This document shows, in pieces, positions 1-64,000 of a stretch of DNA of 64,000 nucleotides. Below the pieces are notes generated by a model, which saw only the letters and a list, made by a program, of their open reading frames with translations, made no database searches and had not been told where the DNA came from. Location of the stretch: assembly GCA_001563915.1 (NCBI GenBank), contig LKMP01000001.1:1-64000 (forward strand), written 5' to 3'. Both the position numbers and the translations under genes were made by a program. Numbering within the stretch: the stretch's first letter is position 1; each line of letters starts with the position of its first letter. Origin of the DNA: Nanohaloarchaea archaeon B1-Br10_U2g21 (lineage in GTDB: Archaea > Nanohalarchaeota > Nanosalinia > Nanosalinales > Nanosalinaceae).

Positions 1-1669
1 GTAAGCCTATATCAATTTCTGTTCTGATCTGATACATTGTAATAACATCGCTGAGCTCTTCCATTTCTTCTATAAAGAGTCGCTTTATTTCGTCAAGATT
101 TTCTTTTACTTTTTCAGGTCTGTTAAAATAGAGCTCTGCAAAGTCATGAAATAGCTTACCTTTGCGCATTTGCTCTTCCTCTGCGTCAGAAACCAGTTTG
201 CTCATATAAAATAATCTAGGCGATAAGGCTAAGTTGTTCAAGGCAGTTTGACTCAATAAATTTATTTCTGAGCCTTCTACTTCTATTTTTTCAAATTTTT
301 GCTCTTCTGCATGGGATTCTGCAGATCTAAAAGCATGAGGAAGTTCTCTAAAAGTTTCAATACTTTCTCCATTTATTTCATCAAGATAAAAGCACGGTTT
401 AATGTCTTCGCCCAGTCTTTTATCTTCGACCATGTAGTATCGGTCGTCGCCGCTTTGTATTAGAGACTGGAAATCAAGCAGATACGTTCTTTCTAGGTTC
501 TCTTTGTTAATCCATTCATCTTCAGATGCTCTTTCACACCATTCAGTGTTCATTCCTAGGAAAAAAACTACAGGTCTATCTATTGTAGTGGTTGTACATG
601 GATCTGCGAGCAATACACCATTTTTCTGGCTTTTGAGCTCCCAATCGAAGTTTCTGACAAAGTAGTCTAGTTTTTCTATGTTTTCGAGATCTGCAGCAGC
701 TTCAATCAGATCTAGTTCGTCTAGTAGTTCTCTAGTATCTGTAAGCTTTCTACCTTTCAATTCTTCAAACTTTTCTAGCGCCTGACCTAGTTCTAAGTAT
801 TTTATAACGTTCAGAAACTCCTTAAATTCTTCTAAGTCATCTCGAGAGTCAAGGAAAGAGTTAACGTTCGAGGAGTGAGTTTCATAACCTAAGAAATCAA
901 GTAACGGTTCGACATCTCGTATACGTAAAAGCCGCGGAGAGTTAGCAATTCTTAACAGAGAAATAAAAGCTCTAAGCTCTTCTCTGAGAGAAATATTGTC
1001 TTTCCGAATATATGGAATATCTCTTGACTGGAAACGAGATTCTAAAAGACTCTGGTAGCGTGAATCAGGTCTTACGGCTATCCCGACATTACTGGGGCCT
1101 ACTCGTTCAATATTTTCCACAACAGAAAGCACTAATTCTAGAGAAGACTCATATATACTGAACTCTTCTAGTTCTACTTCATCTTCTTTAAAGATGGAGT
1201 ATTCGTCAAATTCTTCTGGTAAGGCCTTGAGATCAAGTTTATTGAACTGATAAAGATTGACTACTGCGACACCGTCTTCAATTTCAAGTTCTTCGACAGC
1301 GTGGAAAGGAGTGTCACAACTTTCTACTACGTTCAGTACGTCTTTGAATAAGTCTGAGTTGTATCTTTGAGTCTCAAATATTTTTTCTTTATCGCCTGTG
1401 TGCTTCCAGCAGCTGTAAATTTTTTCTAGAGCATAAGAAATCTGTTTATAGCTATAAGGTGTAGTTTCAGTACATTTCAGAAATACTTCCTTCTTGCTAT
1501 CTTTAGATGGGTTAGAAGCCAATCTACCGGGAGTTGTAGCAAAAGGTCCTTTCTTCGGTACATCAAGCTTACGGACCAATGCATCTGCTAGAGCTGCGTC
1601 AGCAGTTAATACAATATCGTAGTTCTTTACCTGTTCATAGAGCTCGTCAATACTCTTTGCCTTTCTCAC
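1..1669 (-). CDS. PD-(D/E)XK nuclease-family protein, RecB/AddB-like (3' end outside window)
   Basis: An open frame of about 556 codons runs off the left edge without a stop. The best start is a GTG (1667-1669), because the protein then opens VRKAKSIDELYEQ, followed by IVLTADAALADAL, which resembles the opening of haloarchaeal PD-(D/E)XK nuclease proteins partnered with UvrD-like helicases. An in-frame TAG lies a short way upstream. Near the left edge, roughly residues 485-520, is the pattern LSPRLFYMSK, then RKGKLFHDFAE, matching the first part of a RecB-type nuclease domain (a Leu-Ser-Pro entry motif and the G-x-x-x-H motif). The catalytic D and E-x-K motifs would lie beyond the window. It follows lysS by 72 nt on the same strand and may be co-transcribed. 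A role in DNA end processing is inferred from the family. Confidence 0.62.
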   Translation of the reverse strand, partial: MRKAKSIDELYEQVKNYDIVLTADAALADALVRKLDVPKKGPFATTPGRLASNPSKDSKKEVFLKCTETTPYSYKQISYALEKIYSCWKHTGDKEKIFETQRYNSDLFKDVLNVVESCDTPFHAVEELEIEDGVAVVNLYQFNKLDLKALPEEFDEYSIFKEDEVELEEFSIYESSLELVLSVVENIERVGPSNVGIAVRPDSRYQSLLESRFQSRDIPYIRKDNISLREELRAFISLLRIANSPRLLRIRDVEPLLDFLGYETHSSNVNSFLDSRDDLEEFKEFLNVIKYLELGQALEKFEELKGRKLTDTRELLDELDLIEAAADLENIEKLDYFVRNFDWELKSQKNGVLLADPCTTTTIDRPVVFFLGMNTEWCERASEDEWINKENLERTYLLDFQSLIQSGDDRYYMVEDKRLGEDIKPCFYLDEINGESIETFRELPHAFRSAESHAEEQKFEKIEVEGSEINLLSQTALNNLALSPRLFYMSKLVSDAEEEQMRKGKLFHDFAELYFNRPEKVKENLDEIKRLFIEEMEELSDVITMYQIRTEIDIGL

Positions 1670-1741
1670 ATCGAGTAATGTGGATGGAAATTTTTTATCA
1701 TAATCTTTCTATGACGAAAAATAGAGGAAAAAAGAAGACCT

Positions 1742-3184
1742 CTACTTCATCATAGGGAAGTAGATTACATCCCTAATCGAGTCAGAGTCAGTTAGAATCA
1801 TTGCTAATCTATCAACTCCTATTCCTAATCCTCCAGTAGGGGGCATCCCCTGCTTTAAGGCCTCAATAAAGTCTTCATCCATTTCGTGTGCTTCTTCGTC
1901 TCCTTGTTCTCCGCGTCTTTGTTCATCTCTAAAGAATTTTTCTTGCTGTACTGGGTCGCGTAGTTCTGTATATGCGTTTCCAAGCTCCATTCCGGCAACA
2001 AAAGCTTCGAATCTTTCGATCAAGTCTTCATTTTCTCTGTGTAGCTTACATAAGGGAGTGGTTTCTTTTGGATAGTCTGTGATGAACGTTGGCTGGATTA
2101 ATTCCGGTTCAACAATTTCTTCGAACAATTCTGCGATAGCAAGTCCTCTTTCATAATCTGACTCAAGTTCAGCTCCATGCTCATTCATCAGTTCTTGTAT
2201 TTCCTCATCGCTAAGTTCATCAACATCGAAATCGCCATACTCTATTAGAGATTCGCGCATGGTCATTCTTTTCCATGGTGCAGAGAGATCAATTTGATTT
2301 CCTTGATACTCTACTTTTGAGTCGCCGGTTACTTTTTGAGCAATGTGTTCGACCATTTGTTCGGTAATCTTCATCATGTCTTCGTAGTCTGCGTAGGCTT
2401 GGTAGAGCTCCATCATGGTGAATTCAGGGTTATGTGTTCTATCAATGCCCTCATTTCTGAAATCCTTTGCAACTTCAAAGATTCTTTCATGGCCTCCGAT
2501 TATCAGTCTTTTCAAGTATAGTTCGGGAGAAATCCTGAGGTAAGCCTGCATATCCTTATCGTGTACGTGAGTTGTGAAAGGTCTTGCATTAGCGCCTCCA
2601 TATATGGGCTGAATTGCAGGAGTTTCAACTTCCATAAAGTCCTGATCTTCCAAGAATCGGCGCATCTCGCTAACAACTCGGTTTCTCTTTCTGAAACTTT
2701 CTCTTGCATCTATACTATCTATTAAATGTAGGTAGCGCTGCCTATATTTTGTTTCTTTGTCCTCTAAACCATAATAGGAAGAAGGAACTGGTTTCAAAGC
2801 CTTCGTAAGCAGTTCTAATTCTGAAACTTTGAGAGAGAACTCGCCTTTGTTAGTATACATTGGAATTCCTTTGAGCCCTACTATGTCTCCGTTTTGAATG
2901 TATTCTAGTTTATCTATGAGTTCATCTTTACGTAGAACTGCTTGTATTTGTCCTCTCTCATCTTCTATGTCTATAAAGGCGATTCCTCCGAAGTCTCTTA
3001 CTTCTTTGACTCTTCCGGCTATATTAAAGCTGTCTTCAGGTAAATTATCTTCTTCAAGGCCTTCAAATTTGTCTAGTATGTCTTTTATCTTGTGGACTCT
3101 ATTATAGTCATATTTGAAAGGGTTGAGGCCGTTTTCCTGCATTTCTTGCAGAGTCTCTAGTCTCTCGTCTTCTTCGGAACTCAT
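1742..3184 (-). CDS. lysS: Lysyl-tRNA synthetase, class II
   Basis: Charges tRNA-Lys with lysine in the cytoplasm. At 480 aa it has the bacterial-type class II LysRS layout. An OB-fold anticodon-binding domain covers about residues 50-125 (SFNIAGRVKEVRDFGG). It is followed by a class II catalytic core with YGGANARPF (about 195-203), motif 2 FRNEGIDRTHNPEF (242-255) and motif 3 GLGIGVDRLAMIL near residue 455. All core motifs look intact. The opening EEDERLETLQEMQENGLNPF matches the usual family N-terminus, which fixes the start. Many euryarchaea use the unrelated class I LysRS, so the class II enzyme suggests replacement by transfer. The nuclease gene lies immediately downstream. Confidence 0.95.
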   Translation of the reverse strand: MSSEEDERLETLQEMQENGLNPFKYDYNRVHKIKDILDKFEGLEEDNLPEDSFNIAGRVKEVRDFGGIAFIDIEDERGQIQAVLRKDELIDKLEYIQNGDIVGLKGIPMYTNKGEFSLKVSELELLTKALKPVPSSYYGLEDKETKYRQRYLHLIDSIDARESFRKRNRVVSEMRRFLEDQDFMEVETPAIQPIYGGANARPFTTHVHDKDMQAYLRISPELYLKRLIIGGHERIFEVAKDFRNEGIDRTHNPEFTMMELYQAYADYEDMMKITEQMVEHIAQKVTGDSKVEYQGNQIDLSAPWKRMTMRESLIEYGDFDVDELSDEEIQELMNEHGAELESDYERGLAIAELFEEIVEPELIQPTFITDYPKETTPLCKLHRENEDLIERFEAFVAGMELGNAYTELRDPVQQEKFFRDEQRRGEQGDEEAHEMDEDFIEALKQGMPPTGGLGIGVDRLAMILTDSDSIRDVIYFPMMK

Positions 3185-3366
3185 TAGTATCCACTTAGAA
3201 AGAAATAGTTATAGAAGGTTTTACAAATTTCAATGTACAATCTGTTGCAGCTTAAAACATCCACCGATCATTGTAACGGGAAGTTATTGTCGAAGATTTA
3301 TAATAGTCTAAAAAAGAGGCTTACATAAATTGGTTTCCGGTTGGGAAAAAAGAAGGACGTGAGGTG

Positions 3367-3900
3367 TTATTCTGGTTCTTGGTGTTTTAGACCTACATCT
3401 ACATGCCATATCATGCTTTCTTCGCTGTATTTGTCTACTATTTTGGCGGTTGTGTGTTCTAATAGTTCGTCGTACTGTTCAAAAGCATCTTCCTTAATTT
3501 TCACTGCGTTATTCATAATCTGGCCGCCACTGTTTCCGCTGTCAAATGTAACTAGCACAGGCCCATTAATTGCTTTTTCTCCTTCATACATTACGTCTAT
3601 TGAGGTACTGTAAAAGGATTTGGCTTCAGCATACGCATTTACAAGGTGTTGTCCTGCGTTTTCTACAGCTTCTAGCGCTTCCGAATTATCTTCGTGGCCT
3701 AAGTCGTTGAGCATTCTGTGAGCGTCCTCAAGCTTTGATTCATATTGGTCTAGCTCTTCCGCTATTTTTTGTCTTTCTTCCTCCAAGTATTCTCTTACTT
3801 GGGGGTTTGAGTTATTTTCTGCTTCGATAGCAGCTTCCATCTCATCATAAGAGCTTTCAAGTGTTTCTTCTGCAACGCGAAGTGAATCAACCCAACTCAT
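3367..3900 (-). CDS. Acidic helical protein of unknown function
   Basis: I do not recognise this 177-aa protein. It is strongly acidic and mostly helical. Long charged stretches (residues 10-75) should form coiled coil, for example EEERQKIAEELDQYESKLED. They are followed by a small mixed segment, INGPVLVTFDSGNSGG, around residues 112-128. No signal peptide, membrane segment or cysteine is present, so it is probably cytoplasmic. A TATA-like TTTAAA at 3926-3931 sits 26-31 nt before the ATG, consistent with its own leaderless promoter. The neighbours (LysRS downstream, a YgjP-like metallopeptidase upstream) give no clear functional hint. Confidence 0.75.
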   Translation of the reverse strand: MSWVDSLRVAEETLESSYDEMEAAIEAENNSNPQVREYLEEERQKIAEELDQYESKLEDAHRMLNDLGHEDNSEALEAVENAGQHLVNAYAEAKSFYSTSIDVMYEGEKAINGPVLVTFDSGNSGGQIMNNAVKIKEDAFEQYDELLEHTTAKIVDKYSEESMIWHVDVGLKHQEPE

Positions 3901-3925
3901 ACACGCAACTAGAGAGTGGTAACAC

Positions 3926-3931
3926 TTTAAA
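3926..3931 (-). promoter_or_regulatory. TATA-like box for the gene ending at 3367
   Basis: TTTAAA on the minus strand, 26-31 nt before the ATG at 3900. This spacing places the expected transcription start at or next to the start codon, so the mRNA is probably leaderless. Confidence 0.5.
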
Positions 3932-3961
3932 TGTCTTGTGAAAAAGGATCAAATTTCTTCT

Positions 3962-4648
3962 CTAATGCCAAACTAAAAGATGAGAGTTATCATTTAACCA
4001 ATCACGACTTACATCATAATGCGGGAGAACTTGCCCTACTGTGCTCCAGAAATCATCTCCATGATTCCTATGCTCCAAATGCGCTAGTTCATGCACTACT
4101 ATATAGTCTATCAAGTGTTCCGGCCCTAAAATCAACCTCCAATTAAAGCTCAGGTTCTCTTTAGAAGAGCAGCTACCCCAACGCGTCCTCTGATCCCTTA
4201 TATAGACCTTATTGTAAGGTCTGAAATCATCTTTATACTTCTCCAATCGTCTTTCAACCTCTTTCTTGAACTCTCTTCTCAAAAGCTTCTCCACTTGTTC
4301 CTTAACAGTACTACGCTCTATGAGATGATTGGCCAAAATAATTTTATCGCCTAAAAAATTAGATCTTCTACACTCAAAAACGATTTCTCTTTCAACTCCC
4401 ATTACTTTAATACTTGAACCCTCACAAAAGTCTCGTTTAGGAATATTTTTTCTAAGCTTCTCAAAACGCTTCCACTGCTCCAGTATCCATTCTTCATTAT
4501 CCTTCATCACCTTCTCAGCCTCTACAAGACTATTGGCAGGGATTATTACAGTGAACTCTCCATACCTACAGGAAATTTTAGGTCTTGACACTCTTTTGCT
4601 CCTCCTGATACGATAGGGAATTGATAAGCCTGAGAGTTCAACTTCCAT
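3962..4648 (-). CDS. YgjP/DUF45-like zinc metallopeptidase
   Basis: A 228-aa cytosolic protein of the YgjP (DUF45, SprT/WLM-related) family. The zinc site is visible as VVHELAHLEHRNHGDDFW: His186, Glu187 and His190 make the HExxH motif and His196 is the likely third ligand. The family-typical RWGSC (156-160) lies ahead of it. The N-terminal half is a basic, mainly beta domain, typical of the family. Length and motif order match YgjP proteins, which are thought to be metal-dependent hydrolases; the substrate is not known. The gene is divergent from the acidic protein gene at 4744 and has no obvious functional partner here. Confidence 0.88.
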   Translation of the reverse strand: MEVELSGLSIPYRIRRSKRVSRPKISCRYGEFTVIIPANSLVEAEKVMKDNEEWILEQWKRFEKLRKNIPKRDFCEGSSIKVMGVEREIVFECRRSNFLGDKIILANHLIERSTVKEQVEKLLRREFKKEVERRLEKYKDDFRPYNKVYIRDQRTRWGSCSSKENLSFNWRLILGPEHLIDYIVVHELAHLEHRNHGDDFWSTVGQVLPHYDVSRDWLNDNSHLLVWH

Positions 4649-4711
4649 AACTTTTTACTAGTGAGAGGAAGAGTTTATACTTCGTATCAGAGGCCTCCTG
4701 ACTATTCACTG

Positions 4712-4720
4712 TTATATATT
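4712..4720 (+). promoter_or_regulatory. TATA-like box for the gene at 4744
   Basis: TTATATATT lies 24-32 nt before the ATG at 4744, the spacing expected for a leaderless archaeal transcript. Confidence 0.55.
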
Positions 4721-4743
4721 TCCGAGTGTATAACTACTTCTAG

Positions 4744-5529
4744 ATGGCAAGCTCTGATCCAGAGTCGACCACAGATGAAAAAGAAAACATCATAGCATGG
4801 ACTATGAACGTCAACAAAAACGAGCTCGCAACACTTCAACATGAAATGAGAGAGGAATATGGCATAGACTTTGAAGACTTAGCGTTTGAAAGCAAAGGAG
4901 CTGCAGATGAGGCCTTAAAACCATTCTATACAGGTCTTAATGAACAGCTAGAGATTGAAGGAGAAGAGGTCGAGTTTTCTATAGAAGAAGGAGAAATCGA
5001 CTTCATAATAGAATACTGGTGTGACAATATAGAAGTCCTTGGAGAATTGAGAGAGTGGATGAACGAAAGCTACAAGAAAGAAGACCAAGATGAAGCGGCA
5101 GAAATAATTGAACCTTATCCTTTTCATGACATCAAAGATACAGACCTTAAACGATTCTTGAATCAGCTTGAACAAGACTTTAAAGTCGAAGGACCTACAC
5201 CTAGACCCGGGAACGGACGAGTAAGGCTATATCCTATAATGCTTGACCATCTTAATCTAGAAGATGAAGAGTTATACTTGTTGCATGGAGATATGATAGT
5301 TGGAGACGGAACCTATGAAGTCACTGATTTAAGCGAAGAATACGATGAAGAAATACCGTTCGAACTTAACGTCAATCTCCATATAAGACCAGTAAAAACA
5401 GAGGAAGGACTCTACAATCTAAAAGTTGATTCAGCCAACAATGGGATGGCGCAAGCATATTTGATAGACTATGTACGCAATAGCCTCAATACTGGAAACA
5501 GAGAAAATCTAGGAGATATGATAAAATAA
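4744..5529 (+). CDS. Acidic protein of unknown function
   Basis: A 261-aa protein that I cannot assign. It is strongly acidic, with no cysteine cluster, signal peptide or membrane segment. The N-terminal 60 residues look helical (NKNELATLQHEMREEYGIDF). The remainder alternates predicted strands and helices (EEVEFSIEEGEIDFIIEYW, residues about 75-95), and its second half resembles a small alpha/beta domain. The start is well placed: a TATA-like box ends 24 nt before the ATG. It converges with the MFS gene, with only 4 nt between the two stop codons. A cytoplasmic protein restricted to this lineage is the simplest reading. Confidence 0.75.
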   Translation: MASSDPESTTDEKENIIAWTMNVNKNELATLQHEMREEYGIDFEDLAFESKGAADEALKPFYTGLNEQLEIEGEEVEFSIEEGEIDFIIEYWCDNIEVLGELREWMNESYKKEDQDEAAEIIEPYPFHDIKDTDLKRFLNQLEQDFKVEGPTPRPGNGRVRLYPIMLDHLNLEDEELYLLHGDMIVGDGTYEVTDLSEEYDEEIPFELNVNLHIRPVKTEEGLYNLKVDSANNGMAQAYLIDYVRNSLNTGNRENLGDMIK

Positions 5530-5533
5530 ACGT

Positions 5534-6745
5534 CTAGTCAATCAGCTTATACAAAAGACCGGTCAAAAGTATTATGCCTCCAGCAATAAGGATAGGGGTA
5601 GCTGATGTGAACAATGCTGCAGCAACACCCGAAAGCATTGAAGGAACAGCGTTTGCTAGAGAGCGTAGACTTTGATTTGTGCCGAGTGCAAGACCTTGGT
5701 CTTCATCAGATGCGTTACGAGACACTAAAGTCTCCAGAGAAATATTTGTAATTCCATTGAAGAGAGAGAACAATCCTGCAAAAACCAAGAAAAGCAATAA
5801 CTCTGTTTGGAGTCCTAGAATCAGTATAGACAGACCTGTTAAAATTAGTGTCAAAGGCATCACATATTCTTCTTTAAAACGAGGGAAAAGCTTTGGAATA
5901 ACTGCTAATTGAGTAATCATGATAATTACGCCAATGTACAAGAAGAAGTTTCCAATATCTAGCTGTGAAAAACTAAATCTCTCAACTAAAACCACTGAGA
6001 CAAAAGTAGTGAAAAATGCAAAACCGGAGAAATAGAAGAAATTAACAGCGAAAAACCTCCTTAAATCAGGTAAATCAAGTCCTTTTCGAATCTGAGAAAG
6101 AGGCTTACTCCATTCAACCTTCTTTTGCTTTAAGGGAGAAGTCTCCTCAAGCTCCCGGGAAACAAAAATGAAACTAGAAAAACTTAAGGCAGCAGCGAAA
6201 AGAAATGGCGTGGTTAATCCTAGTACGGCAAAGTTTCCGGAAGATAAAAGGCCTCCAAGGAAAGGACCTATAATAAATCCTAAGCCAAAAACCGCGCCTA
6301 TACGACCTAGATTCTTTGATTTATTTTTCTCAGTAGACATATCGGCTACAGTCGCTTGAGCCACAGCTATTAGGCCTCCAGTTAAACCATTGATAATTCT
6401 AGAAAGAAATAGGAGCCATAGACTTGCGACAAGTAAAGAATAGGCAAAAACAAGCGTGGAAATAACAGTACCTAGGATAGATATCTGAATTACTCTTCTA
6501 CGCCCATAGATATCGCTTAATTCGCCGAGAATCGGTGTGGCAAAAAACTGCATTAACGGATATGCTCCAATCAATAATCCTAGTAAAATATAACCCATTT
6601 CTACTGAGAGGCCTTCTGGCAAAATAAAGAAACTGGAAGAAGGCTCGACAAACATTAAGGGAACAATAGGAATCAAAATACCGAAACCGATAATTTCAGC
6701 AAGAACAGTCAACATCAACACTCGCAAATTCCTTTTATCGCTCAC
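5534..6745 (-). CDS. MFS transporter, drug-exporter type
   Basis: A roughly 403-aa integral membrane protein of the major facilitator superfamily with about 12 hydrophobic segments. The loop between helices 2 and 3 carries the antiporter motif GELSDIYGRRR, typical of TetA-like and other H+-coupled exporters. The second half repeats the fold. I prefer a GTG start at 6743-6745 (protein beginning VSDKRNLRVLM) over a TTG nine codons earlier, because an A/T-rich promoter-like stretch overlaps the TTG region about 25 nt before the GTG. The substrate cannot be read from the sequence. It is convergent with the acidic protein gene ending at 5529. Confidence 0.85.
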   Translation of the reverse strand: MSDKRNLRVLMLTVLAEIIGFGILIPIVPLMFVEPSSSFFILPEGLSVEMGYILLGLLIGAYPLMQFFATPILGELSDIYGRRRVIQISILGTVISTLVFAYSLLVASLWLLFLSRIINGLTGGLIAVAQATVADMSTEKNKSKNLGRIGAVFGLGFIIGPFLGGLLSSGNFAVLGLTTPFLFAAALSFSSFIFVSRELEETSPLKQKKVEWSKPLSQIRKGLDLPDLRRFFAVNFFYFSGFAFFTTFVSVVLVERFSFSQLDIGNFFLYIGVIIMITQLAVIPKLFPRFKEEYVMPLTLILTGLSILILGLQTELLLFLVFAGLFSLFNGITNISLETLVSRNASDEDQGLALGTNQSLRSLANAVPSMLSGVAAALFTSATPILIAGGIILLTGLLYKLID

Positions 6746-6831
6746 AACAAAAATTTGGTCGTTAAATAACAATAAAAAACGGCGTTAAGCAGGCAAAAGA
6801 AATATACCTGTACAATTTAAACACTCATTTT

Positions 6832-7362
6832 ATGAAGGCCAAGACAAGCGTCGTAGGAACATTGTTGCTTGCAGTAATCATGGTAGGTCTCACAGTATAC
6901 ATAGCAGAAAGAGGTATTTTCCCTGGAGTAATGTCTGAAGATGAAGGAGCCTATGATGAAGAAACGCAGATAGTAATACAGCAGCCGGAAGAGTTTGAGC
7001 AAATATATGAAAACAACCGTACACAACAAGAAGAACAGATTAAACGTGTCGCTAAAGAATATGAATCTGATGAAGAAGCTTTCAGTATAGATATCGCGAT
7101 ATATGATGAAGTTGTAGAACCTGAATCAGTCTCAATGTACAACACGCTTGTACAAGAAGGAGAAAATCTGGAAGTAGAAGAAGGAGAAGCAAGGATAGGT
7201 GAAGTAACAGTTCAAGGAACTGAACCTCACTGGGAGTGCATATGGATAAATGAGAATGTACAAGTATCTTTGACCCCAATACATCAAGAAGATGAACAAG
7301 TGGGAGCTGGACAAGAAACAGTCGAAGAAATCTGTCAGAAAGCGCCAGAGACGATAAACTAA
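6832..7362 (+). CDS. Membrane-anchored acidic extracellular protein
   Basis: A 176-aa protein with a single N-terminal hydrophobic segment (VVGTLLLAVIMVGLTVYIA, about residues 7-25) preceded by lysines. It should be either a secreted protein or one anchored with the rest outside the cell. The rest is strongly acidic with a helical stretch (EEFEQIYENNRTQQEEQIKR). The C-terminal half has two cysteines (in HWECIWIN and EEICQK) that could form a disulfide. I do not recognise the family. It is convergent with the HExxH protein gene on the opposite strand; the 78-nt gap between them is A/T-rich. Confidence 0.7.
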   Translation: MKAKTSVVGTLLLAVIMVGLTVYIAERGIFPGVMSEDEGAYDEETQIVIQQPEEFEQIYENNRTQQEEQIKRVAKEYESDEEAFSIDIAIYDEVVEPESVSMYNTLVQEGENLEVEEGEARIGEVTVQGTEPHWECIWINENVQVSLTPIHQEDEQVGAGQETVEEICQKAPETIN

Positions 7363-7440
7363 AAAAGTTCTTCAGTCTGTTGAATAAAAATAAGTGGGTT
7401 TCTGGAAAATTCTGGAATTAACGTAACTTTTCCCTAATTT

Positions 7441-8592
7441 TTACTCTTCTAAGAAGTCTAAATCCTGCGCCAAGAATTTTATTCCATCTTTGAAGTCATC
7501 ATTATCATAGTTTTCAGGATGCGCACCCATTTCTATAGCTAAATCTAGAGCGTTCTGCGCCAGACTTTCAAGCTTATCTTTGTCTTTTTTTAATTCTCTA
7601 AACGTTACACCGAGATCATACAAATGCGATCCTACAAAGTTCCCGACCTCGTGATCATAGTCTGTATTCATATGGTCTAGATTTCCGCAACCTACTAAAG
7701 TCGAAAAATGACTGGGTGAGGGAGTCGGAACATTATCGAATTCAGGTCTGAAGAGTTCTCCTGATTCAAGTTTTTCTAGGAATTTGCGATGTTGTATTTT
7801 TTTCATTATTTCCATCACTACATAATCAAAATTCTTTTCAATTAAGTCTTGGACATGGTCTCCGTACTCTTTCTCTATTTGATGCCATACCACGCCACTG
7901 TAATCAGAATCGTTGAATTCTTCAACACTGCTCCATACAATATCCTCGTGATCCTGTATATAACAACGGCGAATATTCTCGCTCCAGCTATTGTAAAGCA
8001 GTTCGCTTAACGTTTCTTGGTCAGACTCCCAAAGATCTCGTATCTCTCTTTCGAGCTTTTCATACTCTTCAATACTAGTAGTTTCATCAAAATAAGGGCG
8101 GTCATTATGACCGTAATCTATCATTGAAGAAATATGTTCTCTATCGGGGCCGGAGAACTTTCCAAAAGTCTCTAAATGTCCTTTTACGTAGCCTAAAGGA
8201 TTTCGGTCAAACATTTGATCGCTTTCTACGTATTCTCGGGCTACATTGTCAGCGAAAATCTCATTGGCTAAAATTTCAAGACTATCGTTCATATTGGGCG
8301 AAGCTTTTATCGCGCCGCTCTCGGTCAAAACAGGATCAGCATTCCAGAACTCGCCCTCAACTTCTTGAGCATAAAAGTCGTGAGCTAGTTCGTGCGCTAA
8401 AATATGCATGTTATCTAATTCAATGCCAATGACTGGGGAGTCTTCTTCTCTTCCGATATAGACTCCTCCGCCGTTGCTTCCAGGATAAACAATAACGCTC
8501 TCAGCATCTAAGTCTAGGTCTGAAGCAACGCCTACGACAAATTCTTCTAACTCGGGAGCTAAAGGATCTCTATTACGATAAACTAGGTCCAT
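7441..8592 (-). CDS. HExxH-containing protein, putative metallopeptidase
   Basis: A 383-aa acidic soluble protein. Residues 61-73 read NMHILAHELAHDF, containing a perfect HExxH zinc motif, and NEIFADN about 40 residues later may supply a glutamate ligand as in gluzincins. The first 60 residues (VIVYPGSNGGGVYIG) resemble the substrate-side strands that usually precede this helix. The last 200 residues are helical and unassigned. No signal peptide is present, so it probably acts in the cytoplasm. A TATA-like TTTTTATAG occurs about 30 nt upstream. I cannot name a family, and the catalytic role rests only on the motif. Confidence 0.7.
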   Translation of the reverse strand: MDLVYRNRDPLAPELEEFVVGVASDLDLDAESVIVYPGSNGGGVYIGREEDSPVIGIELDNMHILAHELAHDFYAQEVEGEFWNADPVLTESGAIKASPNMNDSLEILANEIFADNVAREYVESDQMFDRNPLGYVKGHLETFGKFSGPDREHISSMIDYGHNDRPYFDETTSIEEYEKLEREIRDLWESDQETLSELLYNSWSENIRRCYIQDHEDIVWSSVEEFNDSDYSGVVWHQIEKEYGDHVQDLIEKNFDYVVMEIMKKIQHRKFLEKLESGELFRPEFDNVPTPSPSHFSTLVGCGNLDHMNTDYDHEVGNFVGSHLYDLGVTFRELKKDKDKLESLAQNALDLAIEMGAHPENYDNDDFKDGIKFLAQDLDFLEE

Positions 8593-8709
8593 CTAAACAT
8601 TTCATCTGGAACTAACTATAAAAACCACTCGGAGATTTTACTCACTAGCAAATAACAACGTAATGTGTGAGAGTAAAGAACGCTCAAACTCCATTCGTAT
8701 CAACTAAAT

Positions 8710-8786
8710 AAGAATAAAAAGAAGGATGAAAGGCCCTGTAAAGGCCTTTAAAAACTTCTTTCGGCAGCGTAACAAATCTTATTCTT
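8710..8786. repeat. Nested inverted repeats beside the RNA candidate
   Basis: An 8-bp inverted repeat (AAGAATAA at 8710-8717, TTATTCTT at 8779-8786) encloses a 7-bp hairpin (AAAGGCC at 8729-8735, GGCCTTT at 8743-8749, 7-nt loop). It could be the 3' end or terminator region of a transcript coming from the minus strand, because the minus strand then runs into T-rich sequence. Confidence 0.45.
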
Positions 8787-8829
8787 TTTTTCTTTCACCT
8801 ATTTAAGGCTTATTCAAGTTTCAAGTCGA

Positions 8830-9030
8830 CAAAATCCAATCTTTTCGGTCAGGCCCTACAACCCAAGTCCCCCTTAGTTGAGGAACAGGCCAGAATCGCC
8901 CAACCTACTCATCCTGTATCACCTATACAGGATAAACAGATTGGAAATATACCTGCTTGTAAAGCTCACATTAACTCGTTCAAAAAACCTTTGCACGGCT
9001 TTTGAGGCTCGAGCTGTGTGAGTCATATCC
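8830..9030 (-). ncRNA. Unassigned structured RNA candidate
   Basis: The 504-nt gap 8593-9096 has no credible ORF but strong pairing potential. Read on the minus strand, a rod forms from CTCACA/TGTGAG (9017-9022 with 8965-8970), CTCG/CGAG (9010-9013 with 8975-8978) and TCAAAA/TTTTGA (9000-9005 with 8980-8985). A second domain is closed by CCAATCT/AGATTGG (8938-8944 with 8836-8842). It contains a perfect 9-bp hairpin (8911-8919 with 8925-8933) and a GGCC-closed arm. A TATA-like box (9049-9057) lies about 25 nt before the suggested 5' end. I found neither the RNase P conserved blocks nor the SRP helix 8 motif, so its identity is open. Confidence 0.5.
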
Positions 9031-9048
9031 CTAAATTGTAGAGCAGCC

Positions 9049-9057
9049 TTTTTAAAA
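9049..9057 (-). promoter_or_regulatory. TATA-like box for the RNA candidate
   Basis: Minus-strand GTTTTAAAAAG lies upstream of the structured region with no ORF directly behind it. The expected start is near 9025-9030. Confidence 0.4.
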
Positions 9058-9096
9058 CTTCGCATCCATAAAGAACCGAGTTCAAAAGCAGATTTT

Positions 9097-10968
9097 TCAC
9101 TCTACTTCATCTATTTGAGCATTCCAGAGTCTCTCATACTTACCTCCTCTTTCAAGAAGTTGTTCATGACTTCCTTGCTCGACGATCCTACCATTCTCCA
9201 TAACTAGTATCTGATCAGCATTCCTTATGGTAGACAATCTATGAGCAATAGCTAAAGTCGTTTTATCCTCTGTTAAACGTTGGATACTCCTTTGAATCTT
9301 CTTCTCTGTTTCAGTATCAACATCGCTCGTGGCCTCATCAAAAATCAGCATTTTCGGATCCTTCAAAATAGTTCTAGCAATAGTTATGCGCTGACGCTGA
9401 CCTCCCGATAATTTAACACCTCTTTCACCCACACGAGTATCATAACCCTTAGGTAAATCTTCAATAAACTCATGGGCTTCAGCCTTTCTAGCAGCATCAA
9501 TAATCTCATCTTCTGAGGCGCTTCTATCACCATAGGCGATATTATCTTTTATTGTTCCAGAAAACAGGAAGGAAGTCTGACCCACATAACCGATATTCTG
9601 TCTTAAACTTTCAACAGAGGTTTCAGAGATATTCTGACCATCAACTTTTATCTCGCCTGTATCGGGTTTGTAGAAAAGAGGCAGAAGTCTTGCAGTAGTT
9701 GTCTTTCCAGCACCTGTAGGACCTACTAAAGCAACTGTGTCTCCGGGCTCTACAACAAATTTAATATCCTCAAGCACTTTTTCATTAGAATTATATGAAA
9801 AATTAACGTTATCATATTCAACTCTGCCTTCTTCTACCTCTAATTCAGAGTCTCTATCTACTATTACTCGTTTTTCATCCATTAAACCAAATATTCTCTC
9901 TGTTGAAGCCTTAGCTCGTTGATACATATTAATAATCTCTCCAAACTGTGCTACAGGCCAGACAAACTGCTGAGTATACAGAATAAAAGTGACAAATTGT
10001 CCTACCATCAAGGTTCCTGTTAAAGGTCCTGGTGCTTCACCGTTTAGAACCCAAAAACTTCCTACTGCAAATGTTACTACGAAACCAAGACCCGCCAAGA
10101 GTCTGATGGCTGGGAAAAATTTGATCCTTATCTTTATGGCTTCCCAGTTAGTATCGAAATACGCTCTAGAAGACTTTAACACGCGAGAAGACTCATATTC
10201 TTCTGCTGTAAAGGCTTTAATTACTTCAATTCCGCCTAAGTTGTTTTCTAGTCTTGAATTTAGTTTCCCCACTGATGCTCGCATCTTAGCATAGCGTGGT
10301 TGTATCGCCTTCACAAAAAAGTATGTGAAAAAGGCTATCAGCGGCACGGGAACGAGCGCGATAAGAGCTAACTGCCAGTTAATCCAGAAGAGGATCCCGC
10401 CAATCCCTAAAACCATTACTCCAAGTCTAAAGCTTGAGTTCATGCCTTCATTCAAGAAAGTCTCCAATTGATTTACATCGTTAGACATAACTGACATTAA
10501 TTCTCCAGTCTGTTTATTCGCGAAAAACCCTAAGTCTAATTGCTGTAAATGATTGTAGGCATCAGTACGAACATCATGCTGAACGTTCTGTGCGAAAAGA
10601 TTGAATCCCCAATTCCTCCAGTAATGGAAGAAAGCTGCGAGAACAAACGAAAAACCTAAAGCACCGACTAAAAACATTAGCTGGCCTTCTTCGGAAACAG
10701 GCAGCTGAGTTTCAGAAAGCAAAGGTAACGCGTCATATAACTCTTGTTCTTCAGTCAAAACTGTGTCAATAGCGATACCAAGAATTAATGGCGGCATTAA
10801 ATCAAGAAGCCGAGAAAAAATGCTTCCGATAACGCCTACTGCAAAAGCGACTCTATACTTATTCCCATAACCTAGGAAAAGTCGCTTCATCGGATTTTCA
10901 ACGTTCTCTCTAATATTTCCGAATGGATCATCTTCAACATTGCTGTAACGCGAAACATTAGTTGCCAT
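9097..10968 (-). CDS. ABC exporter, fused permease and ATPase
   Basis: A 623-aa half-transporter of the MsbA/MDR type. About six membrane segments lie in residues 50-340, followed by an ATPase domain with Walker A GPTGAGKT, the signature LSGGQRQR, Walker B MLIFDEATS with the catalytic Glu, and the H-loop in AIAHRLS. It should act as a homodimer exporting lipids or drugs; the substrate is unknown. Length and domain order are normal for the family and all ATPase motifs look intact. A TATA-like box at 10996-11004 sits 28-36 nt before the ATG, giving a nearly leaderless monocistronic transcript. Confidence 0.93.
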   Translation of the reverse strand: MATNVSRYSNVEDDPFGNIRENVENPMKRLFLGYGNKYRVAFAVGVIGSIFSRLLDLMPPLILGIAIDTVLTEEQELYDALPLLSETQLPVSEEGQLMFLVGALGFSFVLAAFFHYWRNWGFNLFAQNVQHDVRTDAYNHLQQLDLGFFANKQTGELMSVMSNDVNQLETFLNEGMNSSFRLGVMVLGIGGILFWINWQLALIALVPVPLIAFFTYFFVKAIQPRYAKMRASVGKLNSRLENNLGGIEVIKAFTAEEYESSRVLKSSRAYFDTNWEAIKIRIKFFPAIRLLAGLGFVVTFAVGSFWVLNGEAPGPLTGTLMVGQFVTFILYTQQFVWPVAQFGEIINMYQRAKASTERIFGLMDEKRVIVDRDSELEVEEGRVEYDNVNFSYNSNEKVLEDIKFVVEPGDTVALVGPTGAGKTTTARLLPLFYKPDTGEIKVDGQNISETSVESLRQNIGYVGQTSFLFSGTIKDNIAYGDRSASEDEIIDAARKAEAHEFIEDLPKGYDTRVGERGVKLSGGQRQRITIARTILKDPKMLIFDEATSDVDTETEKKIQRSIQRLTEDKTTLAIAHRLSTIRNADQILVMENGRIVEQGSHEQLLERGGKYERLWNAQIDEVE

Positions 10969-10995
10969 TGAACAAGAAAGAAAAGTCCTCGCAAA

Positions 10996-11004
10996 TTTTT
11001 AAAG
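10996..11004 (-). promoter_or_regulatory. TATA-like box for the ABC exporter
   Basis: Minus-strand CTTTAAAAA lies 28-36 nt before the ATG at 10968. Confidence 0.5.
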
Positions 11005-11109
11005 CAAATCTAGGTCAAATAATACTCTATGATCTAAGTCACAGTTCTTCAGTTTGAACTGGTATATTTCTAGACATTGCTTATTCAGGATAGAAGAATT
11101 AGGTCCTAA

Positions 11110-11275
11110 AGGCCTTGACAGCCCAGATCTAGAATAACAGTCTGACTTTTGGCCATAAAACAGGCCTGAAACACGTAGCGACTATACGGCGCATTGCGGT
11201 TTCTTTATCAGGTTTCAGACTTCTTATTGTTCGATATCCTCCCAGACATAGTTTCAGTTGCTATTGGCTGTTCGA
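11110..11275 (-). ncRNA. Second unassigned structured RNA candidate, downstream of tRNA-Gly
   Basis: The 341-nt gap 10969-11309 has no credible ORF. ACAGCC/GGCTGT (11266-11271 with 11118-11123) could close a domain. Inside it lie GTCTGA/TCAGAC (11215-11220 with 11140-11145) and a GGCC/GGCC hairpin with an 8-nt loop (11151-11154 with 11163-11166). A competing 7-bp pair also exists (11166-11172 with 11212-11218). It lies downstream of tRNA-Gly on the same strand and could share its transcript. Several of these helices are short and could be chance, so this is weaker than the 8830-9030 candidate. Confidence 0.33.
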
Positions 11276-11309
11276 TTTCAGTTTTTCCACATTAAACAGT
11301 TGGTAGTAT

Positions 11310-11381
11310 GCGGAGTCCGGGATTTGAACCCGGGTCACCGGCTTGGAAGGCCGGGGTCTTAGGCCACTGGACCAACTCCGC
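11310..11381 (-). tRNA. tRNA-Gly (anticodon TCC)
   Basis: A complete 72-nt cloverleaf on the minus strand. The acceptor stem is GCGGAGT/ACTCCGC and the D-arm is GGTCCAGTGGCCTAAGACC. The anticodon stem CCGGC/GCCGG holds the loop CTTCCAA (anticodon TCC, reads GGA). The T-stem CCGGG/CCCGG holds loop TTCAAAT. There is no intron, and the 3' CCA is not encoded. Confidence 0.97.
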
Positions 11382-11526
11382 TTTATTTTTAAAAGGAAGT
11401 CTCTTTGTTAGTGTGAGGTTCTGTGTATGTTTGTTGGTAGTGTTAATTATTAAAAAGGAAGTTCTTAGTATGTAGAGTTTGAAAGAGGACGTGTGTTTTT
11501 GAATCTTTGATTGTATAATTGTGTTT

Positions 11527-11892
11527 ATGGATGAGGATGAGTTAAAGGATCAGTTGGTAGAGAAGGCTAAAAGAGTTTTAGATGATCAGTTGACGAGTCG
11601 TGAGAAGATCGAGCAGAGGGCTCTGAAGGATAAAGGTAAAGGCGGTGTCTGGAGTAAGGAAGAGATTGAGTATCTAAAGAATAATCGTAATAGCATGAGT
11701 AATAAGGAACTTGAGAATTTTTTTGTGGAAGATGAGTTCCAAGATGAGGATTGGTCGCCGTTCTCTAGAACTGAAGAGCGTTATATATTACAGAGCTATG
11801 GAACTTCAGATCTTGAGACTATTGCTGAAGGACTTGATAGAACAGTTGAGGAGGTAGAGAAGAAAGTAAGGATGATGGGTCTTGAAATCTAG
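11527..11892 (+). CDS. Small acidic protein with helix-turn-helix-like repeats
   Basis: A 121-aa protein with two segments that resemble Myb/SANT or GcrA-type three-helix DNA-binding units: WSKEEIEYLKNN...SNKELENFF (residues about 44-68) and FSRTEERYILQSYGTSDLETIAEGL (about 78-103). Both begin with an aromatic residue and end with a recognition-like helix. I prefer the ATG at 11527 to the GTG two codons earlier. The gene is 21 nt upstream of nop5 in the same frame, separated by TAG and TAA, and the two are probably one transcription unit. Its acidity makes direct DNA binding uncertain. It is not the missing Nop5 N-terminal domain. Confidence 0.7.
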   Translation: MDEDELKDQLVEKAKRVLDDQLTSREKIEQRALKDKGKGGVWSKEEIEYLKNNRNSMSNKELENFFVEDEFQDEDWSPFSRTEERYILQSYGTSDLETIAEGLDRTVEEVEKKVRMMGLEI

Positions 11893-11913
11893 GTTGGAGG
11901 AGAATAAGGAAAA

Positions 11914-12654
11914 ATGAGTGATATTGTTGACAGAGCGTTAAGCTCTACGAAAGAAGAATTAGCTGGCGAAGACAGAGAAAAGCATATTGTTCGTGCAGTT
12001 AAGATGATGGATAGGGTAGAAGCTTCTATAACTGAAAAAGATGAGGACTTCAAGGAATGGTACTCCCTACACTTTCCAGAACTAGTAGAGGAAATTGATA
12101 ATACGGAACACTTAGTTAAGATTCTTAAGAAAAGTGTAGAGCGTTCAGAACTTGAGTCGTTCAGCGAGCTAGCAGAGAATTCTAAGGGGTCTGCGCTGGG
12201 AGACAGAGAAAAGAAAATGATTGCGTCAGCGGTAGAAAATCTGGATTCTGACTTAGAGTTGAGAGAAGAACTCAACGAATATGTTAGAGAAGCTATGGCT
12301 GAAGAGTCCCAAAATTTGACAAAACTGACAGGCCATGTATTAGGAGCTAAACTGGTTGCATTGGCAGGAGGATTAGAGGAATTAGCGAAGAGTCCTGCGT
12401 CTACAGTACAGATGCTTGGAGCGGAGAAGGCTTTGTTCCGTTATCTTAGAGGCAAAGGTACGCCGCCGAAGCATGGAGTGATCTTTGAGCATCGTTTTGT
12501 GAATCCCTTATCTGAATCGGAGAGAGGTAAGATGGCGCGTTTCATGGCCAATAAAGTTGTGATGGCTGCCCGCCTTGATGTTTACGGCGATAAAGACAAG
12601 GGAGAAGAGTTGTTAGAGGATTGCAGAAAACGTTTTGAAGAGCTGAAGGCATAG
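11914..12654 (+). CDS. nop5: Nop5 (Nop56/58), C/D box sRNP core protein, short form
   Basis: Scaffold of the archaeal box C/D sRNP that, with L7Ae and fibrillarin, performs guide-directed 2'-O-methylation of rRNA and tRNA. The Nop domain is clear in the second half: LVALAGGLEELAKSPASTVQ, LGAEKALFRYLRGKGTPPKHG and the following IFEH. The first half is coiled coil. At 246 aa it is much shorter than the roughly 400-aa Nop5 of Pyrococcus or Sulfolobus and appears to lack the usual alpha/beta N-terminal domain that binds fibrillarin; haloarchaeal Nop5 proteins are short in a similar way. A GGAGG-containing Shine-Dalgarno precedes the ATG. Fibrillarin lies about 300 nt downstream. Confidence 0.9.
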   Translation: MSDIVDRALSSTKEELAGEDREKHIVRAVKMMDRVEASITEKDEDFKEWYSLHFPELVEEIDNTEHLVKILKKSVERSELESFSELAENSKGSALGDREKKMIASAVENLDSDLELREELNEYVREAMAEESQNLTKLTGHVLGAKLVALAGGLEELAKSPASTVQMLGAEKALFRYLRGKGTPPKHGVIFEHRFVNPLSESERGKMARFMANKVVMAARLDVYGDKDKGEELLEDCRKRFEELKA

Positions 12655-12950
12655 TCTTTGTGGTCTGTGCTCCGTAGTCGAAATTGATGATAGCGAGGTT
12701 GCTGCATTTTAAATCTATGAATAGTTTATGATCTTGAGTCTTCAGATCATTTACCGTTTCTATACTTTATTGGCTTGAGATCAGGACCTTCAGGCACATC
12801 GACGCTCACAGACATAATAGGATGAGAAGTGGATATTGCTTCTTTATGATTCTTTGCTTGATGACCAATGCTCAAAATCACTATATAATGCTGTTATATT
12901 AGGGCTAGGAGAAATATACCATTATTAGACTGGCCGCTAATACTTTAGAC
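12655..12950. other. Intergenic region between nop5 and fibrillarin genes
   Basis: A 296-nt gap with no convincing ORF. It holds one 7-bp hairpin (ATGATCT...AGATCAT, near 12727-12750) and, toward the fibrillarin gene, A/T-rich stretches such as ACTATATAATGC that could be its promoter. No complete box C/D pair was found. Confidence 0.4.
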
Positions 12951-13598
12951 ATGGAAGAAATTCAACCCGGTATCTACGCGAGTAGGAATAAACTTTTTAC
13001 TGAGAATTTGGAGCCTGGAGAAACGGTGTATGGAGAGGCATTGGTACAGGAAGGCGGTGTTGAGTACCGAAGATGGGTTGAGAACAGGAGCAAGGTAGGT
13101 GCTGCTGTGAAGAAAGGGATGGACATAGAATTGAACAGAGGTGATAATGTTCTCTACTTGGGCGCGGCCTCAGGCACTACGGTCTCGCATTTCTCCGATA
13201 TTCTTACAGATGGAGTGATTGTGGGAGTCGAGTACTCTGATTCTGTTATTAGAGGTCTTGTGGAGTTGGCGGAAATGAGAGATAATGTTGCGCCGGTATT
13301 AGGTAACGCGAGGAATCCTGAGGAGTATGAGGAGTATCTGGGTGAGTATGATTACATTTTTCAGGATATTTCGCAGCGTGATCAGCCAGAGATTTTCTTG
13401 AAGAATGTTCATCGCTATCTGAAAGAAGATGGTATAGGTCTTTTAGCTGTGAAGGCGAGGTCTATTTCTGATTCTAGGTCTGCTGAAGAGATTTTTGAAG
13501 AGGTTAGGGAAAAAGTCTCTGAAGAGCTGAATATTGTTGATGAAGTTGATTTAGCTCCTTTTGAGAAGGATCATATTGTTTTGAAAGTCAGGCTTTAG
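12951..13598 (+). CDS. flpA: Fibrillarin-like rRNA/tRNA 2'-O-methyltransferase
   Basis: The catalytic SAM-dependent subunit of the box C/D sRNP. At 215 aa it has the family length. The N-terminal beta region includes GIYASRNKLFTENLEPG. SAM motif I is VLYLGAASGTTVSHFSD (67-83), followed by VGVEYS (91-96) with its acidic ribose-binding residue. The catalytic-site strand is DYIFQDISQRDQPEIF and a late catalytic Lys sits in GLLAVKARS. The upstream neighbour is nop5, as in most archaea. Its stop codon overlaps the stop of the convergent ribL gene. Confidence 0.95.
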   Translation: MEEIQPGIYASRNKLFTENLEPGETVYGEALVQEGGVEYRRWVENRSKVGAAVKKGMDIELNRGDNVLYLGAASGTTVSHFSDILTDGVIVGVEYSDSVIRGLVELAEMRDNVAPVLGNARNPEEYEEYLGEYDYIFQDISQRDQPEIFLKNVHRYLKEDGIGLLAVKARSISDSRSAEEIFEEVREKVSEELNIVDEVDLAPFEKDHIVLKVRL

Positions 13599-13987
13599 AA
13601 TTCTCTGATTTTGGTGGATGAATAGCCTGGTTTTTCTTTGATTCTAATTACTTGGACACTGTGGTCAGTGGCTTTTTCCGCCATATCCTTCACTTCTTTT
13701 TTAGAGTGGTTCTGGTCGTATCCTAGTGTTATTATGTCAGGATTTATTTCTTGGACAGTGGTGTATATGTTGCCTTCTGATCCTAGATATGCCTCGTCAA
13801 CTACATCTAGACCTCGGACCATTTCAAGCCGTTCTTTTTCGTCAAAGTAAGTTTTCTTGTTTATTCTTGAGTCGCGTGCAAGCACGACCACAAGTCGGTC
13901 ACCGAGTTCTGATGACTTTGCAAGGTAGTGTAGGTGACCGGGATGGAGTATATCAAAGACTCCTTGAGCCATAACAGTTTTTTCCAT
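13595..13987 (-). CDS. ribL: FAD synthetase, archaeal RibL type
   Basis: A 130-aa cytidylyltransferase-fold enzyme that should adenylate FMN to FAD. The nucleotide-binding motif GVFDILHPGHLHYL (residues about 9-22, with the HxGH signature) and the C-terminal YSSTKIREF (the ISSTxI-like motif) are both present. So is the middle LGYDQN motif that is typical of archaeal RibL. A glycerol-3-phosphate or ethanolamine-phosphate cytidylyltransferase is the main alternative within the superfamily. It starts 2 nt after the XPD gene ends, so the two probably form an operon. Its 3' end overlaps the fibrillarin stop codon by 4 nt. Confidence 0.85.
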   Translation of the reverse strand: MEKTVMAQGVFDILHPGHLHYLAKSSELGDRLVVVLARDSRINKKTYFDEKERLEMVRGLDVVDEAYLGSEGNIYTTVQEINPDIITLGYDQNHSKKEVKDMAEKATDHSVQVIRIKEKPGYSSTKIREF

Positions 13988-13989
13988 GT

Positions 13990-15807
13990 TTACTCACTAC
14001 CTCTCTGGAATTCTTGTATCTGTTGCCAAGGAGCTCGAGTCTCAATTATTTCGGTGGAATTTTCCAAAAGTTTCTTGTACTTGCTCCATGTATATCGCTT
14101 ATCCATGTAGACAATTATTCCTGTATCAGTTTTCGAACGAATACATCTTCCCGCTGCCTGTGTTGCAGTATTTATAGCGGGATAGGTGTATCCATACTGC
14201 CATCCCTTACCAAATTTATCGTCAAGATAGTCGACTAACGCTTCTGTCTGAAGGCTAGGCCGTCTTAAAGGCAAACCTACAATAAATACAGCTTTCATCA
14301 TTTCTCCAGGGTAGTCGACTCCTTCTCCAAAGCTTCCTGAAGCCACGCCCATCAAGAGCAGACCTTCATTACTTTTATTCTGATAGTCCTCCAGTAATCT
14401 TTGTTTTTGTTTTTTATTCATTGTGCGGTCTTCGGAAAGTATTTTTCTGTCTGTTCTAGGTTCTAAGTTTTCTTTTATCTGATGGAGTAGGTGGTATGAA
14501 GGCATAAACACTGCGGCGTTTCCATCTATATCCTCTAGGCTCTTCGCAATATACCATGCATACTTCTGGATCATCGCCTCATCCCGCTCTTTGTAACGTG
14601 TTGTGACTGTGTTTACTGCTAATTCAATTCGATTTTTACGAGGGAAAGGCGATCCAAACTCAGTAGTGGTATATCTGTCGAGACCTAGAAGGTCGGCATA
14701 CATTTCTTGAGGTTTTAATGTGGCAGACATCAGAACAGAAGCTTTAGAGTCATTCAAAGGTCTTGATGTAGAGATACTAGGATCTAAACAGGAATATTTT
14801 ACTCTAAGCGTTCTATCTGAGCCACTACGGTTTTTTTCTATGCTCCTGAAAAATCCTTTATCAGGCCCTTTCCATCCATCAAGACTTTCCGCTAGTTTAG
14901 CACAATAGCTTTTTTCTTCCTCTTCCATCACTTCTTCTCCTACTGCTTCTAAGTCTATTATAAGTTCTTCAAAGCTATGGAAATTATCGATAGGGTCTTT
15001 AAGATCCGATTCTGTTATTTCTGCTTCGTCATCTTTCAGGCCTAGTTTATCTCTTGCCAGACGATTTATCTCATTTTTGAGCTGCTCCAGGTTCTCTTGT
15101 TCAGGATAGTATCCAAATTTTTCAGTTTCAGTCATTGCGCGCTCAATCAATGGGACGGAGATGGTGTAAGAGTATAGTGAGCGAGTTCTTGAAGGCAGAT
15201 TGTGGGCTTCGTCCACTACCAGTATACAGTCTTCCAAATCTGTCTGAGCCTGTTCTAATATTACCTCTCTTATTGAAGGATGGAATATATGGAAATAGTC
15301 GGCGATAATTATATCTGCTTCTTTACACATATGAAGCGATACAGTGTAAGCGCAGACCTCTTTGCACCTCATCTTCACCTGTTCCGCTCTTAGGTTCTGA
15401 TCCTTCAGTTCTTTTATTTTTGAAAGAGTTTTACTAGATAGTTTACCGTTTTCAAATGTTTCGCTGTGACGAGGGCATTTAGGCCCTTCGGTTGTGACAG
15501 AATCGGCGTCACATAAGTGACTTCTTCCAATCAAGTCCACTGAAACAATATTTTCCTCGTGTCTATCGTTTATCTTTCTTACTGCTTCCAAAGCGATCTC
15601 ATGCTGACTGTGTCGAGGAGTCAAGAAGAATACTTTCCCTCCATTTTCTTTTACATGTTCTAATGCAGGAGTTACTGCTGCAGCGGTTTTACCCAGTCCT
15701 GTCGGTGCATGAGCGATAATAGAACTTGAATCAACTATTGTTTGCTCTATGTTTTCTATCAGTTCACCTTGTTTCTCTCGTTTCTGTTCAAAAGGAAAAA
15801 GCTCCAT
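13990..15807 (-). CDS. xpd: XPD/Rad3-family DNA helicase
   Basis: A 605-aa superfamily 2 helicase, 5'-to-3' in characterised members, linked to nucleotide excision repair. Walker A is APTGLGKTAA (34-43) and the DEAH box is VVDEAHNL (197-204). Cysteines at about 99, 111, 148, 152 and 161 lie where the XPD 4Fe-4S domain sits; one of the five is probably not a ligand. Motif VI appears near the C-terminus as QAAGRCIRS. Length fits archaeal XPD. RibL follows after 2 nt. XPB is also encoded in this window (39803), so both archaeal homologues of the TFIIH helicases are present. Confidence 0.93.
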   Translation of the reverse strand: MELFPFEQKREKQGELIENIEQTIVDSSSIIAHAPTGLGKTAAAVTPALEHVKENGGKVFFLTPRHSQHEIALEAVRKINDRHEENIVSVDLIGRSHLCDADSVTTEGPKCPRHSETFENGKLSSKTLSKIKELKDQNLRAEQVKMRCKEVCAYTVSLHMCKEADIIIADYFHIFHPSIREVILEQAQTDLEDCILVVDEAHNLPSRTRSLYSYTISVPLIERAMTETEKFGYYPEQENLEQLKNEINRLARDKLGLKDDEAEITESDLKDPIDNFHSFEELIIDLEAVGEEVMEEEEKSYCAKLAESLDGWKGPDKGFFRSIEKNRSGSDRTLRVKYSCLDPSISTSRPLNDSKASVLMSATLKPQEMYADLLGLDRYTTTEFGSPFPRKNRIELAVNTVTTRYKERDEAMIQKYAWYIAKSLEDIDGNAAVFMPSYHLLHQIKENLEPRTDRKILSEDRTMNKKQKQRLLEDYQNKSNEGLLLMGVASGSFGEGVDYPGEMMKAVFIVGLPLRRPSLQTEALVDYLDDKFGKGWQYGYTYPAINTATQAAGRCIRSKTDTGIIVYMDKRYTWSKYKKLLENSTEIIETRAPWQQIQEFQRGSE

Positions 15808-15897
15808 GACGTGTAGTTCTAGGAAGGGTATAAGAGATTTTTAAATCAGGGCTTTGCTGAAAAAACTCTTAATAGTATAGAGGTCTAAATTCTGTGC

Positions 15898-16857
15898 ATG
15901 GGTTGGTATGCGCTTGAAAACATTGAAGAGGCTTTGCAAGAGTCTAAACAAGTTCTTTTCCCATTCGAGTTCAGTACTTGGGCTAAGTTAGCAGTCATCA
16001 TACTTTTCACTGGCTATGTTGCTTTCCCTTCTTTCCCAACAGTTACAAGCCCTAGCGGGGATTTCGATACATCACAGTCTAGTATTGATGAAACAACTAA
16101 TGTGCCTGAGCACTCAACTGATGTCAGTTTTGATACAGTACTTCATGAAGCTATGTTAGATGAAGAAATGGTTACTGGAATGGCGCCTGCGGATGCGATA
16201 GATATAACTCCTTTATTTATCGGTTTCTTTGGGATGTTTGTAGGAATAATATTATTCATGATCTATGTATCTTCGTTGTTTGAGTTCGTACTTTTAAGAT
16301 CTCTAATCGAACAGGATGTAAAAATAATAGATTATGCTTCAGAAAACCTGTGGAATGGTTTTCAATACTTTTTGTATAAATTAGCATTTTTTGCCTTAGT
16401 TGTTCTCGCATTTGTTTCTCTCTTGGTAACGCCTTGGACTGCTATAGGGTTAATACCGTTAGCATTAATTCTATTAGTCGTTAACTGGATAGTTTTCCAC
16501 TTTGGTTTATTGAATATGATTGAAACCGATAAAAATATTGTTTTGGCCTTTAAAGAATCTTTAACTGTTATATCTCAGCAAATAAATCAAGCTGTAGTTT
16601 ATTTGATTGTAAAATGGTTTATAGGTCTAGCTCTTAGTATCATAGCCAGCATATTAATTATAATGATTTTCTTAACTATGTTGATCCCGTTCCTTGTAGT
16701 AGGCTTTTTGGTAGCTCTTATCTCTCCATGGCTTTTAATACCGGTAGGACTATTTTCTGTAGTTGTCCTACTCACAGCAATTATATTTATTGCTGTACCG
16801 TTCAGAGTATATCTCTACACATATATCATACAGGTTTACGGAGACTTTTTCCAGTAA
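15898..16857 (+). CDS. Multi-pass membrane protein, DUF7544-like
   Basis: A 319-aa integral membrane protein. Its opening (WYALENIEEALQESKQVLFPFEFSTWAKLAVI) matches the pattern of a haloarchaeal membrane family annotated as DUF7544: an amphipathic helix, then LFPF, then the first membrane span. About six hydrophobic segments follow, with one acidic extracytoplasmic loop of some 80 residues after the first. Function is unknown. The stop codon lies 1 nt from that of the convergent Nre gene. An A/T-rich promoter-like region lies about 25-30 nt before the ATG. Confidence 0.75.
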   Translation: MGWYALENIEEALQESKQVLFPFEFSTWAKLAVIILFTGYVAFPSFPTVTSPSGDFDTSQSSIDETTNVPEHSTDVSFDTVLHEAMLDEEMVTGMAPADAIDITPLFIGFFGMFVGIILFMIYVSSLFEFVLLRSLIEQDVKIIDYASENLWNGFQYFLYKLAFFALVVLAFVSLLVTPWTAIGLIPLALILLVVNWIVFHFGLLNMIETDKNIVLAFKESLTVISQQINQAVVYLIVKWFIGLALSIIASILIIMIFLTMLIPFLVVGFLVALISPWLLIPVGLFSVVVLLTAIIFIAVPFRVYLYTYIIQVYGDFFQ

Positions 16858-16858
16858 C

Positions 16859-18010
16859 TTAGAATTCTGCTAGATTTGTTTGAGTAGAAGAAAGCATCTT
16901 ACTTTTATCTAGAATCTGCAAGTAATGGAATCTCATTTCTTGAGAAAGAATATTTTTTATCTCGCTGAACTTTTCTAATACCTTATAATTATCAAAACTA
17001 TTTCGCACAGTTTCTCTGATTACCCATACTCCTAATGGCGCCCAGTACTCAGGCCTAACATCTCTTACAATGAGTACTTTAGACTGTCTATTTATTGAGT
17101 CAAGGTATTCTAGTGCGCCAAGTCTCGCGGCATAATAGGCTCCAGCTGTTTCTTCGGCATAAGTAGTACGGCCGTTGAAATCCTCGTAATTTTGCATTAT
17201 AAAGCTTCTCTTTGTTGCATTCCAAGTGGATCTAGGTCTTTTTAGTTCTAATAGCTCGTATTCCCATTTACCTGGTATCAAGAAGACGTGAAATCGATTA
17301 CCAACATAACTGTTCCGGAAGTAGCGAATCTCTCCTAACTCTTGATTCATCTTAACCTGTCTGGATAGTTTTTTTGAGGCTTGATCATCTACTGCTGTGA
17401 TGCTCCAGCGTGTTGGAACAATTTTACGATTTTCTTCTTCACCTAGCAAGCCTGCTGAGAAAGCATTCTGGAGTTTATAGACTCCTGTTTTGTCCACTAG
17501 CTCTGTCACCGCAGTTTCTGCTTTCAAATCGGTATCGTAATATGCTTTTTCAATTTTTTTGTTGACTGAAGGATTTTCCCCTAATAAAAGATTTTTTAGG
17601 TTAGCTGAGTTAGATACAGGTTTGGCGCGGCCACCCATTCCAAGTTTTGAAGGAGTTTTTTCAAGCTCAATCTCAATATTAACAGGTTTACGCGCCATCG
17701 CAATTTCTTGTTTCTCACTCATCACATGCGAAGAGTTAGAATTAACAAGACTCGTTCTTAGAGAAGCAATCTTCTCAATTCCAAAACCTTTACTATACCA
17801 TGCTTCAGGGCTATCCATCATAGAGGGATCGGAAGGATTAGAAGGAGAAACTACACCCATTTTTACATTAGGGTAGTTGTAGCTTCCTATGAAAACTGAC
17901 TCTGAATAGGCTTGAAACTCTTTCTTATTTATCCGGGTGGGCATTACTGATTCTATTTTTTTCCTTGCTTCTGCTTCAGTCAGGCCTTTTGCAAGTTTGC
18001 CATACCCCAT
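16859..18010 (-). CDS. nreA: Nre-family DNA repair protein
   Basis: A 383-aa member of the archaeal Nre family (formerly DUF650/DUF651), implicated in repair of DNA damage in Haloferax. The family regions are visible: FIGSYNYPNVKMGVVSP (about residues 51-67), TRWSITAVDDQASKKL, NRFHVFLIPGKWEYELLELKRP and YYAARLGALEYL. The C-terminus ends QTNLAEF, which fits a PCNA-interacting (PIP-like) motif as described for haloarchaeal NreA. A pcn gene is present in this window. The exact biochemical activity of the family is not settled. Confidence 0.9.
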   Translation of the reverse strand: MGYGKLAKGLTEAEARKKIESVMPTRINKKEFQAYSESVFIGSYNYPNVKMGVVSPSNPSDPSMMDSPEAWYSKGFGIEKIASLRTSLVNSNSSHVMSEKQEIAMARKPVNIEIELEKTPSKLGMGGRAKPVSNSANLKNLLLGENPSVNKKIEKAYYDTDLKAETAVTELVDKTGVYKLQNAFSAGLLGEEENRKIVPTRWSITAVDDQASKKLSRQVKMNQELGEIRYFRNSYVGNRFHVFLIPGKWEYELLELKRPRSTWNATKRSFIMQNYEDFNGRTTYAEETAGAYYAARLGALEYLDSINRQSKVLIVRDVRPEYWAPLGVWVIRETVRNSFDNYKVLEKFSEIKNILSQEMRFHYLQILDKSKMLSSTQTNLAEF

Positions 18011-18088
18011 AAAGATTTCTTAGAGGGTTAACTCTTAACCTTCTTTCTGGTACGAAAAAGGTTTAATCGCATCAAGGAAATAAGTTTT

Positions 18089-18589
18089 ATGGACTATAGA
18101 CGGAACTTTTTCTTGACAGTATTTTTACTAGCAGTAGTTACTGGTTCGCTGCTTTACTTAATTTCTTTTGATGAGCTAGAAGGTTTTTCTGAAGCTAAGG
18201 ACATATCTGTATATGAAGACATGCTAATTTTCTCAACACACTGTTTCGAGCTGGAAATGCATGTCTCGGTGTCACAGGCTGAACATATAGAGTTAGCGCT
18301 AACAAGAGCGCGGGCAGAAGCTTTTGATACAGGGAGACCTATGATGTCTGAGTTGACGGCAAAAATAATAGAAACTTCTGATATGGAAATGAAGAGGGTT
18401 GAGATTCATTCTCTTCAAAACAATAGCTATATGGCAGATATTATTTTAACTAACGATGAGCGAATAGATACTAGGCCGTCTGATGCTGTTCTTCTTGCGG
18501 CCGAATTAGATAAACCTGTGTTTTTAAGTGATGAGCTTTTAAGGGAGGAAGGTAGAAATACTTGTTTAGAAGGGTCTCAAAGTATCTAG
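18089..18589 (+). CDS. Bifunctional nuclease (BFN/DUF151) domain protein, membrane-anchored
   Basis: A 166-aa protein. An N-terminal hydrophobic helix (FFLTVFLLAVVTGSLLYLI, about residues 6-24) is followed by a DUF151 domain with the hallmarks GRPMMSELTAKIIE, NSYMADIILT and IDTRPSDAVLLAAEL. The family includes plant and bacterial proteins reported to have nuclease activity. A membrane anchor with the domain outside would be unusual and deserves attention. A TATA-like TTTAAT lies about 25 nt upstream. The stop codon is 1 nt from the aIF5B stop on the opposite strand. Confidence 0.85.
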   Translation: MDYRRNFFLTVFLLAVVTGSLLYLISFDELEGFSEAKDISVYEDMLIFSTHCFELEMHVSVSQAEHIELALTRARAEAFDTGRPMMSELTAKIIETSDMEMKRVEIHSLQNNSYMADIILTNDERIDTRPSDAVLLAAELDKPVFLSDELLREEGRNTCLEGSQSI

Positions 18590-18590
18590 T

Positions 18591-20336
18591 TTAAATTTTC
18601 CAGTGAGGGTCTACTGAGTCTTTAATATCCACTATTTTTTTGAGAGTTTTCTTTTCCCCTTCTGTTAGCAACTCTTCAAGCTGTTGAAGTCTTCGATAGT
18701 CTTTCTTTGTGATATTGGTATAGAGGTGGTCACCTGCTTCAAAACTTCTGCCTACTGTGGCGTTTGAGATTGATAAGGCCACCATATCTCCTTTTTCAGC
18801 TTTATCAAGAGATTCTCCCTCATCTTGTAAACTTTTTATGCCGCCTACAAGGTCTCCATCTTCAGTAATTAGACTTCCATTATTCAATACTCCATCTACG
18901 ACTTTTACGCCTATAACTACAGGGTTTGAGGATCTGAAGATATGTTCAGGCATAGTTCTTATTTCTGCAGGTCTTGAAACCTTTTCCAGAGCGTACTCAA
19001 GTTTTCGCTCCTCCAGTTCTTCTTTCCAAGCTGTGTAATTATCAATTATTTCATAAATTACATTACTGGAGAATACACTAAGATTTTTGTCTTCAGATAA
19101 AGTTTTTGCGTTCTTAGTGATTCCTGAGTTGAATGAAAGTATTGCTCGATATTCAGAGTCTTCATTCTCTGCTTCTATAATATCACTTTTCTTTACTGGA
19201 CCGACTTCAGCTTTTTGAACTTTTATGCCAGAATCCTCGATTTCCCGCATTAAAGCCTCAAGAGAACCCAAGGAATCGGCTTTTACTATTACGCCTTCAG
19301 TATGTGTTTCGTGTTCTGCTGTTTCTAATTCTGTTTCTACTTCTTCAATAAGCTCCTCTATGTTTTCCCCTGTCCTGATAGGAGCTCCAGATACTACGTT
19401 TTCAAGGTCTTGCCCTGCAATTTTTATCCCTGAAGCAGGATTTACTTCATTGATTTCCTGATATTGTCTGTCTAATCTAATTTCTTTGAGAGGTCTTGGT
19501 TTTAGTAAGGCGCGAATCTCGGTAGTTTCTGCTCCGTCAGGAGTTCCATATACTAGTGTATCTTCTCTGCTTATAGTGCCATCGTAGTGGATTACATCTA
19601 TTGTTGTTCCGAATCCTTTTTGCTCTGATACTTCAAGGACTGTGGCTTTCCCTGTTCCTTCAGTGACCTGTAGTTGGTCTTCGAGGTAGTTTTGTGCTAA
19701 GCCTGCTACTACCATTAGTAATTCCGGCAATCCTTCGCCAGTCATTGCTGATACGGGAATTACACCTATTTTTTCTGTAAAGTCATCAACCCTGTCGAAT
19801 CGATCGATTATGAATCCATACTCATTTAGCTCAGCCATTAGTTCGTAAATGTTTTCATCAAGTTTTTGCTGGACGTTTTCAGGCTGATTCTGAATATTTA
19901 CTGAAAATATTTCGTTTTCGGAACTCCATCCAGGAATCGTATCTATCTTATTCAGTGCTATTACAAAAGGCGTTTTACTATCGCTTAGAATCTTGATAGC
20001 TTCTTCTGTTTGGGGTTGGACGCCTTCTTCTATATCTATGACAAGCACAGCAATGTCGCTGATACTTCCCCCTCTTTTACGAAGAGATGAGAATGCTGCA
20101 TGACCAGGGGTGTCAATGAATAACAAACCGGGAATAGTTAAATCTGTATCAAGTTGTTTCAGGAGATTCCCGCATACGTCTTTTACTGTATCTAAAGGTA
20201 CTTCAGTAGCGCCAATCATCTGAGTGATGCCGCCTGCCTCACCCTCTACTATTTCGGAATGCCTTATTTTATCTAGTAAAGAAGTTTTTCCTGAGTCTAC
20301 GTGCCCTAAAACTGAGAGTATTGGTTGGCGAGGCAT
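18591..20336 (-). CDS. infB: Translation initiation factor aIF5B (IF-2 type)
   Basis: A GTPase that promotes subunit joining at initiation. At 581 aa it has the archaeal length. G1 is GHVDSGKTSLLDK (11-23), G3 is DTPGH (75-79) and G4 is NKID (129-132). Switch I includes GGITQMIGATEVP. Domains II-IV follow, with GFGTTIDVIHYDG and the IVKADSLGSLEALMREI region. It heads into the ribosomal protein cluster L24e, S28e, L7Ae, all on the same strand and upstream of it. In many archaea a nucleoside diphosphate kinase gene sits between L24e and aIF5B; it is absent here. Confidence 0.96.
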   Translation of the reverse strand: MPRQPILSVLGHVDSGKTSLLDKIRHSEIVEGEAGGITQMIGATEVPLDTVKDVCGNLLKQLDTDLTIPGLLFIDTPGHAAFSSLRKRGGSISDIAVLVIDIEEGVQPQTEEAIKILSDSKTPFVIALNKIDTIPGWSSENEIFSVNIQNQPENVQQKLDENIYELMAELNEYGFIIDRFDRVDDFTEKIGVIPVSAMTGEGLPELLMVVAGLAQNYLEDQLQVTEGTGKATVLEVSEQKGFGTTIDVIHYDGTISREDTLVYGTPDGAETTEIRALLKPRPLKEIRLDRQYQEINEVNPASGIKIAGQDLENVVSGAPIRTGENIEELIEEVETELETAEHETHTEGVIVKADSLGSLEALMREIEDSGIKVQKAEVGPVKKSDIIEAENEDSEYRAILSFNSGITKNAKTLSEDKNLSVFSSNVIYEIIDNYTAWKEELEERKLEYALEKVSRPAEIRTMPEHIFRSSNPVVIGVKVVDGVLNNGSLITEDGDLVGGIKSLQDEGESLDKAEKGDMVALSISNATVGRSFEAGDHLYTNITKKDYRRLQQLEELLTEGEKKTLKKIVDIKDSVDPHWKI

Positions 20337-20357
20337 TCTTTTTTCACCGGTTAGGCC

Positions 20358-20504
20358 TCACCTAGGATATGTGTGGCTTCTGTTTTTGCGGTAGTTTTTC
20401 TCGCATTTTCCGCTGCAGAAGTAAAGTTTTTTACCGGAGTTAAGAACTAGTAGTTTTCCTTCAGTCTTTGCTACTTCTTTACCGCAGTAATCACATTCTA
20501 CCAT
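20358..20504 (-). CDS. rpl24e: Ribosomal protein L24e
   Basis: A 48-aa zinc-ribbon large-subunit protein. It opens MVECDYCGKEVAK and continues LYFCSGKCEKNYRKNR, giving the two zinc-binding CxxC/CxxxC pairs typical of L24e. The length and the position between S28e and aIF5B are standard for archaea. It starts 3 nt after the S28e stop and is co-transcribed with it. Confidence 0.95.
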   Translation of the reverse strand: MVECDYCGKEVAKTEGKLLVLNSGKKLYFCSGKCEKNYRKNRSHTYPR

Positions 20505-20507
20505 TTT

Positions 20508-20684
20508 TTATCCCTCCATCTGTGTTTCCTTGATGTGTACTACGTCGTCTTCTCTTATAGGGCCTCGAGCGTCACGTACAAGAATTTTTCCTTCTTCATC
20601 TCCTTCGATGACTCTGCATCGTACTTTACGGACGGTTCTGTGCCCTTGATCTCCTATTACTTCTATTACTTTTGCTTCTACCAT
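20508..20684 (-). CDS. rps28e: Ribosomal protein S28e
   Basis: A 58-aa small-subunit protein with an OB fold. The signature segments EAKVIEVIGDQGHRT and KILVRDARGPIREDD are clearly those of S28e. It lies between L7Ae (upstream) and L24e (downstream) on the same strand, the usual archaeal order. Confidence 0.95.
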   Translation of the reverse strand: MVEAKVIEVIGDQGHRTVRKVRCRVIEGDEEGKILVRDARGPIREDDVVHIKETQMEG

Positions 20685-20705
20685 TTCGAAGTTTTCACCT
20701 GTTTT

Positions 20706-21077
20706 TTATTCTTCTTTTTCAAGCAGTTCTGCAGCTTTTTCTGCGACATCTTCTATGTCTGATTCTGCATTTCCTGACTGTGTTACTGCAATTGCTGCGC
20801 TCTGAACGTTGATTCCTGCAGCTAAACCTAGTTCTTCCTTATCTGGAACAAATGTGTAAGGAATATCTCTTTCACCTGCTAATGCTGGCAGATGCATAAC
20901 TACTTCCTCAGGAGAAACATTTTCTGCAATTACAATCAAATCTGCATTGCTTCTCTCAACAGCTTTTGTGACTTCGTTTGTACCAATAGCTACTTTGCCA
21001 GTGTCTGCTGCTTTCTCAATTGTATCATAGGTTTTTTCTGCAAGTGAATCGTTTGGACTGAATTTGTTGTAACTCAT
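20706..21077 (-). CDS. rpl7ae: Ribosomal protein L7Ae, K-turn RNA-binding protein
   Basis: A 123-aa protein that binds kink-turns in 23S rRNA, box C/D and H/ACA guide RNAs and archaeal RNase P RNA. Recognisable segments are GKVAIGTNEVTKAVERSNADLIVIAE, with the RNA-contacting G-x-N-E-x-T-K, and the LGLAAGINVQSAAIA loop near the C-terminus. It is the first gene of the L7Ae-S28e-L24e-aIF5B cluster and the shared partner of Nop5, fibrillarin and Nop10, all encoded in this window. Confidence 0.96.
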   Translation of the reverse strand: MSYNKFSPNDSLAEKTYDTIEKAADTGKVAIGTNEVTKAVERSNADLIVIAENVSPEEVVMHLPALAGERDIPYTFVPDKEELGLAAGINVQSAAIAVTQSGNAESDIEDVAEKAAELLEKEE

Positions 21078-21146
21078 TTTTTAATCAACCTCTCCTCAAA
21101 TCTTTCATCAAGGTCTAAAACAGAAGTCTCAGACAACTTTTTTATA

Positions 21147-21335
21147 CTAACCTCGGTGTTCGTGTTTAATGAACTCTCGCATCTTTTTTTCTTCAAAACT
21201 ATGGATGCCTTTCTCTAAGAGTTCAATGACTTCGTGCACTGATCTTTTTTCGTGACGTGTCTTTACATCTAAGCCTTCTGCTAGGTCTAATAGTTCTGAA
21301 GCCTTTTCTCTGAACTCTTTAATTTCGGCACTCAT
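21147..21335 (-). CDS. Small helical protein of unknown function
   Basis: A 62-aa charged, wholly helical protein (EIKEFREKASELLDLAEGLD, then VHEVIELLEKGIHSFEEKKM). I do not recognise it. It lies between the coiled-coil protein gene at 21363 and rpl7ae on the same strand. Its composition resembles its neighbours, and the intergenic distances (27 and 69 nt) are compatible with an operon, so it is probably real. Confidence 0.6.
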   Translation of the reverse strand: MSAEIKEFREKASELLDLAEGLDVKTRHEKRSVHEVIELLEKGIHSFEEKKMREFIKHEHRG

Positions 21336-21362
21336 GAAAATAAGTGAGGGCTAAAACTTTAC

Positions 21363-22013
21363 TTAGTTAATGGAAGATTCAATTCTCCGTCTCCTATCTG
21401 AGAATTCATTAAGCACTTCTGAAACTTCGGATTCAAATCTGCGACTATCCTCTACACCTCTTTCAAGCTGGCTCATAAGATCCTCTACTTCGCGTGATAG
21501 GTACCTCATTTCTTCTACCATTTCCTGCACATGATTAAACTCATCTACTTCTAGAAAGAGAGTATTATTGTCTGAAGGCATAGGTTTAGACTGTGAAGTC
21601 TTTTTCTTTTTTGAACGGTTGATGCCTCGAACTTCTTTGCTAATAGACTTCAAATCATTTTTGAATTCTTGCGAGGATGTGTCTGCCGCATTTTCGGTAA
21701 CTTTCGGAGCATTTAGCGCTGCTTTCTGGGTGTTAAGCGCATCACTTGTATTTTGTACGTTGGAAGCATTATCTTGTTTTTGCGTATTTTGTTGCTGCTT
21801 ATCTGCATTACTAGGATTTCTTGGAATATTAGGTGTTGCAGATGCTTCAGAGTTTTGTTGAGGTGTAGGCGGCTGTAAATCTTCTTGAGGATTGGTGTCT
21901 GGTTGAGGTGGCTGAGGACCCTCTGCATCATTTTCTTTGGATTCGACCAGCTGTTTTATTTCTTCCATATTTTCCTTCAGCTTTTCCTTGTCGTCGCCGC
22001 CTAGATTAAACAT
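21363..22013 (-). CDS. Coiled-coil protein with a Gln/Pro/Asn-rich linker
   Basis: A 216-aa protein in three parts. A short N-terminal helix (GGDDKEKLKENMEEIKQLVE) is followed by a low-complexity linker rich in Pro, Gln, Asn and Ser (about residues 30-120). A C-terminal coiled coil (about 155-216, FNHVQEMVEEMRYLSREVED) completes it. There is no signal peptide. The layout (helix, disordered linker, coiled coil) is broadly like archaellum accessory proteins of the ArlC/D/E type and like the protein at 53598 with its parts reversed, but no motif proves a link. Function unknown. Confidence 0.7.
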   Translation of the reverse strand: MFNLGGDDKEKLKENMEEIKQLVESKENDAEGPQPPQPDTNPQEDLQPPTPQQNSEASATPNIPRNPSNADKQQQNTQKQDNASNVQNTSDALNTQKAALNAPKVTENAADTSSQEFKNDLKSISKEVRGINRSKKKKTSQSKPMPSDNNTLFLEVDEFNHVQEMVEEMRYLSREVEDLMSQLERGVEDSRRFESEVSEVLNEFSDRRRRIESSIN

Positions 22014-22036
22014 AGAGAATTATTCTGTCTCCGGGT

Positions 22037-22573
22037 TTAAATGGTTTGGCTGAATTTGTTGTGGTAGTCTTCTACCTGCTCTAGAAATCTCTCCATTTTT
22101 GACTGGTATTCTTCAGAAACCTCTTCTTCAGCAAAGTGTTGGTCTACATTTGATACAGGCATGCTAGGTCCTGTAAGCCCGCCCAACGCGATTGTTATAT
22201 CATGTAGATGGCTTAGTGCTCTTAAGCCTCCGAATCCTCCTTTAGAAACGGTTACGTACGTGAAAATTCTATCATTGTATTCAGGATATAAGTAGTCTAG
22301 AATGTTTTTCAGCGCACCAGGAATGCTGTGATTATACTCGGGAGACACTATTGTTATTACATCAGACCATTCTACCATCTCAGCGAAGATTTCGACATCT
22401 TCCGGAGGGTTTTCCGCATTGCTGAGCCTTTCTTCCATGTGGGGAACATCTCTCTCTTTCAAATCAAAGAGTTGTACCTCATGTCGCTTTGAGAAGAATG
22501 CTGATACTTTATCCGCTACATCTCCAGTAGTACGTCCTTTCCTTACTGTTCCTGTAATAACCAGAATTTTCAT
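22037..22573 (-). CDS. NADPH-dependent FMN reductase family protein
   Basis: A 178-aa flavodoxin-fold oxidoreductase. The FMN phosphate loop is at the start (ITGTVRKGRTTGDVADKV, residues about 6-23), and the family motif VSPEYNHSIPGALKNILDYL (about 96-115) contacts the isoalloxazine ring. It probably reduces FMN, quinones or other small acceptors using NAD(P)H. Its start overlaps the end of rpsB by 4 nt, so it is translated from the same message, an unusual partner for a ribosomal protein gene. Confidence 0.9.
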   Translation of the reverse strand: MKILVITGTVRKGRTTGDVADKVSAFFSKRHEVQLFDLKERDVPHMEERLSNAENPPEDVEIFAEMVEWSDVITIVSPEYNHSIPGALKNILDYLYPEYNDRIFTYVTVSKGGFGGLRALSHLHDITIALGGLTGPSMPVSNVDQHFAEEEVSEEYQSKMERFLEQVEDYHNKFSQTI

Positions 22574-23172
22574 TCTGCTTCGACTTCTTCTACCTCTGCA
22601 AAGTCTTCAAGGCCTAAACCGAATTCTTCGCCACGAATATCTGAGTATTCTCTGCCTAGTAGATATAATATTGTCGCTACTGACTTTTCGCCTTTGTTGT
22701 TTGCAGGTACAGCAATGTCAATGTTTTTCAGACTGTTTTCAGAGTCTGTTATCGCAATTACAGGCAAATTTGTGTGTTTAGCTTCTTTTATAGCCTGTGC
22801 ATCTGTTTCAGGATCGGTTACTACTACTATTTCTGGCTCTGCAAAATCGTCACTCTGAGGATTTGTAAGTGTTCCAGGCATGAATCTTCCAGTTATCTGT
22901 TGAGTATTCAGAGTGTCTGAAAGTTTTTCTATAGAATCAATTACCTCTTCTTTTCGCCCTACAAGCATTATGTCTTCTGGTTCATATTCCGAAAGAAGCT
23001 CAGATGCTTTTCTGACTTGTTCGTCAGTTTTTTCTAAGTTGATAACGGCAAGCTGATTTTTCTTAACATGGAAAATAAACTCTTCCATGTCTTTGTGCTG
23101 TGATTTTGTACCGATGTGTACTCCTCGCTTTAGGTACTCCTCACGATCGATTAAAAGCTCTTCCTCAGTCAT
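22570..23172 (-). CDS. rpsB: Ribosomal protein S2
   Basis: A 200-aa small-subunit protein of archaeal type. The opening LKRGVHIGTKSQHKDME, the INLEKTDEQVRKASELL segment, GRFMPGTLTNPQS and VVTDPETDAQAIKEA are characteristic of S2. The length is typical of archaea. Enolase lies just upstream, which matches the common archaeal eno-rps2 order. Confidence 0.96.
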   Translation of the reverse strand: MTEEELLIDREEYLKRGVHIGTKSQHKDMEEFIFHVKKNQLAVINLEKTDEQVRKASELLSEYEPEDIMLVGRKEEVIDSIEKLSDTLNTQQITGRFMPGTLTNPQSDDFAEPEIVVVTDPETDAQAIKEAKHTNLPVIAITDSENSLKNIDIAVPANNKGEKSVATILYLLGREYSDIRGEEFGLGLEDFAEVEEVEAE

Positions 23173-23246
23173 ACACCCGACTTACATACAAAATATTAAA
23201 TACGGCCCGACTTCATAGCACTGTTTTTGAGGCATATTATCAAATT

Positions 23247-24365
23247 TTAGAAACCTATTTCAGGTTCATTAGCCTCATCCCAAAGTCTTAGAAGCCTATT
23301 CAGTTTTGCTATGCGGATATCTGCAAGACCTGCTTTAATTACGGGACATTCCCACTCTAATGCTAAATCGGAAATTGTAGAGTCGCATGTTTCACCTGAC
23401 CGATGAGATATAATGGGGGTATAGTCCGCCTTTTTAGATAGACTTACGGTTTCCAAAGCTTCTGTCACTGTACCTATCTGATTAGGTTTCACAATCAGAG
23501 AGTTGCATGAATCCTGTTCTACACCTTTCCGAAGTCTTTCAACGTTGGTGGTGAGCAAATCGTCACCACATATCATTAAATCAGGAAACTCGCGGGTCAG
23601 TTTAGCGTGCATGATGAAATCTTCTTGATCGAAAGGATCCTCAACATAAATTAGGTCAAATCTTTCTATTATCTTTTTCACAAATTTTAGGTGTTCTTCG
23701 GGAGATCTACTGGCGCCCATTGAACCCATTTTATAATTTCCGTCTTCATAGAATTCGGAAGCTGCAATATCAAGACCTATACTGGCATCATATTTATCAG
23801 TTACTTTTTTCAACGCCTTCAAAGTCTGTTCATCGTCCATTGAAGTGATAAGAGCTCCTTCATCGTTTATACCCATTACTTTCTGCTTGTACCGTTTTTT
23901 CAATTCTTGATAAATTTTCCTATTAGTTTCAATAGCTTCGGGAAAAGTTTCTGCATTTACAGGCAGTACTAGAAATTCCTGTATGCTAGTATTTCCTCCG
24001 TGTTCTCCTCCCCCGATGACGTTACTTAGGGGCAAAGGAAACTTTTCGGTACGTTCAAAGCCTGAAGCCTTTTTAAATGCAAAACTAGAGGCAATCGCGG
24101 CTGCACCGATTCTTGAGAAATCTTCTGTTCCATCAAGTTCTCTTAGTTGTTTATCAAACTCATTCTGCGTTAAGTTCTTACCCTCCAATTTTTGTAACAG
24201 TTTTTCGACTTCATCAAGATGTCTGGGCACAAAACACTTAGCTTCATGTGTGCCTGTAGATGCTCCTGAAGGTGCTGAGGCAGTCACACCGTTTATTTCT
24301 GCTTCTATAGTATAGTTTGTACGAGAATCAAGTATTTTACGTAGTTTGAGAGATTCTACTTTCAT
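23247..24365 (-). CDS. eno: Enolase, short form
   Basis: Converts 2-phosphoglycerate to phosphoenolpyruvate in glycolysis. I place the start at the ATG at 24363-24365 (MKVESLKLRKILDSR), giving 372 aa; the frame is open 26 codons further but that stretch does not look coding. Expected catalytic and Mg2+ residues are all recognisable: SGASTG loop, IQEF, NDEGA, IGLDIAASEF, VEDPF, CGDDL, VKPNQIGT, ISHRSGET and VIKAG. The protein is about 50 residues shorter than usual (about 420-430), and the normal N-terminal SRGNPTVEVE reads SRTNYTIEAE. It is likely active but divergent. Confidence 0.93.
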   Translation of the reverse strand: MKVESLKLRKILDSRTNYTIEAEINGVTASAPSGASTGTHEAKCFVPRHLDEVEKLLQKLEGKNLTQNEFDKQLRELDGTEDFSRIGAAAIASSFAFKKASGFERTEKFPLPLSNVIGGGEHGGNTSIQEFLVLPVNAETFPEAIETNRKIYQELKKRYKQKVMGINDEGALITSMDDEQTLKALKKVTDKYDASIGLDIAASEFYEDGNYKMGSMGASRSPEEHLKFVKKIIERFDLIYVEDPFDQEDFIMHAKLTREFPDLMICGDDLLTTNVERLRKGVEQDSCNSLIVKPNQIGTVTEALETVSLSKKADYTPIISHRSGETCDSTISDLALEWECPVIKAGLADIRIAKLNRLLRLWDEANEPEIGF

Positions 24366-24452
24366 AACTTTAAACAGGTCTGACAGTTTAAACAAGTTCG
24401 GAGGTATGAGTTTACACAAAGCACCTAAAAAAATTAGTATCAATAAATAGCC

Positions 24453-25118
24453 ATGGTTGACAGAATCAGCACAGGAATTCCAGGACTTAACAAAGTTATA
24501 GATGGAGGTTTTCCGAAAGAAAGCGTTACACTATTAACAGGAGGACCGGGATCAGGAAAAACAACATTTTGTATCCAATTTATGATTGAAGGTCTGAAAA
24601 ATGATGAAAACTGCTTATACATAACTACAGGCCAAAGTACGGACGAAATACGTAGAGATGCAAAAGAATTTGATATGGATTTTGATAATTATTTTGAAGG
24701 CCTTTCAATGGTTCATGTAAATCCTTCAAAAAATATTGAGGAAGATTTAGCAGACTATATTAGGGATGAGAGTTTTGACCGTATAGTTGTGGACTCGCTA
24801 AGCATATTTGAAATGTATTGGGGACAAAAAGATGGTCTTAGAAGATATCTTAACAAGTTGATTGAACATCTAAAAGAGCTTGAAGCTACAGTAGTTATAA
24901 CTTCGGAGCTTCCTGAGAAATCTAAGGGACTTTCTCGTTTTGGTATCGCAGAGTTTGTAGTTGATGGTGTGATAAGGCTTGAAGGTTTTGCTCTTGGAGA
25001 CGCAACATATAGATCTATGCAAGTAGTAAAAATGAGAAGAACTCCAGTAGATGGAACTTTAAAGGGTTTGAACCTTGATTCAAGCGGTATAAGCATTGAA
25101 GAAAGCGAGAAAATATAA
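24453..25118 (+). CDS. Single-domain KaiC/RadA-like ATPase
   Basis: A 221-aa protein consisting of one KaiC lobe. Walker A is GGPGSGKT (30-37) and Walker B is IVVDS (111-115). It opens with the family phrase STGIPGLNKVIDGGFP. The strand that normally carries the catalytic Glu pair (TFEE in KaiC) reads ITTGQSTDE, so hydrolysis may be impaired or rearranged. Such KaiC-like proteins are common in archaea and are thought to act in signalling. The next two genes on the same strand encode a GNAT protein and a V4R sensor-type protein, suggesting a small regulatory cassette. Confidence 0.88.
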   Translation: MVDRISTGIPGLNKVIDGGFPKESVTLLTGGPGSGKTTFCIQFMIEGLKNDENCLYITTGQSTDEIRRDAKEFDMDFDNYFEGLSMVHVNPSKNIEEDLADYIRDESFDRIVVDSLSIFEMYWGQKDGLRRYLNKLIEHLKELEATVVITSELPEKSKGLSRFGIAEFVVDGVIRLEGFALGDATYRSMQVVKMRRTPVDGTLKGLNLDSSGISIEESEKI

Positions 25119-25157
25119 GGCCTGAAAGGTTTTTTTACCTATTACCCAATAGGCTTT

Positions 25158-26045
25158 ATGGAGTCTGAAAGAATAAAGTTTGAAGCTTACAAAGATGACG
25201 AGCTGGACTCTAGGTATATTGAATCTGTGGTGGACTTGACTCAGTCTGCATTCAGTGCAAAAGATATTCCTATAGAGGAGGATATTTTAGATCATATACT
25301 AGGGGACTTAACAGTCATACTAGCGCTGAGAGGGGATGAACCTGTAGGTTTCGGAAGTGCTTTAGGGCTTGAAAATACAGTGGTCCAACATGGGGCTGCC
25401 GTTGATCCATGTGTACAAGAGAAAGGTCTTGGTAAGGCATTGATAGATTGTGCAACGTTACTGGAAGCTCGAGATGATGAAGTAGTTATAGGAGGTAGGA
25501 CTCAGTCTCCATTCTATGTTAAATATATCAGTGAAAAAGGCGGTTATCCCTGTAGAGATAGGGAGACAAATGAAGACTTAGTTGACTGTCTAAGGGAGCT
25601 AGCAAATTATTATAGTCCTGATTCAGAACTTGAAGGTCATGTGTTAAGAAAAGCTTATCCTGAACCTCTTTACAAAGAGGAAGATTTGTTAGAGAGTCAA
25701 GAGGTTCTTTCAGAATTTGTGGATTCTGAGGTAAATCTGTTTAGAGGAGATGGTATTTTAGCAGCCGCTCAGACGACTGTCGAAACTCTTGGAAGAGCGA
25801 TAATCGATGCTGGTTATGAATTAGAATATGCTGGCGAGAAGGTTAAAGTAGATTGTGGCAAATCAAATTGTATGGATGCTGATAAGACGTTGAATGAAAT
25901 GTTAGATTTAATGGGTGCTGCTGAAAGTAAAGCTACAACGTTAGATATGCTCTCATTAAGAAGAGATGAAAAGAGTTCTTTTAGTAATTTGAGAACGTAT
26001 GATGAAGAATTTGAAAAGCTGTTTAGAATGATTTCTTCTAACTAA
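25158..26045 (+). CDS. GNAT-family acetyltransferase with a C-terminal extension
   Basis: A 295-aa protein. Residues about 1-165 look like a GNAT acetyltransferase. The strand-turn-strand VILALRGDEPVGFGSAL is followed by AAVDPCVQEKGLGKALIDCA, in which QEKGLGKA fits the acetyl-CoA-binding Q/RxxGxG/A motif. Then comes FYVKYISEKGGYP, typical of the final strand. The C-terminal 130 residues are not assigned and contain VDCGKSNCMDADKT, a possible metal-binding Cys pair. It lies 39 nt after the KaiC-like gene. The target is unknown; protein or small-molecule acetylation are both possible. Confidence 0.75.
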   Translation: MESERIKFEAYKDDELDSRYIESVVDLTQSAFSAKDIPIEEDILDHILGDLTVILALRGDEPVGFGSALGLENTVVQHGAAVDPCVQEKGLGKALIDCATLLEARDDEVVIGGRTQSPFYVKYISEKGGYPCRDRETNEDLVDCLRELANYYSPDSELEGHVLRKAYPEPLYKEEDLLESQEVLSEFVDSEVNLFRGDGILAAAQTTVETLGRAIIDAGYELEYAGEKVKVDCGKSNCMDADKTLNEMLDLMGAAESKATTLDMLSLRRDEKSSFSNLRTYDEEFEKLFRMISSN

Positions 26046-26162
26046 TTACAAGTTTTAGGCGCACTTTCATATTTCAAGACTAAAATAAAGGTAATCTTAT
26101 CAAAATCCTGAGTTTCTAGCTTTAGAAAGGTATTAATTTGTCAGGCGGCTTATAAACTTAAT

Positions 26163-26696
26163 ATGGCTGTGAAAGGTTTGATAGAAGATCTTTTGCGTTC
26201 AAACGCAATGAATTATGAGGAAGGCCGTCTTGACATACTTGGCATACCGGGAGTGGTGATTCCAGCACCAACATATGTGAAGTTGTTAGAAGAAATAGTC
26301 GAGAGAACAGATACAGACTTAATGGAGATGCTGTTTGAAACAGGAAAATATCATGGCAAAATTGCTGTAGATGACGTAGGAAGAGGTAATAAGACTACTA
26401 GAAGACAGTTTGTAGAACAAGCAATTAATACAGGTAACGTTATGGGGATGGGAGAGCTTAAGGTTGAGAAATATGAGCCTGAAGGAATTCTTCTTGTCAG
26501 TATAACGGATTCTCCTTTAAACGAATTCTTTAAAAAGTCAGATAGTCTTCCTGATGATCAAGTTATTCATTATTTCTTTCGAGGAGTAATGCATTCAATA
26601 AGTGAAAATCTTTTCGACTCTGAAATAAAATCGTCTGAAGAAAAATGTCAGAACTTAGGAGATGAAAAATGTGTTATTAAGTGCGAAATATTATGA
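26163..26696 (+). CDS. V4R-domain protein (4-vinyl-reductase fold sensor)
   Basis: A 177-aa protein with the V4R domain that binds small hydrophobic ligands in sensory and assembly proteins. Family signs are RLDILGIPGVVIP near the N-terminus and the C-terminal cysteine pattern EEKCQNLGDEKCVIKCE, which could bind a metal. It follows the KaiC-like and GNAT genes on the same strand after a 117-nt A/T-rich gap, so it may have its own promoter. V4R and KaiC proteins occur together in archaeal signalling contexts, so a ligand-sensing role is the natural inference. Confidence 0.85.
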   Translation: MAVKGLIEDLLRSNAMNYEEGRLDILGIPGVVIPAPTYVKLLEEIVERTDTDLMEMLFETGKYHGKIAVDDVGRGNKTTRRQFVEQAINTGNVMGMGELKVEKYEPEGILLVSITDSPLNEFFKKSDSLPDDQVIHYFFRGVMHSISENLFDSEIKSSEEKCQNLGDEKCVIKCEIL

Positions 26697-26706
26697 TAAA
26701 ATTTAG

Positions 26707-27723
26707 CTAGCCTGGATTTTCAAAGACGTAAAACGGTACTCTCGGAGGTAGTGTATCTGTTAGCTGTCTCATCCTATACTGGGTAATGCCTTCTTCATGC
26801 ACTATTTCAGATAAAGGTGATATATCGCTTTCAAAATTTACAATTATGTCTTGTAATCTAAGATCTTCAGAGCCTATAAGGCTGGAAGCATCAGCAGGAA
26901 CATCTAACATATTGCCTAAAATAGGAATATTTACATCATATCTGTTGCCATCTTCCTCAAAATAATTTTCAGCAAACCATTCTTCAACCGGATCGGTGGA
27001 TGCAGGTTCTAGACCTGATGCCTCAGCAATTTCATTTAACGTTGAAGCGCTGTAAGGATCGAATTCAAGTTTATCGACTATAGCTTCTTCAAATCTTGAG
27101 GCTTCGCATCTAAAACAGTACTGGTAAAGTAAATCTCCATTCTGCATCTCCATTTCAGCATAGGCTATAGGACTATCTTGAAGCGTTTCCTCTTCAATTT
27201 TAATGCTTTCTGGTTCAAGTACTGCTAAAGCATCTTTTAAACGAGGAACAGCTATCAGAGCAAGACCTCCAGGCCGTAAAGAATTTTTTACACCTTCAAG
27301 ACCTTGTAACAAGTAATCATTTGGCATTCCATTTATCTCAGGGCCTACAAGTTCTTGTAACGAGTTTGCTTGTAGATTGACATCATATGAATTTTGTTCA
27401 TCTCTAACTGGATGTGCAATATCTCCAAGTGATATTTCCAGATTAGAAGGGATATTTCCCTCATTTGCTTTTTTTACTATAGAGGAATCTATGTCAATCG
27501 CTTTTACTTCCCATTCTGTTTCATCAGCAAGTGTTTTTTCATATTCTGCTTTTCCTGCGCCTCCGCTGAGAATTCTATCAACGGGCGTGCCGGTATCTTC
27601 ATAGGCATTAATCGTACTCCTTGTTATGAATCCATTAAATTGATTGTCAAATTGGGGAAAACTCAAGTATAGACTGTTATCTCTAAGATGATTTAATCCA
27701 TACTCATCTTCAGATTCTTGCAT
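26707..27723 (-). CDS. Class I SAM-dependent methyltransferase-like protein
   Basis: A 338-aa acidic protein whose middle third resembles a Rossmann methyltransferase. VDRILSGGAGKAEYEKTLA (about residues 49-67) would be motif I, VKAIDIDSS motif II, LEISLGDIAHPV motif III, and GVKNSLRPGGLALIAVPRL the post-I loop. The glycine motif is divergent from the usual GxGxG. A C-terminal domain of about 130 residues is unassigned. No membrane segments are seen. It is convergent with the V4R gene. The substrate cannot be guessed. Confidence 0.65.
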   Translation of the reverse strand: MQESEDEYGLNHLRDNSLYLSFPQFDNQFNGFITRSTINAYEDTGTPVDRILSGGAGKAEYEKTLADETEWEVKAIDIDSSIVKKANEGNIPSNLEISLGDIAHPVRDEQNSYDVNLQANSLQELVGPEINGMPNDYLLQGLEGVKNSLRPGGLALIAVPRLKDALAVLEPESIKIEEETLQDSPIAYAEMEMQNGDLLYQYCFRCEASRFEEAIVDKLEFDPYSASTLNEIAEASGLEPASTDPVEEWFAENYFEEDGNRYDVNIPILGNMLDVPADASSLIGSEDLRLQDIIVNFESDISPLSEIVHEEGITQYRMRQLTDTLPPRVPFYVFENPG

Positions 27724-27804
27724 AATTAGTACTATGTTCTATTGTTAATTAAGAAATAGTGCTTATGTAGAATTTGAACAAAAATGAGAAAAAATGATAT
27801 GCTT

Positions 27805-27969
27805 CTATCTGACCGTTATAGGTAGTGAGTCTTGTTCCATTTCCTTTTCTGCTATAATCATGGGGTCTTCGTCAGGATCTGTATCAACGAAAATTGGCGC
27901 TCCCATTGCGATTTGAAGACTTCTTGCACCTATAATTCTTGCTCGTTCGTAACGTGTGTAACTGATAAT
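27805..27969 (-). CDS. rpoK: RNA polymerase subunit K (Rpb6) with non-canonical start
   Basis: The frame codes for an unmistakable Rpo[20 protein letters not shown], then MGAPIFVD and the final LPITVR. The family normally begins a few residues before RYE-ARI. Here the in-frame codons read TGA AAA ATT ATC AGT TAC, and the TGA is the stop of the PAC2 gene. There is no ATG, GTG or TTG before the conserved core, and the first ATG would delete about 20 essential residues. Initiation at ATT (27967-27969, giving 54 aa) or ATC is the simplest reading. GGTGA, matching the 16S anti-Shine-Dalgarno, lies 3-6 nt upstream of these codons. Confidence 0.88.
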
Positions 27970-27972
27970 TTT

Positions 27973-28725
27973 TCACCCTATATATCCGAGGTCGGAGCTC
28001 TGCTCCTGCTCCCCTTGGTTCTGTTTCAAGTTCTGAAGCTTTTTAAGCACTTCCTGTGATTCTTCTACTTTATCATCTAAACTTGAATAATCTAAGTCTA
28101 CATCTAGATAATCTTCCATCACTTCAAGCACGGATTCTGTCGACTTAGGATCGCTTAACAAAAACCCTGGTGTTTCGCCGAGTAATGCAATACCTTTCAA
28201 ACCTCTTCTTCTACCCAATCCTAGTAAAAGACCTGAAATGCCTACTATTTGGCCTACTTCGTGCTCAAACTCTATCTCTAGATTTTCAAATTTTTCCTTT
28301 GTATCTAAATCTGTTACTGCACCGTATACAGAAGGATTTTCAACAACATCTCCTTTACCGTAACCACCAATAGTCAATATTTCTTCTACTTCGTTTTCCT
28401 CAGCAAAATCAAGTACTTTTTCAGCGATTTCATAGTGTCCTTGACTATTAGAGGCCTGTGCATTACCTTCAATCATTATTATATCGCGGCCTTTGACAGT
28501 AACATGGTAAATATCATTTTTCAATGATTCCAGTACTTTATCATCTTTTACAATTGTGTAGGGAGGAAAGTGATGTGAACGTAGTTCCCCAATTTTTTCA
28601 GCTTCCAGGTTTTCAGCTAGGAAGCTAACGCAGTTACGGCCTACATGACCTATGCCTGCAAGCCCTTCTATTAACAATGGGTTTTCAACTTTTACTTCCT
28701 TTTCTAAGTCAATTTTGGTAGTCAT
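27973..28725 (-). CDS. PAC2-family protein (proteasome assembly chaperone-like)
   Basis: A 250-aa member of the PAC2 family. The ATG at 28723-28725 is chosen (MTTKIDLEKEVKVENPLLI); the frame extends 32 codons further but that part overlaps nop10. Family features are LIEGLAGIGHVGRNCVSFL, ELRSHHFPPYTIV, GYGKGDVVENPSVYGAVTD and LGETPGFLLSDPKS. The C-terminus is a Gln-rich charged tail. Archaeal PAC2-like proteins are candidates for proteasome assembly or peptide hydrolysis. The conserved cluster aIF2-alpha, Nop10, PAC2 is preserved here, and rpoK follows in the same frame just after the stop codon. Confidence 0.92.
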   Translation of the reverse strand: MTTKIDLEKEVKVENPLLIEGLAGIGHVGRNCVSFLAENLEAEKIGELRSHHFPPYTIVKDDKVLESLKNDIYHVTVKGRDIIMIEGNAQASNSQGHYEIAEKVLDFAEENEVEEILTIGGYGKGDVVENPSVYGAVTDLDTKEKFENLEIEFEHEVGQIVGISGLLLGLGRRRGLKGIALLGETPGFLLSDPKSTESVLEVMEDYLDVDLDYSSLDDKVEESQEVLKKLQNLKQNQGEQEQSSDLGYIG

Positions 28726-28729
28726 TTGG

Positions 28730-28876
28730 TTATTGCTCACCTTTTTTGGCCTTTCTACGGTATTTACCGTATTTGTCCGGAAATGAAAACTTTGGAGGTC
28801 TAGCCTCTTTAGTTTCGTCATCGCAATGCCGGTCTTTTAGAGTGTAAAGGCCACAGTTAACACATTTTTTTATCAT
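28730..28876 (-). CDS. nop10: Nop10, H/ACA RNP core protein
   Basis: A 48-aa protein of the H/ACA pseudouridylation RNP. It opens MIKKCVNCGLYTLKDRHCDD, a zinc-ribbon half typical of archaeal Nop10, and continues ARPPKFSFPDKYGKYRRKAKK, the part that contacts Cbf5. Its position between aIF2-alpha and PAC2 is the standard archaeal arrangement. It ends 4 nt before the PAC2 start codon. Confidence 0.95.
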   Translation of the reverse strand: MIKKCVNCGLYTLKDRHCDDETKEARPPKFSFPDKYGKYRRKAKKGEQ

Positions 28877-28881
28877 CGTTT

Positions 28882-29628
28882 TTATGCCTTTGAAAATTCA
28901 AACGTTCCGCCTAATTCCTCAGCTTTATCTCTAATGTCCTGAACAGCTGAATCCATTCTCTTTTTTGCAAGGTTCTGAGTTCTACCCCAGGCTTCTATAC
29001 TATATTTGGGTGCTGATAGGTACTTTATCTCTACTCCTTCTCCTGTTTCGGAGAGAGTTTCTCTAAGTCTTTCAAGTCCATCGCCATTGTAAAATTCTAG
29101 TTTTATTTCGCCTTCAAATTTTTCCTGTTTTAAATCAATGTTTTCTCTTGCTACTTCTTGTATAGCTTCTACAATTTCATCATTAAACATTTCTTTGAGT
29201 CTGTTTTCCTCTGCTATAGATATTTCAAATCCTCTAAAAGAAGATCCTAACTCCTCTTGCATAGGGAATACTACTTCTTCATAGATGTTTGAAGTATTGA
29301 GTTTTTTATCTAGTGCGTCAACGAATTTTTCTGATTTTTTCTCTCGATTCCATTCGCTCATGGTGTCTTTCTTCTGTTTATCATTGACGCGTTTCAATGA
29401 TAGTCCTAATCGGTCGCCAGTTTCTATGACTTGTGCAACAGTCTTCTCGCCTTCTGAAAACTTTTTTGTCATGTCCTGTATCCAGCTACGTGAAGCCTCA
29501 GAGATGTGGATTAAACCTCTCATTCCATCATACTGTTCTAGTTCTGCATATGCAGAGTTCTCATTCACTTCTGCGAGATCTACTACTACTAGGTCTCCTT
29601 CGTCAGGGCTATCTTTGTACCACTTCAT
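28882..29628 (-). CDS. aif2a: Translation initiation factor aIF2, alpha subunit
   Basis: The alpha subunit of the factor that brings Met-tRNAi to the ribosome. The start is the ATG at 29626-29628 (MKWYKDSPDEGDLVVVDL), giving 248 aa, the normal length; an upstream extension of the frame does not match the family. The S1 domain includes NENSAYAELEQYDGMRGLIHISEAS (about residues 23-47), followed by the helical domain and the C-terminal alpha/beta domain ending in LAKKRMDSAV. Nop10 follows after 5 nt, the usual archaeal order. Confidence 0.95.
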   Translation of the reverse strand: MKWYKDSPDEGDLVVVDLAEVNENSAYAELEQYDGMRGLIHISEASRSWIQDMTKKFSEGEKTVAQVIETGDRLGLSLKRVNDKQKKDTMSEWNREKKSEKFVDALDKKLNTSNIYEEVVFPMQEELGSSFRGFEISIAEENRLKEMFNDEIVEAIQEVARENIDLKQEKFEGEIKLEFYNGDGLERLRETLSETGEGVEIKYLSAPKYSIEAWGRTQNLAKKRMDSAVQDIRDKAEELGGTFEFSKA

Positions 29629-29899
29629 GGAAAAAGGATTGAAGGTGATTTTTAAAAGACAGTCGCTATTTTCTTTCAAACCAAGAGAAATTCTATTCTC
29701 AGACTGTTCTATACTAGTTTTGAATGTGTTGGAGAAGGACATGTAAGTGCTAGGAGTTACGTAGAATTAATGATGTAGGATGTCTAGTAATAGAATTAGT
29801 AAAAAAGATAATATAGAGAAATAAGAGTCAAGGAATACTTCTAATTCTATAAATAAATGATTAGAAGTAAATGGAAAAAACTGTGACTTGCAAAAATGT

Positions 29900-30073
29900 T
29901 TATTCTACTTCAAGTTGTGTGACTACTTTTCCATTCAATTCTGCTTTGCCGCCTGTTGGCTTTGCGATTGGTTCGCTGCAAACCATGCACTCTACTTTTG
30001 ATGCAGGTCTAGAGTAAATTTTTTGCTGGTTTCCGCATTCGCCACATTCTACTTTTAGAAAGTTCTGTGCCAT
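29900..30073 (-). CDS. rps27e: Ribosomal protein S27e
   Basis: A 57-aa zinc-ribbon small-subunit protein. The two pairs CGECG and CMVCSEPIAKPTGGKA, with the intervening QKIYSRPAS, are the S27e signature. It starts 6 nt after the L44e stop on the same strand, the usual L44e-S27e-aIF2-alpha order. The 271 nt between this gene and aIF2-alpha have no further ORF. Confidence 0.95.
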   Translation of the reverse strand: MAQNFLKVECGECGNQQKIYSRPASKVECMVCSEPIAKPTGGKAELNGKVVTQLEVE

Positions 30074-30079
30074 TTTTTA

Positions 30080-30382
30080 TTACCTCTCAATCTCGAATTT
30101 TGCTGCTCTTAACTGTTTTCTTGGCTTCCAGCTCTTACCACATTCTTGGCATTTAAACTGTAAATCCTTTTTGCTGGATGTGGGATTACTTCCACCACGG
30201 CTCTGGTGTGCAGGATTCTCGTAAGGGAAGGATCCGTATCCGTTATCGATTTTTCTCTGCCTTTTCCTAGCCTTTTTACTCCATGGACTGGTCGAACGAT
30301 TGGTTGCTTCCTTTACCGTCTGATCAGTGTGTTGATCACACTTAGGACAGTAACGTCTCTGTTCTTTTGGAATCTTAACCAT
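30080..30382 (-). CDS. rpl44e: Ribosomal protein L44e
   Basis: A 100-aa large-subunit protein with a zinc site built from YCPKCDQHTDQTV near the N-terminus and FKCQECGKSW near the C-terminus. The basic middle segment (KKARKRQRKIDNGYGSFPYENP) contacts 23S rRNA. A TATA-like CTTTAAAAAG (30404-30413) is 22-31 nt before the ATG, so this gene probably begins the L44e-S27e transcript. Confidence 0.95.
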   Translation of the reverse strand: MVKIPKEQRRYCPKCDQHTDQTVKEATNRSTSPWSKKARKRQRKIDNGYGSFPYENPAHQSRGGSNPTSSKKDLQFKCQECGKSWKPRKQLRAAKFEIER

Positions 30383-30403
30383 GAGATAATCACACAGTCT
30401 AAA

Positions 30404-30413
30404 CTTTAAAAAG
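30404..30413 (-). promoter_or_regulatory. TATA-like box for the L44e-S27e unit
   Basis: Minus-strand CTTTTTAAAG lies 22-31 nt before the L44e ATG at 30382, consistent with a leaderless message. Confidence 0.5.
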
Positions 30414-30596
30414 GCTTCAAAGGTCCAATAAAAGAAGGTTGTAAATTAGCTCCTTATTTCATAAGAATAGCCTTATGGCATTGACAGTTTTGACTCTTTT
30501 TCTTCCTTCAGGCGGACGTTTTTAGGAGGTAAGTTAATACTTACAGCAAATTTAATTTTTCATAGTATTAATTGATATAGTCGGTAGAGTTAAAGA

Positions 30597-31238
30597 TCAG
30601 CTAAAAGAACGAATTTTAGATCCTTTACAGCTTTCAGGGCTCTTAAGATTTTCTAAATTTCCCTCAAAAACCTTGACAGAAATATTAGAACGTTCAATTA
30701 TTTCAATCGCAGTTCCATCAATTAACTCGTGTTTGCCGGCTTTATTGTTCCCTGAAACAATTTGTTTCAGTGTCTCAGTGTCGACTTCTTCCAGCAGTTT
30801 TGCATTAGGATCTTCAGGATCGCGATCGTATACTCCATCAATACTTGTTGCAATATAAAGATCGGCTTCAAGTATTTCGGCGGCTATAGCTGCCACAGCA
30901 TCAGTAGAGTGTCCTGGAGTTAGACCGCCCATAACAACATTTTTACCGTTTGAGGCTGCAACTCTTATTTCTTCAGCAGTTTCAGGTACATCTGGATATG
31001 CATCCATTGTAGTCATTAAGGTGCGAGCATTAAGGCGTGTCGCTGCTATACCAACTAAATCTTGTTCGCCTTGGTTTCCATATTCTCCTGAAGCATAAAT
31101 GTATTCTTTGAGGTCGCCTGCGCCAGTTACTACTAGAATTTGGTTATCGGAGTGTTCCAGAGCCTCTGCTATCTGATCGAGTTTTTTTAAGTTTCCGGTT
31201 ATTATTGATCCGCTGAGTGCAAAAACTTTTTCCACCAT
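30597..31238 (-). CDS. pyrH: UMP kinase, archaeal type
   Basis: Phosphorylates UMP to UDP in pyrimidine synthesis. It is an amino-acid-kinase fold protein of 213 aa, taking the ATG at 31236-31238 (MVEKVFALSGSIITG). Upstream codons overlap the GINS gene region and do not match the family. Typical features are ILVVTGAGDLKEYIYA, the LVGIAATRLNARTL helix, MGGLTPGHSTDAVAA and the C-terminal DGVYDRDPEDPNAKL. The first glycine-rich loop (SGSIIT) is divergent from the usual GGS. It lies 39 nt after the GINS gene on the same strand. Confidence 0.9.
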   Translation of the reverse strand: MVEKVFALSGSIITGNLKKLDQIAEALEHSDNQILVVTGAGDLKEYIYASGEYGNQGEQDLVGIAATRLNARTLMTTMDAYPDVPETAEEIRVAASNGKNVVMGGLTPGHSTDAVAAIAAEILEADLYIATSIDGVYDRDPEDPNAKLLEEVDTETLKQIVSGNNKAGKHELIDGTAIEIIERSNISVKVFEGNLENLKSPESCKGSKIRSFS

Positions 31239-31277
31239 TTTGAGAATCCTCTTAACTTGGAACTGGGTCGACACTGA

Positions 31278-31913
31278 TTAAACTTCTTCGGCATTGCCTC
31301 GATTGACTAATATCTCTGCATTATCTTCAGGCAAGATTGGATTATCGCCTTCTTCGAATGGGCCATAGGCCTCTAGGTCTGTTCCCATGAACTCCGGAAC
31401 ATGAGATATGATTTCTACCTTAGCGTAACCTTCTTCTAAATCTTCTTCAGGTTCTTCCTCTTTTTCTTCTACGGTTTCTTCATATTCTGATTCTTTGTCA
31501 TAATTCTTTGATTCCTGTTCTATATTGGCCTCTTCGTCAATCTCCGTTTCTGGTTGGGGGGCAGTATAGCCGGTACTATTCTCATTTATTCTATCTCTAT
31601 GCTCTTCAAAGAGTTTCTTGGTCTCTCGGAACAGTTCTTGTTCTCTAGGGAGTAATGGTAGTTCAGAGGCCTTAATATTTGATCTTAATGAGAGTTGAGC
31701 ATTCTTAACTATTTTTTTCTCTCTCTGAGCTATTATTTTTTTGAATACTCTTTTTGATGACCTGTATTCTCTATTATCGGCGTTTTCTTTTTTCCGTTCA
31801 AGGTATTCTTGAGCCTTTAGAATGAAGTCGTCTTCCAGCTCTGTTAGTTCGACTGCTTTGCTCTCATTTTTCTGAATTCTTCTCAAATCGTTGAATGTTA
31901 GAGCTGTTGACAT
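31278..31913 (-). CDS. gins51: GINS complex subunit, GINS51/Sld5-like
   Basis: A 211-aa replication protein of the CMG helicase. The N-terminal helical A domain covers about residues 1-105 (FNDLRRIQKNESKAV, LPLLPREQELFRETKKLFEEH). A long acidic linker follows, then the small B domain: VEIISHVPEFMGTDLEAYGPFEEGD and ILVNRGNAEEV. The A-then-B order fits the archaeal GINS51 class. The primase gene lies about 600 nt upstream on the same strand with a small membrane protein between, and PyrH follows. No second GINS subunit is seen here. Confidence 0.9.
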   Translation of the reverse strand: MSTALTFNDLRRIQKNESKAVELTELEDDFILKAQEYLERKKENADNREYRSSKRVFKKIIAQREKKIVKNAQLSLRSNIKASELPLLPREQELFRETKKLFEEHRDRINENSTGYTAPQPETEIDEEANIEQESKNYDKESEYEETVEEKEEEPEEDLEEGYAKVEIISHVPEFMGTDLEAYGPFEEGDNPILPEDNAEILVNRGNAEEV

Positions 31914-32000
31914 CTGTATAACAAGTCAGTGATGAAATCTTTTTTTACTTCACCCAATCCTGTTTTCTGACAGGGCCGAAGTAATTCGAAACCTATTTAG

Positions 32001-32267
32001 CTAAAGAATTGTTTCGATTACTCCAGTTAGGTACCAAGATATTCCAATTATGATGATGGCTATTATGAGGTATACTGTCGATCCGATGGCTACAGGTTTC
32101 CAGTCATTATTCTTTTTTCTTCTTTGGTCTAAAGGATTCAAAGCCCATATGACTCCTAGGAAAAATACTGCTGTCGATAATGTAGAAAAATTAAGATACC
32201 CTAAACTTAGAGAAGCCGGTAGAAATAATGCTGTTCTGATAAAATACTTTCTCCAGTAAGCTTCCAT
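32001..32267 (-). CDS. Small membrane protein, about three spans
   Basis: An 88-aa hydrophobic protein with three probable membrane helices (LFLPASLSLGYLNFSTL, TAVFFLGVIWALN and STVYLIIAIIIIGISWYL) and a short basic cytoplasmic loop with QRRKKNND. I do not recognise the family. It sits between the primase and GINS genes on the same strand, but the 263-nt A/T-rich gap upstream suggests a separate promoter. Confidence 0.7.
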   Translation of the reverse strand: MEAYWRKYFIRTALFLPASLSLGYLNFSTLSTAVFFLGVIWALNPLDQRRKKNNDWKPVAIGSTVYLIIAIIIIGISWYLTGVIETIL

Positions 32268-32530
32268 AATATCTAACTTTTTTACACTATTAAATAATTT
32301 TTTTGAGCTAAATAAGCATTTAGCCGCATATAGGCGTTGTAATTGAGATTAAAAGCAACTTCAATACGATGTTTAATTTTCTCAAATACGTGCTACTGTA
32401 TCAAAAAATAACTTCTAGGTTTTCGAATAAGTAATAATAGAGCATCTAGAAACGAAAAACTATCAATCATTAAATGATGGAGATTGTTATCATGAATTTA
32501 GAGCGTATTAGAAATATAAAACGCGAATAT
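32268..32530. other. A/T-rich intergenic region beside the primase gene
   Basis: 263 nt of very A/T-rich sequence with no credible ORF on either strand. No repeated origin-recognition boxes and no long inverted repeat were seen. Confidence 0.4.
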
Positions 32531-33862
32531 TTATTCAAAACATTGCTGTACATGCTTCTTATAATATGACTCAATCTTGTACTCTTTGCCACAGATTTCG
32601 CATACAAAATTGTCATTTTCTTCGTTATTAGGTTCGCGTTTCTTAGCTTTTCTGAAGGCATAACTAACAGGATTACTAACTTTATTCTCCAAATTATCTC
32701 CTTCATATACCTGCATATCCTTGTAGTATCCATTTGCATCATAATTAGGCGGAGGAACATTTTCGCTTCTATTCTGGTGCCAGCGCAGCTGTCCTTTTAC
32801 GTAACTCTCACTCAGCTCTTCATTATTTCTTTCATTCCATTCCCAGATTTTTGATTCGATTTCAGCCCACCCATAACCAACGCAGCGGTAAAAATTGATT
32901 AAGATAAAAAGACCTCTCTTTCTTCCGTCTTCTAATCCATTTAAAATATTCTTGATGGTTGGAGGGAAATATTGTTCCGGTATAGCGTCCTCAGGCCTTT
33001 CAAATTCTCTATTAACACGTTTCTCTCTTTTTTCTTCTTCTCGGTCCTGTATAAAGTCTAGAGCTTGAACCGCCAAGTTTGTAGCTTCATCATCTTCATA
33101 GCTGTCGAGAAAACCTGTTTCAAAATTAATTTTTTCTATTTCTGCGTCACGCTTTTCAAAACTGGAAATATCCTCGGGTTCTATTGGCAGAGACACTAGG
33201 CCTGATCCGTCGTGAAGACTATAAGGCATTCTAAAGAGATGACGTTGACCCCAGTCATTCTCAATATCTGCTACCTGATAAGGATTGAGTCCATCCTCAG
33301 TTTTCATTTCTTCATGGAGGCCTTCTTTTTTCACCTCTGCAATCATTTTCTCTCTCAACTGCTTTCTAAGGTAATTTACAATTCCTTGAGCTAGTCTTGG
33401 ATAGAGTTCTGAGAACTCTTTTTCGCCTATACGTTCAGGAAAACTTTCTCCTCTTATTCCTATGTGGAATCCTCTGTTACCTGAGAACTTTACTGATAGA
33501 TTTTCTATGCCGTGGTGCTGTAGTTCGCGGACGACTAACTCACATGTTTTTTTAGAGAGTTCAAAACTCTCATCACAGTCAATATCTATTACCATGTCCC
33601 AAGTTTCTCTTAATCGATCAAGACTTGATACTTGATCGATTAATAAGGGGTTTCTCCATTTCTCTACTGAAAAATGGAATGCTACTGCGCCGTTTTCTAC
33701 GAATTGCTGAAAGTCACCAGGAAAGTTTACTGCGTCAGGTCTCTTTCCATAACCTTTAGGGTATGTAGGTACTACTTCTCTGTACTCTGCAAGCTCCATC
33801 ACTTTCTCAATAAGCTCATCTTGTTCATAGTACTGTCTTACCTGCCAATTTTTCAGTTCCAC
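32531..33862 (-). CDS. priS: DNA primase: PriS fused to a PriL-like C-terminal domain without Fe-S cysteines
   Basis: A 443-aa primase. Residues 1-275 are the catalytic PriS domain, with catalytic aspartates in MVIDIDCDE (D93 and D95) and the nucleotide-binding SVKFSGNRGFHIGI (123-136). Residues about 298-404 align by eye with the PriL C-terminal domain: FPPTIKNILNGLEDGRKRG, ILINFYRCVGYG, VPPPNYDANGYY and NPVSYAF. The four 4Fe-4S cysteines of PriL are replaced by other residues. The protein ends with a zinc-finger-like C421-x2-C424-x12-H437-x3-C441. Nanoarchaeum equitans is known to have a single-chain primase, so fusion in DPANN has a precedent. No separate PriL gene is seen here. Confidence 0.88.
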   Translation of the reverse strand: MELKNWQVRQYYEQDELIEKVMELAEYREVVPTYPKGYGKRPDAVNFPGDFQQFVENGAVAFHFSVEKWRNPLLIDQVSSLDRLRETWDMVIDIDCDESFELSKKTCELVVRELQHHGIENLSVKFSGNRGFHIGIRGESFPERIGEKEFSELYPRLAQGIVNYLRKQLREKMIAEVKKEGLHEEMKTEDGLNPYQVADIENDWGQRHLFRMPYSLHDGSGLVSLPIEPEDISSFEKRDAEIEKINFETGFLDSYEDDEATNLAVQALDFIQDREEEKREKRVNREFERPEDAIPEQYFPPTIKNILNGLEDGRKRGLFILINFYRCVGYGWAEIESKIWEWNERNNEELSESYVKGQLRWHQNRSENVPPPNYDANGYYKDMQVYEGDNLENKVSNPVSYAFRKAKKREPNNEENDNFVCEICGKEYKIESYYKKHVQQCFE

Positions 33863-33943
33863 GTATTAGTTACTATAGGTAACTCCTAAATTTACTCTGG
33901 TTATCTACGAATGTTTTTCAACTTCGTTACATAAGTTGAAAGT

Positions 33944-35041
33944 ATGTGTCAAGGTCTGAAAGCGCAGTCTGCGATTGAGTATTTGATGACTTATGGTTGG
34001 ATGTTGCTTGTGGTGGCTATAGCTGGAGGGGCTATATTCTCAATGGTAGGAAGTCAGAGTATTGAGAATGTTCAGGGCTTTGAATCACAGCATGTGAATG
34101 TTCAAGATTTTGGATTATCTGAGACACAAGGCCTCCAGTTTACAGTTCGAGATCCTGTTGGAAGAACAGAAGTTAAAGAAGTAAGAGTAAGAGATGAGGA
34201 TTCAAATTATATTGATTATGATTTATCGCAGGACTTATCCCAGAATGAATTATTAAGTTTACCTGGAATTGAGGAGTCTGGTGACATGGAAACGTTAGAG
34301 CTTGAGATTGTTTATAATTCTGGAAATTTACGGAACTTAACCTCTTCAGGTAGTGTACAGGGGCATATGAGTGTGGGCGAAGATTTTTCTGGTCGGCAGG
34401 TAAATATGGATGGACTAGTTGGTTATTGGGTTTTAACAGATGATTACTCAAGAAATGAAAGGTTAGACGATCTTTCAGCAGCACAAAATCACGGTTTTTT
34501 TGAGGGCGAGTATGATATAGGAGACGATTATTCTGATATAAGTGAAGGCGGAGCTACGATAGAATCGCCTACGTTTAATGTTAGTGAAGGCGGAGAGTTC
34601 ACGTTCCTTTTATCATTTAGATGGGATGGTCCTCAGGATGATGATACAAGCACTTCAGGAGGTATGGGTAGAGGCAACAACCCTGCTTATGCAATTGATA
34701 TTAGGCCTAGAGATGAAAACCTGAGAGCAGGAATCAGAACTACTGAAAACAATTTGTATATCACTAGAGATATGGAGATAGGGGAATGGTATCATAGTGT
34801 TTTTGTTTATGATGGTGAAGAAACAGGTAAACTGTACATAAATGGTAGTTTAGAAGATTCGAATACGCGGAGCGATATGGGAGAGTTTGTAACAACTGGA
34901 GATTTTCAGATTGGAGGATCGAGAGGTTTAAGTGGAAGTACTAGACATACTAATAGAAGCATGGCTCAAGCAAAAGTTTTTAATCGTGCTTTAACTGACT
35001 CAGAAGTGCAAGAACTGTATGAAACCTCTAATTTTTATTAG
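33944..35041 (+). CDS. Class III signal-peptide (pilin-like) protein with a LamG-type domain
   Basis: A 365-aa surface protein. It opens MCQGLKA|QSAIEYLMTYGWMLLVVAI, the archaeal class III signal peptide processed by a prepilin-type peptidase, here with KA rather than KG before the cleavage point. After a mature region of about 110 residues, a concanavalin-like LamG domain spans about 150-365, with GLVGYWVLTDDYSRNE, EFTFLLSFRWDG, GEWYHSVFVYDGEETGKLYING and MAQAKVFNRALTDSEVQELY. It should be displayed on a pilus or in the envelope and could bind glycans or host surfaces. It stands alone, 20 kb from the pilus operon at 53.6 kb. Confidence 0.88.
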   Translation: MCQGLKAQSAIEYLMTYGWMLLVVAIAGGAIFSMVGSQSIENVQGFESQHVNVQDFGLSETQGLQFTVRDPVGRTEVKEVRVRDEDSNYIDYDLSQDLSQNELLSLPGIEESGDMETLELEIVYNSGNLRNLTSSGSVQGHMSVGEDFSGRQVNMDGLVGYWVLTDDYSRNERLDDLSAAQNHGFFEGEYDIGDDYSDISEGGATIESPTFNVSEGGEFTFLLSFRWDGPQDDDTSTSGGMGRGNNPAYAIDIRPRDENLRAGIRTTENNLYITRDMEIGEWYHSVFVYDGEETGKLYINGSLEDSNTRSDMGEFVTTGDFQIGGSRGLSGSTRHTNRSMAQAKVFNRALTDSEVQELYETSNFY

Positions 35042-35085
35042 ACTTTGCTGGATATACAAGGTCAGTGTTTAGAAAAGTTAATATT

Positions 35086-35559
35086 TTATTTTTGAAAACT
35101 ATCTTCATAACTTGTTTCTAGGTTCCGTACATTCATCCTAAAAGGCAAATCATCATCCTTTCTATTTTCTAACTCTTTTTCGATATGTTTCTCGTCGTCT
35201 TTGAGCTCCTTTCTTATTAGAAGCCAGTCTTTTTCGGGTTCACAGTCCCAGACATAGGACCCGTCTTTAACAGATCCTGTTGCTCTGTAAATTGTTCTCA
35301 TCAGGCCCAAAAACTCTGCTATGTCTTCTTTTGGCATATCAGAGGATTCGCTGATTTTTTCGGTTGTGACTTCTTCATATGGTGTGGCTAAGAAATAGCC
35401 TATTACTGTATCTCTCAGTTCAGAATCAATGAGAAGTTCTAGTTCGTTTTTACTCCTGTGATCATAATTGTTCCAGGCTACGTCTTCTTCGTTAAAAGAG
35501 AAAAAATTCTTAGACTGGAATTTTGCTTCCGGGGGTTTTGGTCTTCTCCAGTTACTCAT
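35086..35559 (-). CDS. Acidic winged-helix-like protein downstream of PCNA
   Basis: A 157-aa protein that I cannot assign. The middle part (DTVIGYFLATPYEEVTTEKISESSDMPKEDIAEFLGLMRTIY, about residues 50-92) has the helix spacing of a winged-helix domain. The flanks are acidic and helical. Its start overlaps the pcn stop by 4 nt, so it is translationally coupled to the sliding clamp. In haloarchaea this position is often taken by priL; this protein does not look like PriL. Confidence 0.7.
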   Translation of the reverse strand: MSNWRRPKPPEAKFQSKNFFSFNEEDVAWNNYDHRSKNELELLIDSELRDTVIGYFLATPYEEVTTEKISESSDMPKEDIAEFLGLMRTIYRATGSVKDGSYVWDCEPEKDWLLIRKELKDDEKHIEKELENRKDDDLPFRMNVRNLETSYEDSFQK

Positions 35560-36302
35560 TCTTCTTCGATTCTAGGTGCGAGTACAAAGCTTAGATTGAC
35601 TTCATCAGGTACTGAGAATTCCATTCGCATAGGAAAGTCGTTTCCAAGCTTCATAGTCACATTGTTAGATAAATTTTTCCCGCCTATCATCTTGGAAAGA
35701 TAGTCTAATGAGAACATTGACTTTACTGAATCTCCAGACATGGATATTACGCCACTACTTTCCTCTGTGATAGTAAAGTCGGCGTTACTTTGATCTCCTT
35801 CAGCTGAAATATTCATTTGATTTTCATCAGCAGAAATTGTGACTGCGTCGCTTACAACCATGGCGTCTTTTACAGCGCCTTCAACTGTTGAAGCATCTAA
35901 TTCGGCTTCAAAATCAAACGATAGCTGATCGGTTTCAGGTATATCGTCTTCAGAAAGGTTCAGAATAGGTAGTGAAAAATTTCGTGTAGAGGAGTTCTCC
36001 ATTGTAATCTCAAAACGAGAATCGCCGAGTTCAAAGGTGATAGTGTCATCGGCGTTTGCTCTTCGTAGGATTGAGTAAAGATTTTCAATGTTTAGACCTA
36101 CTTTCGTTTCTTCGTCTAGATCATATTCTTCGAATACTTCTTCTTCTATTTTGAAGTCAACTAAGCCTACCATTGCTGGATCTGCGGCTATTAGTTTCAT
36201 GCTGTCTTCCTCTAGCTGGAAGATTCCCTCGCTAATAAGAGATGATATGGTTTTCATCGAATCTTTGAGGAGGCCTACTTCCGTTATTTCTGCTTTAAAC
36301 AA
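35556..36302 (-). CDS. pcn: DNA polymerase sliding clamp (PCNA)
   Basis: A 248-aa processivity clamp, normal length. Two clamp lobes are visible. The first has GIFQLEEDSMKLIAADPAMVGLVDF, and the interdomain region has NFSLPILNLSEDDIPE. The C-terminus ends in LSFVLAPRIEEE, the classic PCNA tail. It should form a homotrimer serving the polymerase, RFC (RfcL at the right edge) and PIP-motif partners such as the Nre protein at 16859. The OB-fold gene lies 15 nt upstream, and the winged-helix-like gene overlaps its 3' end. Confidence 0.95.
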   Translation of the reverse strand: MFKAEITEVGLLKDSMKTISSLISEGIFQLEEDSMKLIAADPAMVGLVDFKIEEEVFEEYDLDEETKVGLNIENLYSILRRANADDTITFELGDSRFEITMENSSTRNFSLPILNLSEDDIPETDQLSFDFEAELDASTVEGAVKDAMVVSDAVTISADENQMNISAEGDQSNADFTITEESSGVISMSGDSVKSMFSLDYLSKMIGGKNLSNNVTMKLGNDFPMRMEFSVPDEVNLSFVLAPRIEEE

Positions 36303-36317
36303 AATATTTCACCTATG

Positions 36318-36650
36318 TTACTGTGAAGTGTTAACAACTTTTTTAACTCTGTCGCGGAGATTTGCATCCACTTTGTCGAAGTCTTGTAAGACTTCTCCTT
36401 GTAATTCAAAGCTGTCTGGAGTAGGAAGAACTCTGCCAAATACTCTTACTCTCTGTCCTTCTTCTATATCCTCCATATTATCTTCCTCTAAAAATACATC
36501 TACACTGCCAGTACCGTCATCTACGGCAATTGAGTCTTCGTCTACTGAAAGTACTGTGCCTAGTACTCTTACCCTTATGTCTGTTTGAGGTTCTATATCT
36601 TCGATTTTCTTAGGCTTTGCAGGCGCCCTTCTCATCTGTTGTTCAGCCAT
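36318..36650 (-). CDS. OB-fold nucleic-acid-binding protein, RPA-associated type
   Basis: A 110-aa protein with one OB fold: TDIRVRVLGTVLSVDEDSIAVDDGTGSVDVFLEED, then GQRVRVFGRVLPTPDSFELQGEVLQDF. This strand order (residues about 23-90) is that of RPA-associated or Stn1-like OB proteins in haloarchaea. It ends 15 nt before pcn on the same strand, so a role in single-strand DNA handling at the fork is a reasonable inference. There is no zinc finger and no second OB fold. Confidence 0.82.
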   Translation of the reverse strand: MAEQQMRRAPAKPKKIEDIEPQTDIRVRVLGTVLSVDEDSIAVDDGTGSVDVFLEEDNMEDIEEGQRVRVFGRVLPTPDSFELQGEVLQDFDKVDANLRDRVKKVVNTSQ

Positions 36651-36727
36651 ATTAAATTCTTAGAACTGAAATGTTTTAACTTCAGAGGTCAGGGAAAGTT
36701 CAAAAACCATCTTTACTAACTAGAACT

Positions 36728-37318
36728 ATGGGTCTATTCAGTAAAGATACGAGCGTAGAGGAAGAAAATGAGTCTGCTGAGTTAAGAGAAAGAGTTGAGG
36801 CCTTAGAATCTCATTTTAATGCATTAGATAGCGCAGTTCAACATCACGATATAGAGATACAAGAAATCGTTGACACAATAACTGCTGATGAACGCAATCT
36901 AAAGAAAGCAGTAGAAAAGAACAAGCGAAAACTTGATACATTACGAGATATATCTAGCAGATTTGCTGAAATGCAATCTGAAAATACTAGAAAGACGGAT
37001 ATACTGGATTCAGAAGTCGCAGATATAAAGCGAAACATGAAGAGAAAGATCATTAAAAAAGCGGGCGATATAAAAGAAACTCGCGAAAAACAAGAAGAAA
37101 TCATTGCCGACCTTGAGGGCTTAAAAGAAAAAGTAGATGATCTTGAGACCGAATTGATACTGGATATAAATAGTCAAGCTTGGGACGTAGATTCTAAACT
37201 TGATGAATCTCGGTTTGAAAATAGGAAAAAACGAGTTGATAAAGAACTCTCAAAACTTAGAGCTTCAATCAACGACATATCCGATAAGTTCGAAGGTAAT
37301 GATATCAGAACAGAATAG
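36728..37318 (+). CDS. Long coiled-coil protein of unknown function
   Basis: A 196-aa protein that is almost entirely coiled coil from about residue 15 to the end (ELRERVEALESHFNALDSAV; KNKRKLDTLRDISSRFAEM; EEIIADLEGLKEKVDDLETE). The opening MGLFSKDTS is a typical short flexible head. No membrane segment or signal is seen. Function unknown; scaffolding or chromosome-associated roles are possible but unsupported. It is convergent with the TFS gene, with 2 nt between stop codons. Confidence 0.75.
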   Translation: MGLFSKDTSVEEENESAELRERVEALESHFNALDSAVQHHDIEIQEIVDTITADERNLKKAVEKNKRKLDTLRDISSRFAEMQSENTRKTDILDSEVADIKRNMKRKIIKKAGDIKETREKQEEIIADLEGLKEKVDDLETELILDINSQAWDVDSKLDESRFENRKKRVDKELSKLRASINDISDKFEGNDIRTE

Positions 37319-37320
37319 AG

Positions 37321-37656
37321 CTAGTCATATTCTTTGTAGACATTACCACACTGTCTACATCTGTAAAATCTTGTAGGAGGTTCATCTGAAGCCCGGGTCT
37401 GTTCCATCCACCATTCCTGCTCAGTTTCTTCGCCACAAGACTTACATTCTTTCTGAGTTGTAGGCCTAGTTGCTTCTTCCTCTCCGTCTTCATTAACATT
37501 GAGGCGGTCCATAGGATCTTCTTCTTTCTCCTCAGTCACCTTAAATTCTTCGCTATCAACATCTTGGTATTCTCCACAGCTACGACACTTCATAGCGGTC
37601 TCGCCATTTTTCTTTTCTGAAACTAGCATTCCTCCGCATTCATCGCAAAACTCCAT
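37321..37656 (-). CDS. tfs: Transcription factor S (TFS, TFIIS-like)
   Basis: A 111-aa archaeal transcript-cleavage factor that rescues backtracked RNA polymerase. The N-terminal zinc ribbon is CDECGG...CRSCGEYQ, and the C-terminal ribbon begins CKSCGEE. The catalytic hairpin region reads QTRASDEPPTRFYRCRQCGNVY, where acidic residues (DE) act in the polymerase secondary channel. An acidic linker joins the two ribbons. Length is standard for the family. Confidence 0.95.
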   Translation of the reverse strand: MEFCDECGGMLVSEKKNGETAMKCRSCGEYQDVDSEEFKVTEEKEEDPMDRLNVNEDGEEEATRPTTQKECKSCGEETEQEWWMEQTRASDEPPTRFYRCRQCGNVYKEYD

Positions 37657-37714
37657 ACCTATCAGTTTATACTGTCAAAGCTTAAAAATAGATGCCCAAA
37701 AATGGCAAAAATTA

Positions 37715-38383
37715 TTAGTCGGGACAAGGTCTATACTCATCAATGCTTAACGGTGACCCTTCTAGACCTACTAAATCCATAGCTATGAGTTTAACTGCTC
37801 CCACTTTTGGAATTCTAAACACTACTTGGCCATGTATCTGTTCTGGCCTGATTTCCTCCTCAAAATCAAGCTGCTCAGGATTAGCATCTCCTTTAGTAGC
37901 AATACTGTCGTTTCGTTTTTCTATCACTCGATGAACTACAGGAATAGATAGTCCTGAGACATCATTAACTCTAAAGCTTTGATCTCCGGAACTATATTCT
38001 CCGCCCTCTACTACGTCAACGTTACTGCGATCTATTCTAAACCGTGCAGACTGGTCCTCTACATAGGTTACATGAACATTTCCTAAAGAAGTTTCTACAG
38101 GCTCTTCTCCGAGATCATATGTATTGCCATCAACCTCAATTTCGGCTTCCATTGGAACTTGATATATAACAACCTGGCCTTCTTCAACACTGTCAAAATC
38201 TACTCCTCGAACCATAAGAATATCTCCACGATCCATTTCAGGATACATAGAACACGAAACAACAGAAACAACCGGTTTTTCTGTTGACAATGCTGTGCCT
38301 GTAGTCTGAAGTATTCCAAATGCTAATAACAATGCCAAACTGATAAAGTAGATTTCCTTACCAATAACTGAGTCGCTGTTCAT
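37715..38383 (-). CDS. Signal peptidase I, archaeal Sec11-like
   Basis: A 222-aa membrane-anchored peptidase that removes Sec signal peptides on the extracytoplasmic side. One N-terminal membrane helix (YFISLALLLAFGILQTTG, about residues 12-29) precedes the catalytic region. The nucleophile is Ser45 in VVSCSMYPEMDRGDIL. The ER/archaeal-type His is His151 in VVHRVIEKR, and the Asp is Asp166 in TKGDANPE. The Ser-His-Asp set, rather than Ser-Lys, fits archaeal enzymes. An insert of about 60 residues separates Ser and His. It overlaps the DUF99 gene by 4 nt. Confidence 0.9.
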   Translation of the reverse strand: MNSDSVIGKEIYFISLALLLAFGILQTTGTALSTEKPVVSVVSCSMYPEMDRGDILMVRGVDFDSVEEGQVVIYQVPMEAEIEVDGNTYDLGEEPVETSLGNVHVTYVEDQSARFRIDRSNVDVVEGGEYSSGDQSFRVNDVSGLSIPVVHRVIEKRNDSIATKGDANPEQLDFEEEIRPEQIHGQVVFRIPKVGAVKLIAMDLVGLEGSPLSIDEYRPCPD

Positions 38384-38922
38384 TTAGAGATCACACCATT
38401 ATTTGTTAGCGCGCTCCCTATTATATCTGCGGCTCTTATACATTCAGGTACATTACCTTGTAAAGTGGATTTGTTTACTATATCCAATGCCTCTTTCCTA
38501 TCGCAACCAGAGAACTGAACGAAACATCTTCCTGTCGAGAGTTTGAACTTTGATACTGTAGGCAAGTTCTCAAAGGACTGAGAACTGGTCCCTGTCTTTT
38601 CAAGAGCATCAGAAAAACTTTTAGGATCGGGTTCATTTGATGTAACTGCTATTACCGGCCTATCTATTTTTTCAGAAACTTTTTCAATATTCACTATATT
38701 AAATCCTGAGAAGCTAATTCCATCGATGAGTACGGCTTCTATGTAGGCTTGAAATTTGCCATATAACTCTATAACTTTTTGCGTGCCCTCTCCTTGATCA
38801 GGCTCCGCCTCTATTATTTCTACTGACTCTATAAACTCAGTACCTCTGTAAAGTACTCCTACAAGTCTTTCTAGCTCTATAGGAGCATCGTCTATACCTA
38901 GAACTCTAGAACCTTCTTTCAT
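38380..38922 (-). CDS. DUF99 family protein (endonuclease V-like fold)
   Basis: A 180-aa protein of the archaeal DUF99 family, related in fold to endonuclease V. Typical segments are VLGIDDAPIELERLVGVLYRG (residues about 7-27), IEAVLIDGISFSGFNIVNI, RPVIAVTSNEPDP and the C-terminal VPECIRAADIIGSAL. The biological function is not established. It overlaps both the signal peptidase gene (4 nt) and rpoL (4 nt), forming a tight operon with rpoL and the methyltransferase. Confidence 0.9.
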   Translation of the reverse strand: MKEGSRVLGIDDAPIELERLVGVLYRGTEFIESVEIIEAEPDQGEGTQKVIELYGKFQAYIEAVLIDGISFSGFNIVNIEKVSEKIDRPVIAVTSNEPDPKSFSDALEKTGTSSQSFENLPTVSKFKLSTGRCFVQFSGCDRKEALDIVNKSTLQGNVPECIRAADIIGSALTNNGVISK

Positions 38923-39161
38923 AAATCAGATTCTAGTTCTTCAAGCCATTCTCTGACGGTGTCTACTGCGTCCTGAAGAACCTGTTCGGGGTCGTCAGAG
39001 TCAATAATCAAAATGGATTCGTCTCCTAGCGGATGACCTTTATCATATCCAGATTCTCCGCCGTTTTCCCATACAGCTTTTCTCAGTAGGTTTGCCAATG
39101 CGTGATTCTGCTCCATGTCAACGAGCAGTCGTCCTTCTTTTTCCATTACGTCGAGATCCAT
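38919..39161 (-). CDS. rpoL: RNA polymerase subunit L (Rpb11-like)
   Basis: An 80-aa subunit that pairs with RpoD in polymerase assembly. The family core is complete: MEQNHALANLLRKAVWEN, then GYDKGHPLGDESILII. The length is slightly below the usual 85-95 aa. It lies between the METTL5-like methyltransferase gene (1-nt overlap) and the DUF99 gene (4-nt overlap). Confidence 0.93.
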   Translation of the reverse strand: MDLDVMEKEGRLLVDMEQNHALANLLRKAVWENGGESGYDKGHPLGDESILIIDSDDPEQVLQDAVDTVREWLEELESDL

Positions 39162-39748
39162 TATTTTTTCCTCCTTGTAACATAAAGATCCACAGGAGTG
39201 CTTTTTGACTCCTCAGTGTGGAATTCATAGCTCGCAGGAAGCCCGATTTTATAGGCTTCACGCGCTATTAACTCATGATTATATTCGTCACACAAACGTT
39301 TTAAACGTGTACTGAACCCTTTCCCGGCCAATCCGTAGACGTTGTCACCGATTTCGAGCGCCTTTCTCCAGAATTTCAGGCCTTCGTCACTCTGAACATT
39401 GAATGGAGGATTCATAACTACGGCATCGAACTTTCCATTAAATGATGTTACATCTTTCCTCACGAAATTTGGAGATGCTCCAACTTTTGCAGCATTTTCT
39501 TCGGCTGTTGATAATGCATCTCGGTCTACTTCTACGGCAGTTACGTCCATGTTTAACAGGTCTGCCCCTATAGCTAATATTCCTGTTCCGGTTCCAAGAT
39601 CAACTACTGTTTTGTGTCCTTGCATGTAGCAAGTGTAGACTATATCTGCTGCGAGTTCGGCAGGAGTAAGGTACTGTTCAAGTTCTATTCTTGAGTTCTC
39701 AAACCCCTTGAGTTCTGATAGTTTTTGCTTTACAGCGGTTTTGTTCAT
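39161..39748 (-). CDS. METTL5-like RNA adenine N6-methyltransferase
   Basis: A 195-aa class I methyltransferase. Motif I is VVDLGTGTGILAIGA (about residues 48-62), motif II VTAVEVDRDAL, and the N6-adenine signature NPPF is in DAVVMNPPFNVQSDEG. The N-terminal ENSRIELEQYLTPAELAADI matches archaeal METTL5 homologues, whose eukaryotic relative methylates an adenine of 18S rRNA. A 16S rRNA target is therefore inferred. It lies directly upstream of rpoL, overlapping it by 1 nt. Confidence 0.87.
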   Translation of the reverse strand: MNKTAVKQKLSELKGFENSRIELEQYLTPAELAADIVYTCYMQGHKTVVDLGTGTGILAIGADLLNMDVTAVEVDRDALSTAEENAAKVGASPNFVRKDVTSFNGKFDAVVMNPPFNVQSDEGLKFWRKALEIGDNVYGLAGKGFSTRLKRLCDEYNHELIAREAYKIGLPASYEFHTEESKSTPVDLYVTRRKK

Positions 39749-39772
39749 TTCGGTGGAACGCGTTGTTGAATG

Positions 39773-39780
39773 TTTTAAAG
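39773..39780 (+). promoter_or_regulatory. TATA-like box for the XPB gene
   Basis: TTTTAAAG lies 23-30 nt before the ATG at 39803, which supports that start over a TTG six codons earlier. Confidence 0.5.
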
Positions 39781-39802
39781 TTTATTGTCTATTAGTGACG
39801 GC

Positions 39803-41413
39803 ATGTCCTTGGAAGATAAACCGAAGGAAGAACTTATAGAGCAGTTGGAAAACCACGTGGTCTTTTTCGAGCCTCAGAGAGAAATAATACTTTCAAATCC
39901 TGATGCGGGAACGTTGAACGAAGTATCGTCGCTAGCACATATGGAGACTTCTTCGGGAGAGCATTACAAGTTCCAAGTTCGGGAAATGGATATATGGAAC
40001 TCTGATATGTCATTAGAAGAGATAAAAGAAGTATATACTAGAGTGCTTGGTAATTATCCAATTTTTCTTGAGTGGTTAGAAAGAACATACAAAAAACAGC
40101 AAGTATTCTCTATAGAGAACAAAGGTCATTACCACATCCTGAAATCTGAAGATGATGAAAGGATGGAGTGGGCTCGTAGTATAGATAAGGTCAGGCAGAA
40201 TCTGGCAGTAGATCTTTCCGACTCCGCTTCAAGAATTGCAATGGGTTCAAAGTCTCGCGCAGAAATCAAAGAGGCATTAGTCAGAAAAGGATACCCAGTA
40301 CAAGACAATTCTAAGTTTAGAGAAGTCGAAAAAAATATTGGGGCAGACCTACAAGGAATAGAACTCAGAGACTATCAAAAGGAATATGTGGATAAGGCCT
40401 ACAGCGAAAAAGCAGCTGTACTAGCAAATCCTGCAGGATCTGGAAAAACTGTTACAAGTATTGGATTAATGTGTGAAATCGATTCTCCAACATTGATACT
40501 TGTGCCGCAACGTAATCTAGTAAACCAGTGGAAGCGAGAGATACTTGATAAGACAACTATTACGGAGGATCAGATTGGAGAGTATCACGGTGAAGAAAAA
40601 GAGATGGGTGATGTAACAATCGCAACATATCATATTGCAGGAGGAAAAACTTCGCTTTTCAGAAAAGATTGGGGGCTTATTATTTTCGACGAAGTGCATC
40701 ACATACCTTCAAAGCTATTCAGGAAAACTGCGTCCCTACAGTCTACTAGGAGGCTAGGACTATCTGCATCGCCTGTTAGAGAGGACGCTAAAGAGAGAGA
40801 AATATTTGCTCTTATTGGTAGAGAGATTGGTGCAGACTGGGCTCGTTTCTTTAGTGAAGGTCATGTAGTCAAACCTGATGTCGAAATCAGAATGGTTGAA
40901 TGGGCGTCAGACTTCTATAGGCATAAGTACGATGAAGCATCAGGGATCAAAAAGGCTATCATAGCCTCAAAGAACCCTGCGAAAAAGCAAGTATTGGAAG
41001 ACTTGTTGGAAGAATACAATGGCAAGAAGACCTTAGTTTTCTGTGACTGGATTGATCAGGGAGAAGAACTATCAGAAGAGTATGATATTCCATTTATTTC
41101 TGGTGAAACTGACTATGATGAAAGGGAAGAATTTTTTGAGGAATTCCGTACAGGTGACCTGAACAAAATGATTATCTCCCGTATTGGAGATGAAGGCTTA
41201 GACCTTCCTAACGCAGAAGTAGGAATTGTGATGAGCGGGCAAGGAGGTTCTCGAAGGCAGGCTACGCAGAGGGCAGGCCGAGTAATGAGGCCTTTCGGAG
41301 ACGCACAAGTTTACATGGTTGCGACAAAGGCAAGTAATGAGGAAGATTTCGTAAAGAGGCAGGTGGAGTTACTGAAAGAAAAAGGAGTACCTGTAAAGGT
41401 TAGCGAACATTGA
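39803..41413 (+). CDS. xpb: XPB/Rad25-like DNA helicase
   Basis: A 536-aa superfamily 2 helicase with the XPB layout. An N-terminal damage-recognition-like region occupies about residues 1-180. Helicase domain 1 has Walker A NPAGSGKT (209-216), LVPQRNLVNQW and the DEVHH box (296-300). Domain 2 includes KTLVFCDWIDQGEEL and motif VI QRAGRVMRP. The ATG at 39803 is preferred over a TTG six codons upstream because a TATA-like box precedes it at leaderless spacing. With XPD (13990) it supplies both archaeal homologues of the TFIIH helicases. It is divergent from the METTL5-like gene. Confidence 0.9.
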   Translation: MSLEDKPKEELIEQLENHVVFFEPQREIILSNPDAGTLNEVSSLAHMETSSGEHYKFQVREMDIWNSDMSLEEIKEVYTRVLGNYPIFLEWLERTYKKQQVFSIENKGHYHILKSEDDERMEWARSIDKVRQNLAVDLSDSASRIAMGSKSRAEIKEALVRKGYPVQDNSKFREVEKNIGADLQGIELRDYQKEYVDKAYSEKAAVLANPAGSGKTVTSIGLMCEIDSPTLILVPQRNLVNQWKREILDKTTITEDQIGEYHGEEKEMGDVTIATYHIAGGKTSLFRKDWGLIIFDEVHHIPSKLFRKTASLQSTRRLGLSASPVREDAKEREIFALIGREIGADWARFFSEGHVVKPDVEIRMVEWASDFYRHKYDEASGIKKAIIASKNPAKKQVLEDLLEEYNGKKTLVFCDWIDQGEELSEEYDIPFISGETDYDEREEFFEEFRTGDLNKMIISRIGDEGLDLPNAEVGIVMSGQGGSRRQATQRAGRVMRPFGDAQVYMVATKASNEEDFVKRQVELLKEKGVPVKVSEH

Positions 41414-41600
41414 GGGGAAATAGAGAGACTTTTGGATATTTCTCTCCATTGAAGATGTGCGAAGGGAGAAAAACCCACTCTTCCTTCCATTTGGCTTTAA
41501 CTCGGGTAGATAGTGGCTTTGCAGTTATGCGGTCAGAAACTAATTAAAGGAGTAACTAACTAGAAAATCAAGAAAGAAAAGAGAAATAGAAAAAGTTTTT

Positions 41601-42134
41601 TTACTCAAAGTTTTCCGAGTAAAGCTCCTGTGACTTTTCAATTGCTTCGAAAGCCTCTTCTTTTCCGCCCCATCCTTCGATTACTACTTCTTTTTTAGGT
41701 TCGAGATTCTTGTAAGTCTTGAAAAACTCGCTAATTTCTTTCTTTTGATGCTTGTTTACATCTTCGAGATCTTCAACTTTTGCCCATCTAGGATCTTCTG
41801 TAGGTACAGCGATGACATTGTCGTCTTGTTCTCCGCCATCGTCCATGTAAAGAATTCCTATAGGTCTGACTTCTAGAACGCATCCTGGGAAAGTCGGGTG
41901 TGTTGTAAGAACTAATATGTCCATAGGGTCTTCGTCTTCGTAGTAAGCCTGAGGAATAAATCCGTAGTCTCCCGGATAGTTGATAGAAGAGTAAAGTACT
42001 CGATCAAGTACAACGGATTCAAGATCTTTGTCATATTCGTATTTGTTCTGTGTTCCCTGAGGGTTTTCAATTACAGCATAGATTTTTTCAGGAGGGTTAG
42101 GCCCTGTATCGTAATCGTGCCACTTATTAACCAT
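41601..42134 (-). CDS. ppa: Inorganic pyrophosphatase, soluble family I
   Basis: Hydrolyses pyrophosphate released by biosynthesis. A 177-aa enzyme of normal archaeal length. Key segments are KYEYDKDLESVVLDRVL, YPGDYGFIPQAYYEDEDPMDILVL with the metal-binding aspartates, DGGEQDDNVIAVP, and the late KEISEFFKTYKNLEP. The 187-nt gap between this gene and the convergent XPB gene holds no ORF. Confidence 0.96.
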   Translation of the reverse strand: MVNKWHDYDTGPNPPEKIYAVIENPQGTQNKYEYDKDLESVVLDRVLYSSINYPGDYGFIPQAYYEDEDPMDILVLTTHPTFPGCVLEVRPIGILYMDDGGEQDDNVIAVPTEDPRWAKVEDLEDVNKHQKKEISEFFKTYKNLEPKKEVVIEGWGGKEEAFEAIEKSQELYSENFE

Positions 42135-42229
42135 TGTTATTCAATTAACTATTCGAGCCGAGAATTTTTTATGTCCTTTGCGAAGGCTTTTCTACTGCAG
42201 TGAACCATTGAATGTGTTCTTCCAAGACT

Positions 42230-43207
42230 TTAGTTGTCTTTAAGAATAAAAGGACCCATAGCCAGAGTTCGTTTAGCTACAGTCGATATTCTTAGAAGGA
42301 AAGCTATGAATATAACAAATGGAGCTATTCCAATAGTAAAGCCTGCACTGGTGAGCAGTACTAGGTTATCAAGACCTAGAGTAGTTCCCGTAATCACGTT
42401 AGTATTGATATGTATTAGTAATGCTCCTATTACCATCAGAGAAAGAACAGATGCATACATGAGTGTTCTAGAGAGCTTAATTAATTCCCATTGAAAGTAT
42501 AAAGTCTTAAAATGTTCTCTTGTAGGACCGAAAAAAGTTAGCAGATCAAGTAGTTGGTCGATTGTTTCATTTTTATCTTTTGAAAGTTCTGTGTTGTAAT
42601 CTGCCTGTATTTGGCGTAGCTGGTTTATCTTCTCAGAATAATTGAAGTTTAGAGCAGCCCAAATAACCTGGAAGGTGCCGAACTGAGAACCTTCTAGTTT
42701 TCTGTTGACAAGCTGCGCGTTTTCAATTAAAGATGTAGTGTAGTCTTCAATTTCGTTTTTTAACTTCGTCGACTCTTGATTAGTAGTAGAGTTCAATATT
42801 TTTGCTTGTTCTTCAATCTCTTGAACTAGTTCAAGAATAAATGCAGAAGGTTCGGGAGAAGAAATCTTTTTGTCAAGATATTTTTCAACTTCCTGGCGGA
42901 AATCCATAGAGTTCTGCATACGCGACTGCTGTTTTCCTACTGCCCCAAGCTCTTGAGATAGCACCAGCTGGTTGATAGTTACAACTATTGATGTTCCTGT
43001 GATAATTGCGCCGATAAACGCTGAGAATATGAAATGAAGGCCTCCCTGGTTTTCAACTATGGATCTCAATGGAGAAGATTCTAGATAACTTAGTGAAACA
43101 AGTATTGTAAACACTATGGAAAGTATAACGCCTACTAGGATCCAGCGATTCATTGTGAGGAGAATTTTAGTGCTCAATGTTGAGGAGAATGAATCATTAA
43201 CTTCCAT
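42230..43207 (-). CDS. Conserved membrane protein, four spans, haloarchaeal type
   Basis: A 325-aa protein with two N-terminal spans (about residues 22-45 and 58-82), a central coiled-coil cytoplasmic region of about 150 residues, and two C-terminal spans (about 240-270 and 285-312). After the second span it carries VVTINQLVLSQELGAVGKQQ, which I recognise as characteristic of a haloarchaeal membrane protein family of unknown function. Channel, sensor or exporter roles are all possible. Exchange with a haloarchaeal host is an inference. Confidence 0.75.
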   Translation of the reverse strand: MEVNDSFSSTLSTKILLTMNRWILVGVILSIVFTILVSLSYLESSPLRSIVENQGGLHFIFSAFIGAIITGTSIVVTINQLVLSQELGAVGKQQSRMQNSMDFRQEVEKYLDKKISSPEPSAFILELVQEIEEQAKILNSTTNQESTKLKNEIEDYTTSLIENAQLVNRKLEGSQFGTFQVIWAALNFNYSEKINQLRQIQADYNTELSKDKNETIDQLLDLLTFFGPTREHFKTLYFQWELIKLSRTLMYASVLSLMVIGALLIHINTNVITGTTLGLDNLVLLTSAGFTIGIAPFVIFIAFLLRISTVAKRTLAMGPFILKDN

Positions 43208-43320
43208 TAAGAATATTTGGTTCTCTAAAGAAAAATAATTTTATTTCCTGCGTCACACGTGAAGTTTTTCTATAATAAAGAAAAAGAGGTTTTAACTTTC
43301 TGCTTAATGCACCATTTATA

Positions 43321-43470
43321 TTATTTATGCACTGTAGAAGAAAGCCTAATCATAGAAATGTCCTCCACTTGTCCGCAGTCGCTGCATACAACCTTCACCC
43401 AGTCCACGTTAGGTCTATCCACAGGGTTTACATGCAGATCGGAGCCACAGGATTTACAGTTTGGTGCCAC
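43321..43470 (-). CDS. Small zinc-ribbon protein
   Basis: A 49-aa protein if started at the GTG 43468-43470 (VAPNCKSCGSDLHVNP). An ATG 19 codons upstream is also in frame but would give an uncharacteristic head. Two pairs, CKSCGSD and CSDCGQVEDISM, are separated by a strand-rich linker, which is a minimal zinc ribbon. It lies just upstream of tRNA-Val on the opposite strand. The overlapping plus-strand frame looks like a shadow. Small zinc-finger proteins of this size are common in haloarchaea; function unknown. Confidence 0.6.
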   Translation of the reverse strand: MAPNCKSCGSDLHVNPVDRPNVDWVKVVCSDCGQVEDISMIRLSSTVHK

Positions 43471-43558
43471 GGTAAAACAACTCGCAAATCTATTGGATGC
43501 TGATGTATTTAAGGATAACCAAACCAATCAAAAAATACGGAGACAGGCCTTTAAACAT

Positions 43559-43632
43559 GGGTTCGTGGTCTAGTTGGTTATGACACCGCCTTGACATGGC
43601 GGAGATCCCCGGTTCGAATCCGGGCGAACCCA
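43559..43632 (+). tRNA. tRNA-Val (anticodon GAC)
   Basis: A complete 74-nt cloverleaf. The acceptor stem is GGGTTCG/CGAACCC with discriminator A. The D-arm is GTCTAGTTGGTTATGAC. The anticodon stem CCGCC/GGCGG holds loop TTGACAT (anticodon GAC). The T-arm is CCCGGTTCGAATCCGGG. There is no intron and no encoded CCA. Confidence 0.97.
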
Positions 43633-43766
43633 TACCCCTGTGGAAAAAAGAAAAGCTAGTGTAAAAATACTAAGGAATAATATCTTTGTCGATAAAAACA
43701 GGGAAAAAGAAGCGTGATATACCTTGCTTCTAAAAACGTTAGTCACTCAAACAATAATACTGAATA

Positions 43767-43910
43767 GGGAAAGTAGCTCAGGGGTTAGAGCGCTGCGCTC
43801 ATAACAATGATTATGAGCAATGAGGAGGTCTAAAAGCCTTCGATGATTAAAGTTCGTATCGCTTTATGTGAGATACGCAGAGGTCCCGGGTTCGATTCCC
43901 GGCTTTCCCA
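43767..43910 (+). tRNA. tRNA-Met (anticodon CAT), probable elongator, with intron
   Basis: The acceptor stem is GGGAAAG/CTTTCCC with discriminator A at 43910. The D-arm is GCTCAGGGGTTAGAGC, the anticodon stem CTGCG/CGCAG holds the loop CTCATAA once spliced, and the T-arm is CCGGGTTCGATTCCCGG. Exons are 43767-43803 and 43875-43910 (73 nt mature). The intron splits positions 37/38. A tRNA-Ile2 with CAT anticodon is possible from the anticodon alone. However, elongator tRNA-Met carries an intron in Haloferax, which favours Met. Confidence 0.88.
43804..43874 (+). other. tRNA-Met intron (71 nt) with bulge-helix-bulge junction
   Basis: At the exon-intron junctions CTCA (exon, before TA|A) can pair with TGAG (intron, before AT|A), giving a 4-bp helix flanked by 3-nt bulges TAA and ATA. 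This is the classical archaeal bulge-helix-bulge cut by the splicing endonuclease. Early in the intron TTATGAGC is perfectly complementary to GCTCATAA of the anticodon region, an alternative pairing. Part of the intron could carry a guide RNA, but no clear box C/D set was found. Confidence 0.8.
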
Positions 43911-43992
43911 TTAATTTTCTGAAAGTATGTATTATAGTGAGCGTGTTCTTGCTTGAATAAACTTAGACTAGAAAAGAGAAGATAAGGGAGGC

Positions 43993-44130
43993 CTATAAGG
44001 CCTCTGCTTCTGCGATGCAGCTGTTATGGCAGTAGCCTTCAGTTGATTCAAGGTACTGATCGCTTGTGAATACTCTGTTGCCACATATGACGCAGATTCC
44101 AAGCTTGTTTGGATAATGTATCCTTTCCAT
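43993..44130 (-). CDS. 45-aa zinc-finger microprotein
   Basis: A very short gene that standard length cut-offs would miss. The protein begins MERIHYPNKLGICVICGNRVF and ends GYCHNSCIAEAEAL, giving CxxC and CHNSC pairs separated by about 20 residues, a plausible zinc site. A strong purine-rich Shine-Dalgarno (GGGAGGGGG) lies about 9 nt before the ATG, supporting translation. It sits alone between tRNA-Met and GluRS. Haloarchaeal genomes encode many such small CxxC proteins, some regulatory; its function is unknown. Confidence 0.75.
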   Translation of the reverse strand: MERIHYPNKLGICVICGNRVFTSDQYLESTEGYCHNSCIAEAEAL

Positions 44131-44236
44131 TCTTCTAGCCCCCTCCCAAAGAAGCTGTTTAAGTAATCGGATATCTCTTATATAATCATCCTTATGCTGT
44201 AGTAGATGTTCAAGATTGCGATATTACTTTCTGGTA

Positions 44237-45904
44237 CTAGCGATGAGTAAAGAAGAAGACATCTTCTGAGTCCTTTCTAGCGAAACCAAAGCGTTCGAAC
44301 TGCACTATTTCCCCTATTTCAAGATTTCCAGGTTCAATAAGACCTTCATAACTTTTTCCGGAAGGCATCTTTATTTCAGCTCTCTCAGAACTTTTTGGAA
44401 CCCAATGGATAAACTCTGCATCGTTCTCCAAGGCTTCCTTGTGGTCACCAAGACTATATGAGGCTTCTCCGTCTTTAATCTCAATATTACACAGACCTTT
44501 CAAGCGGAAAAAACCGTCTTTAAAATCATCTTCCTCAATGAAGATGCTTAACTGTCCGTCCCGAATATTAATTTCAGGGTTTCTGTTCCCTCGCTCGGGG
44601 AATTCAGGATGCACTGGGATCTCTGGCTCTAGATTTTCTGGAACTTCGCTGATGTCTAATTTAACTGGTTTTTTCACATAGAAATGTCTATCGACTTTTT
44701 CATCGAGGGCTCGTGTATTGGCTTTTTCTAGGCCTTCAATTGAAGCCTCCACATCGTTCTCAGTAACTCCCATTTCGATGAAGAACTCTCTGATAGCTCC
44801 TGGTTGGAAGCCTCGACGTCTTAGCGCTCGAAGAGTACCACAGCGAGGATCATCCCACCCTGCCAAGTCACCTTTATCCATTAGTTCTGCTATAGTTGAA
44901 GTCGACATAGGAGCATCAAAACCTGATACTTCTACAGTTCCCCAGTACATGACTTCAGGATAAGACCATCCAAAGTAATCGTAAATATATTTTTGTCGCT
45001 CAGTTGAAGCTCTAAGATCTTTTCCTCTAACAATATGAGTCGTACCCATTAAATGATCTTCAATAGCTCCTTGAAAATCTAAAAGAGGCCATACACAATA
45101 TTTGTTACCCGTAATCGGATGATCGGCGTTTTTAATTATTCTAAATGCTACAAAATCTCTTACAGCAGGGTTTTTATGATCAAGATCGGTCTTAATCTTG
45201 AGAACTGCTTCTCCCTCATCTAACTCACCACGTTTCATCTGCTTCCAGAGATCCATGTTTTCTTCAACTCTCTGAGTTCTATATTCTGAAGCGGTTCCGT
45301 CGCGGCGATGATTTTGCATTTCCTCTTGACTTGCCTTTGAAACATAGGCTTCGCCCATCTCAATAAGTTCCTCAGCGTATCTAATATAAACATCAAAGTT
45401 CTTAGAACTGTATCTTACCTCATCTACTGTGTACCCAAGCCATTCGTAGTCTTCTTGGTACATTTCATACGCTTCTTCCAGAGATCTTTTCGTTACAGGA
45501 TCAGTATCATCATATCTTAGAATTAGCTTTCCATTATACTTATCTCGCAGTTCGCCGTTAACAGTCATTCCTCTTGCATGTCCAAGATGAGGAGGGCCAT
45601 TAGGGTTCGGGGCAAAGCGTAAAATCACATCTCCATTATCGGCGTCCTGCAAATCAGGGATTGGATCGTGTTCCTCCACTTCTTTTTCTTCAAACTCATA
45701 GTTCTTTACTTCTTTTTCTTGTTCTTCTAGACTTAACTGGTTCACCTGTCCACATATCTTGCCTGCTACCTTACCTACTTCTGCCTTGTCGGTAAACTCA
45801 CCTTCTGCGAAAATTTTCCCAATTACTGCTCCGGAATTACATTCTCCTTCATGTTCTACAGCGTTTTTCAATGCATACTTTCTAGCGAGTTCTTCAAGAT
45901 TCAT
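44237..45904 (-). CDS. gltX: Glutamyl-tRNA synthetase, archaeal non-discriminating type
   Basis: A 555-aa class I synthetase of the archaeal GluRS group. The helical N-terminal region (CNSGAVIGKIFAEGEF) is typical of archaeal enzymes. The HIGH motif is PHLGH (105-109) in RFAPNPNGPPHLGHARG. The KMSKS equivalent reads MSTST within FDAPMSTSTIAEL, so its last Lys is replaced. The C-terminal beta-barrel anticodon domain is of the GlnRS-like type. With no GlnRS seen and GatDE encoded nearby, this enzyme should also make Glu-tRNA-Gln for amidation. Confidence 0.95.
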   Translation of the reverse strand: MNLEELARKYALKNAVEHEGECNSGAVIGKIFAEGEFTDKAEVGKVAGKICGQVNQLSLEEQEKEVKNYEFEEKEVEEHDPIPDLQDADNGDVILRFAPNPNGPPHLGHARGMTVNGELRDKYNGKLILRYDDTDPVTKRSLEEAYEMYQEDYEWLGYTVDEVRYSSKNFDVYIRYAEELIEMGEAYVSKASQEEMQNHRRDGTASEYRTQRVEENMDLWKQMKRGELDEGEAVLKIKTDLDHKNPAVRDFVAFRIIKNADHPITGNKYCVWPLLDFQGAIEDHLMGTTHIVRGKDLRASTERQKYIYDYFGWSYPEVMYWGTVEVSGFDAPMSTSTIAELMDKGDLAGWDDPRCGTLRALRRRGFQPGAIREFFIEMGVTENDVEASIEGLEKANTRALDEKVDRHFYVKKPVKLDISEVPENLEPEIPVHPEFPERGNRNPEINIRDGQLSIFIEEDDFKDGFFRLKGLCNIEIKDGEASYSLGDHKEALENDAEFIHWVPKSSERAEIKMPSGKSYEGLIEPGNLEIGEIVQFERFGFARKDSEDVFFFTHR

Positions 45905-45953
45905 AAGGAAATATTGACGAAAAATTTCTATAAAGCAATAGGTAAGCTAAATT

Positions 45954-46424
45954 ATGTCCTCTTACTGGTACCTATTTCTAGTTGCTTTAATTCCATTCAC
46001 TTACCCTACTGCGGAGATCGACAACGCAGAATTTACACTAGAAGCTGCTATTACAGAAGAAGAAAAACAAATAGGTCTAATGAATCGTACCTATCTGCCA
46101 GAAAGAAAAGGTATGATATTCATCTATGATGATGAAGATGAAAGAAGTTTTTGGATGAAAAATACAGAAATTCCGCTTGATATAATATTCTTAGACTCGG
46201 ATAGAAAAGTCATTAATATAGAAGAGGCTAATCCTCAGCCGAATGCTTCAAAGAATGAACTTGAAAGCTACAATAGTGAAAGACCTGCGCAGTATGTGTT
46301 AGAAATTAATCAGGGTCTTTCAGAGGAAAAAGAATTGAAAAAAGGAGATGAAATAGAGCTTGATTACTCTATTCGGATTGTTCGTCCGTTTTCTCCGATA
46401 AATACGTCCTCTTCAAGAGAGTAG
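45954..46424 (+). CDS. DUF192 family protein, secreted or lipid-facing
   Basis: A 156-aa protein. A short hydrophobic start (YWYLFLVALIPFTYPTA, about residues 4-20) acts as a signal peptide or anchor. The DUF192 domain follows: EEEKQIGLMNRTYLPERKGMIFIY, then FWMKNTEIPLDIIFLDSDRKV and the C-terminal KKGDEIEL. The family has a small beta-barrel fold of unknown function. Its last 61 nt overlap the 3' end of the RNase J gene on the opposite strand, so the C-terminal residues (RPFSPINTSSSRE) are encoded antisense to RNase J. Confidence 0.87.
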   Translation: MSSYWYLFLVALIPFTYPTAEIDNAEFTLEAAITEEEKQIGLMNRTYLPERKGMIFIYDDEDERSFWMKNTEIPLDIIFLDSDRKVINIEEANPQPNASKNELESYNSERPAQYVLEINQGLSEEKELKKGDEIELDYSIRIVRPFSPINTSSSRE

Positions 46425-47674
46425 CCTTCTTCTCGGGCTAACTGTACGTAGCTGCCGAGCTTCTGGATGTGTCCATGTGAAGGGACAATATTCTCAGGCT
46501 GTAGAAAGGTGATAAAGTCTCTGTGATCTTCTTTCTTTGCATGCCCAGATGTGTGAACGTTCTTGTAGAGTCTTACTCCTTCATCCTTCAGTTTTTTCTC
46601 TAGCTGGTATCTGTTGGCTCTACTTGGAGGAGTAGGGATTGTTCGTGATGAGAAAATCACGTGGTCTCCTTTCTTGAATCGGAACGGATATTGCTGTGAT
46701 GCTAGCTTATCCATCTGGCTTCCCGGCTCACCTTGATTACCTGTTGCGATTACTAGCCACTCTTCACGCTCTCCTGCAATTCTATCCATTAGCTGCTCAC
46801 ATTCGTCGTAATAGGAAGCAACCTCTATTTCAGATAAATCTATAAGATCTAGTTCTTCAGCGGATTTAGTGTATTCTTTCAATGATCTGCCAACAAACGC
46901 AACTTTTCTTCTACCGTCATTAGCTTCAAGAATTGAATTTAATCTCTGAATTTGGCTCGAAAAAGTTGTTACGAATACTGCTCCGCCAGCGTTGTAGCAA
47001 TTCTGCAAAAGCTGATTTAACTCTACTTTAACTGCTTCTTCAGGCCTTACTCTTCCGGGCTCATCTACGCTTGTGGTTCCTGGAATCATAACTTTGATTC
47101 CTTCATTTCCAGCCTCTTTAAGTCGCTCAATATCAGTGTTCTCTCCTACTACGGGTTTACGGTCGAATTTCATGTCATTGCCGTAGATTACGCCGCCTTC
47201 AGGAGTTTTCAAGTATGACAGTGTGGAATCAGGAATGGAGTGGTTGTTTCTGATAAACTCTAATTCAAGCTTGTCAGAAATTGTATATGTTTCTCCGTTT
47301 TCTAATTCTATAATGTCGTTGTTAATATTCTTCCGATCACCTTCTAGTCCATTCTCCACAATCTTTTTTGTGAAAGGTGTGCAGATAATTGGACAGTCAT
47401 ATGCGCCTGCAAGCTTCGGAATTGCTCCTACGTGATCAAGGTGTCCGTGACCTATAACTATGGCTCGGACGTCCTTATCCATTAATTCTTTGTCTCTTGG
47501 AATTGCTCCTGTTTTAAGGGTTTGGTTTGTTGTTAATTCGTCTATTTGTTCATCGGATCCGATTACTTCTTCCATGTTATAACCCATATCAAAGATGACG
47601 GTCTCGCCTTCAACTTCGACAGCGGTCATATTCATGCCGATCTGTTCGTATCCTCCGACTGTATGTACTTTCAT
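46364..47674 (-). CDS. rnj: RNase J, beta-CASP metallo-nuclease
   Basis: A 436-aa 5'-to-3' exoribonuclease of the archaeal RNase J group, likely central to mRNA decay and rRNA maturation. The metallo-beta-lactamase motif HGHLDH (76-81) is intact, and NNHSIPDSTLSY and YGNDMKFDRKP provide later ligands. The beta-CASP insertion spans about 215-340, with VFVTTFSSQIQRLNSI, VATGNQGEPGSQMDKLA and FSSRTIP. The final motif is PSHGHIQKLGSY. Its 3' end overlaps the convergent DUF192 gene. Confidence 0.94.
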   Translation of the reverse strand: MKVHTVGGYEQIGMNMTAVEVEGETVIFDMGYNMEEVIGSDEQIDELTTNQTLKTGAIPRDKELMDKDVRAIVIGHGHLDHVGAIPKLAGAYDCPIICTPFTKKIVENGLEGDRKNINNDIIELENGETYTISDKLELEFIRNNHSIPDSTLSYLKTPEGGVIYGNDMKFDRKPVVGENTDIERLKEAGNEGIKVMIPGTTSVDEPGRVRPEEAVKVELNQLLQNCYNAGGAVFVTTFSSQIQRLNSILEANDGRRKVAFVGRSLKEYTKSAEELDLIDLSEIEVASYYDECEQLMDRIAGEREEWLVIATGNQGEPGSQMDKLASQQYPFRFKKGDHVIFSSRTIPTPPSRANRYQLEKKLKDEGVRLYKNVHTSGHAKKEDHRDFITFLQPENIVPSHGHIQKLGSYVQLAREEGYSLEEDVFIGENGRTIRIE

Positions 47675-47789
47675 AAATGAAAAACCTCGTGTTTTACAAG
47701 TGTTTATAGAAAACAGTCCGAAGCCTAACTTTTTAAATCAAGACTTGAGAGGTTTACATTCTTAAGACTTCCACCGAACCTTTTCATAC

Positions 47790-49082
47790 ATGTACTCAGA
47801 TAAACTCCAGCAAAAACTCCGAGAAAAAGGTGTGGAGATTGGTGATCGGGTCAAAACAGGCAGTAAGGAAGGAGTACTTATGCCTAAACCTAAAACCGGA
47901 GATCCTGATGTTATAGTGCTTAAGCTCAATAATGGATATAATATAGGCGTACAACCAAAAGAAATAGAGCTAGTGGAAAAGAAAAAAACATCTGAACAAT
48001 CAAAAACAGAAATAGAACATTCAGAAGATAAAGATGATATCCTAATTCTTCATACAGGAGGCACAATCGCATCCCGGGTTAGTTATGAAGAGGGAGGAGT
48101 GAAACCTGCTTTTAATCCAGAAGAGTTAGTAGAGATGTATCCGGAACTCGCTTCAGAGGTGAACATACATTCGGAAGTCGTTGCCCAGATGTTGAGTGAA
48201 GATATGGAGCCAGAACACTGGAAGGAAATCGCAGAGACAATTCATGATGTAAAAAATGATTACGATGGGATAATTGTGGGTCACGGAACAGATACAATGA
48301 GCTACACCGGCGCAGCACTTTCTCTAATGCTGAAAGGAATAGATACAGGAGTATTACTTGTTGGTGCACAAAGATCAAGTGACAGGCCTTCAAGCGATGC
48401 TTCAATGAATCTATACTGTGCTGCAAAATTCCTTAAAGAGACAGATTTCACCGGATTTGGAGTCTGCATGCACTCTTCAATAAACGACAAAGAATGCGAT
48501 ATTCTTCCAGCGCACAAAGTAAGAAAAATGCATACCTCTCGAAGAGAAGCCTTTGAAGCTATTAATGCAGATAAGATAGCTGAAATAAATTATCAATCTG
48601 GCGAAATAGAGTACAACTCTCAAGAAGAAAACAGAGACTACGAGAAAAGAACAGATATTAGCAGTAGAATTGGGGTAGTCAAATCAAGGCCAGGTATGAC
48701 GCCTGAAGAAATCGAGTTTGTTTTGGAAAATGATTATGAAGGATTAATTGTTGAAGGAACTGGTTTAGGACACTTACCAGTCAATAGCTTTGATGACAAA
48801 ACTGAACACCATGAAAAAATACTTGAAAAGTTGGAAGAAGTTGCTGAGAAAATGCCTGTAGTAATGGCCTCACAGTGTATTAAAGGCCGAGTTGATATGG
48901 ATGTCTATGATGCAGGGGTTAAGATTCAGAACGCCGGTGTTTTTTCCGCAAGAAATATGCATCCAGAACTAGCTTATGTCAAGCTTGCGTGGAGTATTGC
49001 CAATACAGATTCTAGGGAGGAGGCTTTGAAGCTTTTTCAAGAGGATGTTAATGGGGAGCTTACAGAGAGGTCGATGATATAG
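47790..49082 (+). CDS. gatD: Glu-tRNA(Gln) amidotransferase subunit D
   Basis: The asparaginase-like subunit that supplies ammonia for converting Glu-tRNA-Gln to Gln-tRNA-Gln. At 430 aa it has the full archaeal length. The N-terminal Tudor-like domain (IGDRVKTGSKEGVLMPKP) covers residues about 15-65. The amidohydrolase domain carries LHTGGTIAS with the catalytic Thr (about 92) and VGHGTDTMSYTGAA with the second Thr and Asp. It heads a four-gene unit with a 96-aa protein, a UPF0200 kinase-like protein and GatE. Confidence 0.95.
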   Translation: MYSDKLQQKLREKGVEIGDRVKTGSKEGVLMPKPKTGDPDVIVLKLNNGYNIGVQPKEIELVEKKKTSEQSKTEIEHSEDKDDILILHTGGTIASRVSYEEGGVKPAFNPEELVEMYPELASEVNIHSEVVAQMLSEDMEPEHWKEIAETIHDVKNDYDGIIVGHGTDTMSYTGAALSLMLKGIDTGVLLVGAQRSSDRPSSDASMNLYCAAKFLKETDFTGFGVCMHSSINDKECDILPAHKVRKMHTSRREAFEAINADKIAEINYQSGEIEYNSQEENRDYEKRTDISSRIGVVKSRPGMTPEEIEFVLENDYEGLIVEGTGLGHLPVNSFDDKTEHHEKILEKLEEVAEKMPVVMASQCIKGRVDMDVYDAGVKIQNAGVFSARNMHPELAYVKLAWSIANTDSREEALKLFQEDVNGELTERSMI

Positions 49083-49372
49083 TGGATAGAATACTCGATG
49101 AGTTTGATAAAAAAGCAAAAGAGTTCCTAGACAAGGGCAGGCCTGATAGGCTGAGAAATATTTTAAGAGAGTATGCTATGTGCGTAGCTTATGAAACAGG
49201 AGAAGAGCTTGAAAATCCGTCTCGGTTTCTTAGAATGACTGGTATAGACTTTGAAAACATTGACAACTTTACTGAGTATAGAGTAGCCAAATCTGTTATT
49301 AGATCAGAAATCAGAAAAAAGAAGGGCGATAGCTACTTCACAAAACTCAGAAAGAAGGTGTCAGATAGATGA
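49082..49372 (+). CDS. Unknown protein encoded inside the gatDE operon
   Basis: A 96-aa, basic-to-neutral helical protein, starting at a GTG that shares one base with the gatD stop codon and ending with a 4-nt overlap into the UPF0200 gene. Tight coupling on both sides shows it is translated. Recognisable text is limited: PDRLRNILREYAMCVAYETGEELENPSRFLRM. No motif is identified. Its basic C-terminus (IRKKKGDSYFTKLRKKV) could bind RNA. A link to Gln-tRNA formation is possible only by position. Confidence 0.75.
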   Translation: MDRILDEFDKKAKEFLDKGRPDRLRNILREYAMCVAYETGEELENPSRFLRMTGIDFENIDNFTEYRVAKSVIRSEIRKKKGDSYFTKLRKKVSDR

Positions 49373-49896
49373 AGATCTATGGGGTTACTGGAATGCCTTT
49401 AGCAGGTAAAACAACTGTAGCAGACATAATAGCTGTACGAGGTTTCCAAAAAATTGACATGGGTGATGTGGTGAGAAAAGAGATGAGCGATAGAAATATT
49501 TCTGCTGGCGAAACAGGAAAGTTTGTGAACCAGCAAAGAGAAAAACGAGGTAGAAGCGCTATAGCAAAGCTTACTGTGCCGTATATAGAACGAACAGATT
49601 CGGATGTCGTGATTACAGGGATGAGAGGTCTTTCTGAGAAAAAGCACTTTGAGAAAGATTTAGGTACAGAAATCGAAATGATAGCTGTATGGACATCTCC
49701 CAAAAAACGCAAAGAAAGAAGAGAAAAAAGAATGAGGGAGGAAGATAGAAAGGGTCAAGACTTTCACTCAAGAGATTTAAGAGAGCTGGAAAATGGGGTA
49801 GGAAAACTTATGGCATTAAGCGATCATGTTATTGTCAATGAAGATATTTCAATAGAAAAACTTGAGGAGAAAGTTGATCAATTACTTGAGGCATGA
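49369..49896 (+). CDS. UPF0200 P-loop kinase-like protein
   Basis: A 175-aa protein related to dephospho-CoA and adenylate kinases (UPF0200). The P-loop is GVTGMPLAGKTTVADI (residues about 5-20), where GMPLAGKT replaces the usual GxxGxGKS. FQKIDMGDVVRKEM and VITGMRGLSEKKHFEK are family-typical, and a basic lid segment (KKRKERREKRMREEDRKG) follows. The substrate is not known. It overlaps both its upstream neighbour and gatE by 4 nt (ATGA junctions), so it belongs to the gatDE operon. Confidence 0.87.
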   Translation: MKIYGVTGMPLAGKTTVADIIAVRGFQKIDMGDVVRKEMSDRNISAGETGKFVNQQREKRGRSAIAKLTVPYIERTDSDVVITGMRGLSEKKHFEKDLGTEIEMIAVWTSPKKRKERREKRMREEDRKGQDFHSRDLRELENGVGKLMALSDHVIVNEDISIEKLEEKVDQLLEA

Positions 49897-51737
49897 GTAA
49901 AGAAATGGATTACAAAGAATTAGGATTCAAATGCGGTATAGAAATCCATCAGCAACTTGACACAGATAGGAAACTTTTCTGCCACTGTCCTGTAGATTTA
50001 GTAGATGAGAGCGCAGATGGGGCTTTTGAAAGATACCTCAATGTAGTAGCAGGAGAATCAGGAGAAAAAGATCGGGCGGCAGAACAAGAAATCCAGAAAT
50101 CAAGGAAGTACATCTACAAATATTACGACAGAAATAACTGTTTGGTTGAAGCTGATGAGGAACCGCCGCACTCAATGTCAGAGCAGGCTCTAGAAACAGC
50201 GTTAATCTTTGCAAGAATGGTGAATGCTGATATCGTTCCTGAGATACAAGTAATGCGTAAAATGGTGCTTGATGGTTCGAATACATCGGGTTTCCAGAGA
50301 ACGTCGATGATAGGTCTAAATGGAGAGATTGAAACAGAGACAGGTATTGTAAAGATAGAAGACATAGAACTGGAGGAAGAATCAGCAGGAATTCATGAAA
50401 AAGACTCTGAGAAAGCAGTTTATGATCTTAACAGATTAGGAGTGCCGTTAGTTGAAATAGGGACAGATGCATCTATTAGAACTCCGGAACATGCGAGAGA
50501 AGTTGCGCTAAGGCTAGGAATGCTTCTACGCTCAACAGGTAAAGCGCGGAGAGGGCTAGGAACAATCAGACAAGATGTCAACGTCTCGATTGAAGAAGGA
50601 GCTAGGGTCGAAATCAAGGGATTTCAGGATGTAAAAAATATTGATGAACTAATTAGACTGGAAGTTGAGAGACAGAAAAACCTTGTAGAGCTTGGTGAGG
50701 ATCTTGATGAAGCTGAATTGGTGGCTGATAATGTGACCCATCTATTTGAGAATACAGAAAATCAGATAATTTCTACAGTGCTTGAAAATAATGGCGCGGT
50801 ATATGCATTGAAACTTCCGGGCTTGACAGGGAAGATGAAACAGAAAATATCTGGTGAAAAGTATTTGGCACTGGAACTTGTTGACTACGCTAAGTCAAAA
50901 GGTGTAAAAGGGATATTACATACTGATGAAGACTTACAGAAATATGAGCTAGTTGATGAATTTGAAGAAGTTGCTAAAATGTTTGACAGAGACAAAGAAG
51001 ATGTTATTGCAGTTATTGCGGCTGAGAAAAATCAGGCTCGAGAAGCAGCGAAAGAAGTACAGAAGAGGGCAAAAATGCTTTATAATGGGGAAATACCTGA
51101 GGAAACACGGAGTGCAGAACAGGACTTTACTACGAGTTATATGAGGCCTTTACCTGGAGCAGCAAGAATGTATCCTGAAACTGATATTGCACCTATAAGA
51201 GTCACAGAGAGTAGGGTGAAAGAAATTGATCAAAATATTCCGGAAACGCTTGAAGAAAAGAAAGAGCGTCTAGAAGATGAAGTAGGGGAACAGATGGCGT
51301 CTCAGCTTGTCAGTTCAAGAAGAGTTGGGCTTTTTGACAAGTTTGAAGATTCTGCTGATCAGAAAGATTTAGCGAATTATATAGTCAATACTTTACCGAG
51401 AATAGAATCTGAAGGCTTTGAAGTCTCAGAAAATGCGATAGAGAAAATTCTACAGGCTTTTTCAGACTCAAAAATAGAAAAGGGTCAGCTGGAGAAAGCA
51501 TCTCGTCTCGCTGCAGAGGGGGAAGAAAGTCCTGTTGAAAAGATTTTGGAGTCACAGGTTTCAGAAAAAGATATTGAAGAAATAGTCAGGTTGGTCGTTG
51601 AGGAGAATTCTGAGATGGTGGGAGAGCAAGGTATGCGTGCTCAAGGACCCTTAATGGGGGATGTGTTGCAGAGAATTGACGCTGATGGTTCCCGAGTGGC
51701 GCCTGTGCTTCAAAAGGTTTTACAGGAGCATCTGTAG
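49893..51737 (+). CDS. gatE: Glu-tRNA(Gln) amidotransferase subunit E
   Basis: The GatB-related subunit that phosphorylates and amidates Glu-tRNA-Gln using ammonia from GatD. At 614 aa it has the family length. It opens with [24 protein letters not shown] and continues [16 protein letters not shown]. The cradle domain has [34 protein letters not shown] and [17 protein letters not shown]. An AspRS-like insert and a YqeY-like helical tail ([16 protein letters not shown]) complete it. It is the last gene of the four-gene unit. Confidence 0.95.
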
Positions 51738-51741
51738 AACA

Positions 51742-51750
51742 TATTTAAAT
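51742..51750 (+). promoter_or_regulatory. TATA-like box for the thermosome gene
   Basis: TATTTAAAT lies 39-47 nt before the ATG at 51789, so the transcript would have a leader of roughly 15-20 nt, unlike the leaderless genes nearby. Confidence 0.5.
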
Positions 51751-51788
51751 TTTTACTTATGTCATTAAAAAACAGGTGAATTACAACT

Positions 51789-53450
51789 ATGAGAGGATTA
51801 GGCGGAAGTCCGGTATTTATAATGTCTGAAGACGCAGAAAGACAGACTGGTGCAGACGCACAGGAAAACAATATAGCAGCATGTAAAACAGTTGCAAAAG
51901 CCGTAAGAACTACTCTAGGTCCTAAAGGAATGGATAAGATGATGGTGGATTCTGTAGGAGATCTAGTAGTAACGAATGATGGCGTAACTATACTTGAAGA
52001 AATGGATATTCAGCATCCAGCAGCCAAGATGATGGTTGAAGTCGCACAGACACAGGAAGAAGAGGTTGGAGATGGGACAACTACAGCAGTAGTACTTGCA
52101 GGAGAGCTATTGAAGCAGGCTGAAGGATTGCTTGAACAGGAAATCCACCCAACTGTAATAACTAGAGGTTACAGGCTTGCACGTGAAAAATCTGTAGACA
52201 TATTGGATGATATATCTGAAGAAGTAGATCTTGCAGATGAAGATACGCTTGAGAAAGTAGCCATGACTGCAATGACTGGTAAATCTGCTGAATCTGCACG
52301 AGATTATCTGGCAGAAATCGCGGTAAGCGCAGTAAGACAGGTTGCAGAAGAGGAAGGAGATTTACTTGTAATTGATAGAGATATGGTGAAACTTGAGAAA
52401 AAGGAAGGAGGCACTATTGATGAGACAGAACTTGTTCAAGGAGTAATTCTTGATAAGGAAAAAGTCCACGGTGGAATGCCTTCGAATATCTCTGATGCAA
52501 AGATTGCGTTACTAAATACGCCTATTGAAGTACGTGAGACTGAGACAGATGCAGAAATCAACATTTCTGATCCTTCTCAGCTTAAAGGATTTGTTGAAGA
52601 AGAGGAAAAACAGCTCAAAGAAATGGTGGAAGCATTGGATGATGCGGGAGCAAATGTAGTTCTATGTCAGAAAGGTATAGATGACATCGCACAACATTAC
52701 CTTGCAAAGAGAGGAATCTTTGCAGTAAGAAGAGTTTCCTCCAAAGATATGGATAAACTAGCAAAGGCAACAGGCGCAAATATTGTAACAAGTATTGAAG
52801 ACGTTTCAGAAGATGACTTAGGAGAAGCAGGAACTGTCAAAGAAAACAGAATTGGTGGAGATTCAATGACGTTCGTACAGGACTGTCCAGAAGCCAAATC
52901 TGTCTCAATCCTTATCAGAGGAGGAACAGAACACGTAGTTGACGAAATTGATAGGGCTATGGAAGATGCAATAGGAGGAGTAGCTTCAGCACTGCGTAAT
53001 GGAAAAGTCGTAGGCGGAGGTGGAGCAACAGAAGTAGAACTCGCACAACAGCTCAGAGATTATGCTGATAGTGTAGGAGGGCGAGAACAATTAGCGATTA
53101 ATGCATTTGCAGATGCATTAGAAGTTCTACCAAGAACACTTGCAGAAAATGCAGGATTTGATCCGATTGATGTGTTAGTAGACCTTAGAAATAAACACGA
53201 AAAGGGAGAAATTTGGGCAGGAATCGATGTGTCATCAGGTGAATCAGAAGGCCTATTTGATCAAGGAGTTGTAGAACCGCGGCAGACTAAGACTCAGGCA
53301 GTTCAGTCTGCATCAGAATCAGCAGAAATGATTTTGAGGATTGATGATGTGATTTCTGCGTCAGGATTTGATGGCGGAGGAGGAGATGCACCGGCGCCTG
53401 AAGGAGGAATGCCTGGTGGAGGAATGGGAGGAATGGGAGGCATGATGTAA
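51789..53450 (+). CDS. ths: Thermosome subunit (group II chaperonin)
   Basis: An ATP-driven folding chaperone in the cytoplasm, 553 aa. The start ([19 protein letters not shown]) matches the family. ATP-binding motifs are [15 protein letters not shown] (about 40-54), [20 protein letters not shown] and [16 protein letters not shown]. The late [14 protein letters not shown] and AGIDVSSGE complete the equatorial domain. The C-terminus is the typical flexible glycine-methionine tail ([15 protein letters not shown]). No second paralogue is seen in this window. A modest leader separates it from its TATA-like box. Confidence 0.96.
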
Positions 53451-53548
53451 GCCTCTTTTCTCCTCCTTCATATTATGTTTACGTTTTTAGATTGTTCTTT
53501 GAAGGAGATGTAGTTGAAATTTTCTTTTTCTATATCTATTTCCGTGGA

Positions 53549-53557
53549 TTATAAATA
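53549..53557 (+). promoter_or_regulatory. TATA-like box for the pilus operon
   Basis: TTATAAATA lies 41-49 nt before the first ATG of the pilus operon (53598), the clearest promoter-like element ahead of the ten-gene cluster. No internal gap in the cluster is long enough for an equally clear second one, except perhaps before 54803 and 55405. Confidence 0.5.
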
Positions 53558-53597
53558 CCGGAGTTCCTCATTTCTTACTTAGAGGCGATTCAAAGCT

Positions 53598-54275
53598 ATG
53601 AATGACGAGGTTCAGCTTGGCTCTTCTGAAGGAGATGACTACGAGGTCGTTCCGATAGGACCGATTAGAAAACTGGAAAGAAGAATTGATAAGATTCATG
53701 AGGAAGCAGTTCAAAACTCATCAGGAGGCGGTAATTACGATGAACTTGTTAAAGATGTCTTAGATATAATGAAATCGAATCAGCGAATCGTCAATGACAT
53801 GACTGAATCAACTCATGAGCTTAAGAACTCTGTAGAAGATCTTACTCACAAAATGGATGAGGTAGTAGATAACATGAATACATTTATGGACTTGCTTACT
53901 GAAGCCTCTGAAATGGATATGGAAGGCGAAATTGTTGGGGATATTGAACATAGGATTGCTGATGCAATAGGAAATAAAATGGATAATGTAGCAGAGGGAA
54001 TGATGCAGTCCAATAAAGAAGTTGTAGACCAGTTAGAAGAAGTTAATCAAAGTTTAAGGAGATCTTATGCTTCAGGTTCTAGTCAGCAGATGAAGCCTCA
54101 ATCGAAGCCTCAATCTAGAACGGCTCAACAATCGAATAATTCTTCTGAATCTGTTCAGCGACCTACTTCTTCAGATCAGTCTCAGTCATCTCCACAGTCA
54201 ATGAATTTAGGTTCCGGGAGAGATGATAGAATGAAGAGGCTCAGGGAGAAGTTTGGAGATGTTAAAGACCAGTAA
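53598..54275 (+). CDS. Coiled-coil cytoplasmic protein, first gene of the pilus operon
   Basis: A 225-aa protein with no signal peptide. An N-terminal acidic head containing VPIGPIRKLERRIDKIHEEA leads to a long coiled coil (about residues 50-160: DELVKDVLDIMKSNQRIVND, STHELKNSVEDLTHKMDEVV). A Ser/Gln/Pro-rich linker (about 160-205) and a basic tail (DDRMKRLREKFGDVK) follow. The architecture resembles archaellum accessory proteins of the ArlC/D/E type, which link motors to signalling, but no direct motif proves it. It overlaps the first pilin gene by 17 nt, so it belongs to the operon. Confidence 0.8.
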   Translation: MNDEVQLGSSEGDDYEVVPIGPIRKLERRIDKIHEEAVQNSSGGGNYDELVKDVLDIMKSNQRIVNDMTESTHELKNSVEDLTHKMDEVVDNMNTFMDLLTEASEMDMEGEIVGDIEHRIADAIGNKMDNVAEGMMQSNKEVVDQLEEVNQSLRRSYASGSSQQMKPQSKPQSRTAQQSNNSSESVQRPTSSDQSQSSPQSMNLGSGRDDRMKRLREKFGDVKDQ

Positions 54276-54759
54276 AGGCCTTACTCCTGTTGTAGCAACT
54301 GTTTTACTTTTGATGATTGCTGTAGCTGCTGTAGGCTCTGCAGCAGTATTTTTGGATGATACTATTACAAGTATCGGCGACAGTATAGAGGAAGATTTGG
54401 CTTTGGAAGAACGGAGATCTGCAACAGATATCTCGATTGATTATGGATACCGTAGTTCTGGAAGTACTGAATATGTGATTATAGATGTTAGAAATACGGG
54501 TTCTGAAACTTTAGAAGTTCAACAGAATGGCGAAAAGCTTTGGAATATGTATATTGATGGGAGGCCTGAAGACTGGAGTTATGTTGATTCAGACCTTGAG
54601 TCAGAAGATGAAATCTTGAGAAATCCTAATGAGGTTATTTCAATAAATACTACTGAAGAATTCCCGGATAACGGTGAAATGATAGAGGTCTCATTAAATG
54701 CCCCTTATGAAAGTTCGGACTCTTACGTCTGCTTTAATGACGGAGGCAATAGCTGCTGA
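54259..54759 (+). CDS. Type IV pilin-like protein 1
   Basis: A 166-aa prepilin started at the ATG 54259 (MLKTSKG|LTPVVATVLLLMIAVAAVG). The KG followed by a hydrophobic helix is the class III signal cleaved by a prepilin peptidase of the PibD type. The LTPVVATVLLL phrase is typical of haloarchaeal pilins. The mature part is acidic and mostly beta (STEYVIIDVRNTGSETLEV), with two cysteines near the C-terminus (YVCFNDGGNSC). It is probably a major or minor pilus subunit on the cell surface. The gene overlaps the coiled-coil gene by 17 nt. Confidence 0.88.
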   Translation: MLKTSKGLTPVVATVLLLMIAVAAVGSAAVFLDDTITSIGDSIEEDLALEERRSATDISIDYGYRSSGSTEYVIIDVRNTGSETLEVQQNGEKLWNMYIDGRPEDWSYVDSDLESEDEILRNPNEVISINTTEEFPDNGEMIEVSLNAPYESSDSYVCFNDGGNSC

Positions 54760-54802
54760 GTTCAGAATCTTTATAAGGGAGCCACAGCAAATCTTACATA
54801 GT

Positions 54803-55342
54803 ATGTTTGGAACAAGCAAAGGTATTACTCCTGTAATCGCGATTGTTCTGTTATTACTTGTAACAGTTGGAGCGGTAGGAGTAGTTTATACACAGTTCCA
54901 AGGTTTAGTAGGAGATGGACCTGACGCAGATTTCTTAGATGCTGATGGAGTAGATATTAGTATGTCATCAACAGTTAGCCATGATCCCATTAATCTGACT
55001 TTAAGAAATAATGGTGATGATGAATATGACTTACAAGATGATTTTAGAGTCGATGTAAGCGTTCCTGGTGAGGGCAGAGTTCCATTAGAAGATGCAGTAG
55101 TCTTTGATGAATTCGAAGATGAGAGCCCGCAACAGTGTCTAGAAGAGGGTAACGAAGCCGAAGGCCATGATAGTGAAGATTATACGTCATTTGGTCCTGG
55201 TGACTCTATAGCATGTGAACCGGATATAGACGATCTTTCTGGTCCAGAAGAAGCTACATTCTACTTAGTCTTGGATAGTGCAGATGATGAAGTCACAGAT
55301 GTAACTTGTGATCCATCAACAAGCACTAGCGCAACTTGTTAA
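54803..55342 (+). CDS. Type IV pilin-like protein 2
   Basis: A 179-aa prepilin. I choose the ATG at 54803 (MFGTSKG|ITPVIAIVLLLLVTVGAVG), because the 35 upstream codons overlap pilin 1 and lack a signal. The class III signal and the ITPVIAIVLLLL phrase match the pilin at 54259, so the two are probably related by duplication. The mature region is acidic and beta-rich (PINLTLRNNGDDEYDLQDDF) and holds four cysteines that could form two disulfides. Confidence 0.87.
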   Translation: MFGTSKGITPVIAIVLLLLVTVGAVGVVYTQFQGLVGDGPDADFLDADGVDISMSSTVSHDPINLTLRNNGDDEYDLQDDFRVDVSVPGEGRVPLEDAVVFDEFEDESPQQCLEEGNEAEGHDSEDYTSFGPGDSIACEPDIDDLSGPEEATFYLVLDSADDEVTDVTCDPSTSTSATC

Positions 55343-55404
55343 AATTTTTCTTTTCACATATTTTCCCTTTATTTTATATTCAGGCCTTAATAATTGAGAA
55401 CTGT

Positions 55405-56052
55405 ATGAAGGGTCAAACTCAGGCAGTTACAGCTGTTATGATTACAGGTATAATGATAGGCACTATTGCCGCAGTTTATGTCTGGGGAACGCCTTTACTT
55501 GAGAAAAGAGAAAGCCAGGCGGCCTTAGGCCAAGTTGAAAGCGATGTTTTAAGCCTTAAAGACTCTGTAGATTCTGTCAGCCGAAGTGGAGAAGGTAGTG
55601 GTTCAGATAGTTCTATTAGGATTAGTGAGGGCGAGGTTGAAGTGAATGAGGATGAGAATTATATTCAAGTAACTACTTTTTCAGGAGCTTCAAGTTATCC
55701 TACAGGTACGTGGAGAATAATAGAAGGTAATAGTCTCCAAGGTCTTTCAATAGGTACAGGATACTACGGTATTTCGGGACAGGATAGTGATGGTGTAGTA
55801 GCCGCTAGATCGGATGAATCTGGGGGAGATGATAGAATCCGGTTCAGAGTCGAGTTTAGAGATATGTTAGATGATTCTGAAGCCCATTTAGTAGATTTGC
55901 AGTCTGTAGGTTCTCCCACATCCTCCGGAGAGACTACTGTCAATCTAAGAAATAGAGGTACTGAGTCTGATACAGGCTCAGAAGGTTTAGAGATTGGTAC
56001 TGATGAAATTATAGATAGAGAGAGAAGAATAATTGAGGTTGATTTACAGTGA
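55405..56052 (+). CDS. Type IV pilin-like protein 3
   Basis: A 215-aa prepilin started at ATG 55405 (MKG|QTQAVTAVMITGIMIGTIAAVYVWG), with a short class III signal. The mature domain is Ser/Gly-rich and acidic (VSRSGEGSGSDSSIRISEGEVEVNEDEN) followed by a beta domain with the phrase WRIIEGNSLQGLSIGTGYYG. It overlaps the next gene by 4 nt (GTGA). The 62-nt upstream gap is pyrimidine-rich and could hold a terminator or promoter for the downstream genes. Confidence 0.85.
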   Translation: MKGQTQAVTAVMITGIMIGTIAAVYVWGTPLLEKRESQAALGQVESDVLSLKDSVDSVSRSGEGSGSDSSIRISEGEVEVNEDENYIQVTTFSGASSYPTGTWRIIEGNSLQGLSIGTGYYGISGQDSDGVVAARSDESGGDDRIRFRVEFRDMLDDSEAHLVDLQSVGSPTSSGETTVNLRNRGTESDTGSEGLEIGTDEIIDRERRIIEVDLQ

Positions 56053-56441
56053 AAGGACAGTATCTTGCTGTGGAATCTGTTTTGACATTTGGGCTAGGTA
56101 TAATCGCAGCAGTAGGTATTATAGGTGTTTTTAGCAGTTACAGTAGTAATGTGTTTTCAACCGCCGAACAAGTAGATGTAAAAGTAGTTCAAAATGATAT
56201 AAAGAATAATCTAAATAGTTTAGACGTTATAAATGGTACTGCGCATAAAGATTTAGAATTACCGGATACAGTAGCTAATTCAGACTATACAGTATCGTTA
56301 TCAGATGATGAAATAGCTTTAGAGGCCAGAGGAGAAATATATAGATCTAGACTGCCGATTTCGGAGCCTGCCACAGGTTCAGGTTCAGGCGACGTAAGAA
56401 TCTATAAAACCGAACAAGGGTATGAGTTGACCGAAAGATGA
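56049..56441 (+). CDS. Type IV pilin-like protein 4
   Basis: A 130-aa prepilin with a GTG start (VKG|QYLAVESVLTFGLGIIAAVGIIG). The position-5 Glu of the mature protein (QYLAVE), important for pilin assembly in other systems, is close to its expected place. The mature part is small and acidic and ends IYKTEQGYELTER. It overlaps its upstream neighbour by 4 nt (GTGA) and the ATPase gene by 4 nt (ATGA). Confidence 0.83.
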   Translation: MKGQYLAVESVLTFGLGIIAAVGIIGVFSSYSSNVFSTAEQVDVKVVQNDIKNNLNSLDVINGTAHKDLELPDTVANSDYTVSLSDDEIALEARGEIYRSRLPISEPATGSGSGDVRIYKTEQGYELTER

Positions 56442-58147
56442 GTGTCAAACTTAATAGTCTGATAAACAGGCTTAGGAAAGCTAAACACCCGGAATGGTAC
56501 GAAGAGGAAGAAACAAAAGAGGCAAATGAAAATGCAGATGGAGTTAAAATTCCATCTCCGGGCCGTTTTGATCCTGAAATGATCGAACAGTTTTCAGATG
56601 AGGATAAACTTACTGATGTTGATGTATCATATCCTTTAATGCCTGCAGATCCTGAAGATGGAGAGATGGTTTATGCATGGGCGCATATAACTTGGAACGA
56701 AGAAATGGGAGAATTAGTATACAGAGTAATAGAACCAGATATGAATAAGAGAACTGAGGCTGTTCTGAACAAGATTCATGATATAATGGAAAGAAGTTTC
56801 GATGTCACGTTATCAGACCTCGAATCAGGAGAAGCTGATGAATATCTCGAAGAAAAAATAGATATGATAGTGGATAAATATGATTTAAGTCTCACAGAAC
56901 AGCAAAGAGAAGTAGTCCGTTACTACACAAAAAGAGATTTTGCAGGTTTAGGTAAGCTACAACCACTAATGAATGATACAGAAGTAGAAGATATATCCTG
57001 TGATGGAATAGATATACCTGTTTATGCGTACCACAGAAACCCTAAGTTTGGGTCCATAAAGACAACTATAGAATGGGATAATCACGAAGAACTTGATAAA
57101 TTCGTTATGAAAATGGCTCAGAGATGCGGTAAATCTATTTCAGTCTCGACACCATTGCTTGATGGGGCGCTGCCTGACGGTTCCCGTGTACAGGCAACTT
57201 TAGCTACAGACATTGCGAGAAAGGGGTCAAATTTTACAATTCGACGTTTTACGTCAGATCCATTAACACCTATTCATATGATGGACTTTGAGACAGAGAA
57301 TGCGCAGATGCTATCATATCTTTGGACGCTTGTGGAACACGGTAAATCAACTCTAGTATGTGGAACTACAGGAGCAGGAAAAACATCTCAGTTGAACTCG
57401 CTTTCACTTTTCATCAGGCCAGAGAAGAAGATTGTGTCTATTGAGGACACGCCAGAACTTCGTCTACCTCATGATCACTGGGTGCCGGAAGTAGCGCGGT
57501 CAGGATTTGGATCAAGTGCTGATGAAGGAGGAGAAGTATCAATGGATCATTTATTGAAAGAGTCTCTGCGTCAGAGACCTGAATATATTATTGTCGGAGA
57601 GGTGCGTGGTGAAGAAGCATATATTTTGTTCCAGCAGATGGCTACAGGACACACGGGGCTATCAACGATTCACGCGGACAGTCTAGAGATGCTTATGGAT
57701 CGTCTGACTACACAGCCAATAGATCTCTCGCCGTCACTAATTGAGACATTAGACTGCATAATGCTAATTAAAAGGCTTAGAAGAGGAGGGAAGTATGTTA
57801 GAAGGATTACAGGTCTTTATGAGGTATTAGGGTATGATAAGAGAAAGGGTATTGATGCTAACAAAGTATTTGGATGGGAGCCAAGAAATGATGAATATAT
57901 CGTTGAGAACAACTCTATACTTCTCCAAGATATAGCTGAACAGAGCGGTATAGATAACGAAGATATACAAAAAGACCTCAGAAACAAGCAACACGTCCTA
58001 AATTATATGCAAGAAGAGCAGATAAAACACTACAGAGAAGTAGGAGATATTATTTCTCGTTACTACTCTGATCCGGAGTCTGTAATGGAAAAAGTAGGAC
58101 AAACATTTAATTCAGATCAAGGCCAATTAAAAGTTAGCGATGCTTAA
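56438..58147 (+). CDS. Type IV pilus/secretion assembly ATPase (VirB11/PilT-type)
   Basis: A 569-aa hexameric ATPase that powers pilus assembly. The Walker A motif is GTTGAGKT (309-316) and the Asp box is SIEDTPELRL (334-343). Walker B is IIVGEVRGEE (384-393) and the His box is GHTGLSTIHA (404-413). The N-terminal domain (about 1-230) is the archaeal type that docks to TadC/ArlJ proteins. All motor residues look intact. It lies directly before the two TadC/GspF membrane proteins. No second retraction-type ATPase is seen. Confidence 0.94.
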   Translation: MSVKLNSLINRLRKAKHPEWYEEEETKEANENADGVKIPSPGRFDPEMIEQFSDEDKLTDVDVSYPLMPADPEDGEMVYAWAHITWNEEMGELVYRVIEPDMNKRTEAVLNKIHDIMERSFDVTLSDLESGEADEYLEEKIDMIVDKYDLSLTEQQREVVRYYTKRDFAGLGKLQPLMNDTEVEDISCDGIDIPVYAYHRNPKFGSIKTTIEWDNHEELDKFVMKMAQRCGKSISVSTPLLDGALPDGSRVQATLATDIARKGSNFTIRRFTSDPLTPIHMMDFETENAQMLSYLWTLVEHGKSTLVCGTTGAGKTSQLNSLSLFIRPEKKIVSIEDTPELRLPHDHWVPEVARSGFGSSADEGGEVSMDHLLKESLRQRPEYIIVGEVRGEEAYILFQQMATGHTGLSTIHADSLEMLMDRLTTQPIDLSPSLIETLDCIMLIKRLRRGGKYVRRITGLYEVLGYDKRKGIDANKVFGWEPRNDEYIVENNSILLQDIAEQSGIDNEDIQKDLRNKQHVLNYMQEEQIKHYREVGDIISRYYSDPESVMEKVGQTFNSDQGQLKVSDA

Positions 58148-59015
58148 AGAATACTCAGAATTCTGCTATAATCAAGTAGGAAGTTATGCTTTGCAGGTTA
58201 TTCACTACTTTGAGGACTTGAGCCCGCAACTGGCAAAAGCTGGGCTGAATATCTCGCTACCTGAATACGTTAGTATGATGTTCTTCACAACAGGCCTTGT
58301 AGGGCTTTTGACTTTGACTTTAGGAGGCACTCTATTGACTATGTCTATGGGTGTTGGCGGAATTATTATGGCATTTATATTGACGCCTATATTCTCTTTG
58401 GGTACTGCCTTTGTGTTCTATCTTTATCCAGCGATAATGGTGAAAGATAGAGCATCAAGAATAAAAGATACTTTGCCTTTTGCTACAATGTATCTTTCTA
58501 CACTTGCAGGTACAGGTACTGCACTACCCCAGATTTTCAAAAATCTTGGTGAGGTGGATGAATATGGGGAAGTATCTAAAGAAGCAGAAAAAATTTCTAG
58601 AGACATAGAAACATTTGGAATGGACATAAGTGAAGCTCTAGAAAGATCAGCAAATAGAAGTCCTTCAGAAGATTATCAAGAGCTAATGTGGGGGATGAAT
58701 CACGTTATAACAACGGGAGGCTCTCTAAGAGAGTTTTTAAGGCAAAGATCTGAGGCCTTAATGAATGAGTATAAGAGAAGAATAGAAGAATTCTCTGAAC
58801 AATTATCGCTCCTCGTAGAAATGTATATTACCGTAGTTGTTGTAGGATCAATTATTTTCACATCAATGAGTGCAGTAATGAGTACTATATCTCAAGATTT
58901 ATCGGCTAACCAAATTGTAGGAATACAGCTAGTCGCTATTCTTTTCGGGTTACCAGTAATATCGGGCATGTTTATACTACTAGTACAGGGGATGTCTCCG
59001 GGTGGTATCCGATGA
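58140..59015 (+). CDS. Pilus assembly platform protein, TadC/GspF type (first)
   Basis: A 291-aa inner membrane platform protein. The central GspF domain has SRIKDTLPFATMYLSTLAGTG (residues about 101-121), then KEAEKISRDIETFGMDISEAL, GSLREFLRQRSEALMNEYKR and two C-terminal spans. Two N-terminal spans lie at about 45-95. It should receive force from the ATPase encoded just upstream (8-nt overlap) and move pilin subunits. The next gene encodes a second such protein, and the two probably form a heterodimer, as in Tad systems. Confidence 0.9.
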   Translation: MLKEYSEFCYNQVGSYALQVIHYFEDLSPQLAKAGLNISLPEYVSMMFFTTGLVGLLTLTLGGTLLTMSMGVGGIIMAFILTPIFSLGTAFVFYLYPAIMVKDRASRIKDTLPFATMYLSTLAGTGTALPQIFKNLGEVDEYGEVSKEAEKISRDIETFGMDISEALERSANRSPSEDYQELMWGMNHVITTGGSLREFLRQRSEALMNEYKRRIEEFSEQLSLLVEMYITVVVVGSIIFTSMSAVMSTISQDLSANQIVGIQLVAILFGLPVISGMFILLVQGMSPGGIR

Positions 59016-60043
59016 TAGATTTCTTCAAAGAAGAAGATTATGAGCCAGGTCTATCAACAGAAGACAAGATTGTCTTTGGTAGTCTAGCTGCTGGAGGAAT
59101 CCTTATGATTATAGGAATGCTTCTTTATACTTCAGTTTCAATTCAGTTAGGAGGATTGACAATTATAATGGGATTACTGGCAGCTGTATTGCCTTTTGGA
59201 ATAATATCATTTATGAAGAATCGAGCGATTACTGAGATGGAGCGACAGTTTCCTGCTTTTCTGAAAGATCTTGCAGAGTCGAAAAGAGGAGGAATGACTA
59301 TGCTAGATTCATTTGAATCAGCAAGAGAAACAGATTATGGCCGTATGAATAGTGAAATTGAAAAAGTTCACAGTCAGCTTTCATGGGGCATTCCATTTCC
59401 AGAAGTTATTGCAAGATTTTCCACTAGAATGAAAGATTCGGCAGTGATACAGCAATCTTTGTCTATTATTTTGCAGAGCTACAAGAGCGGGGGCGAAATA
59501 ACGAAAACTATTGAGTCCGTAGGAGACAGCGCTACAATGCTTAAGGAAGTCATTCAGAGTAAAAATTCCATGCTAAAACAGCAACTAGTGATTATGTATG
59601 TAATATATTTCCTTTTCATAGGAATAACTGTAGGAGTATACTTTCTAATGCAGCAATTACTTGGCTTAGGATCTCCGGAGCCTGGAACTCTTGAAAACGT
59701 TGGAGAGTTTCTAGGTGATGGGGATGATGAAGGAATAGCAAACTTTTGCGGGCCTGATGTGCCTTATGCAAGTCCTCTATGCAGTATTGCACAGGTATTT
59801 GGTTTTGTTCCAAGTAACGTTACTGATTTCACTAGTTCATATGCAGAACAATATGCATACGGGCAGATGGCGTACTATAAGTCAATCTTATTTACAATGC
59901 TTATGGTACAAGGGATGTGTAGTGCTGCAGTCGCAGGACAAATATCTGAAGGATCTCCGAGTGCAGGAATAAAACACGCTATAATTATGCTTCCAGCAGC
60001 GTTTATAGTGTTCATGCTGATAGTGAGGCCTATGGGCATATGA
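59012..60043 (+). CDS. Pilus assembly platform protein, TadC/GspF type (second)
   Basis: A 343-aa protein with the same domain as its neighbour: MERQFPAFLKDLAESKRGGMTMLDSFE (residues about 75-101), SQLSWGIPFPEVIARFSTRM and SGGEITKTIESVGDSATMLK. It has two N-terminal spans and three C-terminal ones. An extracytoplasmic insert (about 215-285) containing three cysteines (FCGPDVPYASPLC among them) is absent from the first TadC. It overlaps neighbours on both sides by 4 nt (ATGA). Confidence 0.9.
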   Translation: MIDFFKEEDYEPGLSTEDKIVFGSLAAGGILMIIGMLLYTSVSIQLGGLTIIMGLLAAVLPFGIISFMKNRAITEMERQFPAFLKDLAESKRGGMTMLDSFESARETDYGRMNSEIEKVHSQLSWGIPFPEVIARFSTRMKDSAVIQQSLSIILQSYKSGGEITKTIESVGDSATMLKEVIQSKNSMLKQQLVIMYVIYFLFIGITVGVYFLMQQLLGLGSPEPGTLENVGEFLGDGDDEGIANFCGPDVPYASPLCSIAQVFGFVPSNVTDFTSSYAEQYAYGQMAYYKSILFTMLMVQGMCSAAVAGQISEGSPSAGIKHAIIMLPAAFIVFMLIVRPMGI

Positions 60044-60939
60044 AAAAGCAAATTAAAGGTCAGATAACGCTCGAATTTATAGGTAGCGCATTATTCTTTG
60101 TACTAGTGGTCATAGGCGTACTATCACTGACTACAGATGAAATACCTCAGTTTCATGATGATTCTGACGTTAAACTGAAAAATTTAGAGGCTAAACACGC
60201 AACCGATTATCTCTTAACATCTCAAGGAGAGCATAGCTATGAAGACGGAGGAACTAACTGGGAAAGTAGCCAAGAAACTCTTGAGAATATTGAAAGCCCG
60301 GGTATTGCAGGAGAAAATTATATGCATATAGAACGATCTAAACTTGAGACTATGGAAACAATAGGTACAGAAAGTGAGGGAGTGTATAATCATAGTGCGT
60401 TGATTGACTATCTAGAACTCGAACACAGTTACAGTTTTGCTTTTACATGGTATCCTATAGTTGAAACGTATAGAAGTTTTACAAGAACTAGTCCCCCTGA
60501 CTATATTGATCTAGAGGAGCCTGTTGACTGTGATGATAGCCCTAATGACATATACTGTAGTGCGGCTAATAGAGTCAATTATGGTCAAATAACATTGAAT
60601 GACAACGATATTTATTTTTTGACGGCAGCATACGATGGCGAATATAATACAACTTACGTATCTGATTCCTGGGATTTTGAAGATAGAAGTCCTTATGGAG
60701 AAGGAGAAGTGCCTTTTGAACTAGATGAAAATAGAGCAGAACAAGACTTTGAAATTAAAGAAATTCAGAACCGCGATAATACTCCTGGTGCAATCATAGT
60801 TTTAGAATCCCACCTTCATGAGTTTGGCTCTAATCCTGACTCAGCAACAGGAGATGTAAATAAATTGAACCGATATCCGATACTTGAAGATTCTTCAAGC
60901 AGTGAAGAACTAGTTAAAATGGAGGTCTTAGTCTGGTGA
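60040..60939 (+). CDS. Type IV pilin-like protein 5 (large minor pilin)
   Basis: A 299-aa prepilin (MKKQIKG|QITLEFIGSALFFVLVVIGV). The class III signal and the glutamate at position 5 of the mature chain (QITLE) are perfect. The long acidic mature region has two cysteines (VDCDDSPNDIYC) and many predicted beta strands, with no family that I recognise. Its size suggests a tip or adhesin-like minor pilin. It overlaps its neighbours by 4 nt on both sides (ATGA, GTGA). Confidence 0.82.
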   Translation: MKKQIKGQITLEFIGSALFFVLVVIGVLSLTTDEIPQFHDDSDVKLKNLEAKHATDYLLTSQGEHSYEDGGTNWESSQETLENIESPGIAGENYMHIERSKLETMETIGTESEGVYNHSALIDYLELEHSYSFAFTWYPIVETYRSFTRTSPPDYIDLEEPVDCDDSPNDIYCSAANRVNYGQITLNDNDIYFLTAAYDGEYNTTYVSDSWDFEDRSPYGEGEVPFELDENRAEQDFEIKEIQNRDNTPGAIIVLESHLHEFGSNPDSATGDVNKLNRYPILEDSSSSEELVKMEVLVW

Positions 60940-62705
60940 AAGGTATAGGTTATGCGTTAGAAGCAATGGTGGCAACTATAACGATACTCATATTCTCTCT
61001 TGGAGCTATGCAGGTAGCTGGACCTAGTCAAGACTGGTCAGATTATCAAAGAGAGGTAGCCGCTCAGGATTTAACTTATTCACTTCAGGCTTCAGGCCAC
61101 CTTGAAAATTTTGTTCAGAGAGGTGAAACCGGTTCAATGCAAACAGCTCTTAAGACAATATCTGATAGAGACATGGAGGTAACAGGTCTAGTCTCAAACG
61201 TTCCTGTTTATGAAACAGATATAGGTTTTTACACTAAAGAAGATGACAGAATTACACAGACGTTGACTGATGATTTAGGCCAGTGTGAAGGCAGCATAGG
61301 AGAGCTTGAAGATTTTTCAGAAGATCCTGTTCTCAGAACTGATGGAGAGTATGAGGAAGAAAGCGAATACAATGTGACACTCTATTTTGGTAATACTAAT
61401 CCAACTCATAAAGACACGCCTTCGGGCTATGATACCTTATGGGTTGATAATGGAACTCAGAGATGCCAATTTGCTGAAGAAGATGGTCCTTTTTACACTA
61501 ATGAGATGTTTTTCTGGGGAGACTGGGAAAGCGAAGCAGATACTGACTTCTTCGACTTTAAGGAAGTTGAAGACGATGAAGAAGCCACTTTTTACAGAGC
61601 TACTCAACCACGCAATATTACGAATATGATTGATAGAGGAGTAAATGAAATACGTGCAGACATTTCTATGGATATGGTGGATTTCGAAGAGATTGAATCT
61701 GAAGATTATGATTTTCTAGTATTCAGAGAACGAGAGGTACTTTCAGACATCGAAAATAATAGAGAAATACTCGAAAATCATGTAGTTAATGGTCCTGCTC
61801 TCTTTATGATGAATCTGGAAGAAGATGACTTAGATGATTATAGTTTTATGGAAGATACAAATTTTGAATGGATGGATGCAGGCTATGAAGACGGATATGA
61901 TGGTGAAGCGACTAATGTGGCCTTTTCAGGTCATTCGGAATCAAGTCAGATAGAGACATATTTTGAAGGTTTAGGAGGTACAACTTCAGAAGTATCTATG
62001 AAACCTCCAGGCAAATTAGTTTCAAATGCTGAAGGTACTCTTGAGCCGTCAAGACATACGGTGTATACACCAGGAGAGTCTTATGATATCTCTGATATGG
62101 AAGTTGTAGTAGAAGATATGGATGAGGTTGAGGAAGATGATGTAAATGGAGAGCCTGAAAGCGAATGTTATGGAGAAGACTATGCTATTACAGAATATGA
62201 AGGTGTTGACTTTCCGGACTATGGACAAGTCAATGTGATAAATGTGCGTCTTGGTTCAGACTCGGAATCATGTAATTTAGATGAAAGAGGAGTGAAAATA
62301 GATACTACTCAATCAGGAGAATATGACTCTGACTTGATTCTAAACGGTGAAGAAATTGAACTTGGAGGGAGAAATTATATTATGAATACTCAGGAAATTG
62401 ATGACTGTGATGGAAGACATGAATGCATTGAGTTCCTGAGCGGCGCAGAGTCATTTATTGAAATAGCTCCTTATCGTGAAACATTTAGTGATTTCAGAGG
62501 TCAAAAAATAATGTTTACGGGATATAAGGAAGAATACCAAGAACATGATCTTAAACTGCTAGGCGCGATGATATATTGGCTAAGAGGAGATCAGTACAGT
62601 TTTCAAGGCGATGAAGATCCAGAAGGAGTATCCACAACAGCATACGGCAGTGTAGAAGAAGAGGTATATCTGCCTTATTCTATCAATCTAAGGTGGTCTG
62701 AATAA
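60936..62705 (+). CDS. Type IV pilin-like protein 6, very large extracellular protein
   Basis: A 589-aa protein with a GTG start (VKG|IGYALEAMVATITILIFSLG) and a class III signal. The mature Glu position is kept (IGYALE, shifted by one). The extracellular part of about 560 residues contains several cysteines and a segment (about 245-335: YDFLVFREREVLSDI...PALFMMNLEEDDL...TNVAFSGHSESSQIETYF) that resembles an alpha/beta flavodoxin- or glutamine-amidotransferase-like fold, by pattern only. It is a strong candidate for the pilus-tip adhesin. It precedes the last gene of the operon. Confidence 0.8.
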   Translation: MKGIGYALEAMVATITILIFSLGAMQVAGPSQDWSDYQREVAAQDLTYSLQASGHLENFVQRGETGSMQTALKTISDRDMEVTGLVSNVPVYETDIGFYTKEDDRITQTLTDDLGQCEGSIGELEDFSEDPVLRTDGEYEEESEYNVTLYFGNTNPTHKDTPSGYDTLWVDNGTQRCQFAEEDGPFYTNEMFFWGDWESEADTDFFDFKEVEDDEEATFYRATQPRNITNMIDRGVNEIRADISMDMVDFEEIESEDYDFLVFREREVLSDIENNREILENHVVNGPALFMMNLEEDDLDDYSFMEDTNFEWMDAGYEDGYDGEATNVAFSGHSESSQIETYFEGLGGTTSEVSMKPPGKLVSNAEGTLEPSRHTVYTPGESYDISDMEVVVEDMDEVEEDDVNGEPESECYGEDYAITEYEGVDFPDYGQVNVINVRLGSDSESCNLDERGVKIDTTQSGEYDSDLILNGEEIELGGRNYIMNTQEIDDCDGRHECIEFLSGAESFIEIAPYRETFSDFRGQKIMFTGYKEEYQEHDLKLLGAMIYWLRGDQYSFQGDEDPEGVSTTAYGSVEEEVYLPYSINLRWSE

Positions 62706-63028
62706 AAGCACAATTTATGCTTATATCCGCTGTAATAGCAGGATTACTCATGATAACTGTAGGTTCAGTTATATCTGACATACAAGACAGGACTTTTCAT
62801 CCGGAAGATACATCTTATGAAGTGCGATATATAGAGGAAGAAGCCTCGAAAATAACTTCAGGGGGTAGTGTATCTCAGCTAGAGAGACAAAATTATGAGA
62901 ATTTAATTTCAAAAATGGATTATAGTAGTGATGTAGAGTACTGGGACAGAGAAGATTATACGTGCATAAATGTGACATTAACGTCTCCTGATGGTCAAAT
63001 AGAGCTTCCATGTATGGGAAGAAATTGA
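62702..63028 (+). CDS. Type IV pilin-like protein 7, probable ATA start
   Basis: From the first ATG (62717) the protein would be 103 aa and lack the lysine of a class III signal. Reading from ATA at 62702 it begins IKA|QFMLISAVIAGLLMITVGS, with the charged residue and helix expected of a prepilin and 108 aa in all. AGGTGG at 62691-62696 leaves a 5-nt spacer to ATA, against 20 nt to the ATG. The ATAA overlap with the preceding stop mirrors the ATGA/GTGA overlaps at the other junctions of this operon. Two cysteines lie near the C-terminus. Confidence 0.75.
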   Translation: MKAQFMLISAVIAGLLMITVGSVISDIQDRTFHPEDTSYEVRYIEEEASKITSGGSVSQLERQNYENLISKMDYSSDVEYWDREDYTCINVTLTSPDGQIELPCMGRN

Positions 63029-63030
63029 AA

Positions 63031-64000
63031 CTAGAAATCCATTATGAAATCTACTTCATCTTCATCAAGATCTAGCTGTCCAGCTAAATTCGGATTAGAT
63101 GCTAAAATACGAGAATAAAGCCTCAAGTCATTTTTTGCATCGTCTTTTGAAATATGGAGTTTTCCGCCAAGCTTTGAGCTAATGTTATCGAGCTTATTTC
63201 TTGAAGCCCGAGAAGAGCCCATAACTCTAAGCTTTGAAGGATACTGGTAGCGCGTCCAACCCTCATATCGTTCGTCTTTACTCAAAGCCACTCCAATAGT
63301 TGAGAAGTCATAAACATACTTCAGTAAATTCCATGACATTCTTTTACGAATCCGTCCATTAAACAAATCTGCTAAAGATAACCAGTAATAGGCTTCAGCA
63401 ACATCCTCTGGTTTTTTGTACTCGCGAGGAATGTTCTCTCTGATCCACTGAACTAAAGTATCGACGTCCTCATCTAAATTGTTTGAAGCCTGACGAGCAT
63501 TATCAGCGCTAGAAGTTTTGAACACTACTTTCAAAGTATCGAATATTTCTTGCTCAGAATCTCTCTGGCCCAATCCTTTAACGTCGTTTTTTCCCAGTTT
63601 TTCTCTTCCTAGAGCTACAGATTCTAAATCATTTATGGCAGACCTCATTTGCCCTCCAGAAAGACGAGCAATACGTTTTACAGCACCCTCATCGTAATCA
63701 ATACCTTCTTGATCTAAAATCCATTTCAAGTGAGCATTAATTGAGTTAGTATGGACAGAATCAAGCTTTATTTCCTCTGCTATATTCCGTAGAGGTCTAA
63801 TCTTCTTATTATAGGCATCATTAGCAGTCATCACGACAGGAAACTTGCTGCCTTCAATTATTGACTTAAGTTCTCTTATTCCTCCGCGATCTCTGCCAGA
63901 CATTCCATCTACTTCATCAATTAAAATCAATTTTTCTCCGCCAAAAAACGAGGCTTGGCGCGTAGCTTCGAGTAACTCCTCCTTTAGCTGTCCTTTAGTT
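63031..64000 (-). CDS. rfcL: Replication factor C large subunit (5' end outside window)
   Basis: The clamp-loader large subunit that, with RfcS, opens PCNA. The frame is open to the right edge, so the Walker A part lies beyond the window. Visible motifs are the Walker B box LILIDEVDGM, sensor 1 (FPVVMTANDAYNKK), the SRC-like region IAEEIKLDSVHTNSINAHLKWIL and sensor 2 GGQMRSAINDLES. An unusual C-terminal domain carries GWTRYQYPSKLRVMGSSRASRN. About 320 residues are visible, and the archaeal family total is about 400-500. It is convergent with the last pilus gene. Confidence 0.93.
   Translation of the reverse strand, partial: TKGQLKEELLEATRQASFFGGEKLILIDEVDGMSGRDRGGIRELKSIIEGSKFPVVMTANDAYNKKIRPLRNIAEEIKLDSVHTNSINAHLKWILDQEGIDYDEGAVKRIARLSGGQMRSAINDLESVALGREKLGKNDVKGLGQRDSEQEIFDTLKVVFKTSSADNARQASNNLDEDVDTLVQWIRENIPREYKKPEDVAEAYYWLSLADLFNGRIRKRMSWNLLKYVYDFSTIGVALSKDERYEGWTRYQYPSKLRVMGSSRASRNKLDNISSKLGGKLHISKDDAKNDLRLYSRILASNPNLAGQLDLDEDEVDFIMDF

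Follow-up and report, generated by a model that had tools for sequence, protein, structure and literature searches.

The 504-nt gap between two open reading frames on a contig of a Nanohaloarchaea genome (designated G000) holds the gene of a conserved, structured RNA, which is predicted to run on the minus strand from about position 9027 to about position 8720 of the window, i.e. the whole analyzed stretch of 64,000 nt, and to be about 305 nt long. The RNA appears to be confined to one family of Nanohaloarchaea. Because a conserved RNA structure, a kept reading frame, promoter spacing, and an SD-like element are combined in it, we give about an even chance to the reading that it is a dual-function RNA, namely an apparently leaderless mini-mRNA and at the same time a structured, probably ribosome-engaging RNA.

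The gap is bordered, as originally described, by a 383-codon open reading frame (7441-8592) and an ABC transporter gene (9097-10968), both on the minus strand. The former encodes an acidic, metalloprotease-like protein of 383 aa, which contains a HELAH motif (HILAHELAHDFYA) and is without significant Pfam match. The original prediction had placed a structured RNA with a TATA-like box at 8700-9060; the RNA gene lies inside these limits and the TATA-like box was found again, while the strand, which had not been given, proved to be minus. Folding of the whole gap resulted in z-scores of -2.33 for the minus and -1.11 for the plus strand, and from the ATG to the end of the core the mean z-score of 13 copies was -4.08 in sense and -2.12 in antisense orientation. 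An RNA on the plus strand was rejected, as its fold is weaker and lacks support from relatives. The 3' ends of the RNA are guesses; they are based on a pyrimidine/T-rich tract at tail position ~109-125, and a T-rich tract is similarly placed in relatives. Most relatives have a longer predicted RNA (~380-400 nt versus ~305 nt here). The features are compiled in Table 1.

Table 1. Predicted features of the RNA gene; positions refer to the window
Feature	Position	Strand	Basis or remark
Whole predicted RNA gene	8720..9027	-	ends predicted, 5' from TATA box, 3' from pyrimidine/T-rich tract
TATA-like box TTTTAAAA	9050..9057	-	read from sequence; ends 23 nt before ATG
Mini-ORF, 35 codons + TGA stop (8921-8919), MTHTARASKAVQRFFERVNVSFTSRYISNLFILYR	8919..9026	-	frame open in 12/12 orthologs
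P1 5' strand CTCACA	9017..9022	-	directly after ATG; pairs with 8970-8965
P1 3' strand TGTGAG	8965..8970	-	covariation with 9017-9022
Conserved 93-nt core (models R1/R2)	8843..8935	-	cmsearch, matches in 12 genomes
P2 hairpin ATCCTGTAT-AGGTG-ATACAGGAT	8911..8933	-	stop codon of the mini-ORF at loop end
P3 5' strand GGTTGGG	8899..8905	-	pairs with 8853-8847
P3 3' strand CCTGACC	8847..8853	-	covariation
P4 hairpin, hexaloop AACT(C/A)A (here AACTAA, 8879-8874)	8861..8890	-	covariation
SD-like AGGTGA in tail	8795..8800	-	complementary to 16S 3' end GGATCACCTCC
Likely terminator, AAAGGCC...GGCCTTT stem + T-rich tract	8715..8760	-	read from sequence; predicted

Near relatives of G000 include the public Nanohaloarchaea records SG9 (G004), PL-Br10_U2g27, NHA29, M3_22, and SW_4_43_9. 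BLASTN searches with the gap identified homologs in the same genus (77% identity over 360 nt) and in the family. A covariance model of the 93-nt core was built as R1 and then as R2; cmsearch with R1 gave an E-value of 7.7e-19 in the own genome, E-values of such home-made models being rough. The core model detected the RNA in 12 of the 19 genomes of the family and in 9 of the 10 with a completeness of 90% or more; several of the genomes without a match are incomplete. The closed genome G010 (95%) gave no match and seems either to be without the RNA or to carry a form beyond the reach of the model. Beyond the family, the search covered the remaining families of the phylum, twelve other archaea, and viral contigs, none of which gave a convincing match to the core model; a viral origin was rejected, the pattern being absent from 2.9 million viral contigs. 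The gene neighborhoods of the homologs are unrelated between relatives; since the neighboring genes differ, the RNA is encoded by a free-standing gene of its own.

The sample analyzed below consists of 13 copies, i.e. 12 orthologs and a divergent second copy in G004, from nine lineages, the independence of which is our judgement based on their unalignable middles. The second copy (L034; G004:C1:603445-603532) is located ~1.5 kb from the first one and has its own TATA-like box, P1, P3, P4, and ATG. Its hairpin is without stop codon, and the frame continues through the core to a length of 59 codons.

The conserved core contains 31 base pairs with 95.7% of the cells paired and shows a mean column identity of 86% among the first eight homologs. 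Changes on both sides were observed in 16 pairs as compared to 6.7 in shuffled alignments, and none of the 500 shuffles reached 16; furthermore, core pairing was halved when the partner was slid by one base. Covariation is thus strong, and the compensatory changes, the absence of which from relatives would speak against a structured RNA, are present. Within the core, P2 has 94.2% of its cells paired and double-sided changes in four of ten pairs, P3 has 98.8% paired and double changes in four of seven pairs, and P4 has 94.7% paired, changes on both sides in 7 of 11 pairs, and a nearly fixed hexaloop. The outer helix P1 is present in all 13 copies, has its start 3-10 nt away from the ATG (counted from the A) in each of them, and is rewritten between lineages (CTCACA/TGTGAG here; GTCTTACAGC/GCTGTAAGGC, AGGCATAGC/GCTATGCCT, and GCTCCT/AGGAGC elsewhere); its strands were chosen manually before being tested against shuffles, which resulted in a combined Fisher P-value of 2.5e-8.

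Most of the helices proposed in the original prediction reappear in this fold. Its perfect 9-bp hairpin is P2 (8933-8925 with 8919-8911) and shows compensatory changes. Its rod corresponds to P1 (9022-8965), where the outer 6-bp helix CTCACA/TGTGAG, which is compensatory, is followed by the 4-bp helix CTCG/CGAG; compensatory changes were also observed in a helix inside the GGCC-containing arm. The proposed 7-bp closing stem CCAATCT/AGATTGG has to be dropped: it is an 8-bp match in G000, absent in the nearest relative, and an in-register closing stem across relatives was no better than permutation (P = 0.12).

The RNA was compared with 4227 Rfam families (Rfam 15, including C/D and H/ACA guides), which gave only chance-level matches in the gap and in two homologs; in particular, the archaeal SRP, RNase P, C/D, and H/ACA models suggested for a search did not match the gap. 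A very divergent SRP or RNase P RNA had been considered, as the length range fits and neither RNA had been seen elsewhere. Both are found on other contigs of G000 above the gathering scores, the SRP RNA at C2:5795-6075 (98.6 bits, gathering 96.5; RF01857) and the RNase P RNA at C23:7200-7507 (115.9 bits, gathering 84; RF00373), but the gap matches neither model, and we regard the probability of this assignment as practically nil. Support from relatives and covariation instead favors the second option of the original prediction, a new RNA. As a side observation, the RNase P RNAs of G005, G010, G012, and G003 scored 20.7-50.1 bits against the gathering score of 84, those of the same genus 116-118; the RNase P RNA of the family seems to be fast-evolving.

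The ATG is preceded, in each of the 13 copies, by an A/T-rich TATA-like box at a distance of 22-23 nt. The spacing between TATA box and transcription start is well established for archaea; a transcript start is therefore expected at, or within ~2 nt of, the ATG, and the transcript is apparently leaderless. The gap had been described as free of open reading frames, which is wrong: the ATG opens a minus-strand frame of 35 codons (9026-8919), which remains open in all 12 orthologs with lengths of 33-38 codons. In 11 of them, a TGA, TAA, or TAG stop codon occupies the end of the P2 loop, and the remaining ortholog has its stop codon immediately downstream of P2. Internal stop codons are absent from frame 0 of the 12 orthologs and numerous in both frame 1 and frame 2. 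The unalignable middle alone, counted in nine lineages, contains 0, 10, and 12 stop codons in frames 0, 1, and 2, respectively (P ~1.8e-5). Before the core, the copies differ in length by 6, 9, and 27 nt, thus by multiples of three. Selenocysteine insertion or programmed readthrough at the stop codon was rejected, as TGA, TAA, or TAG is used depending on the species; readthrough to the TGA of AGGTGA was also rejected, as this codon shares the frame in just 5 of 10 copies, which is near chance.

The same frame could belong to a purely non-coding RNA, if the ATG belonged to the start-site sequence and chance had left the frame open. Such an RNA would account for a peptide that is hardly constrained, the SRP RNA of a relative likewise starts with ATATGGG at its predicted 5' end, and P1 and P2 are located just where the frame is conserved, at its two ends. 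The significance reached by the variable middle alone, the three types of stop codon at one site, and the indels of 6, 9, and 27 nt argue against a chance frame, and we consider the non-coding reading unlikely.

The frame-0 peptide is depleted in D/E (z = -3.3) and P (z = -4.1) and enriched in S/T/N (z = 4.0), a bias which is absent from frames 1 and 2; its D/E content is 1.8% as compared to 6-25% in six neighboring proteins. The kept frame and the non-random composition make translation of the frame likely; as to what the peptide does, the same data are weak evidence. Its sequence seems to be hardly constrained, with pN/pS values of 0.47, 0.81, and 1.02 in three close pairs and a middle that cannot be aligned between lineages. 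The RNA may, as a further alternative, be the mRNA of a small protein with a structured 3' UTR, in which case the peptide would be the sole product and core and tail would act in cis on stability, termination, or ribosome recycling. The frame open in all orthologs, the kept position of the stop codon, and the non-random peptide composition agree with such an mRNA, but the RNA is far better conserved (86% column identity in the core) than the peptide (pN/pS 0.5-1, unalignable middle). It is a possibility to be reckoned with, though on the improbable side.

The small size of the peptide, its non-acidic character against an acidic background proteome, and the structured mRNA would also be compatible with a type I toxin-like mRNA, i.e. 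a small toxic or membrane-active peptide restrained by the structure of its own message. The hydrophobic moment of the peptide did not exceed that of shuffled peptides, so amphipathicity is not significant (P = 0.15), no clear membrane span was recognized by eye, no Pfam match was obtained, and the gene is present as a single copy across the family; a toxin is accordingly very improbable.

Preservation of the frame without conservation of the peptide would furthermore be expected if translation mattered and the peptide sequence did not. In some copies including that of G000, P2 can be extended by pairing of CCAATCT with AGGTTGG, which excludes P3, and the predicted lowest-energy folds are divided between extended P2 and P3. 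A ribosome at the P2 stop codon might thus free GGTTGG from CCAATCT (codons 29-31) and let P3 form. Against such a translation-driven switch, G004, G003, G007, and G008 show the alternative pairing weakly or not at all, and P3, in contrast to the extended P2, is kept in all copies; we hold the switch to be decidedly unlikely.

The tail following the core is unstructured (z = -0.8) and ends in the T-rich tract. It is A/C-rich in most relatives, which simply explains why it is poor in stop codons in all three frames, and A/T-rich in this genus (G000 and G002). The motif RGGUGA (RGGTGA in the DNA) is found in the tail of seven of the nine lineages (P ~5e-11 by shuffles). Its usual distance from the core end is 129-148 nt, with the T tract following ~45 nt further on; in G000 and G002 it follows the core after 43 nt. 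The complementary 16S 3'-end sequence GGATCACCTCC was identified in eight of nine relatives searched, with the 16S context read in G007; it was not found in the window's own assembly, from which the respective contig is probably missing. No SD-like motif was present within 90 nt 3' of the SRP (n = 3) and RNase P genes (n = 2) inspected, and interpretation of the motif as a general 3' mark of stable RNAs was therefore rejected. A ribosome site for a second open reading frame is also unlikely, since no suitable start codon follows the motif in the copies read. Complementarity to the 16S 3' end is the one feature that points to a role of the RNA at the ribosome, which we consider probable. The tail (8842-8720) also contains a stretch, ACGCTGCC, shared by G000, G002, G017, and G011; it precedes the SD-like motif in two of these genomes and follows it in the other two.

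According to the dual-function reading, one minus-strand transcript of ~305 nt would be both mini-mRNA and structured RNA. It would start at the AUG, be translated without a leader, and the ribosome would terminate in P2. The RNA as such would then become active through its structured core and its 16S-complementary tail, the most likely modes being engagement of 30S subunits or competition at the anti-SD sequence. The result would be a dual-function RNA tuning translation, the second function being the peptide or merely its translation. Several observations speak against this reading: the pN/pS values indicate hardly any constraint on the peptide; P1 starts right after the AUG and, if fully folded, would hinder leaderless initiation; the SD-like motif is missing in two of nine lineages and differently spaced in this genus (43 versus 129-148 nt); and the G004 paralog keeps the ATG and the open frame, not the stop codon in the hairpin. 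A more specific proposal is that the RNA engages the ribosome twice, by leaderless translation regardless of the peptide sequence and by its tail on the 16S 3' end. Translation would terminate in a hairpin loop of the RNA's own fold, and the tail element behind the stop codon would hold the 16S 3' end; this proposal is tentative and in our view rather unlikely.

Nanohaloarchaea are tiny, salt-loving archaea usually regarded as host-dependent. If the twofold engagement were true, one small RNA would sense or control translation capacity in a reduced, host-dependent archaeon. The RNA family is apparently absent from Rfam and comes from a group with little known RNA biology, and the covariance model makes its annotation possible. 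With an apparently leaderless frame, a stop codon in a conserved hairpin loop, and a 16S-complementary tail, it makes coding versus regulatory roles of archaeal sRNAs testable.

The closest documented case in kind is apparently sRNA154 of Methanosarcina mazei, for which a dual function and a leaderless sORF of 20 aa have been proposed (PMC11456600), the likeness being one of anatomy. Both are free-standing structured archaeal sRNAs with a small ORF at the very 5' end, which in the present RNA is apparently leaderless as well. The sRNA154 peptide is reported as highly conserved and its target pairing is known, whereas the peptide described here is not conserved; the stop codon in a hairpin and the SD-like tail found here are not described for sRNA154 in the part of the source at hand (PMC11456600). 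Haloferax volcanii possesses many ribosome-associated sRNAs, a minority of which was shown to code (PMC12482152). They would resemble the present RNA as small archaeal RNAs engaging ribosomes, some coding and some not, but they are haloarchaeal and were identified by Ribo-seq, whereas this RNA is known from sequence alone. A conserved intergenic nanohaloarchaeal sRNA of 266 nt, STRG.4577.1, was reported from a halite metatranscriptome (PMC7002113). It comes from the same class of organisms, is similar in length, intergenic, and conserved, and may be the RNA described here, as matched by description, not by sequence; an SRP RNA that escaped Rfam would be just as possible, and other sRNAs of that study are reported as such (PMC7002113).

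A tmRNA was rejected, as neither ARAGORN nor Rfam detected a tRNA-like domain. The tag frame of bacterial tmRNA also ends in a hairpin loop, and both RNAs carry a short frame within a structured RNA; unlike bacterial tmRNA, the RNA described here has no tRNA-like domain, its frame starts at the 5' end, and the family is without SmpB. A tmRNA-like rescue was likewise rejected: none of the 19 relatives yielded an SmpB match above the cut-off, while 10 bacterial controls were positive. At gathering scores, Rfam matches in the window were tRNAs only. One of the Rfam tRNA matches, at 43767-43910 on the plus strand, is spread over 144 bases and was not called by ARAGORN, which suggests an intron-containing tRNA gene.
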